Shown piece by piece: positions 1 through 64,000 of a DNA stretch of 64,000 nucleotides (positions are counted from its first letter, which is position 1; each line of letters opens with the position of its first letter). A model generated the notes under the pieces. The model did no database searches. It had not been told where the DNA came from and saw nothing but the letters and a program-made list of their open reading frames with translations. Source of the DNA: Branchiostoma floridae. Its lineage: Eukaryota; Chordata; Leptocardii; Amphioxiformes; Branchiostomatidae. The position numbers and the translations under genes were made by a program. Location of the stretch: NCBI RefSeq assembly GCF_000003815.2, contig NC_049992.1, positions 16,865,751 through 16,929,750 of the forward strand. The letters are read 5' to 3'.

Positions 1-204
1 TGTAGTCAGGACCAGCGAACCGGCCAGCAGGGCCATGTAGACAACTGGACACAACAAGAGATAATAATCTTTAATATACATGTAGTCAGGACCAGCGAAC
101 CGGCCAGCAGGGCCATGTAGACAACTGGACACAACAGGAGATAATATTACAGTCAGGGCCTAGGAACCAGTTAGCATGGCCATGTAAACAACTGGACATA
201 ACAC
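1..204. repeat. 80-bp tandem repeat, three copies
   Basis: Two near-identical copies begin at 1 and 81 with the same start (TGTAGTCAGGACCAGCGAAC). A third, more diverged copy covers about 149-204. The array may continue left of the window. It lies in the DISP3 intron downstream of the exon ending at 450. I see no coding exon between 1 and 449. Confidence 0.85.
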
Positions 205-449
205 TTTATTCTTTAACTTTAAGAACATCAATCGAGAAAAAGTTCAACAAAAGAACGCTGTTCGCTTGCACCCGTGATTTCATAAATAGCAACTCAGGCA
301 TAGAGTGCGTTCTATTTCATTGATGAAAGCCTGTGTGATACAACTAAGAAGCCTTTGTGATATGAAAAAATATCACCCAGTCTGGAACACCCGTATCAAA
401 TGTTTTTGCGGCCCAAGTATGACATAAAAACATGCATCACACAACTTAC

Positions 450-1425
450 CTACAATGGCCCAGCGAGCTTTCACAACAGGAACTGCAACATAGTGGTACA
501 TCAGACCCTGTAGCCTGACCGACAGATGACACCCCTCCTGTTTAATGGAATCTTCCATCCTCTCCCCCTCTTGCTGTAGAATGGGTAAGTCCTCCATGTT
601 CAAGTCTAGGAGCATGACATCATCGTCAGACTGCACATCTGTGAAAAGGTAAGGTTTGAGTTTGAGTTATTCAGATCTACTATGTCCCTGACAAACTACA
701 ACACAGCTATATGTAGTCTTCCTGTGGATGTCCCAGTGGCTCAACTGGTAGTGGCCTAACAGTTGAGCTTCTGATTCCAGTTCAAGTCCAGGCTCAGAAT
801 ACCTCAAAAGGGGCTTCGCTGTCTTTTGGAAGGTACATAACAGTCGTTAGTGGAATACCGCTTGCTACATATTCAGTCAGGTATACACCAGTGGGTCAAT
901 TCTTTTCAATAGGTGTGTTGGCTTCTTTTGAGAGCAGATATTTAATGTTTAAGGCTAATGACTGAAGTTCTCCAAAACACGAACTGCCTGGCACCTTTGA
1001 ACAAACAGACCTACATTATGTATGCCAAAAAAATACTAAAAATCTGGAGGTATACTGTAATTTATTAGATTTTTGCCGTCATTTTATTTTCCAGGTTTTT
1101 GCAGTGACTGCTTAACTGCCAACCTAAAACCGCCGGTATTTCAAATTAACTACACACAGAATGTGATTACAACACTTGAAATTATGCCAACATGTAATTT
1201 TCTTCTTACTGTGCAATTAAATCAATGCAAACTTTAACTTAGACCAAGTTAGAGGTGTTTACAGTACCTTCTACTAGGCCTACTTCCTCCATTGTCAGCA
1301 TAGGGATGTCATCCTCACTGTCCTGACGGCCGCTGCTTTGCTGAGGATCATGGGAAGACAGGAAGCACTCCACATCAGGTGGCAGCTGAAGGTTGTCTGT
1401 AGCTGCACAGCTGCACCTGCAGCAC
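450..1425 (-). CDS. DISP3: DISP3 coding exons 7-8: Cys-rich linker and acidic cytosolic segment
   Basis: Exon 1268-1425 encodes a Cys-rich stretch and then the acidic EDDIPMLTMEE motif. Exon 450-638 encodes VQSDDDVMLLDLNMEDLP and ends at VVKARWAIVG, just before the second-half membrane segments. The acceptor of exon 7 could be any of several nearby AGs (1426 is the most upstream one that fits the phase), so its first residues are uncertain by a few codons. Confidence 0.85.
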
Positions 1426-4400
1426 CTGGGAGGAACCAAACAGCTCTTTTTAACCAAAATTGGGCAAAAATGATTTTCCGCTACCAGCATAATGCATCTA
1501 TTCAAATACACAAAGTCAATATGCTTAGACTTAATTATGGCAGGGTAGTACATGTTGTATTTGATGTTTGTATCATTATTGGCATCATGTTTGCATATAA
1601 GCTGATGAAATGAAGCCTCCCATCTTCTAGGAATCTAGATTCACAACACTTGCACAATCACTAACTATGTACAGTCAAATCTGTTAAAGTGACCACATTC
1701 TGCATTAGGGCCGCACACCTACTTTTTGGCAGTACCCCAGATCATCATACCAGCCAAGATTTACAAATCCGGACTCACCAAACTGGCTGCGAAGTATGAA
1801 CAGTCTGACCCAGGAAATCTTAATCCACGGAACATTTTTTTCAGGAGTTGGATTTTTTGGTTCAAATTGGGATCAAGCTCATGCCTGGCTGAATCCCTAC
1901 TAGCTAATCCTGGTATAAACATGGTGAATGGTTACAGTGGCCAATTAATTGTCTGTGGTGACGATTGTCAGTCTAAGTCAGGGCAACCGAGTTTGTTTCA
2001 GTAAAAATAAGGCTATCAAGTGGTCACTATAGACAGGTTTGACTGTACTTGTACATGTTCTGTTACAGTATACATATACATTGTAGTCATGCGTCTAATG
2101 CAATGTGACTGCATCTATATATTCCATGCTAACCAAGGCTGTGCAGTGCAGACGTACCCAGTACAACATGCAGCCTCACACGATGAGAAGAGCCTGTGCC
2201 AGAAGTTGAGGGTGGGGGGCATGACTAGCACCACCATCAACCAGCAGCTGCTCACAATCAGCGACATGAACAGTCCAAAGTCATGCACAGCCGGGATCTA
2301 ATGGGAAACATGGCAATGGAACACGGTGTGGTCACTGTGGGGTTTTGTGGTGCAACTGCAGGGTGTTTGGCTTAAAAGCTAGAGGTCCTCATGTCATGTT
2401 ACAAATCTTGTGCCCTTGCGAAAGGCACTTAACAGGAGTTTCCTCTCTGCGTACCTGACTCAGGTCAAAGGCATTGAGAGGAGAGGGTTAGGCTCCGCCT
2501 CCCAATACTGTGCCCCAGTGTTCTAGCCTAATCTCCAAGCAGATCCTACAATGGCATTAAATAGTACCAAACTGGCCAGGGAGTGTAGTCAGCCAAGAGG
2601 TGTCCATTTGCCAAACACACTCCTAGGCTGGCTGGCTGAATTTTTTTCCGTCCCCTGAATTCTGAATGGAAATTCCGTAGAAGGCGTGACAATCCTAGGG
2701 GTCTGTTGGTATGCTCTCCAAGAAAATTTTGAAATTTAGACCCTCTGAAATGCTATTTCCTTTATTTTGAGGGGCAGAATTTTGCTGGTAGACTCAGCTT
2801 GGTTCAATTATAATCTTTACATGCCGATTTTTGTCTGTCACAGGGGACGGAAGGTGCACAATTTTTGTCTGTTCCCAGTGCAAAATTCAGTCAAAGGGCG
2901 GAGGGAAGGACAGACGCTGGTTAGAACCATGGCGTGCCCTAGACACAGTGGATAAAAATTACCCACTTAAAAAATGCTACCCTTACCTACATTTTTACCT
3001 TGATGGCTATTGCGCTGAACATGCAAGCATAAACAAAGGACCTCACAAAAGTCCATGAAATATTTAGTGATTCTCGATCATATATCTTGTTTAATCACAG
3101 TTCATTAACCATGCAAACACAGTTTTGATTAACATTTGCGCTTCCACTGATCACTTTTTGCCATGCTACATGTGTATGCATGGTGAACGTGGCTAGCATA
3201 TGGAAAATATGTAACTGCAAAACAAACAGATCAAAAATAAAAACTCTCCGTGCATCTTGCACTAGCCTCTTCTGTGCACTGTCATGTCTGATCAATGCTA
3301 GTTCAACCAACTTAAAAGATTAATCCTTAAAACTGGTTGCCAAGGTACAGAATTTCCCCAATTCTGTTTTCATGTTGATTTTTGGTGACGCCTCAGGGGC
3401 GGAGGCATTTCTTATAGTATTACGATTACTTTATAAAAAATTCAAAAAATTGCACATATGCATTCCCCAAGGAATTTCTTCTGAAGTTGTCTTTCCCATG
3501 GAGGAATTTGGAAAGAACTTTATTCTTTTATTGTGATTCTTTTTGGCAATTTAAACAGGATTATTGTTTGTGCAATCAGTCATCCAATGTTATATTCTAT
3601 CATGGTATTTTTTTGTCTTGCATTATTTATCAATATTTTTCTATACCCAACATATTAGATTGGGAATTGTCTTTACCTGTGAGAACATGTTGGCAGCAAA
3701 GGCTGCTGCTGTAGTGAAGGAGGTGAAGAAGGTGGCTTTTCCCGCGGTCTTTACCGTGTGCGCCATCCTCCGCAGGGGATCCTTCAGGTGTGCCGCCTGA
3801 CGGAAGGTGTTGATGAACACGAACACATCATCCACCCCTGTAGAACAACAAACATAAACTCACATAAATAACATGGGGATGTCCCTGTAGCTCAACTGGT
3901 AGCAGCCTCACAGTCGAGCTCCTGGTTCCAACTACCGGTAGTTCAAGTATCTGGGAGACTTGGGTTCAATCCTTGTCAGGTGGTCCCTTTGCAGAGGTGT
4001 TCACTAGAACAGATTTCTAGCCTCCTTAATACCATTCTAGGAGAGCTAGCATTATATTTGGGGAATATATGGATAATTTATAGATACATGTAGGCAGATA
4101 TGAAAGTTTTGACATATGGGCCAGGTTCTAGTCTGTGTGACACAAAGACTTCTGTCCAGGGCTGTAACTGGCCCCTCCCGAGGCCGGCAGAAGTTGGGCG
4201 GGCTGCTATAAGCGAGATCTAATCAGGCTAGGCAAGGCCCGGCCCATAGATTGAAAATTGCAAATTTAATTTTGACTGTATAGTATCCAATGGGCTCTCA
4301 CCTATTCCGATAATGACGAATGCTGACACTCCGTTCAGGATACCCAGGGCCTTGATCTGAAACACGACCCGGTACAGAAAGAATGCCACCATGAAGCTGA

Positions 4401-7400
4401 GGATGATACTGCACATGCCGAAGAACGTCAGCCAGGCGGAGAAGGACGTCAGCACGAATACGAGCGCACAGATGAGGCAGACACTGATCAGCGCCAGTTT
4501 CACATCGCTCCAGAACGTGCTGAGGACCTCGTAGTCGAAGATGGCCGGACCTCCGTACAGAACACCTACTTCCCTGGAGTAAAAGAAACAAGGGAAATAA
4601 AGAGTCAATATCTGAGCTACCATACAAAAAATAAGTAAATCAAATTTATAGTGCGTTGATGAAATATTTACGATTGTCCATTACGATACTAGAATCTAGA
4701 CATATTGTAAATAATAACCCGAATTGTTGGATTTCTCTTCTTGTGCAATGTTGACGTGCAATATTTTAAAGTGCAATATGAGTAATCCTCAATAACTTTA
4801 TTATGTTTTTAATCCTATTGTAACAACAGAATTTCTCACTTTTATAACATGTTCTAGTGCAGACGATAATTGTTAAACGTTCACCGCAATTCAGTCTTAG
4901 GACTGCAAGTGTGATGTTTTTGTATGTGACCTTTATGTCAAATAAACCATTCAATAAAAATAAGAATAATCTAACTTAGTCCGTAAGCTATCCTTTGGTC
5001 TTAACAGTGGGTTCAATACCTTTACCAAGAAGGGTATGTTATTGTGTGCATGCGCTTGTGGGTCTGTTTGTCTGTGAACAGCATAACTCGAGAAGTCCTT
5101 GATGGATCTTGATAATATTTGGTACTACGTACATCTACATGTATAGAAAGAAGTGATTAGATTATGGGCCCCTTGTGGTGATCTGTGGGACTGCAGCATT
5201 AAATCTAGTTCGAACATCTTGTTTGAATTGTTTTGTTACAAATTAATAATAAAAATGATATGCAAATCCTTTGTAGCATCTAGCTTTGCAGGCCTTGTCA
5301 GTAGACCTAATCCAGCCTCCATTTCCAACCAATTCTAACATTCCACTAGTCTGTGCTGTAATCTCATCCCCACTCAGACATTGATGACCCTCTGGCAAAA
5401 TCCTTATCCTGAAATGCTGGGACCAAAGGAGCACTACAAGCACTGCAAGAGCTGCCCAGCTTTGAAAATTGTCATAGACTGACTTTTCAGCTTTCAAATG
5501 AAGGATGAAATCAGAGTCAACTATCTTGAAGAGGGTATGAGAGCAACACTTAAGGACAAAGGGCTGGCATTTCTTCAAAGGTCCTAGCACTTGATGCGAG
5601 ACCAATAACACTGAGGCAGTAGGCTGGTACACACAAGGTAGAAAAGCAGGTCGACTCTGGAATAAACGTTTTCAAAAGCCTAGCATCGTCCTTTAAATTT
5701 GGGTTTTAAAAGAACCCAACACACAGAGGACCCTGTGTATTTGATCAAAAACACGAGCCATAGCAAAGCAAGCCACATTTCTTTACTGTCAAGCTTTACT
5801 GCGCTTAAGTATGACTGCTCAACTTAAGGATAAATTTGAAGGAACAAAAAGACAAAGGACGTGTCTGAGGTCACAACTGAAGAACGCAACGTGCTACGAT
5901 TAAAAGCTTAATATCTTAAACTGAAAACTTTTCAATCAAGGATAATTTTTGCAGAATACTGTGATACAGTCTTTCAAGTCAGCAGTACTTTTTCTTACCT
6001 TTTCAAATTTTTCCTAATAAACCTTCATGTGCAGTACCCCAAAAAGAAACCATTCTACATGTACTTTTACCCTTTATTCAACACAAGTACCCTGTTTTCT
6101 TTCCTAACAAGGATACTCTACCGATAGTTTTGTATCTGTTTTAAGATCTGGGCCAAACCTGCAAGCAGACTATAAACAGACCTCTGGTGCCAGGCTTTTT
6201 TTTAACCTTGGCAACTTTTCAAACACAGACAAGGAGTGTTGTATGCTGAGTCATAGTAGAACTGACATTGCCAAATGTGTGAAGTGGCATTGCTCTGTTA
6301 ATTTTGAACCTCTTGGACTTATTCCAGACATCTGATACCAATACTGGTACCTTATCGGATGAAAAGAAAATACGTCTTGGAAACACTGAAGGGCTTTCTT
6401 ATCTAAATTATTTGATTCTTCTTAGACAGGAAACATACTGTCTATCGTATCTACTTTTGCCACTTATCCTGACACACAAACCCTGTTCTGTACAATGCTA
6501 CGCCATAAATCATTGATTCTTATCAACAAGTGATTGGACGTTTTTCATCACAGTCTACTACAGTAACTGTTACATTCTGCCAAAACAACCATTGAAAACA
6601 AGTGCTTGCATTCGTGAACTTATTCTGACCTAGCTTTATTGCAAAAAGTGGATTCAGGGGAAGCTATATGGATCAGAAAATCTACTCCAGTCATGAACTG
6701 TGATGAGGGAGGATACAAGGTTTTTCATGTTTGGTACTGCCACCTCAAGTAGAAAAAAGAAGGAGGTCCCATGTTTGAGAAGACCCACACCTCAAGCATT
6801 GGGTGATTGCTAAACAACCCTCCTCAGTTATAGAAAAAGAACAGGGGGCCTTCCAAACATAATTGGATCAGACCTAAGGCTTACAGTCTGGTTTTCTGCA
6901 GCATGTCCATACTGTACAAAACGGGTGTGTTACACCAAAAGACCGAATATAGCAAACAAAGAAACATTGAATTTTGTTCACCTACCTGACTAGACTACAT
7001 TTTGTATACATTGTGAAATGTATGGATGTGTGAACTTAGTCAAAGTCCTTCGGTCACATGATGGTGCATAGGGCAGTGCCCATCTCCTTTTCAGTAGCCC
7101 TGGGCCACACAGTTTTGTGCAATCACTACAGCAGGGGGCTGGTCTACAGGTAGTGGTGTGTGTTCAACTTCCATACTCTTTACCAAATGCTGAGTGCTAA
7201 GCAGAGAAAGCAGCATGTACCATTTTTAAAGTCTTTGGTATGACTCAGCCAGGGTTTGAACTCACGACCTACTGAATGCAAGGCGAACACTCTACCCATT
7301 GCCATTGCACCGGTCTGTGTGAATTTACTTTGAACCTCATCTCACTATGATACTTACTTGGTTGAAACAGAATCCAGGACATCGATGTAGGTGATGACCC

Positions 7401-10141
7401 AGTCTTTAAACTGTTGGTCTTGTTCGTCCTTTCTGTCCGACTTGCTGCGGAATCCCTTCAGCGGCGCTCCGAACGTGATCTCGCTCCTCAGGATCTGACT
7501 CTTCAGGTTCTTCTCATCCATACTCTCATCTACAAACCTGCATAACGTAGGGATACAATTATTGCTATACAATGATAGTTACAAGCAATGTTCTAGCCAG
7601 CCTAAATTTTTTTTCCGTCCTCTGGATTTTTAATGGAAATCCTGTCGAAAGCGCGACAATCGTAGGGGGGTCTGGGGGTATGCTCCCCGGGGAAATTTTG
7701 AGATCAAGACCCTCTGAAATGCTATTTCCTTTATTTTGAGGGGCAAATGTTGCAGGTAGACTCAGCTTGTTTCAAACAGAATCTTGACATGCCAATTTTT
7801 GTCTGTCAAAGGGGACGGAATGGACAAAATTTTTGTCCGTCCCCAGGAATAAAATTCTGTCAAAGGACGGAAGATTGGCTAGAACCCTGACTTCAAGTGC
7901 AGGATAAGCAATCTGATGAGGCCTAAGGGAGCCCAACCAACCCTAGCAAAAACTAGGTTAACTGATAGCACTGGCAACAAGGGACATAAAATTTCTGATT
8001 TGACATTTGACTGATGAAAATGATGAACCATTTTTTAACACGTTCTCAAATTTCTGATGGAACAGAATATTGTGATTGCATAATGTATTATCTGTAAAAT
8101 TGAGAATAATGATATAAAGAATACCAGCATCTGATACACTTCACTTCATAAGTCTTTAAACTATAGTGTCCCAAATGGTCCTTTAATAGGTTCAATAAAA
8201 ATGACTGCCCTCTCACCAGTAAAACGTTGGGTGTGTGAGAGCGAGCATCAGACTTCCCTTCACGCTAGCCAGGTTCTCGCCCAGACCGTCGTACCACACC
8301 TTCCCGTCCCGCTTGGTCGGGAAGAAGTACGTGAGGAGCGAGTTGGGCGGGGCGCAGTTGTCGTACTTCTCCAGGGACTTGTCCTCGCGGATGGAGACAG
8401 GCTTCCAGCAGAAGTCCTGGAAGTGGGTGTGCGTCATGACCTTCTGTTCGACCTTGTGGATTGTCTTGAGACGTTCGGGGGTGAAGATGTTCAGGTCCTC
8501 CTGAAGACAGCGTGTGAAAAAGTTTTTTATTAAGGAGCACAAATCCATTCTATCTTGTCCTTTGAATATTTTTACACACTAAAAAGGAGCACAACACAAA
8601 AGGCTATCTCAAAATAGAATACGAATTATACCTTCACAAGCAGAACTTCCAAATGGTAATATTAGCCTTAACCCTTGATGCACAAATGAAGTAATGGATG
8701 ACATTGTATACATGTACATGTGATGTACCCAATGTCAAAACTCAATGGAAAGAAAAATTATGATCTGGGAGAAAAACAAAACATGTTTTTTTTTTTGCTA
8801 AAACCGGTCCAAAAAAATGGACCTGACAAAATCAGTTGACCGGGTTGTGGACCGAGCAGAAAATGACCGCAGATATTGGAAGGGGTTTACATGTTTTGGC
8901 ACTAATACAGGTTCAAGAAAAAAAAACAGGAGCAAAGTAGAGTTGAGTTTAGAGTTATTTCTACAGTCAAACTTACAGAGTTAAGATGTAGACAGGATTT
9001 TAAAATGCTAGTGGGAGTCAGATACTTGATAGAAAATTGGAACTGTACACTGTTTTGAGTATCGTCCATTTACAAGTTTTCACCGGGAAATCCAACATGG
9101 CCACTGGAAATGGAAAGAGGTTTATTGAAAGCTTCCTTGTGTTGCTCATAATAATGTTCACCTGTGAGTTGATCTTTTCCTAATATGCCACTTGTTTTCT
9201 TGGGTAAGCGATGATGCACTGGTACCCACCACTACCTGATAATAGGATTTGACCATCAGTGTAAGAGTTCTTACCTTGTCTTCCCCCTGTGCTACATAGA
9301 TAATCTGCATCCTCCACCTCGGCTGTGTCTGTGTGTATGCAGTGATGTAAGTATTCCCCGTCCTGTCTCCGGGAGAAAAGTTCCTCTTTATTCTCGATAA
9401 AAGACCTCCTTCTTCCTTTTCCCTCGTTCCTTCGAGTATCTTTTCGAAAGCTTCCTTGTGTTGATCGTAATAACGTTCACCGGTTGATCTTTTCCTAACA
9501 TGCCGCTTGTTTTCTTGGTTTAGCGATGATGATTTCTTGAATAGCCCTTGCATGAGATCTACAAAATCTGATGTTCCACGTTTTGCTACCCTTTTCTTTT
9601 GACGGTGTGTTCTTTGTAGTCTGTGTAATCTCAGAGACTCCAGAAAATCTGGACTTTGTATGGACTGTAAGTCGTCTTTGCTGAGAAATCTGTTTGCTGC
9701 GAGCGTTTCCTCTTCGTGCTCTGCATCCCGCCTTCTCCTCCCGGAGTTCTGCGCGTTCTTGTATTCCTTCAGCGCTGCGATCAGCGAGTCCTCTCGCTCT
9801 GAGGTAATGTGGTTGGGGATCTGGAATGCGTTGAGAGAGATGTCGATCTCGGGCTTCTCGTACGCCAAGAGTGCCACGCAGAGTAGAGCCCCGGGGATCA
9901 CGAAACTCACCACCAAAACCAAAGCGGACGACCACACCTTGGTGAAACACAGAGCTATGTATCTCCAGATGCAAGACAATTCCTCGGTGTCTTCAGCATC
10001 TAGCGGAGTGAGAGTCTGGTAAGCGTTGTTGCCATGGTAACCGTTGTTGGAGTTCCTCTCGGACTCGTGAGCAGAGTCCATGACTACTGTGTCTGACAGC
10101 GGCTGTTGAAGGGCAAACAGGGTCTCGTCCAAAGTAGCCAT
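450..10141 (-). CDS. DISP3: Dispatched homolog 3-like sterol-sensing-domain protein, 5' part of gene (eight coding exons, 750 codons)
   Basis: This is an RND-family multi-pass membrane protein of the Dispatched/Patched group. The sequence most resembles DISP3 (PTCHD2), a sterol-responsive protein of the endoplasmic reticulum and plasma membrane in vertebrates. Coding exons, in order of transcription, are 9275-10141, 8217-8500, 7358-7537, 4302-4573, 3677-3837, 2158-2297, 1268-1425 and 450-638. All have AG/GT borders and phases that join cleanly. Seen in the protein: a hydrophobic segment at about residues 71-93, a large luminal loop, DNLKSQILRSEITFGAPL-type family motifs, then the sterol-sensing domain with the GIGVDDVFVFINTFRQA block that carries the RND acidic pair. 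A Cys-rich linker and an acidic EDDIPML segment follow. The start is the Met at 10,141, 38 bases inside an exon whose acceptor is at 10,180-10,181, so the 5' UTR is spliced. The last exon ends in phase 1 at a GTAAGT donor, so the second half of the protein lies left of the window. DISP1 or DISP2 is less likely because of the GVDD and FINT residues. Confidence 0.93.
726..800 (+). repeat. tRNA-derived SINE head, copy 1
   Basis: GGATGTCCCAGTGGCTCAACTGGTAG resembles a tRNA box A region and AGTTCAAGTCC resembles box B. The same head recurs at about 3876, 33675 and (reversed) 50872. It is not a functional tRNA because no cloverleaf closes. Confidence 0.6.
2158..4573 (-). CDS. DISP3: DISP3 coding exons 4-6: sterol-sensing domain
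   Basis: Exons 4302-4573, 3677-3837 and 2158-2297 encode residues about 444-635. Exon 4 starts with EVGVLYGG and gives three hydrophobic segments (LALISVCLICALVFVLTS and the following ones). Exon 5 opens with GVDDVFVFINTF and holds the TAGKATFFTSFTTAAAFAAN helix. Exon 6, IPAVHDFGLFMSLIVS onward, is too short to stand out as an open frame. I found it by translating the reverse strand between an acceptor at 2298-2299 and a GTACGT donor at 2152-2157. Its 140 bases keep phase with both neighbours. Confidence 0.92.
2621..2928. mobile_element. hAT-type MITE, family 1, copy 1
   Basis: This copy shares TTTTTCCGTCCCCTG, the CCCTCTGAAATGCTATTTCC core and the AGACGCTGGTTAGAACC end with the copies at 7590, 25813 and 36096. 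It lies in a DISP3 intron. Its ends are degenerate and no target duplication is evident. Confidence 0.75.
3876..3995 (+). repeat. tRNA-derived SINE head, copy 2
   Basis: GATGTCCCTGTAGCTCAACT gives box A and GGGTTCAATCC gives box B. It lies in a DISP3 intron. There is no 3' tail that I can delimit. Confidence 0.6.
7060..7315 (-). mobile_element. tRNA-derived SINE, family 2, copy 1
   Basis: Read on the minus strand it begins with a tRNA-like head (box B is GAGTTCAAACC) and continues into a conserved body, CATACCAAAGACTTTAAAAA. It ends in a domain containing GGGCTACTGAAAAGGAGATG. A second copy with a better preserved head is at about 53,270-53,517. Confidence 0.75.
7590..7888. mobile_element. 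hAT-type MITE, family 1, copy 2
   Basis: The ends GTTCTAGCCAGCC and TTGGCTAGAACCCTG are inverted repeats, and TTCCGTCC / GGACGGAA are nested inside them. It lies in the DISP3 intron between coding exons 2 and 3. The flanking 8-mers match only partly, so this is an old insertion. Confidence 0.8.
9127..9216 (-). pseudogene. degenerate duplicate of part of DISP3 coding exon 1, in the adjacent intron
   Basis: About 90 bases (9127-9216) repeat exon bases 9446-9532 with roughly a dozen differences and one small insertion. The shared landmarks are GAAAGCTTCCTTGTGTTG and CTTGTTTTCTTGG. The copy starts 59 bases beyond the donor, in the same orientation. It retains the open frame encoding QENKWHIRKRST, the counterpart of QENKRHVRKRST in the exon, and soon meets a stop. 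Confidence 0.8.
9275..10141 (-). CDS. DISP3: DISP3 coding exon 1: N-terminus, TM1 and first luminal loop
   Basis: This exon encodes residues 1-289. A soluble N-terminus is followed by the first membrane segment (about 71-93) and the family block EIDISLNAFQIPNH at about 98-111. A basic luminal loop comes next and ends with the conserved YITAYTQTQPRWRMQIIYVAQG stretch (residues 265-286). The loop carries four multibasic furin-type sites: RRRR before Asp139, RVAKR before Gly189, VRKR before Ser219 and SRIKR before Asn254. The donor is at 9269-9274. The exon includes 38 bases of 5' UTR up to 10,179. Confidence 0.9.
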
Positions 10142-12807
10142 CCTGCATGCCAGCTTCTTGTACTCTAGTTCCGTACACACTGGGGAAAAAAAGAAACATT
10201 TTTCAAATGTAGAATGAAAAAAGCAGACTGCATTAGAATCATATTATGATATGCCATTTCAATTTGAAAATATTAGCTAAATATTGAACCTATTGGAAAA
10301 CATAAAAATTGCAAAATATAAAAGATATTCTCATGGACAGAAATGAGGGGAATATCATATTGAATAAATCCTTACCAGTTTCTTTTCTACCAGTATCCCA
10401 AGCAGACTAATGTATGAAGCAATGCCTATTCTCTAATAGAAAATTCAAACAGGTCAGGTAGCTAACTTTTCAATTGTGAAAACTGTTTTCCTCAAGTACT
10501 GACTGAGGTGAGCTTTTCCTCAGAAGTTACTAACTCAACCATAAAAAGCAAGTTTTCTGCCACTTCCTGTAAGGCACATATTACACACAACTGTATCATG
10601 TAAACTTCAGGTTCTTAGGTTGTAGTATATAACAAAAAGATGGATGCAGACAGTTCGACTGATGTTTATGTTGCAAAATGTCACACAAAGGCCTACACTT
10701 ACCGTCTAGCTTTTGTCTCAAAAGTAACCTGGCTAATGTTGTCATGGCAACATATATCAACTTACCTAGAAGCATGGGAACAAGTGGTTTTAAGTCTGTG
10801 ATTTTAACATAAGAGTTATTGACCAGCTTTTGATTTATTTTATAAAAAGTATAGTTTTGAAAGAGTAGAAATTTTGTCACTTACGGTTCCAAGCAGTTTT
10901 TTTAACCGCATTTGCAAACACACAAAATAGAATGGCTCTAGGAAAATATAGACTTTTCTAACACTTTTGTAAGTTCTTTTAATTTCCAGGTCTGGTGATA
11001 TATTTCACATTAATGTAAAAATCAGATTGAGTTTACACAAATTTAGCATTGAGGGTGAAACAATCAGAGTAAGACGAAGGTGCATGCGTAGACACTCTTA
11101 TGTGTAAGCAAGGAGGTTAACCTCTTGGTGAAACAATGGAGAGGGGCACAGCAAATTAAAGCAGGAACTTAAGACGCAGCAAAAGGGTTTTACTACCCTT
11201 TGTATCTATATGCCTGTACTTAGCCCGATAGGGCATGAATGTGCAATAAAGGCTATTACTAATTTAATAATCTATGGTATAAGACTCTGTGTCATGTCAA
11301 GAGATTTCAAGAGTCCTTCAAGTCAATACTTCTGGGAGAGTTTAAAGAAAAACAGAGATATCATTCAGCTAAACCTGTTAATCTTTGTGTACAAGGGGTA
11401 CACCATTAGTATACTGTAAACTCATTTACTTTTGCAGTGGTATTATTCTTTGGTGCTCAGGAAAATGAGGTTTTCGCTATGTTTTAGATTTGCAGTTGAA
11501 ATACAGTTACATTGAAAACACATATTTGCAGTGTCAGTGCAGGTCACCAAAAAAATAATCCACTACGAAAGTTTCAAGTCTTAAAATAATTGCTTCGAGT
11601 AGGCACCTACCAACATTGTGTATGTTGCATTGTGTATATGTTATCTACTCTTATCTCTTAGCAATTAGACAAGAAACTGATACCACCTAGAGTGCAAATA
11701 ACTTTATCTCTAGCTCCTATGCTTATCTGCCTGCGTGTCAACACTTAGCCTTGTTTTAACAATGATAGATACCGATGAAAAGCCATTCCATTCTGCTGCA
11801 TTGTCTAGCTATTGTAATGGAGACAGTTCTGCACAAAACAAGCACAAAATGTTCTTTGCAGGATTTGAACAACAATGGTAACATAATACACATTCAAGCT
11901 GGAAAAATTTCTTACTTTTCAACTACACAGAGCAATATAACGTCCTTATTACTAGTATAAGTTTCCAAGGTACCACTATTTCCTGTACAGTTTAATACAA
12001 GACCTACATTCCATCCACAAAGCAAAATATTAAGAAAATCCATCCGTGCATTATTGAGTTACCTTGTTGAAAACACAGACAGACAGACACACACAAGTGC
12101 TACCAATTGAAAATATACAACCTTGGCAAATGTAATAAAATGATATGCTTGCAGCCATTCTAAACACACACAGCTATTAAACTTTACCCTACTGTACTAC
12201 AAAAGGCAGAAATATCAACTTTTAATGCACAATAAGTTCCAAAGCAATGGTTCCCGAACAAGCCTCACCCTCCCCAGCTAGTCCCTCCTACCAGCTTAAG
12301 GGCTGTAAATGGATCCATCGGATTTACCTTTTCACCTGGGGAAGGTCTGGGTGCATGAATGTCGTTACATTGTTCCACTGTATATACGGTTCCACAGGTG
12401 AACAAAAGGATGCCTGGTTGTACGAGGTACGGAATACTTTGGGCTATTTTGGTGGGAGTCGTTCTAAATCCACCCAGACAATAGTACAATTGGCACCTTT
12501 GTAGCTTTAACCTCTACTGTGACTTGTTATAGGGAGGGGCTGGGGGCATAGGGCATACCACTGAGAGAGGTGCATTCTTAAACTAATTATTTGGCAACTG
12601 GACCAGAACATGTGCCCTTACACAGTACACCTCAGTCTGTGTCTAATGCAAGATCAGATACTGAGGTGTAACATGTCACAAGAGCTCACCTGTGTGTTAC
12701 TAATTGTGTCACGCTTTAAAAAAACATTTGAAATGGGCTTTAAAAACATATAAATGCTGGGGCCAGTTTAAATGTACCTAATACAAAATGTGGAAATATT
12801 CTGATGG

Positions 12808-13186
12808 CAGGGCTCGAAATTCATTTTTGGGATTAGGTGCACTGGTGCACCCAAACTAGAAAATTGGGTGCACCAAAATATTTTTGGGTGCACCACATAA
12901 AATAAAGTAGAATATCAAAATAACATAATTGCAAATCTACTTATTATAATTAGTAATTTGAACGGAGCTCTTCAGAAATCGGAAGTGCTATGACAGTCAT
13001 TTTATTATCTTTCTATTACACACAGATGTCAAGAATATGGTGTTTACTTAGTATACTGACATCTTAACATGCATAAGCCTATCAAAATATTTGGGTGCAC
13101 CCTGTGCACCCACAGGAAAAAATTGGGTGCACAGCTCCAATTTTGGGTGCACCTGGGTGCACAAAACCCCAGTATTTCGTGCCCTG
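12808..13186. mobile_element. CAGGGCTCGAAAT-type MITE, copy 1
   Basis: The ends CAGGGCTCGAAATTC and CAGTATTTCGTGCCCTG are inverted. The interior is built of GGTGCACC / GGGTGCAC inverted motifs. A second copy lies at 41,437-41,786, and a related end at about 60,018 (CAGGGCTCGAAATAGC). Confidence 0.8.
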
Positions 13187-14050
13187 TACATGTATATGAT
13201 AGGGTTGCGTAAAGGGGTGAAAATAATTGACCACCAAACAGTGGTCACATTGATCAGGTTGTCCTTATGCAGAGGCAGTCACTTAACATATTTGGCTGCA
13301 CATGTAAATATTTTTTGTTTACCCCATAATTAAAGTAATTAAAGTACTAGTAGTAATTCTAACCATTGTGAATCACTACAGAATAACAACAAATATGTTT
13401 ACTAATTCCATTTACTACACTTGTGTTCTTATATTGAAACAGTGATTCACAGTGGAAACACATTAATTTGAGGGGTCATACTGAGTTGAACGAAGGCACC
13501 TGACCAAACAGTTGTAAACTCTATAGGTACAAATAGCTAAAACTTAAAATGACTGCATAATATTCAAGTATTTAGATGTGTTCAGACTGGGACAGACTGA
13601 AAGGTCTTACTGTACTAGGTCCTAATTGTTTCAGACAGGTACAAATTTCTTACCCATGGGATTTTCAGTGACAAGGTTCATTACAACCATTTGAGGGAAT
13701 TTCTTCAGTTGTTTACATAGAATTTGTCAAGGAGCATTAGTTTACCATTTACAGCTGTCATGTAAGAGACAGTTTCAGACTTTTGACTGTCTAAAATGAC
13801 TCTCTACCTTTATCTCCAAGCAAATGAATTGGTCAGGGTTATTTTCTTGGTCTTTTCTATATTTCTACCTCTATCTCCAGTTGTGCTTGAGGCTAATTAA
13901 CAAATCCCATAGGAAGCGGCAAAGACTTTAAGTTTAACAGGTGCAATGTAAGAAAGATGTGCAGTACATGACATTCTACTAAATGTTGCAAGAATGCCTA
14001 TAACACATGTACACTGGGACTGAGTTCTTTATACATAACCAAAGCGTTTT

Positions 14051-14152
14051 ATTCAAGACCGACATTTCGGTGACTGTCTGTCACCTTCCTCAGGGCAATT
14101 CTGACTGGTTCAAATTCTGAAGGTGACAGACAGTCAACTATCGGTCCTGAAT
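14051..14152. repeat. imperfect hairpin (GGTGACTGTCTGTCACC arms)
   Basis: ATTCAAGACCGACATTTCGG pairs imperfectly with the reverse complement of CAACTATCGGTCCTGAAT. GACTGTCTGTCACCTTC pairs exactly with GAAGGTGACAGACAGTC. The loop is about 30 bases. It probably marks a small foldback repeat; no target duplication is visible. Confidence 0.7.
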
Positions 14153-15534
14153 GAAGCACTCAGTTGTTCTTTGCTAAACAGTGACTTAGGCACAATCTAG
14201 ACACGTTTTTTCCCGATATCGGCGAGCCAACAACCTCTCGACGACAGCTTTTTTTCAGCGTCTAGATGGAACTGCAATATCGCCGTCAAGATATCGGGAA
14301 AATTTCTCCCAAAAGGTCCGGACCATTCGTACGATACCTTACCGATAGCATAGCAGGGGTCCCCGACAGCTTCGCGCGCGTGTAGATGCTTCCCGACTTC
14401 TGGAAGGCTCATTAGCATATAATGCCATTTGGAAAATCGCGCTATATGTTTATGACTGCAAGCGCCATGGGTGTCCGGCCCCCTACGTTCTAGATCCCTC
14501 CCGACATCTCCACAGATGTCGGTAAAAACTGTGTGTAGATTGGGCCTTATTGGATAAAACTCTTCATGGATAAGCTGGATCCTTACATTTCTTCACCTAC
14601 AGCAATATGCATAACGTATGTACCTTGAGACTTCTTAGTACGACCTGGCAGTGGTCAAGGCTGCCCTCAGAAACCACAGCCAACCCAGACTGTGGTTAAC
14701 GCTCGGGAATTCGTTGTTTTACCAAACCCATGTCCGATAAATTTTTGATGAGGACACCGACAACTATCGTTTTTCGCATTTCTGTACATGCATGCATTAT
14801 TTAAAGCATTAGACCATAAATCCTGTGACCCTGACCTGCCAACGACTTTCTAAATTACGGGGGAGAAGCCAGGATGAGTCTCGGGTGCGAAGTGAATACG
14901 AGCGATAGCTGTTTTTGTTTACATCCGGGATATTCGACAACTGGCAGGCAAAATGACATTAGCGATTCAGATTACCAATCAATATTCAAATTAGCAGATG
15001 AAATTACTAGTTAACATGTAAATCAATCTTTTGTCTAACACCTGCTTTTTGCCTGACACTATGTCGCCGTGACATCAATGCAACGATTATTACTCAAATA
15101 ATATAACCTTCCTTTCTTGCCACTTTTTACCAATTTGTTTCACTTGAATGTCAGCATTATCTTTAATTTTTTCAAATTTTATTAGAGATTGTTACATTGA
15201 TCTGATACATATGAATATTCAATTTAGTAAAATTTCTAAAACCCTTGCCTAGTCTACATTTTTTTTAAAGAGACATAATCTATATGACCTTACTGATTAC
15301 AGGTAAAAATCCTTGCAAACTGTACAATCATCTACAAAAAGAAATAATTTATGTCACCTTACGGACCACAGGAGAGAACCTTGGCAACTGTACATTCATC
15401 TAAAATTAAAAAGAGCCATGATTTACGTGCCCTTACTGACCAGTTGTGTAATGTTGTTGTTTGGATTATGTACACTTGTACAATAAGCCCTAGGGGCAGG
15501 TCACAAATCAAGTCAGGAGTTCAGCAGAAACTCT

Positions 15535-15921
15535 CAGGGTCCTCCCCAGAGGGTGGAATAACGAGGCCCTCCACTATACTCCTAGCCCAGCTCCACTATA
15601 CTACTTTTCAAATTTAGTGTGTTTCTTCCCTATTTTCTATGTTAGCTGTGCTAAAATTAATGACAATTGACAGATTTTCGTGCCAAGTGGCATCACTTTT
15701 CCAGTCAGCATTGTCTTCAAAAACTTGTGAATGAGTGATGATCAAAACAATAGTTGTTTTGCCACTTCACAACAAAGGAATCACAACAATATATTATACT
15801 TGTAGTATTTGACACCCTCTGTCATTGCAAATGAACCCATTTTCATGAAAGTGCAGCGCGTTGGTGCGGGTTATTTTTGCCAGCCCCTCCACTATACTAA
15901 AAAATTCTGGGGAGAACCCTG
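15535..15921. mobile_element. MITE with CAGGGT(T)CTCCCCAGA termini
   Basis: The left end CAGGGTCCTCCCCAGAG and the right end TTCTGGGGAGAACCCTG are inverted. CCCTCCACTATACT occurs near both ends. AACTC flanks both sides, a weak hint of a target duplication. Confidence 0.7.
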
Positions 15922-16976
15922 AACTCGGTTTGATATTTTCTAACCTCCTGGGATATCCTTTTATTTGCAGTGTTCTAAATTATTCAAAGTACCAGTGACA
16001 AGCGAGTACCTTTAAACAACATGGCAACTGTTAATTACAGAAATTTTGGATTCAATTAATAAGTCATCAGAGTAATGTGTTGTGCAGTTCAGGAGGGCTC
16101 AAAATGAGAAAGTGCAACTGTTGATATTTTCTAACCTCCTGGGACATCCATTTAATCTTAAACTCAGTGTCCTAAATTATTCAGAATACCAGTGACAAGT
16201 GAGTACTTTTAAACCACATGCCAACAGAACATTTGGACGTTATGCGTTGCACAGTAGAGGGATAAAACCAATAATTTACTTACAGTTGACTTTTTGATGA
16301 CGGCATGGCAATTTCATCATGGCAATTAATGACCGGTTCACTTTGTACTGCTACTACATGTATCATCACGGTGTCATTTACCAGACCAGACTCTAGAGGC
16401 AGCCGGGAGAGGACTTGCTATCCATTCCCTACCACATGCGCGGAAGAACTGTAGTGTACAGCCTTCCCACTATCCAGTTGGCCCCCACTGTCCAGCAGGC
16501 CTCACGTGTATCTGTACTGTTGCCTCACGTGTATTCGTATTGTTCACCACGCGTATCTGTATAGCCGGCGGTATAACCACCCTCCCGTATCTGTATGATC
16601 AGTATCTGTCTGGTATGACCCTTCTGGGTAACACATCAGTTTCGTAGTCATGTAGCATGGCAGGAGCTGGTTACATTACACTAAAATACTTGTTACATCT
16701 AACTTTGGCAAATACATTGTACAACAGTTACTTCAATGTTGTTTAAAGCTTCTACTGCACCCAGGCAACGAGTTCTACTCTAGGATAGTTCTATGTCGAA
16801 ACCAATCAGTCTTGTTTTTTAAAGTCTGCAGCCTGTGATCAATTTAACAGTTGACAAACTTTGTAAAGGTACTTTCTATCAAAGCCCTTAGGCTGATGAA
16901 AAAGTCTGACCAATCAGGTGAGAGAATCTGAAATTATGTTATCAATCTATGTAAGCTATGGTTGGTTGGCTAACTC

Positions 16977-17145
16977 TAGCCTGGTATCCAGCCGTAATTA
17001 TAGCTCCCGANNNNNNNNNNNNNNNNNNNNNNNNNNNNNNNNNNNNNNNNNNNNNNNNNNNNNNNNNNNNNNNNNNNNNNNNNNNNNNNNNNNNNNNNNN
17101 NNNNNNNNNNGCGGTTTTTTTTTTGGGGCTGGATACCAGGCTAGA
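16977..17145. mobile_element. MITE with TAGCCTGGTATCCAGCC ends, interrupted by an assembly gap
   Basis: TAGCCTGGTATCCAGCC at the left pairs with GGCTGGATACCAGGCTA at the right. CTAACTC flanks both sides. The interior is replaced by 100 N and a T-run, so its true length is unknown. Confidence 0.65.
17011..17110. other. assembly gap (100 N)
   Basis: Exactly 100 N, a conventional length for a gap of unknown size. It lies inside a foldback MITE. Confidence 0.99.
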
Positions 17146-17360
17146 CTAACTCCTCTGGCACATTTTTCAACCTAGATATTTAGCCTATTTTGGATGCCTG
17201 ACTTGGTTTCCAGGGCCTACACGTGCCATCTCCTCAGCTGTAAGGGCCAACATGCCCCCAAGGAAATTCTATACAGGCCCCCCTCAGTTATAGTCCCTGC
17301 TAGAAAACTCAATCTACAATGTAGCTCTTGGAGCGGGACAACTTCTCGATGTTCACAACA

Positions 17361-18469
17361 GGTGAATGAGCTGCATCAAATGAAACACTCCACTTTGAGG
17401 GGAAAAAAGATGTTCGATTTTCTAATGATTTTGAAATTTGACGACCTACTGGTGTTAAAAGATAGGGCTGAAGGTAGTTGACAGTGTGATTAGGCTGAAT
17501 ACAGTAACACAGTAAACTGTGAAATATTCGCTGCTATTTCAAGTTGGCAGTTTTTGCAGTGACAAGTCTCAATGTCAACTTATTACGTCGGGCAAACAGT
17601 AGAAATACATTACATCGATACTAGTATACATGCAACATTGGAACAGATGTAAACAACATTTTGGACACCATCCAAACATGTAGAAAATAGGTTGTCCTTG
17701 TGTTGTGGAATGTCCTTTGTATAGAACAACATCACAAGGTCATTTTATTTGATCATTACCGTCATCTGTTCACAGGGCAACAGCGCTGCAGGGCACTCAC
17801 TAACTACAGTACCTACTAGTACTACCCTGAAATCTTGTTGTGTTCAAATGGGTATCAGGCTAATAAGACTCCCTCGTGGCTCATGGATGACCTGACAGAA
17901 TGCCAATTAGGTTTTCGTCTACATTTTAAAAATTGAACCCTGTTTATATTGTTCAACATTGCTGACAAATTCTTCATATTTTGTAGTCAAACCAGCTTGA
18001 ATGTTGTCCTGCTGTGGCTCCCAACTCGCTCCCTTGGAAACTGCTGAACTACATGTAACTAGCTATAGCAGAATACCAGATTGCCTACCCTGGGAGCCAG
18101 ACAGGACCGGGTAGCTAGCGAGTTTTGTTCAGGGACCCAAGGCAGTCAGCCCGCAGATCTCACATTAGTGCTCCGGGGATTTAAGCCTGAAGGAGTTATC
18201 GCTAAACTGTCCTAGCTGCCCGATCCCAGCTGGCTCCCAGGGTACAGATTGCCATAAGTTACTCGTTTTAATTGCTCATTTTGAAAAACCTTTCAGAAAC
18301 ATGTTAAGGTCCTTCTTGCTGGTCCTCTCTAACTTAAATTCACCGCTAAGCATTGCAATCCCTACTAAATGTCACCCATTTAGTATTTCTATACAGTCAC
18401 CCACATGCATGTATGATGACCACAATGTGACGGGGAACCAGTCGACTAGTTCTGTATTCATAACCACGG
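17361..18469. other. spacer between the two duplicated segments
   Basis: The only recognised feature is the MITE at 18,086-18,244. No coding region is supported. Confidence 0.5.
18086..18244. mobile_element. 159-bp MITE with perfect 9-bp target duplication, copy 1
   Basis: The ends TACCCTGGGAGCCAG and CTGGCTCCCAGGGTA are perfect inverted repeats. CAGATTGCC at 18,077-18,085 recurs at 18,245-18,253, so the insertion boundary is exact. A 9-bp duplication is typical of Mutator-like elements. The second copy is at 21,375. Confidence 0.93.
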
Positions 18470-19360
18470 ATATACTCACAGCTGACATTTTGATGCCTGT
18501 CTGTCACCTTCATCATGGCAATGGTTCAATTTCACTTTGTACTGCAGCTAGGTGTCATAATTTACCCTGGGTGACCAAACTCTAGAGGCAGCCGGCAGAG
18601 GACTTGCTATCCATTCCCCACCACACGCATGCAGGAACTGTAGCGTACAACCTTCCGACTATCCGGTTGGCCCCTACTACCCAACCAGCCTCACGTGTAT
18701 CTGCACTGTTGCCTCACGTGCATCTTTACGTAAGGTTACCTCACGTGTATCTGCAGCTGTACAGCTGGTACAACCACCCTTCTGTGTAACACACCACCTT
18801 TGCAGTCACATGGCAAAGCACCAGCTGGTTATATCACACTGAAAGACCTGTTACACCTCACCTTCGCACATCACGTTGCAAATGTACTGAAGATGCCCCT
18901 ACTGTACTTGGTGGCAATGAGTTCTACTTTACAATACAGTTATCAGGAGTCCTATTTTGTTAGGTGGCTGAAAAAAAGTTTGTCCTAACTTACTAAGTAG
19001 GACAAATTTTTTCAACCCATCAATCTTGTTTTGATAACTAATGCCTGCTATCAATCTCACACTTCACAAACTTTGTAAAGGCAATTTCTATAGATCTATC
19101 AGACCCCTCGGGCTGGTGAAAAAGATTGCGAAAACTGACCAATCAGGTGGGAGAGTCTGCCGTGTTGTCAATCATTGGTCAGGTAACACCTCCGGCAACT
19201 TCTTGGACCTGTTTAGCCTAGCCTAGATGCCTGACTGTTTCCGGTGAGTACACGTGCTAGCGTCTCAGCTGGCACGTGCCTCACGTAAGCTGCCGAGTTG
19301 GAAGCTGGAAAACTCAGACTGGGGTGCCCGTTGCGGGCACGGGACAACTTCTAGATCTAG
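18470..19360. repeat. degenerate segmental duplication, copy 2, with E-box cluster
   Basis: This is the partner of 16,280-17,360. It contains CACGTG at 18,692, 18,715 and 18,742, each in a CCTCACGTG context, and further CACGTG sites near 19,252 and 19,273. Confidence 0.75.
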
Positions 19361-19568
19361 CCGAAAACTAAGCCCTTGGGGATCTGGTATACAGGTAACG
19401 TTACATGTACATTGTGTAAGGGTTTGCATGTGGGCTTCTGACAACGTTTTATATGGAATTCAGAAGAACACCCTACGTATTACTAGTATGCTAAAAAATC
19501 TTCTGAAGGCAATCACACAAAAATTGGTAGCCTTGTTATGAATTACATGAATATTAAAGACAGCTTCC

Positions 19569-19668
19569 NNNNNNNNNNNNNNNNNNNNNNNNNNNNNNNN
19601 NNNNNNNNNNNNNNNNNNNNNNNNNNNNNNNNNNNNNNNNNNNNNNNNNNNNNNNNNNNNNNNNNNNN
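19569..19668. other. assembly gap (100 N)
   Basis: Exactly 100 N. Immediately right of it is a T-rich tract and an A/T hairpin (about 19,686-19,739: a T-run with TTTTCATTTTCAA, then TTGAAAATGAAAA). That structure could have caused the assembly break. Confidence 0.99.
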
Positions 19669-20008
19669 TCTTTTTTACGGGACTCAATTTTTTTTTTCAT
19701 TTTCAATTTTTTTTAAATTTTGAAAATGAAAAAAAAATTAACAGGCGAATCCGAGAAGCAACAAATAAAATTGGTGTGGCCTTCGGGGGGACAAGGTAGA
19801 TATGTTCTTTCCCTACGAATTACGGAAATGAACAAAGGCTGCGCTTCAACCTTACAGAAAAGAACATGTAGACCGGTCACCCTGCTATTTATCTAATTTC
19901 CCCTACATTTCAGCAACTGCAGAGGTCTGGGTAACTGTTTACAAGGACGTCCTTGCTGTTTAATAGAGACTGCACAAAGGGCACAGGTCCCTGAAAGATT
20001 CTGCAGAT

Positions 20009-20063
20009 GGACAAATCAAGGACGTTACATCAGGAGGCCTGATGTAACGTCCTTGGACAAATC
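20009..20063. repeat. perfect 17-bp-arm hairpin flanked by 9-bp direct repeats
   Basis: AAGGACGTTACATCAGG (20,018-20,034), loop AGG, then CCTGATGTAACGTCCTT (20,038-20,054). GGACAAATC stands on both sides (20,009-20,017 and 20,055-20,063). This looks like a minimal inverted-repeat insertion with its target duplication. Confidence 0.9.
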
Positions 20064-20619
20064 TAAAGGCCTGCTATCCTGTTGGCATCTTGCCTTGTCA
20101 ACAGCAACAACAGAACATCGTATATATCTTCATATTTAAAGGTAGAAGTAGTCCTTGCCCTCTGACTTTTGTGTCGGTAGCCCGGAGACTAGTTTCTAGG
20201 GCCCGCAAATTAAGGTATCGTGTGTCCGGCACCCTGCCGACTATTCTGACGTCGTTCGTTCTTTTTGTGATGGTGATGTTGCCTTTCAAACCTTTAAATG
20301 CCAGGCTCCCACGCACTTCATAACAATGGTCCGCATTTGCGTCGTCACAGAACCCTTGAGTAACCATCTATACAATCGATCAGGTTTGATATGGTATCAA
20401 TTGATGGGAAAATTGTAGAAGAGATCCTCACGTGCTGGCCAAACGTGACTTGCATTCTCTCAGGGCACAACAAGAAAGAAGAGAAGTGGACGGACCAAGA
20501 AGTAGCAGGGGGTTTTAAAACCCCGACACACACGTATGCATTAGAATTACCTTCACGAAATGCGTGCTTATGATCTCTACTTTTCTTTGAGATTGAGAAA
20601 ATGTAAAGGAATACTTACA

Positions 20620-20721
20620 GAAACGCAGGAGATCGCTATAATGTCTAGTTGGAAATTATGGCTAAGCGGTCTTCACTTTTCCAGGTCTTTCCGCCATGTT
20701 TGTTTATTATGGTCACGTGAC
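20620..20721 (-). promoter_or_regulatory. candidate DISP3 promoter and non-coding first exon
   Basis: On the minus strand there is a perfect GTCACGTGAC palindrome (20,712-20,721), the site type bound by USF/TFE/MITF bHLH-zip factors. AACATGGCGGAAAG follows at about 20,690; ATGGCGG is a YY1-type element common at start sites. A strong donor, TTTCT/GTAAGT, has its intron side at 20,613-20,618, so the exon would end at 20,619. The DISP3 coding exon has a spliced 5' UTR acceptor at 10,180-10,181, which needs such an upstream exon. The ATG in the YY1 box opens only a short frame ending within the exon. The link between the two is inferred. Confidence 0.45.
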
Positions 20722-21374
20722 TAGCATTTTGCAATCCCGATTAGACGATACCAAGTTACATGTGGAAGAGGGGTGAGACAAATTTTCTTCTGAAGAACTA
20801 CCAGTTGGCAAATGTGTAAGAGTCATAGAATAACATCAGAATGACTTCAATCATGCACTAGCAGACTATTAGCCTAGATTCCAGACCCCCAGCCCGATCG
20901 CAACATCTTTGGTATTTTACTACCTAGCTCAGTCAGTTGGCCTGTGTAGGCTAGTCTAACGTTACAAGCAGATGTGTCAGCTAGATAGAAAAAGAGAAGA
21001 ATTTGGACAAATATATTGCCATGGGATTTCAGTCAGTCTTTTGCAGACTATCCAGTCGGACAGTTCACTCCTAGGCCTACTAGGCTTTTATTCCTAACTT
21101 GGCCAAAGTCCCTTATTACTATTCGGCCAGGCTGGAGTCTAGTAATAAAAGACTATGTAGGCCCTGGAAAATCTGGCATACAAGGAAGCAGACTCTTGTA
21201 TAAGCTACCTTAAATATTATGGAGTGGCCTGGTTGTACTGGCATACATAGCAATACGCAGTTTTTGTGTGGACAGTTGTGGAGACAGGGTCCATGCCTAA
21301 AATTTTCTTCATCCCTGGATTTTTTTTCAGGAGTCACAAGTTCTGAATATATAAGCTACGCTTACCTTAGATGG

Positions 21375-21547
21375 TACCCTGGGAGCCAGACAGGACCGGG
21401 TAGCTAGCGAGGTTTGTTAGCAAGTTTTGTTCGGGGAGCCAAGGCAGTCAGCCCGACAATCTCACATTAGCACTCCGGGGGAGTTTAAGCCCGAAGGAGT
21501 TATCGCTACAGGTCCTAGCTGCCCGATCCCGGATGGCCACCAGGGTA
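21375..21547. mobile_element. 173-bp MITE with perfect 9-bp target duplication, copy 2
   Basis: Same family as 18,086: TACCCTGGGAGCCAGACAGG at the left, ACCAGGGTA at the right. CTTAGATGG flanks both sides (21,366-21,374 and 21,548-21,556). Confidence 0.92.
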
Positions 21548-22588
21548 CTTAGATGGAGGTGCACTTCGCAGAACAACACTCACTTCACTACCAGTGGACT
21601 TGCCTCTGCTATAAAAGTAAAGTTGTGTGGCACAGGGCTACAGAAACAGAGATGGACACTGCCTTGTGCATCATTATGAGTAAAAAAAGGGGACGTGTCA
21701 TCCATCCAGTATAGCTCACTATTTTTCAACTGGTCACAAAGACAGATGCCATGTATATGGTACAATATTTACAGGTTCAATGTACCAGGGAAATTCCTGT
21801 ATCTCTTTTTGGCAATCACAATGAATTACAGCTTACTGTAATTCCTGATTTTTTTCAATGTACTCTTATGTTCACGGTTTTCACGGTGACGACTGTAACG
21901 TGAACCTATCATTACCGATAACAAATAAGTAGACTTTTTTAAATGCCCATCTGCCGCGACAGTGAACATTTAGTTCCAAGAACAAGATGAATTTTCTCAG
22001 GCCGTGAAAATTTGGTACCGAGAAGACAAAGTGAATTACAGTAATTTCCCAACCTGTTAAGTTCCCCTCCTAGACTACAACCCTTTCCAGAAGCGTGCAT
22101 GTCAAGAGAATGACTCAGCTGGAATTGAACTCACAGCTTCCTGTTAGAGGCAGGGCCACTTTACTCTCGAAGCAGAGGTTAGGCTCCAGCTGATTTTTAA
22201 AAAACGTTTTTTTAGTCAGTTTTATCGGACCATTTTGTATTGTATCTTGTATTGTCAAAACCATACTAAAAGAACAGCCAGAGCCTAACCTCTCCGTTGA
22301 CAGAAGGGCCACTAATCACTGGACTGTGCATGCTACCACTTGCAGGATGAACTGAAACTACAGAACTTCCTTTTCAATTCAACCGTAACTGTTCCTTACC
22401 TTGTTCAGATTTCAATATTATCAAAAGGCAGGTCCTGGGCATTGAGCAGAAAAATCCCTGAGTCACCAAGAGTCAGCAGAACTGACTTGGAACATTGTTG
22501 TCATAATCCGTCTTCGGTAGGCACTGGCACACATGCTGCCAACGCACATTATTCTCTACCAGACTAACTATACTGGCTTTGGAGAGAA

Positions 22589-22800
22589 TACTGTAAATGC
22601 ATTTAAGTTCGCGGGGATTTAATTTCGCAGTAGCGGGAAAAGGGACTTTTCGCGGTGGATTTAAGTTCGCGGTAACACCATAGACTGCGGTCTAATATCA
22701 TAATAGAAAAATGTTCGCGGTGGTTTTAAGTTCGCGGTGAAGTGGTCACCGCGAAAACCGCGAACATTAATCCACCGCGAACATTTCTGCATTTACAGTA
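22589..22800. mobile_element. foldback MITE with TACTGTAAATGCA ends, copy 1
   Basis: TACTGTAAATGCATTTAAG at the left and TGCATTTACAGTA at the right are inverted. The interior has repeated TTCGCGGTGG / CCACCGCGAA arms. Further copies are at 40,959 and 51,106. Confidence 0.88.
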
Positions 22801-24611
22801 GTATGCCTGAGGTTGGCCACTATAGGGTGTCATTTACCCATGGAAATGTGACCCTTTCCACAGACTAGCTCCTGGCCAATCATTCACCAAATCCGTATGA
22901 TTACCCATACTCCCTAGGAAGGCCTGGTGGCGGCTACTCATTCAAGTGTCTACATGTAGACATTTAAACTTAAAATGTGTCTTTCAGACTTCTAGGAGTG
23001 GCGGCACTTAATTTGGGGGAGCACTGACTTGCAATTTTCAATTTGGTCCAAACTCTCTAATGCCAGATGAGATCATTAACACAAGCCTAGAGGCCTGTCT
23101 TCTCCCAGCATTAGAGAACCTTGGCCATGTTGAAACTTGCAAATCAGCACTCATCCCAGAATGAATGCCAGAGCTCCAAGAAGTCTGCAAAAGAGGCTAC
23201 AGACATGCATACAAAGAAAAACTATTTCGATTCAACAACCTGCAACATGAATGAGTCAGATATGACGCAATGCAAGAAAGGCACAACACTCAATCGTCTT
23301 GCAGCAGATTTTATAACCCTCATAGTAACTGCATTTTTTACAGTCAAGAACGTCACTTCTCACTCTCTCGTAATGTCTCGGTACATTATTACGACTTACA
23401 GTTCTGCCACTTCCTCTCTCAGAAATGTTTTGTTAAAAATAACAGTTGAGGCGACCGAGCCTGTACCCTGTACAGCACCCCTTACTTGCACGTACTTGCC
23501 CTAACATGGCTACGAAAGGACGGCAAGCACACTTCTTCTTCTCAGATTCATTTCACTGTCCCCACTTTGTAAAACCAACCCGGCACGGATACCATGCAAC
23601 AACAGACGAGAACATTTAGACGCAGCAGGGGAATAGGCGTCTTTCAGAGAGCCGGTTTCATTTGAACATGCACAGATGTGGAACCTCAACTCGCACTACT
23701 GTATTGTGGTATGTTTATAACAGTACATCATGAGTTATTCTAAAATGTCAGTTGACAACATCAGTCTATGCAGGCTAGTGTGTTCTGAAAGTCCTTGCTA
23801 CCAAGTGTGAAGTCTTGCAAGTTGACCCTATCACGTTTTCCGTCACACGTGGGTTTTAGGCTTCTTCATTTGCAAACCGTACACAGCAAAATGCTGTAGA
23901 CTTCAGAGCGTAAAAAGGGAAGACTCGCATTTCGGAGTTTCACTTTCCTGACAGCAGTAGTTTACCTTTGGGGGGAGGGAATCGATATGAAGTACTTTGG
24001 TTTACAACTGAACAACAACTTGAATGCTACTAAATACACTACTATCATAAAGAAACATTTAACTCATAAATTTGCGACGTACATAACTTTTGAATCAACA
24101 CAACAACATACAATATGATCAAATTTACATATCAATTTACAAAGAATATACATGATCTAAACTCATATACTTAGATACAATATTACAATTCACAGCTGAG
24201 AAAATGATGATGTGGCTGACACTTTCTGGGTAACACTTGCTATGTGCTTTCTTGCACATTACTTGAAACGTACAGGGCAATCGTAAATGTTCACTATCTG
24301 TATCAAACTACAGTAATTTATGGCAGTCTCTGTAACCAGCCATGAACACTCTTTCATTGCTTCCCTGCAAGGTGCCATTGCAAAGAAAGTGTTACCTCAT
24401 CCAAATATAAATACAAAGAAAACATTGTCTTGCATCGTTCTTCAACCCATCCTTAGATCTCACTCTTGCAATCTTCATTCAAAATAGCTTGTACTTTTCA
24501 TTACTGAGAGGTGTGTTGTCTTGCAAGAAAAACAAACAGATCATGCCCAGAAACTTCATGTCTTCCTTTGTTAACACAGGCAAATATTAGCAGAACAAAA
24601 AGGAAATGTTG

Positions 24612-24617
24612 TTTAAT
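24612..24617 (-). terminator. candidate GIGYF poly(A) signal ATTAAA
   Basis: The plus strand reads TTTAAT, which is ATTAAA on the minus strand, about 540 bases downstream of the GIGYF stop. I saw no AATAAA closer to the stop. Weak evidence by itself. Confidence 0.25.
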
Positions 24618-25158
24618 ACTACCATTGGTTTAACTCTAATCATGAAAGACAAGCTCAGTCTTGTATTCCACATAACAATTAAAACCTTCAATATATAACA
24701 CAACATGCATGGTTGCGCATGGCACTCTGTTTTTGTAGTCTTCCATTCCATGTCTCCTGTGCATGTGTGCTGGCTACCACACACATGACAACAACGTTCA
24801 CACTTGACGTTCCCATGTTGTAAGCATGACAAGACCCTCCTAGACTGACTGTAGGCTAGTTCTTCATACAGCAGCTAATGCCTAATCAACAGTGACAACG
24901 ACCATTTTCACTGTTGCCATTGTTCACATGTGCGTTTGTAATAAACTCAATAAAATCGAAAACTTTTCCTACGAAACTCCTGCTCGAACAAGGATGAGTG
25001 CTCACAAAGGTTGACTAGAGCCGCCAGTCACTTTTGTTTCTTCTTATAGAGAATCACAAGAACTTGCTCTAAGAATATAGGATTCCAGTTCTACTGGCTC
25101 AAGCTGAAATTTGTTTATCCCGCGAATGGTTTGGTGCCTGCTCCCCGTTGTCCTGTAT

Positions 25159-28100
25159 TTACAAGTCGTCCACGGTTTCGATCTCGCCGCGGTTGATGAT
25201 ATCGGTGCTCGGGTTGATGGAGAAGCCAAGAATACTTGGGTCGATAGGTTGCATCCGCTGTTTCTTCTTCTTTCCTTTCAGCTTGGGGTCACCATTATCC
25301 AGCACCTGGGAAGACCACATGTTGTGCATCTGAATGTGCACACAAAGTTTGGAGAGAAGGGGTAATGCAAGTTCATGCAGCATATGCAGTTAGTTGTTTT
25401 TAATACAAAAAAAAAAGAGTAAAACAGAACAGTATAAAAAGACAGTAATGCATATTATGATATTTTTGCTATTTTCACTGAGACAGTTGATTAGATTTTG
25501 GGAACAAGGGTGTGCACAGAACTTCAACACAAACCATGCACCACAAGACCACATGCACAATGCCAATGTCAAACTATCAAACATAAACACAACAAACTTG
25601 AGTCTGTGAACAGTAGTGAAAAGCAAAAGGGATTAAAAATGAGGAAAAAAAACCTTGAAGGGACCAAAGCAACAGTTTGTTGTCAGTACTTTTTTTTCCA
25701 TTACCTTTGAGCAAAAAATCTTAACTTCCAAAGAATAACATCAAAATAAAACACAACCAAATCTTTCATCCCTCAAAAAGGCATAAGGATATTATTTTCC
25801 TAGGCTCCAAACCAGTGTTCTAGCCAGCCTAAATTATTTTTCCGTCCCCTGGATTTTGAATGGAAATCCTGCTAAAGGCACGGCAATCCTAGGGGTCCGG
25901 GGGTATGCTTCCTGGGAAATTTTTTAAAATCTACACCCTCTGAAATGCTATTTCCTTTATTTTGAGGGGCAAATTTTGCAGGTAGACTAAACTTGGTTCC
26001 ATTGATTTCTTTATATACAGATTTTTGTCCATCATAGATGACTGAATGGGCACAAATTTTGTCCGTCCCAGTCCGTCCCCAACAGCAACAACGGGAGGAC
26101 GGGTGCTGGCTAAAACCCTGCTCCAAATAGCTATTAGAAACTGCTTGTAAGACATGTCATTTACCTGCTGTACAGTCATGCCACCTGGGCGCTGCTGAAG
26201 AGGCTGCTGGGTTGGGGCTGGCACTAATGGAGTGGAAGTAGGTGGACCTTGGTGAGGCCAAGGCATTTCCTGGTGGGAACCAAGGTAAACACAGGTCAGC
26301 ACAACATTCAGGTAGCAATTTCTTCCAAGAAAACCTTGCCGTTTGATTCCTGGTTGCACCTGGCAACATGTTTTCCTTTGGGAATGACACTTAACATGAC
26401 TTTCCTTACTCCATCCGGAACATTCTTCAAGATCTAGTACTAGTGAAGTAAGAATGCGCTTTATTACTACATGCAACTACAAAGTCTAATGTATACTACT
26501 GTAGTATGCACAGGTTTGACTTCTTCTTGCTTCTTCAAACAGTTGTAAATGTAAGGGCAGATGGAGATTAAGATACATGGTTTATCTAATTGCATAAGGA
26601 ATGTACATTTTTCAAAGCTATTCAAATATCGAAAACATGGGAACTTATGTTGCCTACAATTTAAAAGAGTATTCCTCTCATTGCTGTATAGTGAACAGTC
26701 AACAATAAAATGACACTCGTCTTCTATCTTATTTAAGTTACAATATTGATAAATTTTCTTGCAGTCAAGGAATACGTTTATGTGTACCCTTTTCAACAAG
26801 GAGTTTGTGTTAACTAATGCAGAATTTTGTGATGGCTGTTTTGTCTTATACTTAAATTACCAAATCAGTGCATTGTGCCTGACTACTTTTTTAATGGAAA
26901 AGTTTCCCAAAATTTGGAGGTACGTTCTCTACCTTTAACAAACAGTCATTGTTCGAAGAAAATTGATAGTAAACTAAAAGTTTCCCTGGAATTTGAGCAT
27001 GAAGGTCTCATTGATGAGTTTCTTCTTCCCATAGACTTCTATGTTATAATTCGTGGTTTACACGGGCGCGTTCATAATGAAGCTACGAGAAATTTTAGCA
27101 GATTTTTCCTTCGATGTCGAGCACATTTACCCTATATCGTGGAAAGAATTGCCAACGTCAAATAGACACCAGTTATCTTTTATAGCGATCACAAACTAAG
27201 ATTAGTCAATCCCCACAAAAGGCACTTTTTCGCTTCGCACCACTCAAAACCCAGGACTGTGTACCTCCGACCTAGCGCGCGGCTGCAAAACTTTACCTGC
27301 TAATTTCTTCAGTTACAAACAAGCTTTTACCAATCTTACTTTTGAGATCAGTTCCGCTGGCTCAAATGGAATTTCTCACCACTAAAAACACGCGTCCATG
27401 CAGCCGTTTATTTTTTGGCTCGGATCTCTTTTAGGGTACCCACTCGGAGTAATACATCAATGAGACATGAATGCTGCATTTGTAGTCCATGTATGGACTT
27501 TCTCTCAGTAACAAGACTACTGTTAACCTCCTTGGTTACACAATCAATCCTCAATGGTTACACAATCAATGATATCCTCACCTGTTTTCTCTTTGCACGC
27601 TTCTCTAGGAACTGTTTGGCAAATTCTTTGGCCTCTCTGGTCTCACCCAAATAGGACTTGATATAGTCGTGGACCTGACGGTGACAAAAAAATAGATTGG
27701 GACATCACATCGTCAAACCATGACACTAAAATCTACCAAATTTTCTTAATTTCAGTATGTAAATATCCACCCACGATTTAGGGTAAGTAGTCTCAGGCAA
27801 ATCTAGGCAACTGAAATGGAAAATGGAAAAATTTTACTCAAATACTCCTTGAATGCATCCCTTCTACACCAATACACCAAAAGAATTCAAATCAATGGTG
27901 TTTTCATCTTTTTTCTTTTCTGCTTTCCTGGGTAATTTTGCATAAGTCAAGGACTTTTTTACGACATCCTTGCTTATGTTTGTAAAAATGCTAGTGTTTC
28001 CGACTGGCATTGCCAATGCAAACAACAATGTGTATAGTTTTGCATCTTTCCTAGAACTGTAGCACCACTTTTTTAAGGTTTAAGGTCTTTTTCCAATTTA

Positions 28101-28638
28101 TCTGTGCGAAGTATCTACCTCCAGCTAACAGATCTGATAGAACTTGTTTTGATACTGTAAACAACTGTATGGGGTTAAAAAATATATTCAAGTAAGAAAG
28201 AAATTTTGATTGAGTTTACGATAGAAAGAAACCACTTCCTTTATCATAAAGCTAGATGGATGGATGGATGGATGAACTATTATCACACTTATGACACAAA
28301 GTTGCCCAGTTCATATGGGCCTATGATACACCACATAAAGATCGCATTGCATCAAACATTTACATGTCCATAATAACTTGAAACAAATGAGGCAGACATA
28401 GTAAAAATGGTACATCAAGAACAGTGATGAACTACATAAAATATATTCATTCAATATCTAAAAAAAGACTAATTAAGTTTGGAAATGACATTTCCCTTAA
28501 GGAACACAAGCTAACATTATAAATAATAAAGATGGATAACTTCAATCAACTTCTTTGTCTAGCTATATCTGTAACAGTGTTACATTCTTACCTCATATGG
28601 AGACTCCACATCTTTAAGGAAATTTACAAATGTAGGCA
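25159..28638 (-). CDS. GIGYF: GIGYF coding exons 27-30: conserved C-terminus
   Basis: Exon 27 is 47 bases ([15 protein letters not shown]). Exon 28 encodes [20 protein letters not shown] and the rest of its helix. Exon 29 is Pro/Gln-rich. Exon 30 has [20 protein letters not shown] and the terminal [10 protein letters not shown] before TAA at 25,159-25,161. This tail is nearly invariant in the family. Confidence 0.95.
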
Positions 28639-31600
28639 CTGCAACAAGAAGGTAGAAAAACGACGTTGAGTACAGAATCCAGTAATACTATCACATCTAA
28701 ATGTTTAACTTTTGAAACATCATACATTGTACTTCTGTAGCAGATGAACTGTAACATCCACAAGTCATAGATTTAAAAGACCAACTCAAAAATGCGACTT
28801 GTCCTAGATAAATACAGCATGTGAAGGTAAGGATTGAAAACAAGTCCACAAGTGTGGATTCACAACCGCGTTTGCTTTTTTTCAAGCCTGTAAACAACAC
28901 CATTTGTCCTAAATGTTTGGCACAATATGGAAACAGTGCAACAAATTTCTTTCTTTTGTGTGTTTTCAGGTCCCAAGGAAAAGACTAGACTGGGTGCCAT
29001 CATATCTATGTAGGGTACCGGGGCTTCTATACTTGTCATGATAAACTAGTTAGAATGGCACCCAGGCAAAAGAAAAGACAAGACAAGAAACAAACAACAT
29101 CTGAACCAAGGGCTACAGATCACCATGTAATACTGGTCATTCTAAATTGGGAAGGACAGTAGGAATTTGGGAAATCTCAATAACGATAAATGTAAATAAT
29201 GGATATTTTGTATGTACGTCATTGTATGTTGATATGAAGTCCATGACGATTAGTTGCAGGCCCTAGGGCAGGTGACTAAAGATTTTCAAATAAAGACTTA
29301 AAGTCTCAAATATGTAAACAAAAGTTTCAGGAAAAGGGAAAAAATAATAAAAATCTAATAAAGGAAGCATGTCCTTTCAATTGCAAAAATTTTAAAGTAT
29401 GAGGATTACTTATAACTGGATACATCAATGAAGGTTAGACATTTAAGATATGCGAGACAACTGTTACTCAAATTACAAGCAACACTGGACATATTTGTAA
29501 ATGGTCACAGACGTTTTAGACGATATCTGTTGTCACTTACAAAAGACTGCCCTTTCTGAAATGTCTGACCATTAATAAATTTATTCCATTGCTTGAGAAT
29601 TTAATATCTTGCATAAACGTTTACTTGATTTTTTCACTTCTTAATGTCTTCCCGCACCTGAACTAACGGCTGAATGGAGCACTTTTCGAGACAAAATAAA
29701 GGCACAAACAAACTGACCAGTGTGACATGATCTCACGCAATACTACAAAGCAAAACATTTCTTCCCAACAACGCATTCTCCTACGCAGAGACATCCAATG
29801 GCGGCAGCAGACCGCCTCTTGTCTGTACTCTGCTATCTCAACTGTCACATCAGTTCCTGGGGGTGTCGCCACAAACCAGCTGTCAGCCAATCAGAGAATA
29901 GGCCTTTCAGTTTTCAAAAGAGATCTCACATATATAAGGGTGAATACAGGTCGTTTCGTTACATGGTCTTTTCGTTACACGTCATTTCGTTACACATGAA
30001 GTCATTTCGTTACACCATGATTAGTCATTTCGTTACATCACGAAGTCATTTCGTTACATCACGAAGTCATTTCGTTACAGATTAATGTCAGGCCGTTATA
30101 GTACTTATTACTACAAATGTATTACTTTTCGTGGTAACAAAAAGCCGGGACTCAAAATTCAATTTCTTTTTCTTGTTTTTCGGCAGATATTGAACGCCGC
30201 TAAGCGCTGGAGGCGCTGACGGGCCACGCTGCACGTCGGCCCAAGTTGAACGGTCATCTGAACCAAGGAGAGATTACACATAATATATCTGTTATGTAGT
30301 AACTTGATCAGTTATCATATATGCTGTGATGTGTACAATAAATCACGATTAGATGCCTTTAGTATCGTTGATATACTAGTACAGCGCGCGCAGTAAAGAC
30401 CTATTGTTGTTTAATAGACCGGCGGGCACGCACTTTCGTAGGCTTCTGGTCCGTTCGGCGCCGACAAAATGCCTATAAAACGATATCCAATACCCCTTCA
30501 AGGAAACAAATTCAGGCTTATATCTCTCTGTAAATATGGGAGAGATAAACTCTTCACCTTCTTGTGTACAACTTGTGTCCACAAATTACGCTGAAAGTTT
30601 AAAACTTAGCACCGTCTTTCACGCTGAATATAATTCAAAATGGCGCCCGCGTCGCTTGTTTTGGCGTGGGTTATGCCGTCAGCCTGTGCGGCAAATGTGA
30701 TTGCGACATAGCAGATGTTCTTCTACTTCTACATGGTATGGACAGAAATCTATGGACAGTTTGTGCCAGTTTAGAAGGAGAAAATATAATGTTTCCGTAC
30801 ATTTCCTACAACCAAGCAGCTTACAACGCACACAAATATTTTCCTTTGTCGAGAACTGATGCTAGACCGTCATGCATTGCATGACGCAAGGGTTCATTGT
30901 CCTCCTTCCCACCACGTACGTAGTACTGTAATAGTGAATACCGTAATAGTATACAGGACAAAGGTCGATGGGGAACCCAAATGGTACAATAGCCTTGTTG
31001 TGTATTTTTGACTGAATATAAATATGAAAGATTCAATGCAAAGTCGGGTCAAGATACATTACAGCAACGTTCTTCTAAATGGTATATCTTCCACACATGA
31101 TTTGGGGGGCGTCATGAAGTGCTGTATTAGTATAAAATAGTAGTGTGATCTTACAAAACAAATTTACATCGCAACTGCTATACATACATCGCAACATCAT
31201 ATACATAAATACATCGCAACATTCTATACAGGAGTCGCAAAATGTTGAACATACCAGTACTATATACCATTTTAGGAATATGTACGAAAATACATATTAA
31301 TTAAGAATGAAGTTGTTACGAATGATAAAACATTCTACCAAAGTGTTTGACACTTGACACTTTGCCTGTCATGCTGTTCAGACAAGTTTGGAAAATGAGT
31401 TTCATAAGATAACAAGAGGTTTTTCATTGTTGATATACAATACATCATGAATAATGTTTTACAAAGAGAACTACGCTTGGATTTTCAAAGTTCATAAAGA
31501 CAACAATAACCAAAACCAAACGTAAAATTGAGTGTCTTGTCACGTCTCTAATGTCAACCAAGGAAGGTCAACCTGAAAAAGATAACAGGAAAACACTTAT

Positions 31601-34600
31601 AGCGTTTAACATGCGACCAAGATAGGATAATAATCAAGTGTAACGAAATGACCTTCCCATGTGTAACGAAATAACCTTCCCATGTGTAACGAAATGACTT
31701 CGTATGTAACGAATCGACTGTAACGAAAAGGCGATGTAACGAAACGACCGGTTACCATAAGGGTAGCTCATTAACATTTATAAGCAGGGCGGTCAGGAAC
31801 TGATGGTGACGGTTGAGATAGCAGAGTACAGACAAGAGGCGGTTTGCTGGTGCCGTTGGATGTCTCTGCGTAGGAGAATGCAACAACGGAGACATGTCTA
31901 CTACACCTACATGTACATGTAACTGCTATGACAACAGGTATGAGTTACCTGTTGTCTGAAAGTCAGTATACTGGTAATTCCCTGCATAACAGTTGGGAAA
32001 ATGACAAGTCTCATTGTGGTACTTGATAATGGTTAGTTCTCACAAACACTGGCAACTCCACAAACAACAGAGCACATTTTCATCACATCGCCGTGTCCTC
32101 TTCAGACCTCCAATAACAAAATCATTGTTACAAGTACTTACCACTTTGGAGAACTCGGAGATAAAATTACGAGCCTGTACGACTGAACTTTCTCACAACC
32201 TTCGATAACTACAAAGTAAAAAGCATATAAAGCAGATTTTCTTACTCCATGGTGGACTGTTCTATGTTTTTGTCAATGCCGAAAGGACAAAGCCACATAG
32301 GCAGGTAAAATATAAAATTTCAAAAGGAGCCGCTTTCAAAAGATTTTGTTTAAATGTTGTCAATGGAATTTCATGACTTTTGAATTCAAGTACAGTTTTG
32401 CTAAACTTTGGATGGAACATTTCTAGAAAATAACGAATGAAGAATATGACAAAAATATGGAAAATTCATAATCTTTCGCCTTCAAGCCCAAGTCACATCA
32501 TCCCAACTGTTATGCTAATTGGAAGTGTGCATGGAGCTAAAGTGGAAAGTGACCATGCCAGGGCACATAATGTCCAATTTTGTAATGGCAGTATCAATAT
32601 TCAACAATTTTCAAATATGTTTATAATAAGACAATGACCTCTATATGATCAAGTATTTCTTGAAGAAACAAGCTGTTGCCTGGAGTTTTTTTAAGAACCA
32701 AATGTGGTGGATTCCCTGTGGATCAGTGTTGAACTCAATTACAATACAAAAATTGCACTTACCCCAATTTTTTACAGATCAACTAGAGTCTTTGCCAATA
32801 AAGCATTCCACCACTACTGAGGCGTCACATCATGCAATTAGAACATCTGAATTGGTGAGCAGTGGATAATAAGTTGCAGAAAACCCAGGGTTGGAAAAGT
32901 CCACTAGCCCTATTGCCCCGGGCAAGTGAAAGTGCTGTTTGGGCAAGTGCATGTCCTACACCACTTGCCCGATCGGGCAAGTTACACTTTTTCCATTGAG
33001 TGAGATTTTTATCTACTTGCTACATGTACTTGTCACAGTCATGGCATCAAGCATTGATCAACACAAAAATACCACCAGAGCTCCATTGATGGAAGTGAAA
33101 ATACATAGAGAAATGTCATTTAGATTTTGGGCAAGTGAAAAGTTGGTTCGGGCAAGTAAATATTTTATGTACTTGCCCGAAAGGACAAGTGAATTTTAGA
33201 AAACTTGTCTAACCCTGAAACCTATGGCAGCCGCAGTCTCTGTTGAGGGATGATTCGACTTTCTGCAACTTATGATCCACTGCTCACTAAATCACATGAT
33301 ATTCTATCTGCATAACATGACACCAGGTAGATTGCTCATATCATGACAAAGACTGGAGTTGATCAGTCCAAAAAAAAGTCCAATTTTTGTTGTTGGAAGT
33401 TACAGTTCAATTCTGATCCAGAATGACCTTTACCAACACACAGATGAACTTCAAAGTTATAGTGGGATACTTGTTAGGAGGGAACATTCCAACGTACCAT
33501 CTATGGCAGAAGCTGCACTGATTGTTCTCAGGGCTGTTTCACACCATTTGGTGAAGTCGTCAGCGGCATAGTTGGCTTGGAAGAGCTTACGGACATTTTC
33601 CTGAAAGACACAATTATGGTGATCATGGTGAGATGCTGTAGAAATACCACAGGTTACCAAGGTTAGTGAGGAAGGGGACGTCCCTGTGGCTCAACTGGTA
33701 GCAGCCTAACAGTTCAAATTAGGGTAGACCTTGGTTCAAGTCCTGGGTTATAGCAGCCTGACCAACATCCGCCGGCATCCAAGCTATGGAGGGGCAAGTT
33801 ACAGCCCCGGATAGCAGAGTTTGTGTTCACACAGACTAATCTATGATGTGGTTGCACCATTTTTCTGAAGGGGTGTAAAATGGGGGTCCAGTGTTCCAGG
33901 AGGTGCCTTGTCGAGCACATTAAAAGGGAATGGCTAGCTACTTTTCCTGGTGAAAATATTCCGTGCTACTGAAGCAGCAAGGAAACTTGCTGCTGTATGT
34001 GCCACTAGGTTCTACAAGGTGAACAACAAAAACAGTACTGACAGAAATGGAAAGATAGTCATGGAATGGCATATTTTCTACTTTAATATTTCATGCTTCT
34101 TATCTACTGAATACACTTTTAGCTTAAATTCTAACAATTCTCATGGACATAACTTAAGCATGGAAAAAACTAAAGAAGTCATCGATAGAGTAGATAAGAA
34201 ATGGACATACCTCCTCCCTCATTTGTCTGGATTTACTATTTGACTTTGAATTCATCATTGCACCTTGGGCATAGGGATCACTGGAAGAAAAAAGAGATAA
34301 AGTCAGGAAAGTCAGCAACAAGGCATATAACGTGTCATTTTTGTTTTCTTGACTCAGTAAATCTGAATCGTAATACATTTTGTATTGAGTCTTTGATACG
34401 TTTCATTACCTTTGCTTGCCAAATTAGAAGTTTTATCTAAAATTATTTTTCTGCAATCCAGAAAACCTTTCAGTGTTTTTCTGGATTTGTGATACAGTGA
34501 TCTGTGACTTCTTGAACATAAAAAAACATGTCCAAAACTGTAGTAAGCTATTTTGAAATATAAAAAGTCAGACATACAGTCTGCAATCTAGAAAACCTTT

Positions 34601-37600
34601 CATTACTTTTTTGGATTTGTAATACTGTAATTTGTGATTTCTTTAACATAAAGAAACATGTCCAAAGCTGTAGTGATCTATTTTGAAATATAAGATGTCA
34701 GACTCCTGAGTAATAGACCTTGTACCAATGAGTGGTAGCATACTTCCAGGCCTGAAGTAACCAGGTCTACAATACCGTTTTTCCTTGCTTTTTTTGTGTA
34801 AGTTAAGCACTAACCAATCTAGCTGTGACAAGTCCTGATCCATGGGTTGTGGAATGGGAACGGAACTTTTTCTGCAATTGCAAAACGTACATGGGTCAAA
34901 ATACGCAAAATAAAAACTGAACGTAAACAGGCGTGGTGTTTCTTTTCATTCCAAGTAACATTTTTTGCCCCTCATTTTGGTTTGAACACTTTCAGGTACA
35001 AGTCGAAACGCAACAGGAAAATAGTTTTCAAACCCTCTCTTTTATAGTAAGGCCTAGGAAAAAAATGTTTCCTGTTTCCCTACCTACCCTAGAAACACCT
35101 GGCGACCCTAGACTTTTTTGGGGGGTGGGCAGTGGAGTCACATAGCTTCCAGTTAGAAATTTTATTCAGCCTTCTTCCTATTGAAGTAAAACACTGCTCA
35201 TCCTATCTAATGAAGGATAAATGTATCTATTATGCACAAAATCAAAGTTTGACATTGAAAGACAAGTGTCCTCAATGTATTTCAGTTTACTTTGTTGAAT
35301 TGTATTGTAATATGTCACATTATAGAGTTTTGGCCAGCCTAAAACAAATTACAAGAAAAAAAAAGATAATCCCTACCTACCGACGCTAATTTTTCAGAAC
35401 AAGAAACACAACATTATTTTCCTAGGCCTAATGTACTGATAACGCTTTTGATACTTTACAAGAGAAAGATGACATGGGTTACCTAGGTTTGTTGGAGGTC
35501 ATTTCGTGGGCTGCCTCATCCCAGAATCCTCCCTTGCTGGACTGAGAGCTGGGGTCGCCCCAGACGCTGGTACCATCGCTGCCCCATGCCGTGGCTGCCG
35601 CCGTGTTGGTGTTGCCCCAAACAGATGCAGCGCCCAGACTGAGGTTGGCCTGTTCAACATCATACTATAAGAAAAACGCATAGGTTTGATGTATCCAACA
35701 GGGCTCTCCCCAATTCTTTTTCCGCCCCACCCATCATTTGGGAGTCCATGTTGTTCATTTTCAATGTTAAATCTGCCATTTTTTTTGCTGACAAAAATAC
35801 ATTTTTATCAATTTCATGTCATGAGGCTTAGATCTTTTAGACGAATAGGGCAAATTTTTTTCTGTCCCAACAAGCAAACTTCCATCCTGAGATGGACGGA
35901 CGGGTCCTGGAGACAGCCCTGGTATCCAGTATAAGGTACATGGTCCGTTACACTGTTCTATTGGCTACAAAAACGTACAGTGTGACAAGAAATCAAAGGT
36001 TTAAAGCAACAAATGACTCTACAATTGTGTCAAGCATATACTGGCTAACAAATGCTGGGCCATCTCATGACTCTTTAAAGTTAGTGTATTACACCCAGGG
36101 TTGTAGCCAGCCTGAAATCATTTTCAGTCCCCTCGATTTTGAATGGGAATCCTATAGAGCACCGAAGGCATGGCGTGGTGTTGCGCGTCATTTCTAGGGG
36201 GTCTGGGTCCCAGAAAATTTTTGAAACCTAGACCCTCTGAAACACTATTTCCTGCATTTTGAGGTGCAAATTTTGCTTGTAGAGTAAGCTGTTCAATGTC
36301 ATCTGTTTTTTTTTCTGTTTTTTTTATATATCTTTACATATCAATTTTTGTCTGTACCTGGGAAGGAATGGGGAAAACTTTTTTCAGTTCCCAGCTGCAA
36401 AATTACTTCAAAGGACTGAAGGACAGGTGCTGGCTACAACCCTGATTACACCAAAGAGCAGCTATACCAGCTATATAGATACAGATGCAGTGTGTTAGAC
36501 TGTAAACCATAATGAAGTACAAATGACATGGTGAAACCTGTCTGCTCACATGTGGTTTCTGTTGTTGTTGCTGCTGCTGCTGTTTGGCCAGCTGTCGAGC
36601 CTGCTCCTGTTGGATCTCCAGGAAGGACTTGCCAGAACCTGAGGGTCCCCTGTTGGAGAAAAAAGATGTTTCCTGTCTACTTAGACAGGAGGACAAGACT
36701 GAGACTAGAACAGAGGGCCAGCCGGGAGAGCCAGCTCTGGCTAATAAAGTGTGAGCAACGATAACCCTAACGTTTTAACAAGCTACCAGTTGTTCTCATG
36801 TGCATAGCTACTGCACCATGAGAGAACGTGTTGTGTAGTTTTTGCCGGGGCGCCGAAGGCGCCCGGCTTTGTCCCCGGTTTAATGGTTCGTCCTTGGATG
36901 GGTCTGCTATGGTCGCAAAATGTACCGTGCGTTTTTACGACAATTCTCAGCCCTTCTCAGCCCTTCAAATAAACGCAATGTACCGTGCGTTTTTACGACA
37001 ATTCTCAGCCCTTCTTAGCCCTTCAAATAAACGTTGTAAGAATACTGTTTATCCATGACCTCTACTCGTACAGAAAACATTGCAGCGCTCATTAGCAAAG
37101 TCTAGGAAAGGAAAATGTTTCTTGATTTGCAGTAAAACACTGGTCATGTAACATTTGAGGAGTTGTCGTTAAATCGCACGGTTCATTTTGCGATAGCGTT
37201 GACGGGTCCGGGTATTTAGCGGAATAACCCGGAATAACCCGGAATAACCCGGAATAACCTTAATAAAGGATGAAAGCTACCGAAATACAGTGTGCTTTGA
37301 TAAGTTAAGATCGCAGAATGCAATATTTTGGCATAAAATAATGTATATATGGCCATGGGAACAAGAAATATTACGGTTATTCCGGGTTATTCCGGGTCAT
37401 TTCGGGTTATTCCGGTAAATACCCTCACGGGCGTTGACGGTGCGGAGGAGGTGAGATTTTTATCGTACAGAAATTGGTACAGTTTGTAAAGTTATCTTTC
37501 TGGAATTCGGATGTATTAAAATATAACATTACATTCTAAGGCGTAGTGTCATGTGAGTAAAATGAGCACGACATTTGACGAAAGATTTTGTGGAGGGTAT

Positions 37601-40600
37601 ACAGTCAAGTTTATTGTGCAACGATTGGAACAGTTTACGTGCGGGTGGGAGGGGGGCGTGCGTCTATATATGCAGCTGCAGGAGGTCCTGCAGGACATTT
37701 TCGATCGTAAGAGTAACGTACAATTTGAAAAGATAGTGATCATGAATTCGGACACATTGAAACATATTTCCAAGGAACGGTATATAGTTTTTTTAGTAAA
37801 ACCAGTGTGTGGGGATTGACGAGAATTTAGATAGTTTAATGGTGCACTGTGCTTGAGCCGATGCGAGGCATTATGCAGGGCATTTTTGATTGTAAAAATA
37901 TCGTACAAGTTGAAAAGATGGATCGGATTCTAATACATTAAAACATACATTTCCAAAGAATAGTAGAAAACAACGGATTGTAGCTAACTGTTAAACAATC
38001 AGCAAAGCAGTTGGCAAGATGTCACACCTGAACTTTTGTAGATTTTTGCTTTTTGTTGGTACTAGTAAGATGTTATGTGATCAAGACAATATTTTCTTTC
38101 TGTTTCAGTGACGCCTTAGACTGTTCTCTGCTATATATACAAGTGACACAGTAATATACAGAAACTTACAGCTAGCAAAAGTCTGTACTCAATAAGATTT
38201 TACACAGTACACATTTATACTTCTTCTGCTGAAATCTACGCATTACATTTTGCATCCAACCAAAGAGGTTTGAAAGAGAGTCCTTGATCCAACCAAATTA
38301 GACCTTGAGACCTATTAACAGATCATTGATCACTGTGCATTTTGCACATACCAGACTCAATCGTGCCACTGAGCACTGCATTTTGCACACACCAGACCAA
38401 TTGTGCCACTGAGCACTGTGCATTTTGCACACACCAGACCTATCGTGCCATTGAGCACTGTGCATTTTGCACACACCAGACCTATCGTGCCATTGAGCAC
38501 TGTGCATTTTGCACACACCAGACCAATCGTGCCATTGAGCACTGTGCATTTTGCACACACCAGACCAATCGTGCCATTGAGCACTGTGCATTTTGCACAC
38601 ACCAGACTCAATCGTGCCACTGAGCACTGTGCATTGTGCAAATAAAGTCAAGCAAAGAACACATATATTGTGAACAATGTGTGAATCTATTTTATCGGGA
38701 AAATACCACCAAGGTGACATCATTTTCAGTGGAGATAATAGAGGCAAACAATGCACTGCAAATGCTTTAATGGCAGTTGTTAACCACAGTACTTGCAGAC
38801 AAGCAATTACCTGGACAAGTACAGACCTTGATGGTGTACTTTTTCAAGGAGATGCACTATACACCTACATAAAACCATCACTAAGATCTGGTGTGGAGTT
38901 CCTCTCCGTTGATGATATTCCAGACTATTTGCAACTTTACAACAATACTGTACGTGTATCAATAAAAGAGTCTTACACTGGAGACATATTTGCCACAGAA
39001 GCAGTCTATCCTTATTACACCTTAAAGAAAGCCCTAGAAGCAGCATTTGCTGAATCCAACACTTGTCTTTTCATAACAGCACATGGAATAACTGGTTCAA
39101 CAGTAGCATTGTTGCACGCTGATAACAAGTATTCCGTTTATGACTCACATGCCAGAAGTCCCATACTAGCATTGCCAGATAGCCATGGCACTTCTACTTT
39201 AAGCATGCACAGTTCAAACAGCAATCTAGTTTCATTCTTGCAACACTTTAACTGGAACACACAATGCAATTTTGAGGTTGTCACAGTACAAGCAGAAAAT
39301 GTTTTCTTATCAGTTGAACCTACTGGTATACACATTATCAATCTGACTAGCAATGTTTCTTCTATGATTGAGTCAGAAAACTGCTTTCAAGTTCAACAAC
39401 AACACACATACACCTTGGTTAAACCAGAGTTTGTATCTACGAAAGAGAACCTACAACAACCAAACACAGCATTTCCATTTGCACCACATTGTAACCAAAG
39501 TACTGGGAAAAACATTGTGCCATGCACCACAAGCAAACATCCAAGTGCTATGCCAGAGAACAGGAATGAAGGCCTCTTGAATCAATTAGTAATGTCACCA
39601 AATGCAGCATCAAATTTAAATGATAAAAAAGTGCAAGGTCTTGCAATCCAAAGCGCAATATGCAAGGACAAACAAGAAAAACAAACCTATCAACAGAAGA
39701 CAGAGAGTCTTGCAGAACAAAGAACATCATACAAAGCAAAGAAAGCAAATGAGACCTGTGAGCAAAAAGCAGCACAGCAAAGAGCATCATATAAAGCGAA
39801 CAAAGGTTTCCAGCCAACTTCCCATAGATTTTAGATATAAACTTCTAGTTTAATAATGATGCACATTTTACTGGAACACAACATGAAATTTTGAGGTAGT
39901 CCTTCCAAATGCGCCCCGGCCAGCTTTTTTTAAAAGCTTTCTTGTTACAATTCATCCTCGCTTAAGACTTGTCCGTTGATAACTACACTACAATATAAAC
40001 TTTCAAGGATTGATAAACTTTCATATTTGTATCCACTGAGTTTTGCATCTACAACTGTATAGTCACTGAAACGTCTTTAGAGTTGCATGCTGTGCAGTCT
40101 TTCGCAAACTTTTTCAATGGTGCCTTGCTTAGCGAACTAGCTCTGAGATTTCTTGCGCTCCCATGGAAATGTGAAGCTATCTTACGCTTTAAACAGGCAT
40201 TTAGCCAGGCATGCGTCAACGCGTCATCTGGACGAACTTTTCTTAGAATAACAAGAAATTTGATGCCCCTGGACGCCCTTACACTTAGGAGAAAATCGTC
40301 TGACAAGCATGAAATTCTGATTGACCAGGGATGCTACCAGGACATCTGTGGTCACAGTCTTCTACTGTGACCTCTGGAACAGCATTTTTACCTCTTGGGA
40401 TACCTAAGAATGCATTGTTTTAACTTAAAATCATCAAAAACTCTGCACCATGGAAGGTGGATGCCCCCAGACCCCGCCTACAATAGTCACTTACCGCGAC
40501 TTACCAATAAGTTTGGACTCCCTATTATAAAATCCTAGCTAAAAGCCTGGCTTTAAAAGACTCTATCCTTAGAAAAAAAACAGTTGGTGGTTATTTGAAG

Positions 40601-43600
40601 ACTTGTTTTCTTGTACATCAACTGATGGATGAACAACAGTAAACTTACCCTGCTGCCCAGCTGCCAGGGTTCATCTTCTGCTGCTGCTGTTGTTGTTGCT
40701 GCTGGATCTGCTGACTGGCAGCCATCTGTTTCTGTCGCTGAGGGGAAAAAAGAACATCCATAAAGATTCAACAAGGATGTCCCGAAAGCTTCACGAAGGA
40801 CATCTCTAAAACTTCAAGAAGTTCATCCAAACAGTTTCAACTAGGACATCCCTAAAGCTTTAACAAGGACATCCCGAAAGTTTGAACAAGGACATCCCGA
40901 AAGCTTCAACAAGGACAATTAATAGATTTGTTTTTCTTCTTCTTTTCTTCTTCCAGTTTACTGTAAATGTATTTAAGTTCGCGGAGATTTAATTGATGGA
41001 CTTTTCGTGGTGGTTTTAATTTTGCGGTAGCACCATACACTGTAGTCTCTTACTGTTATGGAAAAATATTCGCCGTGGTTTAAAATTCGCGGTGAAGCGG
41101 CTGCCGTGAAAACTGCGAACATTAATCCACCGCGAAAGTTTCTGCATTTTAAGTATATCAGACAAAGCATCATGGATGGATGTCATTCTTAGAATCAAGT
41201 TTGTATATGTCTTGAGTAACACTGCTTCAACTGACAGACCAGAAAGATGTAATGCTATTCAGGGGCGGGTTAACCGGTACAGTGTAACCAGTACAAAACA
41301 GTTCTTCTTGGAATTGGAAAAAATCAGTGGACCTGAGTTTGGACCGATTAGAAAATTAGGTCTAGGTTCAGGTCTAGACCAGGACCTGGTGTTCTGGACC
41401 TGGACAGTACCTGAATTTTCTGTACAGGTACACATCCAGGGCTCGAAATTCATTTTTGGGATTAGTTGCACTGGTGCACCCAGCTTAAGAAATTGGGTGC
41501 ACTAAAAAAATGTTGGGTGCACCACTTAAATTTAAGTAATAACCTAATAATAAAACTTAGTTACAAGCTATTCAATTCTTAAACAAGTACCATGACAGAC
41601 ATTTCCATCATCTTTCTAACTAAGATGTTAAGAATATGATGTATACTAGTACACTTTGATATCTTTACATACATAAACCTAACAAAATATTTGGGTGCAC
41701 CCTGTGCACCCACAGAAAAAGATTGGGTGCACAGCTCCAATTTTGGGTGCACCTGGGTGCACATGCACCCAGTATTTCAAGCCCTGACACCCCTAATACT
41801 ATGGGATGTCTCTCACCTCTTCCCTCTGCTTCCTCTCCTTCTCCTCCTGCATCTGCTGAATCTGGGCAAGAGATGGCACAGTGGATGGGGCGGAGCTGGT
41901 CTGCTGCGCCCACAGGGAATGCTGGGACAGCTGCAGTGCAGGGATGGAAGGAACTTCTTTGTACTTTGTACTTGTACCAAAATTTAATCAAATGTCATAA
42001 AGCATTGAATTTTCACTGCAAGAAAACACCACAATCTATGCACCTGTGTTCTATGTCTCCTATGTGACTTACCAGGTTGGCATAAGTCTCCTATGTGACT
42101 TACCAGGTTGGCATAAGTTTCCTACGTGACTTACCAGGTTGGCATAAGTTTCCTACGTGACTTACCAGGTTGGCATAAGTCTCCTATGTGACTTAACCAG
42201 GTTGGCATAAGTCTCCTATGTGACTTATTAGGTTGGCATAAGTTTCCTATGTGACATACCAGGTTGGCATAAGTTTCCTATGTGACTTACCATTGTTTCC
42301 TATGTGACTTACCATTGCTTCCTACGTGACTTACCAGGTTGGCATAAGTTTCCTACGTGACTTACCAGGTTGGCATAAGTCTCCTATGTGACTTACCAGG
42401 TTGGCATGAGTTTCCTATGTGACTTACCAGGTTGGCATAAGTCTATGTGACTTACCAGGTTGGCATAAGTTTCCTACGTGACTTACCAGGTTGGCGTTCT
42501 GCATCTGCTGGCGTTGCTGTTCCTGGAGCCGGCGCAGGGCCTCCTGCTGCTGTCGCTGCTGGTCCCGCTGCCTCTGCAGCTCCTGCTGTCGGGCCAGCTC
42601 CTGACGCTGGAGGTCCTGCTGTCTCTGCAGCTCCTGCTGTCTCTGTAACTCCTGCGGGAAGAGATTCCAAACCTCAGCTCAATACTAGTCGAAACTCAGG
42701 GGAAATACACCCAGTAGAGGAGGAGATATCTCCTTTGTGTATCCTCCCTTTTTTCCTTGGTCGGAGGGTTCCTAATGTTCACTTTGGAGAATGTATAACC
42801 AAAAGGTTTCCTTATCGCCAATTAGAGACTGTGATGCCAAAGATAGAGTGGATAACAACCTACTGCCCATCCTATGGTCTAAAAAAGGCTATAGGACCTT
42901 CACTGTAAATTCATTTAGGTTTGCAGCACTTGCAGCACAATTTCACAACATGGTGAAAACCTAGGGTTTGAATAATCATTGTGTTCACAGTTAAAATGAT
43001 TACAATTAGTAGTAACACAATGGAACAGGTCGCTACAAAACCACCAAAGTCAAAACCTGTTGTTACTACAATCCCTGTAAATACAAAGCAGTTTTCCATG
43101 CAATATTCTGCAAATTGCACTCACCACCCATAAGGACTTACCTGCTGCCTTTGCATTTCCTTTTGTCTCTCCATTTCTTTTTGGCGCTCGATCTCACGTG
43201 CTCTCTCCATCTCCCTCTGCCGTTCGATTTCCTCTCGTTTCCTACGTTCCTCTTCTTCCCTTTTTCTTCTCTCTTCCTCCTCCTTCTGTCTGCGAACGGC
43301 CTCTTGTCTCTGCAATTAGAAAGAAGTGAGTCAAACACAACAAGAGGTAAGGCAAGACTAGTAATCTCTAGCTGTGGGACAGAGGAAAACAAACCCAGAC
43401 CCTTGAGAGGAATTTTTCCTGGATTGGGCATACGCCTAGGATGCATCCAGCACTACAGACCAAGCCCTAACCAGGAATACACAGGGTAGGGGAAAGAGAA
43501 GGCAGCCTGAAAACTGCTGGAGAAGAGAAACTGTAGAAAAAATAAGGAGTACAGATATCAGCAACAGCTGGCACAACCTAAGAAAGAAGACCCAAAGAAG

Positions 43601-46600
43601 AGTCCAATGGAGGAACATCATCATGTATGCTCAGATGAACCAAAAGCCCTTCAGTGTACAACACATGTGCTGTACAATAACACACATAAGTCCAGTGGAG
43701 GAGTGATTTTATTGTATGACAGTAAATACTATATAAAGCAAATTTAAAGCACATGCTGTTGAAAATTGTGTAGAAAAATAATGTGTACCAGTAATTACCT
43801 ATTCTAGCAACATCTTCACCACCGTAAATTCAGTTATCTTTGCAGGGACTTACAAACAATTCAAGATCTACATTAGACGTTATCTCTGACCTGTAATTCC
43901 AGCTCCTGCTGCCTCCTGAGTTCGTCTGTCTTCCGTCTTTCTTCTTCCTCCCGTCTCCGTCGACTGTCATCCTCCTTTTCTTTCTGCAGGCGAAGCTCAG
44001 CTTCTCTGCGATCCTTCTCCTCCTACAATTCAGAAAATCAACAATTTGATTTTGTTTGGTTGTCCTTCAATCTGCAATTCATATTGTATGTGTTCGATTC
44101 TTATAAAAACATTTCTTAGACCGCGATCCAAAGTTCTTTGAGAGCTGAAAGATGAAACAGCAAAGAAGAACACATTTTAGCTAGGGTGGTTGCCAAGGCC
44201 CACTTGTGATTGACATGTCCCCAACCAATCAAAATCAAAGAACAACATTCAGTAGTTGATACTGCGTGATTCGTCTGTCCCAAACCAATCAGAAGTTGGC
44301 AATCAGTGATTGGCCTCTTCCTAACCAATGAAAATAAAAGAACATCAGTCAGTAGTTGGTAATGTGTGATTGGTCTGTTCCTGACCAATCAGAAGTTAGC
44401 AATCAGTGATAGGCCTGTTCATAACTATAGTAATGAGAATAACAGAACATCACCCAGTAGATGGTTATTGAGTTTCTCATTAACAAACAGACTCTGATTC
44501 ACATAAGTCCACAGAAAAGAAAAGAAAGTCTTTGAAAAGCTAACCTTGTCCCTTTCCATTCTCTGAATGTCGTCCATGGAGGAAGCAGAGGACTTGGGTG
44601 GATCCAGGTCCCACACACTCCCGCCCTCCATCCAGCCGCCGGCCGGAGCGTTGGGCTGGCCCCAGATGGCCGTCCCCTTGTCTGGGGATGACGGACGACC
44701 GCGCTGGGGCTGGGGCTGAGGTGTGGGGTTGGGCTGAGGCGGAAGTTCCGCTGTGGGTGATCTGTAGCCATGTGTGAAGTGGGAAACTGATAAGCATCAT
44801 GAAAGTCTCTTGGGTCAAAATACTGAACTTTAAAGTCATCAGAAAAAATAACAAATACTGCTACACCAAAAACATAACCTTCTTGGCAAAGGTTATGAAA
44901 CAATTTACAACATAATGGAAATTCTAACTGCTTTGGAATGCTTCCTTCGTTCTATATCTTCTTTAAATTACGGTTCTTGGTGGCAAGTTTAAAAATCTGT
45001 TTTTTTTGGTACACTTTTGACAGATTAGCCAAAGAGGCTCAGTGGGCATCACGCCACCGTCATGGTGGGTATAATATTGTGTACCTTTCCAAAGGGAACA
45101 AGGTTGGGGCATGGCAAGTCACGAACCCAGACCTATTGGTTCTGAGTCAACCCTCTAGCTGTTTTGCCACACAGACCCAATTTTACACGTTGAGAGAAAA
45201 TGAAGAAGGATACACGGTGACTGACCTGTCCTGGGAAGACTGTTTTCTCTGATGCTGCAGCATCTGTTGTTGTAGCTGTTGGTATTGCTGTTGGAGCTGG
45301 GTCTGCTGCTGCTTAAACAGGGTCTGTAGAGAGGTAAGCAGGAAAACATGTAAAGCATTCATCCTCGGTGCAAAATACTTTTTGATAATAGAGCAATAAG
45401 GCCATGGCATTGCTTGCACTTTCAGCCAAGCAGGCCAAGGCAACAATACACTTATCGATAACTGTACTGGGTTCTTTTACATGCAGTGGTTTGATGCTCA
45501 TACAAGGGGCCACTGGCTTTATGACCACATTTGGGAGGATGAATGCAAGCCCTAACAGCCATATGGAGCCAGCCATACCTGTAACTGCTGCTGTTGTTGC
45601 TGCAGAGCGACCATCTGCCTCTGTACGTGTTGCTGGAGTCCGATGTTCCCCATGGTCTCCGGCTGCTTCAGCTGCTGCTGGAGCTGCTGGGACTGGGCCC
45701 TGTGGGAACACAAAACTTAACTGTCAACACCAGAATCTGTATATAAAACCTACCGTCCTTTGGCCACAAGTGGGGCAATTGCTGTTGTATTGAGGTCTCC
45801 TGAGTTAGCGCCAAATGGCAGCTGCTCCAGATCCTTGCGACAGTCATATCACGGTCACATGAGAATAGCGCCAAATCGTAGCCGCTGCAGACCCTTGTGA
45901 CAGTTGTATCGAGGTCACATGAGAATAGCGCAGAATGGCAGCTACTCCAGACCCTTGCGACAGTCGTATTTGTATATAAAACCTACAGTTTTTTCGCCGC
46001 ATGTGGACCAATTGCTCTTGTATTGAGGTAACCTGAGTAAGCGCTGAATGGCAGCCGCTCCAGGGCCTTATGATTTAGCCACACCTATATTGTAAGCTCC
46101 TCACAATTCAGCCCCTGGCTGCTAAAGTTTTTCCCCTAGGCCTAACCTGATAAATCCTGTCTGCTGCATGTACAGCATCTGCTGCTGCATGAGCTGCTGC
46201 TGCAGGTACTGCTGTTTCATCATGTGCTGCTCCAGGACAGACGCATCGATGGCGGGAGAACTGGACGCCACCGTCGCAGCGGGAGAGGCATTGGACGAGG
46301 TCGGCGCTGTGGAGGAGGCTGCGCTCGCTGCAGGATTGTTCTGTTTCAGGTACAGAAAAACAACAAAGTTGACGAATACCATAGAAACCAGAAAGGCTGA
46401 CATTTTATCAAGAGCAAATGCAGCACATTTCAGCCATCTCCCAGCCCATGCAACAATAGATTGTTCCAAAACTGAAAAAAAAACAACATCTGGGGTATTG
46501 GCCCAGTCTATCCTTGTAACAAATTTCAATTCATTCAGTCCAGAAACGACAGAGATGATTTGATTTGAAGATTCGTCAGGAGAAGAAAGAAGCAGAAACA

Positions 46601-49600
46601 TTACGAATACAATATATTTTAGTCATGAAATATAATAAAATTTGTCATAGTGTTACAAAGCCATAAAAGCACCACCAATTCCTACGTAAAGGATTTGCCA
46701 AACCACACAATTTGTCAAAGTGATATCATGATGTATGTGTTGTGACAGTTACCAATATCATTTGTGCATTAGGCCACAATTCTTATTCTATGGAATGAAG
46801 AAATGGAAAATGACAACAGAAAAACAACCTTGAAAAACAAAGATTGTCAATGACTCAAGTATATGTTGTCACTGAAACCAAATTGATTTTGGGGACCAAA
46901 GAAATGGAAACAGCATGGACACTTTTACCACATGTCAATGAGGTTCTATTTGATACTTTCAAGTGAAAACTATGATTTCCGAATTCTTCTTCTCTGAACT
47001 TTAAATCATAGTGGTGCAGCAAGACAATTTGAATTGCGGTGCTGAGTTTGCAACAGGTTGCTGCAGTAACATTATTCAACTGCTTAGGAAGATCCCTGAT
47101 TGTATCATATCAATATTACTAGATATAAGAATAGGGAGATTACGTTTCTCCCTACCAACAAGGGTGGCGGGGTAGGTCCGGGCATGAAAGGCACTCTTCC
47201 CCATCTCTTGATGAGTTCTCCCAGCGGCTGGAACCGCTCGTCGCACGCGCGTCGCACCAGGAGGGTCATGGTGAAGTAGCCTGCGGTGAACCACTCCGCC
47301 ATCTCCTGGGAGCTAAAGGGACCTGTGGGGAGAGAGGTGGACCCTCTTAGCAAAATGGTACATCCCAAACAACCACTCCGCCATCTCCTGGGAGCTAAAG
47401 GGACCTGTGGGTAAAGAGGTGGACCCTCTTAGCAAAATGGTACATCCTAAACAACCACTCCGCCATCTCCTGGGAGCTAAAGGGACCTGTGGGGAGAGAG
47501 GTGGACCCTCTTAGCAAAATGGTACATCCCAAACAACCACTCGGCCATCTCCTGGGAGTTAAAGGGACCTGTGGGAAGAGAGGTGGACCCTCTTAGCAAA
47601 ATGGTACATCCCAAACAACCACTCCGCCATCTCCTGGGAGCTAAAGGGACCTGTGGGGAGAGAGGTGGACCCTCTTAGCAAAATGGTACATCCCAAACAA
47701 CCACTCGGCCATCTCCTGGGAGTTAAAGGGACCTGTGGGGAGAGAGGTGGGCCCTCTTAGCAAAATGGTACATCCCAAACAACCACTCCACCATCTCCTG
47801 GGAGCTAAAGGGACCTGTGGGGGGAAAGGTGGACCCTCTTAGCAAAATGGTACATCCCAAACAACCACTCAGCCCCAACAACAAAATTCCATCAAAGGGA
47901 TGCTAGAACTGTAAAGATTTACACACTTATAGATGACTGTTTTTATGTCACTCTAATTCAACTACTGTAGAACACTTTTCCAAGTTAACATTGCATTTTT
48001 GATCTGTTGTGAGCGACCTACCCTGTATCTCTCCTTGTGGATCCTTGTAAAACCATTTATTCGCAGTCTCCTGTGTCATGGGTAGGCCCTTTGGTTGACT
48101 AGAAGTATCTTCTAACTTTTCATCATCTTCTGCTGTCATTGTTGCTACAAGGCTCTCTGCAGCCTGGAAGAGAAGAGAACACTTATTTGTTTGTTTCTTC
48201 TGTTCGAAACTTTGTTAATTCATGAAAGCTCAGATCAGCCCAAAGGCTGCTTTTCACTGACGTCATGAGGGAAGAGATAAGACAAATTAAATAACAGAGG
48301 TGCATTTTGCATCATCTATAGTCCTAATATGTCTATACACATATTTTACAGTTTGTTTTGGTTGTTTCTGTTACTTTAAGACTATAATAAGAGTCTCTTG
48401 AAGGAAGCCAGAGTTGGGGCTGTGCATATGTCTGGTGATAGACTGTTCCAGAGTTTGGGCTGTGCGCATGTCTGGTGGTAGACTGTTCCAGAATTGGGGT
48501 TATGCCTATGTCTGGTGGTAGACTGTTCCAGAGTTGGGGCTGTGCGTATGTCTGGTGGTAGACTGTTCCAGAGTTGGGGCTGTGTGTATGTCTGGTGGTA
48601 GACTGTTCCAGAGTTGGGGCTGTGTGTATGTCTGGTGGTAGACTGTTCCAGAGTTGGGGCTGTGTGTATGTCTGGTGGTAGACTGTTCCAGAGTTGGGGC
48701 TGTGCGTATGTCTGGTGGTAGACTGTTCCAGAGTTGGGGCTGTGCGTATGTCTGGTGGTAGACTGTTCCAGAATTAGGGTTGTGCTATGTCTGGTGGTAG
48801 ACTGTTCCAGAGTTGGGGCTGTGCGTATGTCTGGTGGTAGACTGTTCCAGAATTGGGGCTGTGTGTATGTCTGGTGGTAGACTGTTCCAGAGTTGGGGCT
48901 GTGCGTATGTCTGGTGGTAGACTGTTCCAGAATTAGGGTTGTGCTATGTCTGGTGGTAGACTGTTCCAGAGTTGGGGGTGTGCGTATGTCTGGTGGTAGA
49001 CTGTTCCAGAATTAGGGTTGTGCGTATGTCTGGTGGTAGACTGTTCCAGAGTTGGGGCTGTGCGTATGTCTGGTGGTAGACTGTTCCAGAATTAGGGTTG
49101 TGCTATGTCTGGTGGTAGACTGTTCCAGAGTTGGGGGTGTGCGTATGTCTGGTGGTAGACTGTTCCAGAATTGGGGCTGTGTGTATGTCTGGTGGTAGAC
49201 TGTTCCAGAGTTGGGGGTGTGCGTATGTCTGTTCCAGAGTTGGGGTTGTGCGTATGTCTGTTCCAGAGTTGGGGCTGTGCGTATGTCTGGTGGTAGACTG
49301 TTCCAGAATTGGGGGTGTGCGTATGTCTGGTGGTAGACTGTTCCAGAATTGGGGGTGTGCGTATGTCTGGTGGTAGACTGTTCCAGAATTGGGGCTGTGT
49401 GTATGTCTGGTGGTAGACTGTTCCAGAATTGGGGCTGTGTGTATGTCTGGTGGTAGACTGTTCCAGAGTTGGGGCTGTGTGTATGTCTGGTGGTAGACTG
49501 TTCCAGAGTTGGGGCTGTGTGTATGTCTGGTGGTAGACTGTTCCAGAGTTGGGGCTGTGTGTATGTCTGGTGGTAGACTGTTCCAGAGTTGGGGCTGTGT

Positions 49601-52600
49601 GTATGTCTGGTGGTAGACTGTTCCAGAGTTGGGGCTGTGCGTATGTCTGGTGGTAGACTGTTCCAGAGTTGGGGCTGTGTGTATGTCTGGTGGTAGACTG
49701 TTCCAGAGTTGGGGCTGTGTGTATGTCTGGTGGTAGACTGTTCCAGAGTTGGGGCTGTGCGTATGTCTGGTGGTAGACTGTTCCAGAGTTGGGGCTGTGT
49801 GTATGTCTGGTGGTAGACTGTTCCAGAGTTGGGGCTGTGTGTATGTCTGGTGGTAGACTGTTCCAGAGTTGGGGCTGTGCGTATGTCTGGTGGTAGACTG
49901 TTCCAGATGTTCGGTCCCTGGTAGGCTGTGGCTCTTCTGAAAGGTCTCTTGCTGGGGTTTTGGGACAACCAGTTGATTGCTTGTGCTTTGTCTGGTTATT
50001 TTTGTGCTTTGATGTCAGTAGACAAAAGTCATGCACATGTAGGGTAAGAGTTTGTAGTTTAATGATTTGTAGATGAGTACAGCATTGTAGTATTGATTGA
50101 CATGGTACATTGTGATAGTGACAATGAGTCGATCTTGTCTCAAGCAATAACGATTCTGACTTGCGTCAAGTCTTATTACAGCAAATTAGCTTAATGCAAT
50201 TATTACAAAATGCCAGAGTGGGAAAATAAAAACTCTGCAGTCAATAATTCTTCACTCTTAAGTGAGTTGAGCTTGTCTCCAGTAATGATGTTTTTTTTTG
50301 TGTGGGAGGAAAAGATGTATTTTCAGCCTCATTACTGAAACCTTGAGGTGACCACAAAGGCTCTTACAAAATGCAAAATGAGTGGGGAAAAAAAACAATT
50401 CTTGGACCAATAAGTTCTCACTTTTAATGATCAAGTCTTGAGGATGACGTTTCGGACTCGAGAATGACGTTACATTTTCTTCCAAAAACTTTCAAGACTT
50501 CTTACGAGGTGAAGGCTGAGAAGGAAACAGAAACTACTCTTAGGTAAGCTAATCCTCACTTTCAGTCCACCGGCCGCGTCTCGACCATGATGTTTCTGAC
50601 ACATGTAGAAGACATGCCATTGCAGTCTAAATCCTGTATCCTTTGACCTTCAAGCAACCCTTAGACCTCCTCGTTCGTTCAAACCCTTGTAGTGACAACT
50701 GGCCCATTGGTTAGTTTCCTTGCTATTTCAGTTGCAGGGACCTCAAAAGATGGGCACAGAACCAATCGAGATACCCTTCCTTGGGTTGAACTCAGGTATC
50801 CCAGTTACCAACTAATAAGAACCATGTGCTCAACTGTGAGGCTGCTACCAGTTGAGCTACAAGGACATCCCTTGGCAAATTTTAAAAAAAGGGCAGAACA
50901 AACTCACCTTTTCTATCTGAATGTCTAAAGCCTCGTCGTCTACTACTGGTGCAGTATTGCTTGTAGGGACTGTGGTTCCTGCCACCGAACTGACAGGATT
51001 CTCCGTCACACTCACCATCACCTGGGAAACACAAAACCTGCTGAGCCCAGAAATGGACAAACTATGCTGTACTAGATAACAAGACTCGTTATTCATAACC
51101 AAGACACTGTAAATACATTTAAGTTCGTGGGGATTTAATTTCGCGGCAGCGGGAAAAGGGACTTTTCGCGGTGGATTTAAGTTCGCGGTAACACCATAGA
51201 CTGCAGTCTAACATCATAATAGAAAAATGTTCGCGGTGGTTTTAATTTTGCGGTGAAGCGGTCACCGCGAAAACCGCTAACATTAATCCACCGCGAACAT
51301 TTCTGCATTTACAGTATATGTAGCCTGGGAACCAAATGGATAGTAGTTCACTCTGATGTTTATTATACACTATATACAGTCACTTCTCGCTGCAACTTCT
51401 ATTATCCGCTTCTATACTGCTCCATCTGGGAAGCTTGACATCTCTAGTGTCTGGAATCGTCCAGAGGGTGCTAAATGGTCGCTACACATGAGCGAATAAG
51501 GGCTCAAGCACTCGCTCGAACAGGCGTTTTAACACCTGAAACGCCCTCCGTCCGCTCGTGGGAGGCCTGCTGTCATCGAACGAGTGCTCTATAACCCATT
51601 CCTTAATTCGACCACCAAAAGGTTTGAATGTGCAGGTCTCCAGACCAATAGCAGAAGCGAACATAGGCGCAAACTACTATCTGGATGGTACCCAGGCTAA
51701 GATCATGAAATATCACAGGGGGCCTATTTAAGAGAACATCTTACAAAGACGGTCTCTACCACTGTCATATAAGTACAAATGCAATGAAGTATTTGGCAAC
51801 TTGCTCTGTTAAAACCTTCTACCGTTCTTCAAGCATTAATGTTTAGGTAACAGTTTTTTGTATCATCAGAAAAGCTAGGCAGGCAGAAAACATTTATACA
51901 ATCTTCTACTGCAAACATCTGCTTAGAGATCATTCTATGAGAAAATGTTGTGAAATGAAAACTTCTACTGGGGGTAGTTCCTGTGTAGCTGTATGCCTTT
52001 CTATTTTATATGTCCTGTATTCTATATGTTGTTACTCAAATGTTATTGTACTGTATGACATTTTCGTGTGAGGGAGGGCAACTTGTAAAGGTTGTTTGGA
52101 CCTGTTTTGCCCTCCCCATCACTTTGTGATGAATGCAAATAAACAAATAAATACTGACCTGTGAGTTAGCTGCCTGAGATGAAGGGGGATTAGAAGTCAT
52201 TGCACTTTCCTGAGTCCTGGGGGGTGGCTGAGAAGGGGGTCTGGGGGAGGGTTGGGAGGGGGGACGGGGGGATTGGCTATTTACAACAGGAGGGGCGGAC
52301 ATGGGGACCTCGCGAGGAGGGGGAGAGGGCTCCTTGGAGGGCATGGGGATGGGTTCTGGAATTGGCTTGCTCTCTGGAGGTGGCTGCCTGCTGGGCACTG
52401 AGGACGCTTTCTGGGGCTTCGGATCTTCTGGTGGACAAATTGTTCATGTCAAACACTTTCAGAAAAAAAAATCTTCCATAAAAAGAGAACAAACAAGCAC
52501 TTGTATACTGTAATTATTGAAATATTGTGGCTCTTCTGATTCAGAATTATGAAACCAGTGATTTCAAAAACTTTCAGAATCAGGAAATCTTTCACCCCAA

Positions 52601-55600
52601 AAAGCAAGCATTTGTATATATTTAAGTCTTATTTCAATATTAGTTTAATAAAAATTTAATGACTAAAGTTTGATATTAGTTTAATAAAAGTTAAATGATT
52701 TTCAAAATAACCTCTCCCAAATCATCAAAAAAACAAAGGTTGGTTCAACAATGCCCATTGCAAACTTTAGAAATCTACAATATAGTTAAATGTCCCTCTA
52801 ATACATTGTGTAGACTTGATCCTGATTGTTTAGCCCAGTGAACATACATTTAGTTGGTTCTACTCTCAGTAAGAGGATGAGTGAGTGACTGTCATCACAA
52901 TTAACACTTCAACCAATAATAGAATGGCAATTGGTGGTTGGACCAATGAGAGAGCTGCATGTTCATGAAAACAATATTTGCATTTTGATGCTTTTATTGT
53001 GCATTTTGTGTTTTTTCACGGGTGGGAAGGGCTATGGAATCAGTCCATTGTTTGGGCTACAAGTCAAGTCTCTAAAATCTCACCTGGTCTGGATGTTTCC
53101 GTAGGTTTTCTACCACTGTCTTCCACTTCCTCATCTTCCTCTTGTGGTGGCTCTTTTGAGTGATCTACAGACTGAAGAAAACATTGCATTTTATCATCTC
53201 AACCTTCATAACGTAAATGCATCTAAGTTTTTTAATTAAATTAAAGTTGCCTGTACATCAATAACTTGGGGGTGGCGCCCATCTCCATTTCTGTAGCCCT
53301 TGGGCCACACATGTGCAAGTCACTACAGCAGGGGGCTAGTCTGCTGGTAGTGATGTGTGTTTAACTTCCATACTCTTCCTCATTAGTGCTGAGTGCTAAG
53401 CAGAGAAAGCAGCATGTACCATTTTTAAAGTCTTTGGTATGACTCGGCCGGGGATCGAACTCACGACCTACCGAATGCAAGGCGAACACTCTACCCACTC
53501 GGCCATTGCACCGGTCATTGCATCTAAGTTTGCTGGACTTAATTTCACAGTAGGGAGAAAATTAAGTGCTTTGAGTTGTTTTCATATCACCATAGCACTA
53601 TAGTCACATAATATCTACATAGCAATGGAAACCTACTAACGACTCGGTAAGGGTGCTACAGATGGACACAACAGTCGCATTCGGCGGTGCTGGTGCGCGC
53701 AACTGATACTGATCTAATCATATGTACCCTTTGGATATGAAGTACTGCTTAATAGATACGTATCCAATGTTCAAAGATCACTTGCTGTCCTGTCTTACGT
53801 ATATGTGGCTTGTACTTACTGTTTAAAACTGGTGTGTTTAGGGGTGGATACAGGTAGAGAAAATTCAGGTACAGGTACAGTCCAGACCTGAACCTTTTTT
53901 TGGACCAGTCCAACAAGAAAAAAACGTTTTTTTTACTGGTGCATTGTACAGGTACCCACCCATAGGTGTGTTACGAAATTGGTGTGATACCTTAAAGCAG
54001 TTGAGTAGTTAAGCCAAAGAAACATGACAAGACATACTAATTACCTCTTGGTTTTCCTCATCCTGTTTGGCAGCAGCTTCCTCTTCAGCCTCTTCTTCTA
54101 TTGGTTCTGGCTCCTTCTCTCCCTTCTATAAAGCAATAAAGATTAAACCTTATTATCATATCCAGTCTGTGTGAACCAATCACAAACCTCCATTCACTTT
54201 GGTTAAACAGCCATTACATCATGAGTATGGGTTAATGAAGGGGAAAGTTGCACATTGATTTGCCAATAATGATGGGATTTCAACTTCTGACCAATAGCAG
54301 GTCAGTTTACAGACAAGGAAAACCTGGCAAGTTATCTACAAACCTTCATAAACTGCTTCACTCACTCATTGCTTTATTCGGTGGTAATATGACACTGGCT
54401 AGCCTTTAGGTCACAACCATTATACTCTTAATTGAAGGAACTTATCTCAGAATTTAGCTATAGGGTATGTTGGCAAAAGTCACCAAGCACAAAGTCATAC
54501 TGAAATGAGAATACACAAATTACCTTAAGGGAAACAAAAGCCCCGGACGAATCAAACGTTCCCACACCGTCTGATTCAATACTGTCATCCATGCACCAAT
54601 CAGGAAGGTCCTCTTTGTCGTCTGCCCAGTCCCCGCTGTGCGAGCGCTGGCGGCCCCCGCTGAAGTGCCGCTCGCGCCCTGACCGGAAATCGAAGTCGAA
54701 GTGCCGTTCTCTCTCCCCGCGCCCGTTGAAGTCTCGCCAACCGGCGCTTCTTGGTCCACCTATGAAATCACCAGGAGGCTTAGCTACCGATTGAATAATA
54801 TCATAAGCATATTATTATTACAAATTGGGTTCTATATTCAAGGATCTAACTAGCTTTCCCTGCAAATCTACAGCGGGGTGGTACTGTAAGTCTGTAGAAG
54901 TGAAACACACTGAAACAAATCTGATAAATATAACCAGACCTCGCAAATCAGAGTATGTGGAGAAGGACAACCACAAGCCAACCGTTCACATTTACGACAC
55001 ATCTTCAGAAAAGACGCTGAAGCCGCATGTTCCCCATTTAGGAACTTTATGCGAACCGACACACAACAAACATGTTTGGCCGTGTGGCTTCCTCAGTGTT
55101 ATGGGCTTGAATCGACCTCACAAATCAATCAAACCTGTAAAAGCGACCAGCACTACATAAGACCCACCAGGCCAATGCTAACACTTTTGGAGATACCTTA
55201 GATAATTTTGACGCAAGCATGAAGAACCTTGTCCATTGTGACCACATAGTATACACATAGATTTTATCAGTCCCCTGAGTGGTCTTTAGTTTTGGTTGTA
55301 CCTACCAGGGCTCATCTGTTTCCATCTTTCCGATCCTCGATGTCCCGCCGATCGCCAACCGCCCTCTTCATCCTCGTCCTCACGCTCTCGCTCGAGAGCG
55401 CGGTCGCGATCTCTGGCCCGCCAGTTGTCACTATTTGATCCTCTACTGAATTCGAACTTCCGCGGCGAGGGCGGACCCCCCTCCTCAAATGACCGACCTA
55501 CTGTGGAAAACATGTCAAGCTCTGCATCAGAGGGAGGAGGGCGAACGGACAAGAGGAAAGGAAGGTAAACAAACAAACAAACAAACAAAAGTTTTAGGGG

Positions 55601-58600
55601 TGACATTTCCATGTACATGAACCATTAGAAAAAATAAAACATGAATTGCTTACTAAAAGGGCTTAGGCAACAGTAAGAAAATGTTAGGAATGACATCAGC
55701 GTGCACATTGATTTTAGCCTGATTTCTGGGGAAAAAAATAATAATGAATTCCTTTCTCATTAGATTTGGGATTTGTAAAGGATGTCATCCATAAAATTTC
55801 TTGCTGTGGCCTTATGATCAAAAAACAAGAGGGGTTGAAAAGAATAAAATCAATCGTATGAAGCTCAATGGCATACTAGTCTTGAAATTACATCGTAACA
55901 GTTGGATACACAGCATGCCATAAATAATATTTTAAACAAATTTGACATTGGTCAAAAATCCCATTAATCTGTATACTTAGGCATGGTTAAAAAATGATCA
56001 AGAATGTGTCTGTGTCATTTTTCAAAAGAACTCACCCATAGGAGGTCTCTTGTCAAATCTTCTGTCCCCACCCCTGAAATGGAGATTGTCAACATCAGAT
56101 CTGATGTTGGGAAGAAACAGAAGGAGGGGATTACACCAGAAACATACAGCCACCAAGCACAAGTCACTACATGCTTATGCTAACAGTATCTACTAGGGGT
56201 GGGTACCGATACAGAAAATTTTAGGTACGGGTATGGTTCGGGTCCAGAGGATCAGGTCCAGGTCTGGACCTGAACCTAATTGTTTGTAAATGTGAAAACT
56301 TGCGAATGAATCAAAACTCATGACAACGATCCATTTCACGATGAAGAAATCTGTTTTATGGAGTATCCTGTGAACAACACTAACTGCCTCTGTTAACTGA
56401 CCATATAAACTTGGTAAAATTTATCAACTCTTCTCTACTTCGCTCTTGTTATTTTCTTGAACTGGTAACCCACAAAACACGTGAACACCTGCCGCCGTAG
56501 GTCAGTAAATCTGTTCATTTTCTAATCGGTCCAACTTCCAGTCCACTGATTTTTTTCAGGTCCAGTTTTTCTAGACCGATCCAATACAAAAAAAAACAGT
56601 TTTGTACCGGTACCCACCTCTATTATCTACCCAAGCTATCCATATTTCAGGATTAGGCCAGAATAAGAGTTCTTATATGTGGTAATGACTTACATGAATA
56701 ATAATAGCCAGGCTTTGAAGTTTTTTGACAGACAAATGAGAACTTTTCCAAAGTGCAAATGCTATTTTTATAACTTAATGAAAGCAGAATATATTCTCCA
56801 TCTCATGTTGTTATGGAAGCCAAATGCAATTGGAGCAAGATAACATTTTGCCTAGACAAGTCCATTAATTCAATATAGCCAGCAGGCAGCAAGTGTAGTA
56901 TGCTGAAGGGTGGTTACACTAGAGGTTCACCAGTACGGACACAGACACTGGTACACAGCAACCCCCATACGTACCCTTCATCCCAGCTCTGACTGCGGCT
57001 ATAACTAGGACGAATGAATCCCCCCGGTCCATCGTCGTCACCAACACGATAAAAGCCTCCCTCCCCGCGACCTCGCCCTGCGGAAAAATGTAGCCAAAAA
57101 CGAATTCCCCAGGGAATGGATGCGTGGAATATTTAGAATTCCTGGCGAATCAATCGCAGTACTATACCAACGGCTCCGTCCCTGAGGCCTCGCCAAAAAA
57201 ACACAGAAATCATGACGTTTGTCCGCCCTCTCCTTTCTTAAAAGAGCTAGGGGAATTTCCCAGGTACAATGAACCTGTAAATATTAGATATGGCATCTGT
57301 CTTCTATGTCATGACCAGTGGAAGAAAAACTCTTCAGTGAGATAAACTGGTTTCAGATCACAGACCTTAACTTTGGTATTTATGAGAAAAGAAATGCATA
57401 AGGATCGTGCAAATCTCATAAGGTTCGTGTGAATCACATAGTGATTCGTGCGAATTTCATAATATTCGTGCGTTTTTGTATAGTGATTCGTGCGAATTTC
57501 ATAATATTCGTGCGTTTTTGCATAGTGATTCGTGTGTATCACATAATATTCGTACGAATTTCATAGGGTTCGTGCAAATGCTTAGGCACCCCTGTAGATG
57601 AAAAGAAGCATCCTGACCTCGCCCGCGAGTTCCCCCGCCCCGCACCCCTCTGGACGCTCCTCCCCCTCTGCCCATCAGCCGAAGGACGGCCGTGCTGTTC
57701 ACTGATATCGAGGCATTGCGCTGGAGAGACAAGCACAACAAACACTGTGTGAACAGCATCAGGGTTGGACAAGTCCACTAGCCCTATTGTCTCGGGCAAA
57801 TGAAAATGCCTATCGGGCAAGTACACGTTAACCTCAATTGCCCGATTGGGCAAGTTAGATTCTTTTCATTGAGTGAGATTTTCATATACTTGCTGCATTT
57901 CATAGTCATGGTATCAAGCATTGGTCAACACAGAAAAATATAGCCAATAACAAGAATTCCATTGATGAAAGTGAAAATACATAGAAAATGTCATAATGAT
58001 TTAAATTTCGGGCAAGTGAAAAGTTGGTCGGGCAAGTAAATCTTTTATGAACTTGCCCGATAGGACAAGTGAATTTTAGAAAACTTGTCCAACCCTGAGT
58101 ATCACTTTCTCTTACATTAACATGTACTTGCAAGATGAGTATGAAAGTTTTGGTACAGTTAACATAGTACAGAACTAAAACTTTGACCTAATACAAAAAT
58201 ATGGCACAGAAAATTCTCAATTGTTGTCCTGTTCTTTCATATTAGACTGAAAGTTTTCTACAGAACTGTGCAGCATTTTCCAAGAGCTATCTTATTTTTG
58301 TCTTTTTTTACAAAGTCTCAAACAATACAGCAACACTGGTTGCAACGTTAATTGTAATCTTTATTGCAAACTCATGCCCGAAGGCTAATTGCAAACAGCG
58401 AGGTATACATAAAAGTATACTCAACAAGGAAAGAACATGATATTTATAGATGAACGACAAAGATCTATTCTACATCTACTTCTACTTAAGTTAATTATTT
58501 CTTAGAATGTAGACCTTATGTCTCATGTGTACCACAGGAAATCTGAGACATCCTCACCTGTTCTTCCTCTGTAAGAGGGATCAATGCGAGTGGAAGGAGT

Positions 58601-59452
58601 ACATCTTTATTGATGATGGTTTGGAAGGTGTCTAACTCGGACGGGCAGTCTGTGCAGTACTTCTTCTCGAAGAGCGCGAGCATCTCCTCGCGCCCGTAGC
58701 GATGCTCTGCCAGTTTGTACTTCGGCAGGCCGGGGGAGGGAGGCGGTGAAGTGACACTGTTCCCACTGGAAAGTGCACGAAGCCTGCCGAAACAACAAAA
58801 TGTCCTTTTGGTGAATTTTGTTTCATTCATTATCGTTATTATACAATTCCTCACCAGTTTGTTTGAACCTTTGTATATTCATGAAAGTTCTAATTGGTCA
58901 GTAATTATTTTACTTCGCTTTCAGCCTGCAGGACAACTCTAGACCCAACCTTCCAATTCTTCATCTCCGGTTACACCATCTTCCGACTCACATTCTGTCA
59001 CTCTATAATATTCAAATGACTATGGACCCACACCAAGGCAAAGACATGGATCAAAAACAATACCTCCATTTTTATATAGGTAACAACTGTAAAATAAGCT
59101 AGCAACAACAGAGTCTCAATGGATAAACTGAGAGGCTAGCAAACCCTCCTTGTAAAAAAAATATCCTACTACGGAAATAGCAATGAAACTTGTTGCTGCT
59201 CTATATGCTATCATCAAACTTTCGCACTACAAGGCCCCTAATGAAAATATGTACTTCCAAATGTATTTCTATATGATGAATAATTCATTTTCAACTTAAA
59301 CACGTACATCAATAGTTCAACAAACAGTCGTTGTTTTGTACTATATTCTATGATACTTAGACAAGTACCATATTACAATAGTACACCTAGTTCAAGGAGA
59401 AAATGTCAGTAAGAACTTACCACTCAGGTCCGAATGTCAGAGTCTCCGACAT
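25159..59452 (-). CDS. GIGYF: GRB10-interacting GYF protein (GIGYF1/2), complete, 30 coding exons, 1,307 codons
   Basis: This is a scaffold that recruits the cap-binding repressor 4EHP and decay factors to mRNAs through a GYF domain that binds Pro-rich (PPG-type) ligands. Coding exons, in order: 59421-59452, 58558-58783, 57618-57720, 56975-57077, 56036-56073, 55306-55500, 54524-54759, 54045-54125, 53084-53171, 52159-52427, 50908-51021, 48022-48163, 47156-47322, 46147-46340, 45579-45699, 45226-45323, 44545-44761, 43891-44022, 43142-43309, 42487-42651, 41817-41930, 40649-40737, 36550-36649, 35483-35649, 34211-34280, 33498-33600, 28592-28638, 27582-27674, 26165-26269 and 25159-25305. They sum to 3,924 bases including TAA. 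All have AG/GT borders and every phase matches. The length is close to vertebrate GIGYF2 (about 1,300). It is probably the single invertebrate ortholog of GIGYF1 and GIGYF2. The start Met lies four bases inside its exon, after acceptor CACAG. Confidence 0.96.
25813..26120. mobile_element. hAT-type MITE, family 1, copy 3
   Basis: The ends CAGTGTTCTAGCCAGCC and GCTGGCTAAAACCCTG are inverted. The flanks CTCCAAAC and CTCCAAAT match at seven of eight bases, consistent with an 8-bp hAT target duplication. It ends 44 bases from the exon-29 donor. Confidence 0.88.
26480..26830 (-). mobile_element. LINE reverse-transcriptase C-terminal fragment
   Basis: The minus-strand frame contains [20 protein letters not shown] and [10 protein letters not shown], the Cys/His knuckle and following motif found at the C-terminus of many non-LTR retrotransposon ORF2 proteins. 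It is truncated at both ends and sits in a GIGYF intron. Confidence 0.75.
29773..31881. mobile_element. 2.1-kb terminal-inverted-repeat transposon with 6-bp target duplication, non-autonomous
   Basis: The left 87 bases (29,773-29,859) and right 88 bases (31,794-31,881) are inverted repeats with about six differences, beginning GCATTCTCCTACGCAGAGAC. AACAAC flanks both ends (29,767-29,772 and 31,882-31,887). Inside each end are further repeats: seven TTTCGTTACA motifs at about 29,950-30,080, and six TGTAACGAA motifs in the opposite sense at about 31,640-31,750. The interior has a GC-richer stretch, a CAAAATGGCGCCCGCG start-site-like motif at about 30,638 and short CATCGCAAC repeats near 31,170-31,220. 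I see no transposase. Superfamilies with 6-7-bp duplications (for example IS3EU or Dada) are possible but unproven. Confidence 0.85.
32886..33217. mobile_element. CAGGGTTGGA(C)AAGT-type MITE, copy 1
   Basis: The left end CAGGGTTGGAAAAGTCC and right end AACTTGTCTAACCCTG are inverted. The interior is full of CACTTGCCCGA / GGGCAAGTG motifs. AAACC flanks both sides. Other copies are at 57,760 and 61,238. Confidence 0.85.
33498..41930 (-). CDS. GIGYF: GIGYF coding exons 21-26: SLAEIQ-type and Trp-motif region
   Basis: Exon 21 has [20 protein letters not shown]. Exon 22 has a Gln run and [10 protein letters not shown]. Exon 23 has [17 protein letters not shown] and another Gln run. Exon 24 has [20 protein letters not shown] and [11 protein letters not shown]. 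Exon 25 is basic ([13 protein letters not shown]). Exon 26 encodes [20 protein letters not shown]. Each has a clear counterpart in GIGYF2. Confidence 0.93.
33675..33760 (+). repeat. tRNA-derived SINE head, copy 3
   Basis: GACGTCCCTGTGGCTCAACTGG gives box A and GGTTCAAGTCC gives box B. It lies just upstream of GIGYF exon 26 in its intron. Confidence 0.6.
35697..35925. mobile_element. short MITE-like foldback (CAGGGCTCTCC ends)
   Basis: CAGGGCTCTCCCC at the left and GGAGACAGCCCTG at the right are near-inverted. The interior resembles hAT MITE family 1 (TTTTTCCGCCCC and GGACGGACGGG). Confidence 0.55.
36096..36444. mobile_element. hAT-type MITE, family 1, copy 4, with perfect 8-bp target duplication
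   Basis: The ends CAGGGTTGTAGCCAGCC and GCTGGCTACAACCCTG are perfect inverted repeats. ATTACACC precedes (36,088-36,095) and follows (36,445-36,452). The 8-bp duplication and CAGGG end identify a non-autonomous hAT element and fix the family's boundaries. Confidence 0.95.
36915..37035 (+). repeat. about 60-bp tandem duplication
   Basis: ATGTACCGTGCGTTTTTACG, then CAATTCTCAGCCCTTC and CCTTCAAATAAACG, occur twice in direct orientation. No function is evident. Confidence 0.8.
37206..37430. mobile_element. 225-bp foldback element with GGAATAACCC repeats and 10-bp direct flanks
   Basis: The left arm GGGTATTTAGCGGAATAACC plus three more GGAATAACCC units pairs with the right arm (GGGTTATTCC units ending CCGGTAAATACCC). 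The arms are about 50 bp and almost perfect. GCGTTGACGG flanks both sides (37,196-37,205 and 37,431-37,440), a likely target duplication of 9-10 bp as in Mutator-like elements. Confidence 0.88.
38337..38640 (+). repeat. 42-bp minisatellite, about seven copies
   Basis: The unit contains CAGACCAATCGTGCCATTG and GCACTGTGCATTTTGCACAC. Since 42 is a multiple of three, long open frames appear on both strands as 14-residue repeats. These are by-products. It ends just before the 385-codon ORF and may be part of the same mobile element. Confidence 0.92.
38677..39834 (+). CDS. C76-like cysteine protease ORF with Helitron-like tail (385 codons), antisense in a GIGYF intron
   Basis: The uninterrupted frame from ATG at 38,677 to TAG has an N-terminal papain-like domain. 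[12 protein letters not shown] places a candidate catalytic Cys at residue 26, with a Gln 14 residues before it (Q12). [11 protein letters not shown] gives Asp156-x-His158. A Gln/Cys plus Asp-x-His layout with this spacing is that of peptidase family C76 (large-tegument-type deubiquitinases), which also occur in eukaryotic mobile elements. The C-terminal 60 residues are K/Q-rich repeats ([20 protein letters not shown], then [11 protein letters not shown]) like those at the N-terminus of Helitron Rep/helicase proteins. I infer a truncated Helitron-like element. The Rep and helicase domains are absent. An OTU-type protease is the alternative. Confidence 0.7.
   Translation: MCESILSGKYHQGDIIFSGDNRGKQCTANALMAVVNHSTCRQAITWTSTDLDGVLFQGDALYTYIKPSLRSGVEFLSVDDIPDYLQLYNNTVRVSIKESYTGDIFATEAVYPYYTLKKALEAAFAESNTCLFITAHGITGSTVALLHADNKYSVYDSHARSPILALPDSHGTSTLSMHSSNSNLVSFLQHFNWNTQCNFEVVTVQAENVFLSVEPTGIHIINLTSNVSSMIESENCFQVQQQHTYTLVKPEFVSTKENLQQPNTAFPFAPHCNQSTGKNIVPCTTSKHPSAMPENRNEGLLNQLVMSPNAASNLNDKKVQGLAIQSAICKDKQEKQTYQQKTESLAEQRTSYKAKKANETCEQKAAQQRASYKANKGFQPTSHRF
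40771..40917. repeat. about 28-bp tandem repeat, five copies
   Basis: Units of the form CAAGGACATCCCGAAAGCTTCAA with variation. They start about 35 bases upstream of the exon-22 acceptor in the GIGYF sense. Confidence 0.85.
40959..41153. mobile_element. foldback MITE with TACTGTAAATG ends, copy 2
   Basis: TTACTGTAAATGTATTTAAG at the left; TTTCTGCATTTTAAGTA at the right, degenerate. The interior has TTCGCGGTGA and CACCGCGAA. Confidence 0.75.
41437..41786. mobile_element. CAGGGCTCGAAAT-type MITE, copy 2
   Basis: CAGGGCTCGAAATTC at the left and AGTATTTCAAGCCCTG at the right. It ends 30 bases before the exon-21 boundary at 41,817, so it abuts the donor of intron 21. Confidence 0.85.
42057..42486 (-). 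repeat. 31-bp minisatellite containing the GIGYF exon-20 splice donor, about 14 extra copies
   Basis: In the GIGYF sense each unit reads AACCTG/GTAAGTCACGTAGG, exactly the exon-20 end and donor. Copies sit at steps of 31 bases, with a few of 22, 28 or 32. About ten keep the full GTAAGT or a close variant; others have changed donors (TTAACC, TTATTA, CATACC on the plus strand). Confidence 0.95.
42487..46340 (-). CDS. GIGYF: GIGYF coding exons 14-20: Q-rich and charged coiled-coil region
   Basis: Exon 14 starts with an Ala/Ser/Pro-rich linker and ends [15 protein letters not shown]. Exons 15-16 are Gln-rich. Exon 17 has [15 protein letters not shown] and [12 protein letters not shown], the family Trp motifs. 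Exons 18-20 are long charged heptad-like runs ([16 protein letters not shown] and similar) that should form a single alpha helix or coiled coil. All junctions from exon 17 to 20 are phase 0. Confidence 0.92.
44218..44462. repeat. about 122-bp tandem repeat with ACCAATCA motifs, two copies plus
   Basis: ACCAATCAGAAGTTGGCAAT, then CAGTGATTGGCC, recurs with flanking AACATCAGTCAGTAGTTG. It sits in GIGYF intron 17, downstream of exon 17. Confidence 0.85.
45738..46040. repeat. about 63-bp tandem repeat inside a larger duplication
   Basis: Three units contain GAATAGCGCCAAAT-like and CAGACCCTTGCGACAGT sequences. TGTATATAAAACCTAC flanks them on both sides (about 45,738 and 45,971), so the block itself is duplicated. 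Confidence 0.85.
47156..48163 (-). CDS. GIGYF: GIGYF coding exons 12-13: GYF domain
   Basis: Exon 12 ends [12 protein letters not shown]. Exon 13 starts [17 protein letters not shown] and continues [20 protein letters not shown]. This fits the GYF signature GP[FY]-x4-[MV]-x2-W-x3-G-Y-F exactly, at residues 543-559 within a domain of about 530-585. The domain binds Pro-rich ligands. The exon-13 acceptor is at 47,323-47,324. The intron between these exons starts with a tandem array that copies this acceptor. Confidence 0.97.
47291..47885 (-). repeat. 82-bp tandem array containing the GIGYF exon-13 splice acceptor, seven units
   Basis: Units start at 47,291, 47,373, 47,455, 47,537, 47,619, 47,701 and 47,783, plus a fragment at 47,865. 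In the GIGYF sense each carries CTCTCTCCCCACAG/GTCCCT and the next 30 coding bases of exon 13. The true acceptor (47,323-47,324) is in the first unit. Near-perfect copies sit 82, 164, 246, 328, 410 and 492 bases upstream. Confidence 0.97.
48407..49905 (-). repeat. 40-bp satellite derived from a LINE ORF, about 37 copies
   Basis: The unit joins AGAGTTGGGGCTGTGCGTAT and GTCTGGTGGTAGACTGTTCC. On the minus strand it is open in all three frames, so three units (120 bases) encode a 40-residue period including [16 protein letters not shown]. It is bounded on the right by a LINE RT fragment that contains the founding sequence. It is not a gene. Confidence 0.95.
49906..50150 (-). mobile_element. LINE reverse-transcriptase C-terminal fragment, source of the 40-bp satellite
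   Basis: Frames on the minus strand give [20 protein letters not shown] and NQLVVPKP, motifs of the C-terminal end of CR1/L2-like ORF2 proteins (a conserved IWNSLP segment). The sequence continues directly into the satellite. Confidence 0.75.
50735..50872 (-). repeat. tRNA-derived SINE head, copy 4 (reverse)
   Basis: The reverse strand reads GGGATGTCCTTGTAGCTCAA then CTGGTAGCAGCC (box A), and GAGTTCAACCC (box B). It ends 35 bases from the exon-11 boundary. Confidence 0.6.
50908..54125 (-). CDS. GIGYF: GIGYF coding exons 8-11: acidic and Pro-rich linker
   Basis: Exons 8 and 9 are acidic ([30 protein letters not shown]). Exon 10 (52159-52427) is Pro/Ser-rich with repeats such as [20 protein letters not shown]. 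Exon 11 ends [11 protein letters not shown], leading into the segment before the GYF domain. All look intrinsically disordered. The exon 8-9 junction keeps phase 0 and exon 9 ends in phase 1. Confidence 0.88.
51106..51316. mobile_element. foldback MITE with ACTGTAAAT ends, copy 3
   Basis: ACTGTAAATACATTTAAG at the left and TGCATTTACAGT at the right. The interior is nearly identical to 22,589-22,800, so both are fairly young. Confidence 0.88.
51321..51700. mobile_element. 380-bp MITE with TAGCCTGGG ends
   Basis: TAGCCTGGGAACCAAATGG, ATAGTAGTT at the left pairs with AACTACTATCTGGATGG, TACCCAGGCTA at the right. It directly follows the previous MITE, separated by a few bases. Confidence 0.82.
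51960..52155 (+). mobile_element. LINE 3' UTR tail
   Basis: The sequence ending GTGATGAATGCAAATAAACA, AATAAATA, preceded by TTTTGCCCTCCCCATC, has the form of a non-LTR element 3' end with a short A-rich repeat tail. It ends at the exon-10 donor region of GIGYF. No ORF part is present. Confidence 0.55.
53270..53517 (-). mobile_element. tRNA-derived SINE, family 2, copy 2
   Basis: On the minus strand it starts GACCGGTGCAATGGCCGAGT with box A (TGGCCGAGTGGG) and box B (GAGTTCGATCCCC), then TACCAAAGACTTTAAAAATG. The 3' domain contains GGGCTACAGAAATGGAGATG. It is well preserved and lies in GIGYF intron 8. Confidence 0.85.
53845..53962. mobile_element. AGGGGTGGRTAC-type foldback element, short copy
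   Basis: AGGGGTGGATACAGG at the left and GTACAGGTACCCACCC at the right. It is related to 56,196-56,625 and to a degenerate copy near 41,262-41,430. Confidence 0.65.
54524..57720 (-). CDS. GIGYF: GIGYF coding exons 3-7: RG-rich segment and putative DDX6-binding region
   Basis: Exon 3 (57618-57720) begins [20 protein letters not shown] and is rich in RG. Exon 4 has GEGGFYR and SRSQSWDE. Exon 5 is only 38 bases ([11 protein letters not shown]). Exon 6 has [15 protein letters not shown] and ERWKQMSPG. Exon 7 holds [10 protein letters not shown], the FDFDF run, [10 protein letters not shown] and [13 protein letters not shown] (about residues 233-311). The last two motifs are the most conserved block in the family and match the region reported to contact DDX6/Me31B. 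I assign that role by family, not from this sequence. Confidence 0.93.
56196..56625. mobile_element. AGGGGTGGGTACCG-type MITE, full copy
   Basis: AGGGGTGGGTACCGATAC and GTACCGGTACCCACCTC are inverted ends. The interior has CCAGGTCTGGACCTGAACCT. It sits in GIGYF intron 4, between exons 5 and 4. Confidence 0.8.
57396..57575. repeat. about 45-bp tandem repeat (ATTCGTGCGAATTTCATAA)
   Basis: Units contain GATTCGTGCGAATTTCAT and AATATTCGTGCGTTTTTG, with about two full and several partial copies. They begin some 45 bases downstream of the exon-3 donor. Confidence 0.85.
57760..58097. mobile_element. CAGGGTTGGACAAGT-type MITE, copy 2
   Basis: CAGGGTTGGACAAGTCC and ACTTGTCCAACCCTG are inverted ends. 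The interior carries TGCCCGA / TCGGGCA motifs. It lies in GIGYF intron 2. Confidence 0.9.
58558..59452 (-). CDS. GIGYF: GIGYF coding exons 1-2: N-terminus and 4EHP-binding motif
   Basis: Exon 1 encodes [10 protein letters not shown] and splits the Trp codon. Exon 2 continues [20 protein letters not shown], then the 4EHP-binding region [12 protein letters not shown] at residues 38-49, and ends TEEEQ. The family consensus here is Tyr-x-Tyr-x4-(Leu/Met)-hydrophobic. The first Tyr is His38 (codon CAT), while Tyr40 and the Met-Leu pair remain. The exon also has an extra Cys-containing stretch ([14 protein letters not shown]) after the motif. Confidence 0.95.
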
Positions 59453-60489
59453 GATGCTGTGGGAGGGAAGGTAAGAGAAACCATTAACATTTAATGTCCT
59501 GTACTACACAGTACATGGTTAACAGAAATAGAACCGTCCTGCAGTTGTATTCGTTGTTTCTTCCATTTGATCCATTTTGCTAGCTTCCTTAGCATCTTGG
59601 CTCTCTGAGTTTTCTTGCTACATTTGTATTTGATGAGAGACCCAGTTCTCTGTGCTTAAACTTGAAGTCTGTCTTCAGTGAGCTGAGAAAGTTTGCACAG
59701 CAGTGTCCTTTGCTTCTCTTTATCTTAGCATTTTACATAGTTTCACAAAGCCTAATATCTTGGATAAACAAAAGTGCCATCATTTTGTCACCAATGCAGG
59801 GTAAAGTCAGTAAAGAAGATACTTAATTAGTTAATTGGTTACACATCTCATAGCTACCAGGCAGATGAACATTTCATGTTACATACAATGCTAGTTACAT
59901 GTAATTCAGACTCATTTGTTCAACATCACAGCCTATATATTCTGAATTGTGTAATACATTACATGGGAGAGCTCACTTATCTTACTTAGATTTTTTCATT
60001 ATGGATAATGTTGCCAGGGCTCGAAATAGCACCTGCTTATGCAGGTTATTGCAGGTAAAACTGGAGCTATGCAGGTATTTTTGGTTTCTGCCTGCACCTA
60101 ACCTGCACTGGTCCATGTACTGGGTTTTATACATAAATGTCCTTTGATGTACTAGTAGGTATATGTGGACTGACTGCATTGACTGCTACCACCTACTATA
60201 AAGTATTAAAAAAAAGAAATAGCAATGGTTCCTGAACAATTTTGGTATGATCCATACTTCCTAAATTCAGAGTGGTGCAGCTGAAATTTGCCTGGTGCAG
60301 GTAATTTTCAATGTTTCAACCAACCTTCATGAAAGTTTGGCACCATGAAATACCATTACCTTTACTTGGATGATACCTGGCCAACTTTGTGGTTTTGTTT
60401 GCAGAGTGAGGACTTTACTCCCTCTTTGTTTTCAAGTAACTGACAAATGTAAAGGCCCTAACCACAGCAAAATCAAACAGTGGCAACGT

Positions 60490-61125
60490 TGCACATTTGA
60501 AATCTCTCTTTGGCTCTTTTCGTCTCAGGAGACGAAATGAAACCACTCTATTTCTAAAATTAAAAATATTGAACTTGTATGACATCAATAAGTTTCAAAT
60601 TAGTATATTCACGTTTAACTTCCCTTCCAACGATCTCCCCAATGTATTCAAAAATTTTCTAAACCCTAATTCACTTGTACACAACTATCATACCAGGCAA
60701 AGTATCCACTATTTATTCCTCTCTTCCGCACATCATTAGCACAGTCCTCCGTAAAATACAGATGTGTCACAATATGGAACAACTTTCAGCCAAATATACA
60801 TAAAAGTTAAAACTTTTCTTACATTTAAAAGTGCCCTGAAATCCCATCTCATAGACCACCCTAGCCCCTTACAGTAGTCTCAGTTGTTATCGTATCTCAA
60901 ATTACTTTTCTATTATTATTTGCTTATTCTTTTGTATTATTATCATATCCCATGTGTTACTTTTTTGTTAATCATTGACTATTACTTGTATTGTTTATCA
61001 TAGAGAAGGAGGGCTAAGTATAAGCCGATTACGGTTTTCCCCTCCTCCTACACCTGTAGTATTTGATGTATTCTTTTTCTGTATTTATTCATGTATTTTG
61101 TGCGAACAAATAAACAAACAAAACG
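60490..61125 (+). mobile_element. LINE ORF2 C-terminus and 3' UTR
   Basis: The frame 60,497-60,739 contains LNLYDINKFQISIFTFNFPS and LVHNYHTRQS, typical of the reverse-transcriptase C-terminus of CR1/L2-like elements. A further frame gives a degraded continuation. It ends in CCCTCCTCCTACACC and GTGCGAACAAATAAACAAAC, an element tail. Confidence 0.8.
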
Positions 61126-61237
61126 CAAATACGTTCTTTGCGTAAGATCTCAGTGCTTTTCCTGCAACTGCACAATGGCCTTGCCACAGCATGCGCTTTC
61201 AACCAAGCACCCTGGGTCATCAAACTATTTCCGATAA

Positions 61238-61570
61238 CAGGGTTTTCTAAAATTCACTTGTCCTATCGGGCAAGTTGCAAGTACATACAAAATTTACTTG
61301 CCCGAACTAGCTTTTCACTCGTCTGGACATTCAAATGACATTTGTCCAAGTATTTCAATTCCATCAATGGAATTCTTTTATTGTTGGCTCTATTTTTCAG
61401 TGTTGACCAATGCTTGCTGCTATGACTCTGAAAAGTAACAAGTAAACAAAAATCTCTCTCATGGAAAAATCTTACTTCCTAAATCGGACAAGTGGAGTAG
61501 GACATGCACTTGTCCGATCAGCACTTTCACTTGCCCTGGACAATCGGGCTAGCGGACTTGTCCAACCCTG
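61238..61570. mobile_element. CAGGGTTGGACAAGT-type MITE, copy 3 (reversed)
   Basis: CAGGGTTTTCTAAAATTCAC at the left and GGACTTGTCCAACCCTG at the right. CGATAA flanks both sides (61,232-61,237 and 61,571-61,576). Confidence 0.88.
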
Positions 61571-61902
61571 CGATAAGGGTGTTACTTTGGGTGCAGAGGT
61601 TTAGTGCTTGAAATTATGCCTAATATAAGCTCCCTCATCTATGAGACCGCAGGATTTATTTCATCATCTGAAATTATGAATGCCATCCCTTACATGTCCA
61701 AGCTAAGCCAACCCTAGAATCAAACTCAGGCCAACGGATCCACAGAATTTGATCCAGATGCCCAAGCAGTGGGGATGCGTTACCGCTTGTGCCATGGAGA
61801 CGTTCTGTCTCAAGCCAAACATGCTCCTAGCAGGACACATTAACAATGTGGCATGAAGCATGTACTTTTAATAGTCTTAATGATTAACGAATACCTGTGG
61901 TA

Positions 61903-61945
61903 ACAAAGGGCACTCCAACTTGTCAAAGGTCTTGTTGCTGATGAC
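61903..61945 (-). other. possible short exon (43 bases) upstream of GIGYF
   Basis: On the minus strand CATCAG is followed by an open stretch translating NKTFDKLECPLLPQ, then CACAG/GTATTC. It could be a 5' UTR exon of GIGYF, an exon of another gene or chance. I cannot assign it. Confidence 0.2.
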
Positions 61946-64000
61946 AGCAGTTTTGCAATTGGTTGAAACACATGTTGCACTCCAGTACTGTGTTGTTTAT
62001 CTATCTTTCAACCAACCAATCAATCAATCTTTTGTATCTGTACCAAACTTTGCCCAGAGAGAAACCTTTGTTTACCTAGATCAGTATCTTTTGAAACATT
62101 GTCAATTGACACTTCAACCTATGGTTGCACATGCTTGGGCACGTCTTGAACAATATCAATTGATACAAAATTGGCAAATAGCAACATTTAAAATAAATCT
62201 ATATCATGCACTTGTTGTGTTAGTGCACACAATGTACAATATAACAGTTTCAGTATGTCTACTTGTAAGTTGTAGTTTGTATCCAAAAAAGAGTACTGTT
62301 TTCCCTGTAGAGCTTTACTTTTCAATAAGTTGTGACACCAAGTATACAAAGCATAAGAAATTCCATTCTACACGTTGAGCTTTTTATGTCTAACTAATGC
62401 AGTAGGTTTAGCCCTACATGATATAGTTCACAGAAAACAAAAACATAAACATTTAATCATCATGTGGATGAAGGTTAGACATCCAGGATACAAGATACAC
62501 TAAATAGTAGTTCTTCAACAGAAAGTACAGATATTGTACAGTGTCCCTGACAAAATGTACATAGCAAAGGCGACATGTGAAAAGTTCTGACCGTTTTCAA
62601 AGTCATATCCAGTTCCTTGAGTAATTACTAATACTACTTGGCATATCTCACTATATGGTTATTACATCATGTATTATTAACTAATAATTCAAAGTATGCA
62701 AGATTCCTATACATTTACGGAATACTTCATCTCCCTTGTCATTCAACTTACAAATATGCTATTCAACCATATATACTAGTAACTATAGGTGAAAGTAAAT
62801 AGAATACCACAGGTAGATTACCTTATTCTAATACTAATGTCATGAGTGACACGACAATGATAAGACAAAACAATGGTTACCTTTCACAATTTGTATACCA
62901 ACAGGTCCAAACAAAAGACACAATATTGTCAAGTTCCTCACAAATTCCACTGCTGCTATTCTCATTCATAAGGTTCATTGTCAATCAAAATTGTTGTCAT
63001 CTGCATGCATATATACCTGTAGACTTTTGCAGCATTGTTGTCACGTCTTGTTTAGAATTTTCTTTTGTCACATTTTGCTCAACATTCCATGAGTACAAAT
63101 GTGCTTTTTTGTGGTTAAAACACACTACAATGTGCTGACACACACAAAAAAAATTATGAACTTCATATGATTAGACATTAGTCAGGAGTGAAAAATAACT
63201 GTAGTCATTGAAATAAAAATGATCCTACTGTAAAAAAAAATGAAATGCAACACTTCAGATATGATATATGTTGAAGACAATCTACATATCTGACTGAGCA
63301 TTAATATGAGAAAAAATTATCAAACTTTTAGTTTCCGATAAGAAGACTAACTGTTATTTTGTTGACGCTTTTCACCTGAATGCACCTCTCTTCAACCAAA
63401 CGCCCCTGAACGGATATTTATGTACCTGTGCCACTTGTCACCTACTACTATATCTGACTGTACAAATCTCGGTCAGAGATAGGAAGACATGGTGTCTTAT
63501 GTGTGGTGTATCACGAAATTAAAGCTCAGATGTTTGGTGGAAGTTACATAAAAAAACTGGGAGGATCCTTGGTCTGGTCTGCCCACCCACCCCCGTGATC
63601 GGTCATCTTCCACAAGTGAAAACTGGGACAGTTAGTTCTCCAAACCCGTCCATAATCTCACTGTCACAACCTGGATGACAGTATCTACAGGTCAGGGTCA
63701 CTCTAGGACTCGGCCTGCCAACGATTCGTAGGGATCCAAAGTTGGGATTTCTCTAAGAGAGCGAAAATCCAAAATATTTTTCTATCTGTTGTCGCAAGGC
63801 ATCAAGTTTTCGCTGAGTTTCAGCTGAGCAAGCAACCCCCACAAGCATGGGCCTCTCGTGGTAAAACTGACCATATTTCTGTCATGATACATACATGGCG
63901 AGGAGTGAAAACATCCTTAGATACGAATACGCCACCTTAGTGTCGTATTTTTGAAGGAAAATGACTGTCTGTACCTGTTTTTGCTGCAAGACGCTTGTTA

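Follow-up and report, generated by a model that had tools for sequence, protein, structure and literature searches.

How a gene copes with seven near-identical copies of one splice acceptor, and whether such copies adjust its output, is the question raised by a tandem array at the GYF-domain exon of a lancelet gene. We addressed this question in a 64,000-nucleotide stretch of the Branchiostoma floridae genome (NC_049992.1, positions 16,865,751 to 16,929,750 of the forward strand), hereafter called the window, to which all coordinates refer unless stated otherwise. An initial annotation of this DNA had concluded that the gene must either always choose the most exon-proximal acceptor or use copy number to tune its output.

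The acceptor array of the GYF-domain exon

The affected gene is encoded on the minus strand and is referred to as GIGYF-like, a name based on database matches of its GYF part and on known features. Relatives of the gene are translational repressors. Exons 12 and 13 encode the GYF domain, which matched the structures determined for the GYF domains of human GIGYF2 and GIGYF1 (E-values 7.4e-36 and 1e-35 by phmmer); the remaining two structure matches were SMY2 (2.1e-9) and a plant protein (1e-7). The full domain scored 82.2 bits against Pfam GYF (cut-off 25.7). Exon number 13 was taken from the initial annotation and all other exon numbers count from it. The model runs from exA to exon 26, exons within it may be missing, and the exB donor (GTCAGG) is uncertain. 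The modelled exons 12–17 and 17–22 splice to open frames which agree in exon 17. All 20 gaps between neighbouring modelled exons comprise at least 255 nt; the gap between exons 23 and 25 is more than one intron and holds exon 24, which lies outside the model. The features of the acceptor region are:

48022..48163, minus strand: exon 12, which precedes the GYF exon and ends in phase 1 (gene model)
47156..47322, minus strand: GYF-domain exon (exon 13), 167 nt (gene model; PDB match to human GIGYF1/2 GYF; Pfam GYF)
47289..47874, minus strand: 82-bp array across the GYF-exon acceptor (TRF, unit alignment)
47323..47324, minus strand: predicted true acceptor AG, most exon-proximal, first exon base 47322 (unit alignment; exons 12–17 open through 47322)
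47405-47406, 47487-47488, 47569-47570, 47651-47652, 47733-47734 and 47815-47816 (span 47405..47816), minus strand: AGs of the six decoy acceptors (unit alignment)
47814, 47732, 47650, 47568, 47486 and 47404, minus strand: first exon bases of the decoys (unit alignment)
47346..47350, minus strand: CTAAG of the true copy, branch-point-like, A at -25 from the exon, present in 7/7 units

The array is real and chance is ruled out as its origin: TRF reported 47289–47874 with period 82, 7.1 copies, 95% matches and a score of 1081. CACAG followed by GTCCCTTTA occurs seven times on the minus strand at an exact spacing of 82 bases, and the unit alignment showed in every copy CTAAG, a pyrimidine tract, CACAG and then GTCCCTTTA, G or A, and CTCCCAGGAGATGG. 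We take the CTAAG motif to be branch-point-like by its agreement with the consensus. In gene orientation all six decoys lie upstream of the predicted true acceptor, which places the first decoy 207 nt into an intron 12 of 699 nt (699 minus 492). Over 82 bases, copies 3 and 5 equal the true copy letter for letter and copies 1, 2, 4 and 6 differ from it at three positions each, so that identity to the true copy ranges from 96 to 100%. A genome search with the 82-mer gave at least seven matches, those listed all lying within 47289–47874.

The initial annotation had thus correctly described a tandem array at this acceptor, a unit across the intron/exon border with pyrimidine tract and CACAG, and six near-perfect decoys upstream; its position 47,324 corresponds to the A in the AG of the true acceptor. 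Its figure of 30 coding bases per unit compares with an exonic share of 30–34 bases, depending on how the common 8-bp edge is assigned. Its statement that all copies keep the tract and the AG stood as an observation, the AG being intact in 7/7 copies, and failed as a sign of selection, as set out below.

A matrix was built from 20 further acceptors in the gene model, which themselves scored between -3.2 and 15.5 with a leave-one-out median of 7.1; they are a small sample from one gene and depend on that model. Judged by this matrix, the decoys scored 8.02–9.84 and the true site 8.54. The decoys therefore score like other acceptors of the GIGYF-like gene; the array acceptors outrank 13–16 of those 20. 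A score at least as high as that of the true site was reached by 43 of the 1697 AGs of the gene region, decoys and training sites counted. Nothing found inside the unit separates the true site from the decoys; two of these, copies 3 and 5, match it in all 82 letters. RNA structure was rejected as a means of hiding the decoys, since the array RNA folded no better than its shuffles (z +1.13 against 100 shuffles, 87 of which folded at least equally well). The G+C content amounts to 63% in the unique part of exon 13, 54% in the array and 35% in the unique part of intron 12, and such a contrast is of the kind that accompanies exon definition.

Use of a decoy would add 82n bases after the phase 1 end of exon 12. 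Translation of the modelled exons showed that for 6/6 decoys the frame crosses the first added unit and stops in the next copy at CTT-TAG or CTT-TAA, 157–567 nt ahead of the exon 13/14 junction. The truncated form retains positions 1–23 of the 45 GYF positions, and its Pfam match falls from 82.2 to 46.6 bits. The phase, the added length, the stop at CTT-TAG and the truncation before the end of the GYF domain had all been anticipated by the initial annotation and agree with this translation. Transcripts with such premature stops are expected to be removed by nonsense-mediated decay.

A second boundary array and the lancelet mirages

The donor of exon 19 of the same gene is multiplied as well, by an array which the initial annotation did not contain:

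42058..42495, minus strand: array of a 31-bp unit, about 15 copies, multiplying the exon 19 donor (TRF; donor positions)
42485..42486, minus strand: presumed true exon 19 donor GT, most exon-proximal, CTG/GTAAGT (gene model)
42487-42651, minus strand: exon 19 (gene model)

TRF gave 14.8 copies with 88% matches. GTAAGT is intact in 12 of the 15 donor copies, the presumed true donor included, the remaining copies having GTATGT, ATAAGT and GTTAAG in its place. We translated 12 alternative donors, leaving out the ATAAGT and GTTAAG copies. In ten of these a stop falls inside the added bases, the donor at +59 leads to a stop downstream, and that at +31 shifts the frame, which then stays open through the end of exon 21.

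Tandem repeats of exon–intron borders have been published from lancelets as “mirages” (PMC3087553, PMC3902484), a class absent from the initial annotation. The cases described are Adh3, the globins BflGb6 and BflGb9, PGBD5 and TnC; the units measure 10 to about 160 bp (PMC3087553), and repeats of 60 and 108 bp lie at splice sites of lancelet PGBD5, in a report that also cites Adh and TnC (PMC3902484). Mirage lengths are described as varying between haplotypes and individuals. RT-PCR of globin genes, including one with an acceptor mirage, and data for Adh3 are reported to suggest that regular splicing is undisturbed, mirages were proposed as a source of new introns, and an older draft assembly apparently had one mirage wrong (PMC3087553).

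The two arrays in the window have features of this class: they span an exon–intron boundary, at the exon 13 acceptor and the exon 19 donor, their units of 82 and 31 bp are of minisatellite length, and the splice signals are kept in many repeats (AG in 7/7, GTAAGT in 12/15). Judged by these features, both arrays fit the known lancelet mirages, and the GIGYF-like gene is likely an additional case, one in which, by their sequence, an acceptor mirage and a donor mirage occur together. The likeness extends to a minisatellite-like border repeat with AG or GT retained in many units, to the occurrence at both kinds of border and to decoys that could yield aberrant transcripts. Two splice-site repeats are also described for the PGBD5 mirage gene. 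The differences from the published cases concern the gene, GIGYF-like, the units of 82 and 31 bp, and the kind of evidence, RNA having been examined for the globin and Adh3 mirages whereas the arrays in the window are described from their DNA. A search of the literature by titles and the beginnings of abstracts retrieved no GIGYF mirage.

A search of the genome for the globin family gave nine matches. One of these loci (L018 on C18) contains at 954–1601 an array of a 158-bp unit with 4.2 copies, in which four acceptors, spaced 154, 158 and 158 bases apart, lead to a globin exon, namely three decoys and the true site; with the frame set by the true exon, 3/3 decoys end at a stop. This array fits the published BflGb6 mirage. 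The other eight globin loci, of which about 3.2 kb each were searched, contained no comparable array, and the 157-bp donor duplication published for BflGb9 was not seen in them.

Origin of the array and choice of the splice site

The edges of the 82-bp array suggest how it may have arisen. Comparison of the two edges revealed an 8-bp direct repeat:

47863..47870, minus strand: intronic copy of the direct repeat GAGTGGTT at one array edge
47289..47296, minus strand: second copy of GAGTGGTT, in the exon, at the opposite edge of the array

The match extends to GGCxGAGTGGTT (11/12) if one mismatch is allowed. Such identity is what duplication between short direct repeats leaves behind, and GAGTGGTT at both edges is likely the trace of a microhomology duplication. 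By base composition, an 8-bp match at a given breakpoint pair has a chance of about 1e-4, whereas 8 bp are in common at distance 82 in 1.9% of places in the gene region, arrays included; against this empirical rate, the inference is good but not strict. The border segment of 82 bp would first have been duplicated between the two direct repeats, and unequal exchange or slippage would then have raised the number to seven, with an apparently complete acceptor retained in every copy. Copies 2 and 4 have two changes in common that are missing in the other copies, for which reason a block of two units was probably duplicated within the array. Since two decoys match the true copy letter for letter, the coding edge of exon 13 probably takes part in the homogenisation of the array, and variants of copies 2 and 4, e.g. 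a change of Ser to Asn, might conceivably be moved into the real exon by this turnover.

Tandem acceptors of the NAGNAG type resemble the 82-bp array in that several AGs compete. In that type the AGs lie a few bases apart and have one common branch point. We rejected this type for the array, its AGs being separated by 82 bases and each preceded by a branch-like motif and pyrimidine tract of its own.

Rules for site choice have been published (PMC9225289). Exons between introns of more than 250 nt are stated to obey an exon-centric rule; in minigenes with equal 5′ sites the upstream, exon-proximal site was chosen exclusively, for 3′ sites the upstream preference was reduced between long introns and not reversed, and AGs sharing one branch point were limited to about 9 nt (PMC9225289). 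The rule for 5′ sites predicts normal use of the true exon 19 donor. For exon 13, the intron of 207 nt to the first decoy lies below the 250-nt limit, and together with the upstream preference of 3′ sites this implies that decoy use could be substantial. On these rules the acceptor array is less well explained than the donor array, and some leaky use of decoys may well occur.

The VNTR in intron 18 of human ABCA7 offers a further comparison (PMC5954066). With a 25-bp unit and up to about 427 copies it includes the exon 18 donor; retention of a single unit through a decoy donor amounts to about 2% and is unaffected by array length, and skipping of the next exon increases with it (PMC5954066). 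The VNTR closely resembles the exon 19 array in that the real donor lies inside it, decoys follow downstream and the addition of one unit shifts the frame. Unlike the array at exon 13 it acts on a donor, not an acceptor; its length correlates with skipping of the next exon.

We consider it likely that the GYF-exon array is a near-neutral lancelet mirage in which the exon-proximal site is mostly used and decoy transcripts are removed. The spliceosome would most likely define exon 13 jointly with the donor at its downstream end and hence mostly use the exon-proximal copy, as the rule for exons between long introns and the normal splicing reported for other mirages suggest (PMC9225289, PMC3087553). 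Transcripts from decoys, with their premature stop, would enter nonsense-mediated decay, and the array would be a tolerated load, not a device. The dichotomy drawn by the initial annotation is accordingly not forced: the published precedents point to a third reading in which exon-proximal use may dominate, some decoys may leak into frameshifted RNA and copy number may drift.

Tests for selection and rival explanations

The copies resemble each other too closely for intact AGs to count as evidence of selection. With ten distinct changes spread evenly over 82 positions, all AGs would remain untouched by chance with a probability of about 0.78, and selection on the decoy AGs was dropped as a candidate since this test has no power. 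Six of the ten changes fall inside the pyrimidine tract, which takes up 16 positions of the unit (P 0.006, in a post hoc test with tiny numbers), five of these six keeping a pyrimidine, and this clustering goes unexplained by plain neutrality.

For a possible excess of arrays across junctions, 36 TRF rows were reduced by hand to 17 arrays, one row per array within 33400–58800. Under random placement in the gene region 0.80 junction-spanning arrays were expected of 17 and two were seen (P 0.18); with no margin 1.17 were expected (P 0.33). The nine arrays of at least three copies gave 0.29 expected against the two seen (P 0.03, margin 8) or, with no margin, 0.48 (P 0.08). Arrays across junctions are thus not clearly in excess among the 17, and slightly above chance for those of at least three copies. 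The count of two leaves out row 42547–42655, a Gln-rich coding repeat with a 4-base overlap with the exon 19 acceptor at 42651; by bare overlap it would be 3/17. A 23-bp array of 7.3 copies (40750–40917) has its edge 13 bases away from where exon 21 begins, next to the acceptor but with the AG outside.

A second test covered the window and 22 stretches of ten kb (220 kb, 35,425 N), two of which, L008 and L009, flank the window, the other 20 being taken at fixed steps on C1–C3. It comprised 19 arrays with units of at least 20 bp and at least three copies, 11 of them from the stretches and 8 from the window, which contained a donor-like site in 2/19 cases against 0.18 expected (P 0.015) and an acceptor-like site in 1/19 against 0.47 expected (P 0.375). 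As both boundary arrays of the window were counted and known beforehand, this test shows nothing firm. Nothing in the results on the GYF-exon array demands a function.

Against this background the rival explanations can be weighed. Several decoys might be appreciably used by ordinary leaky alternative splicing, without regulation or benefit, the load being tolerated. The decoys equal the true site in matrix score, the intron to the first decoy would comprise 207 nt, and the upstream 3′ preference is reduced, not abolished, between long introns (PMC9225289); globin genes, one of them with an acceptor mirage, are nonetheless said to be spliced regularly (PMC3087553), and we regard this explanation as unlikely for the GYF exon. 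A dosage device, in which decoys divert a copy-number-dependent share of transcripts to a decaying stop isoform and array length sets GIGYF output, appears quite improbable. It would account for six intact decoys that score like the other acceptors of the gene and each run into a stop at one and the same point of the following copy; ABCA7 provides a human precedent of VNTR length altering splicing. However, in ABCA7 use of the decoy donor stayed constant with length and skipping of the next exon changed instead (PMC5954066), published mirages are said to leave splicing undisturbed (PMC3087553, PMC3902484), and the copies are too alike for their intactness to show selection. An extension, in which GIGYF output is set by both linked arrays (82 and 31 bp), each diverting a length-dependent share to frameshifted or stop isoforms, we hold to be decidedly improbable. 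If it were true, and if the lengths were unstable between individuals as described for published mirages, the two arrays would form a heritable, perhaps somatic, rheostat of GIGYF.

That faulty assembly has multiplied what is really one copy or a few seems very improbable: the copies carry private variants, the gene has a second boundary array with a different unit, and this assembly also contains an array that fits a published mirage (L018), set against the mirage apparently misassembled in the older draft (PMC3087553). Seven near-identical acceptors, two decoys among them equal to the true copy over 82 bases, constitute a natural competition experiment, and the cue for choosing among the identical sites can only lie outside the unit. 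With the exon 19 donor and the globin array alongside, exon-proximal choice could be tested in nature at acceptors as well as donors within one species.

Further repeats and possible mobile sequences were noted in the window. A 40-bp array of 38 copies occupies 48408–49907; its minus-strand frames are repetitive and, by eye, presumably resemble the C-terminal end of a LINE reverse transcriptase, and a 25-residue piece of the repeat gave no Pfam match. On the plus strand, in an intron of the gene and opposite to it, 38674–39834 contains a frame of 386 residues uninterrupted from stop to stop, with a borderline match to Pfam Herpes_teg_N (25.9 bits, cut-off 25); a mobile element may have contributed it as a gene resembling cysteine proteases. 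By eye, 53420–53510 (minus strand) looks like a tRNA-derived SINE; no Rfam family reached its gathering score in any part of the window. Beyond the window, an array of a 194-bp unit with 4.2 copies (L030, 9186–10000) reaches the end of the examined stretch, and the two units viewed carry CCAG/GTGAGT on the minus strand.
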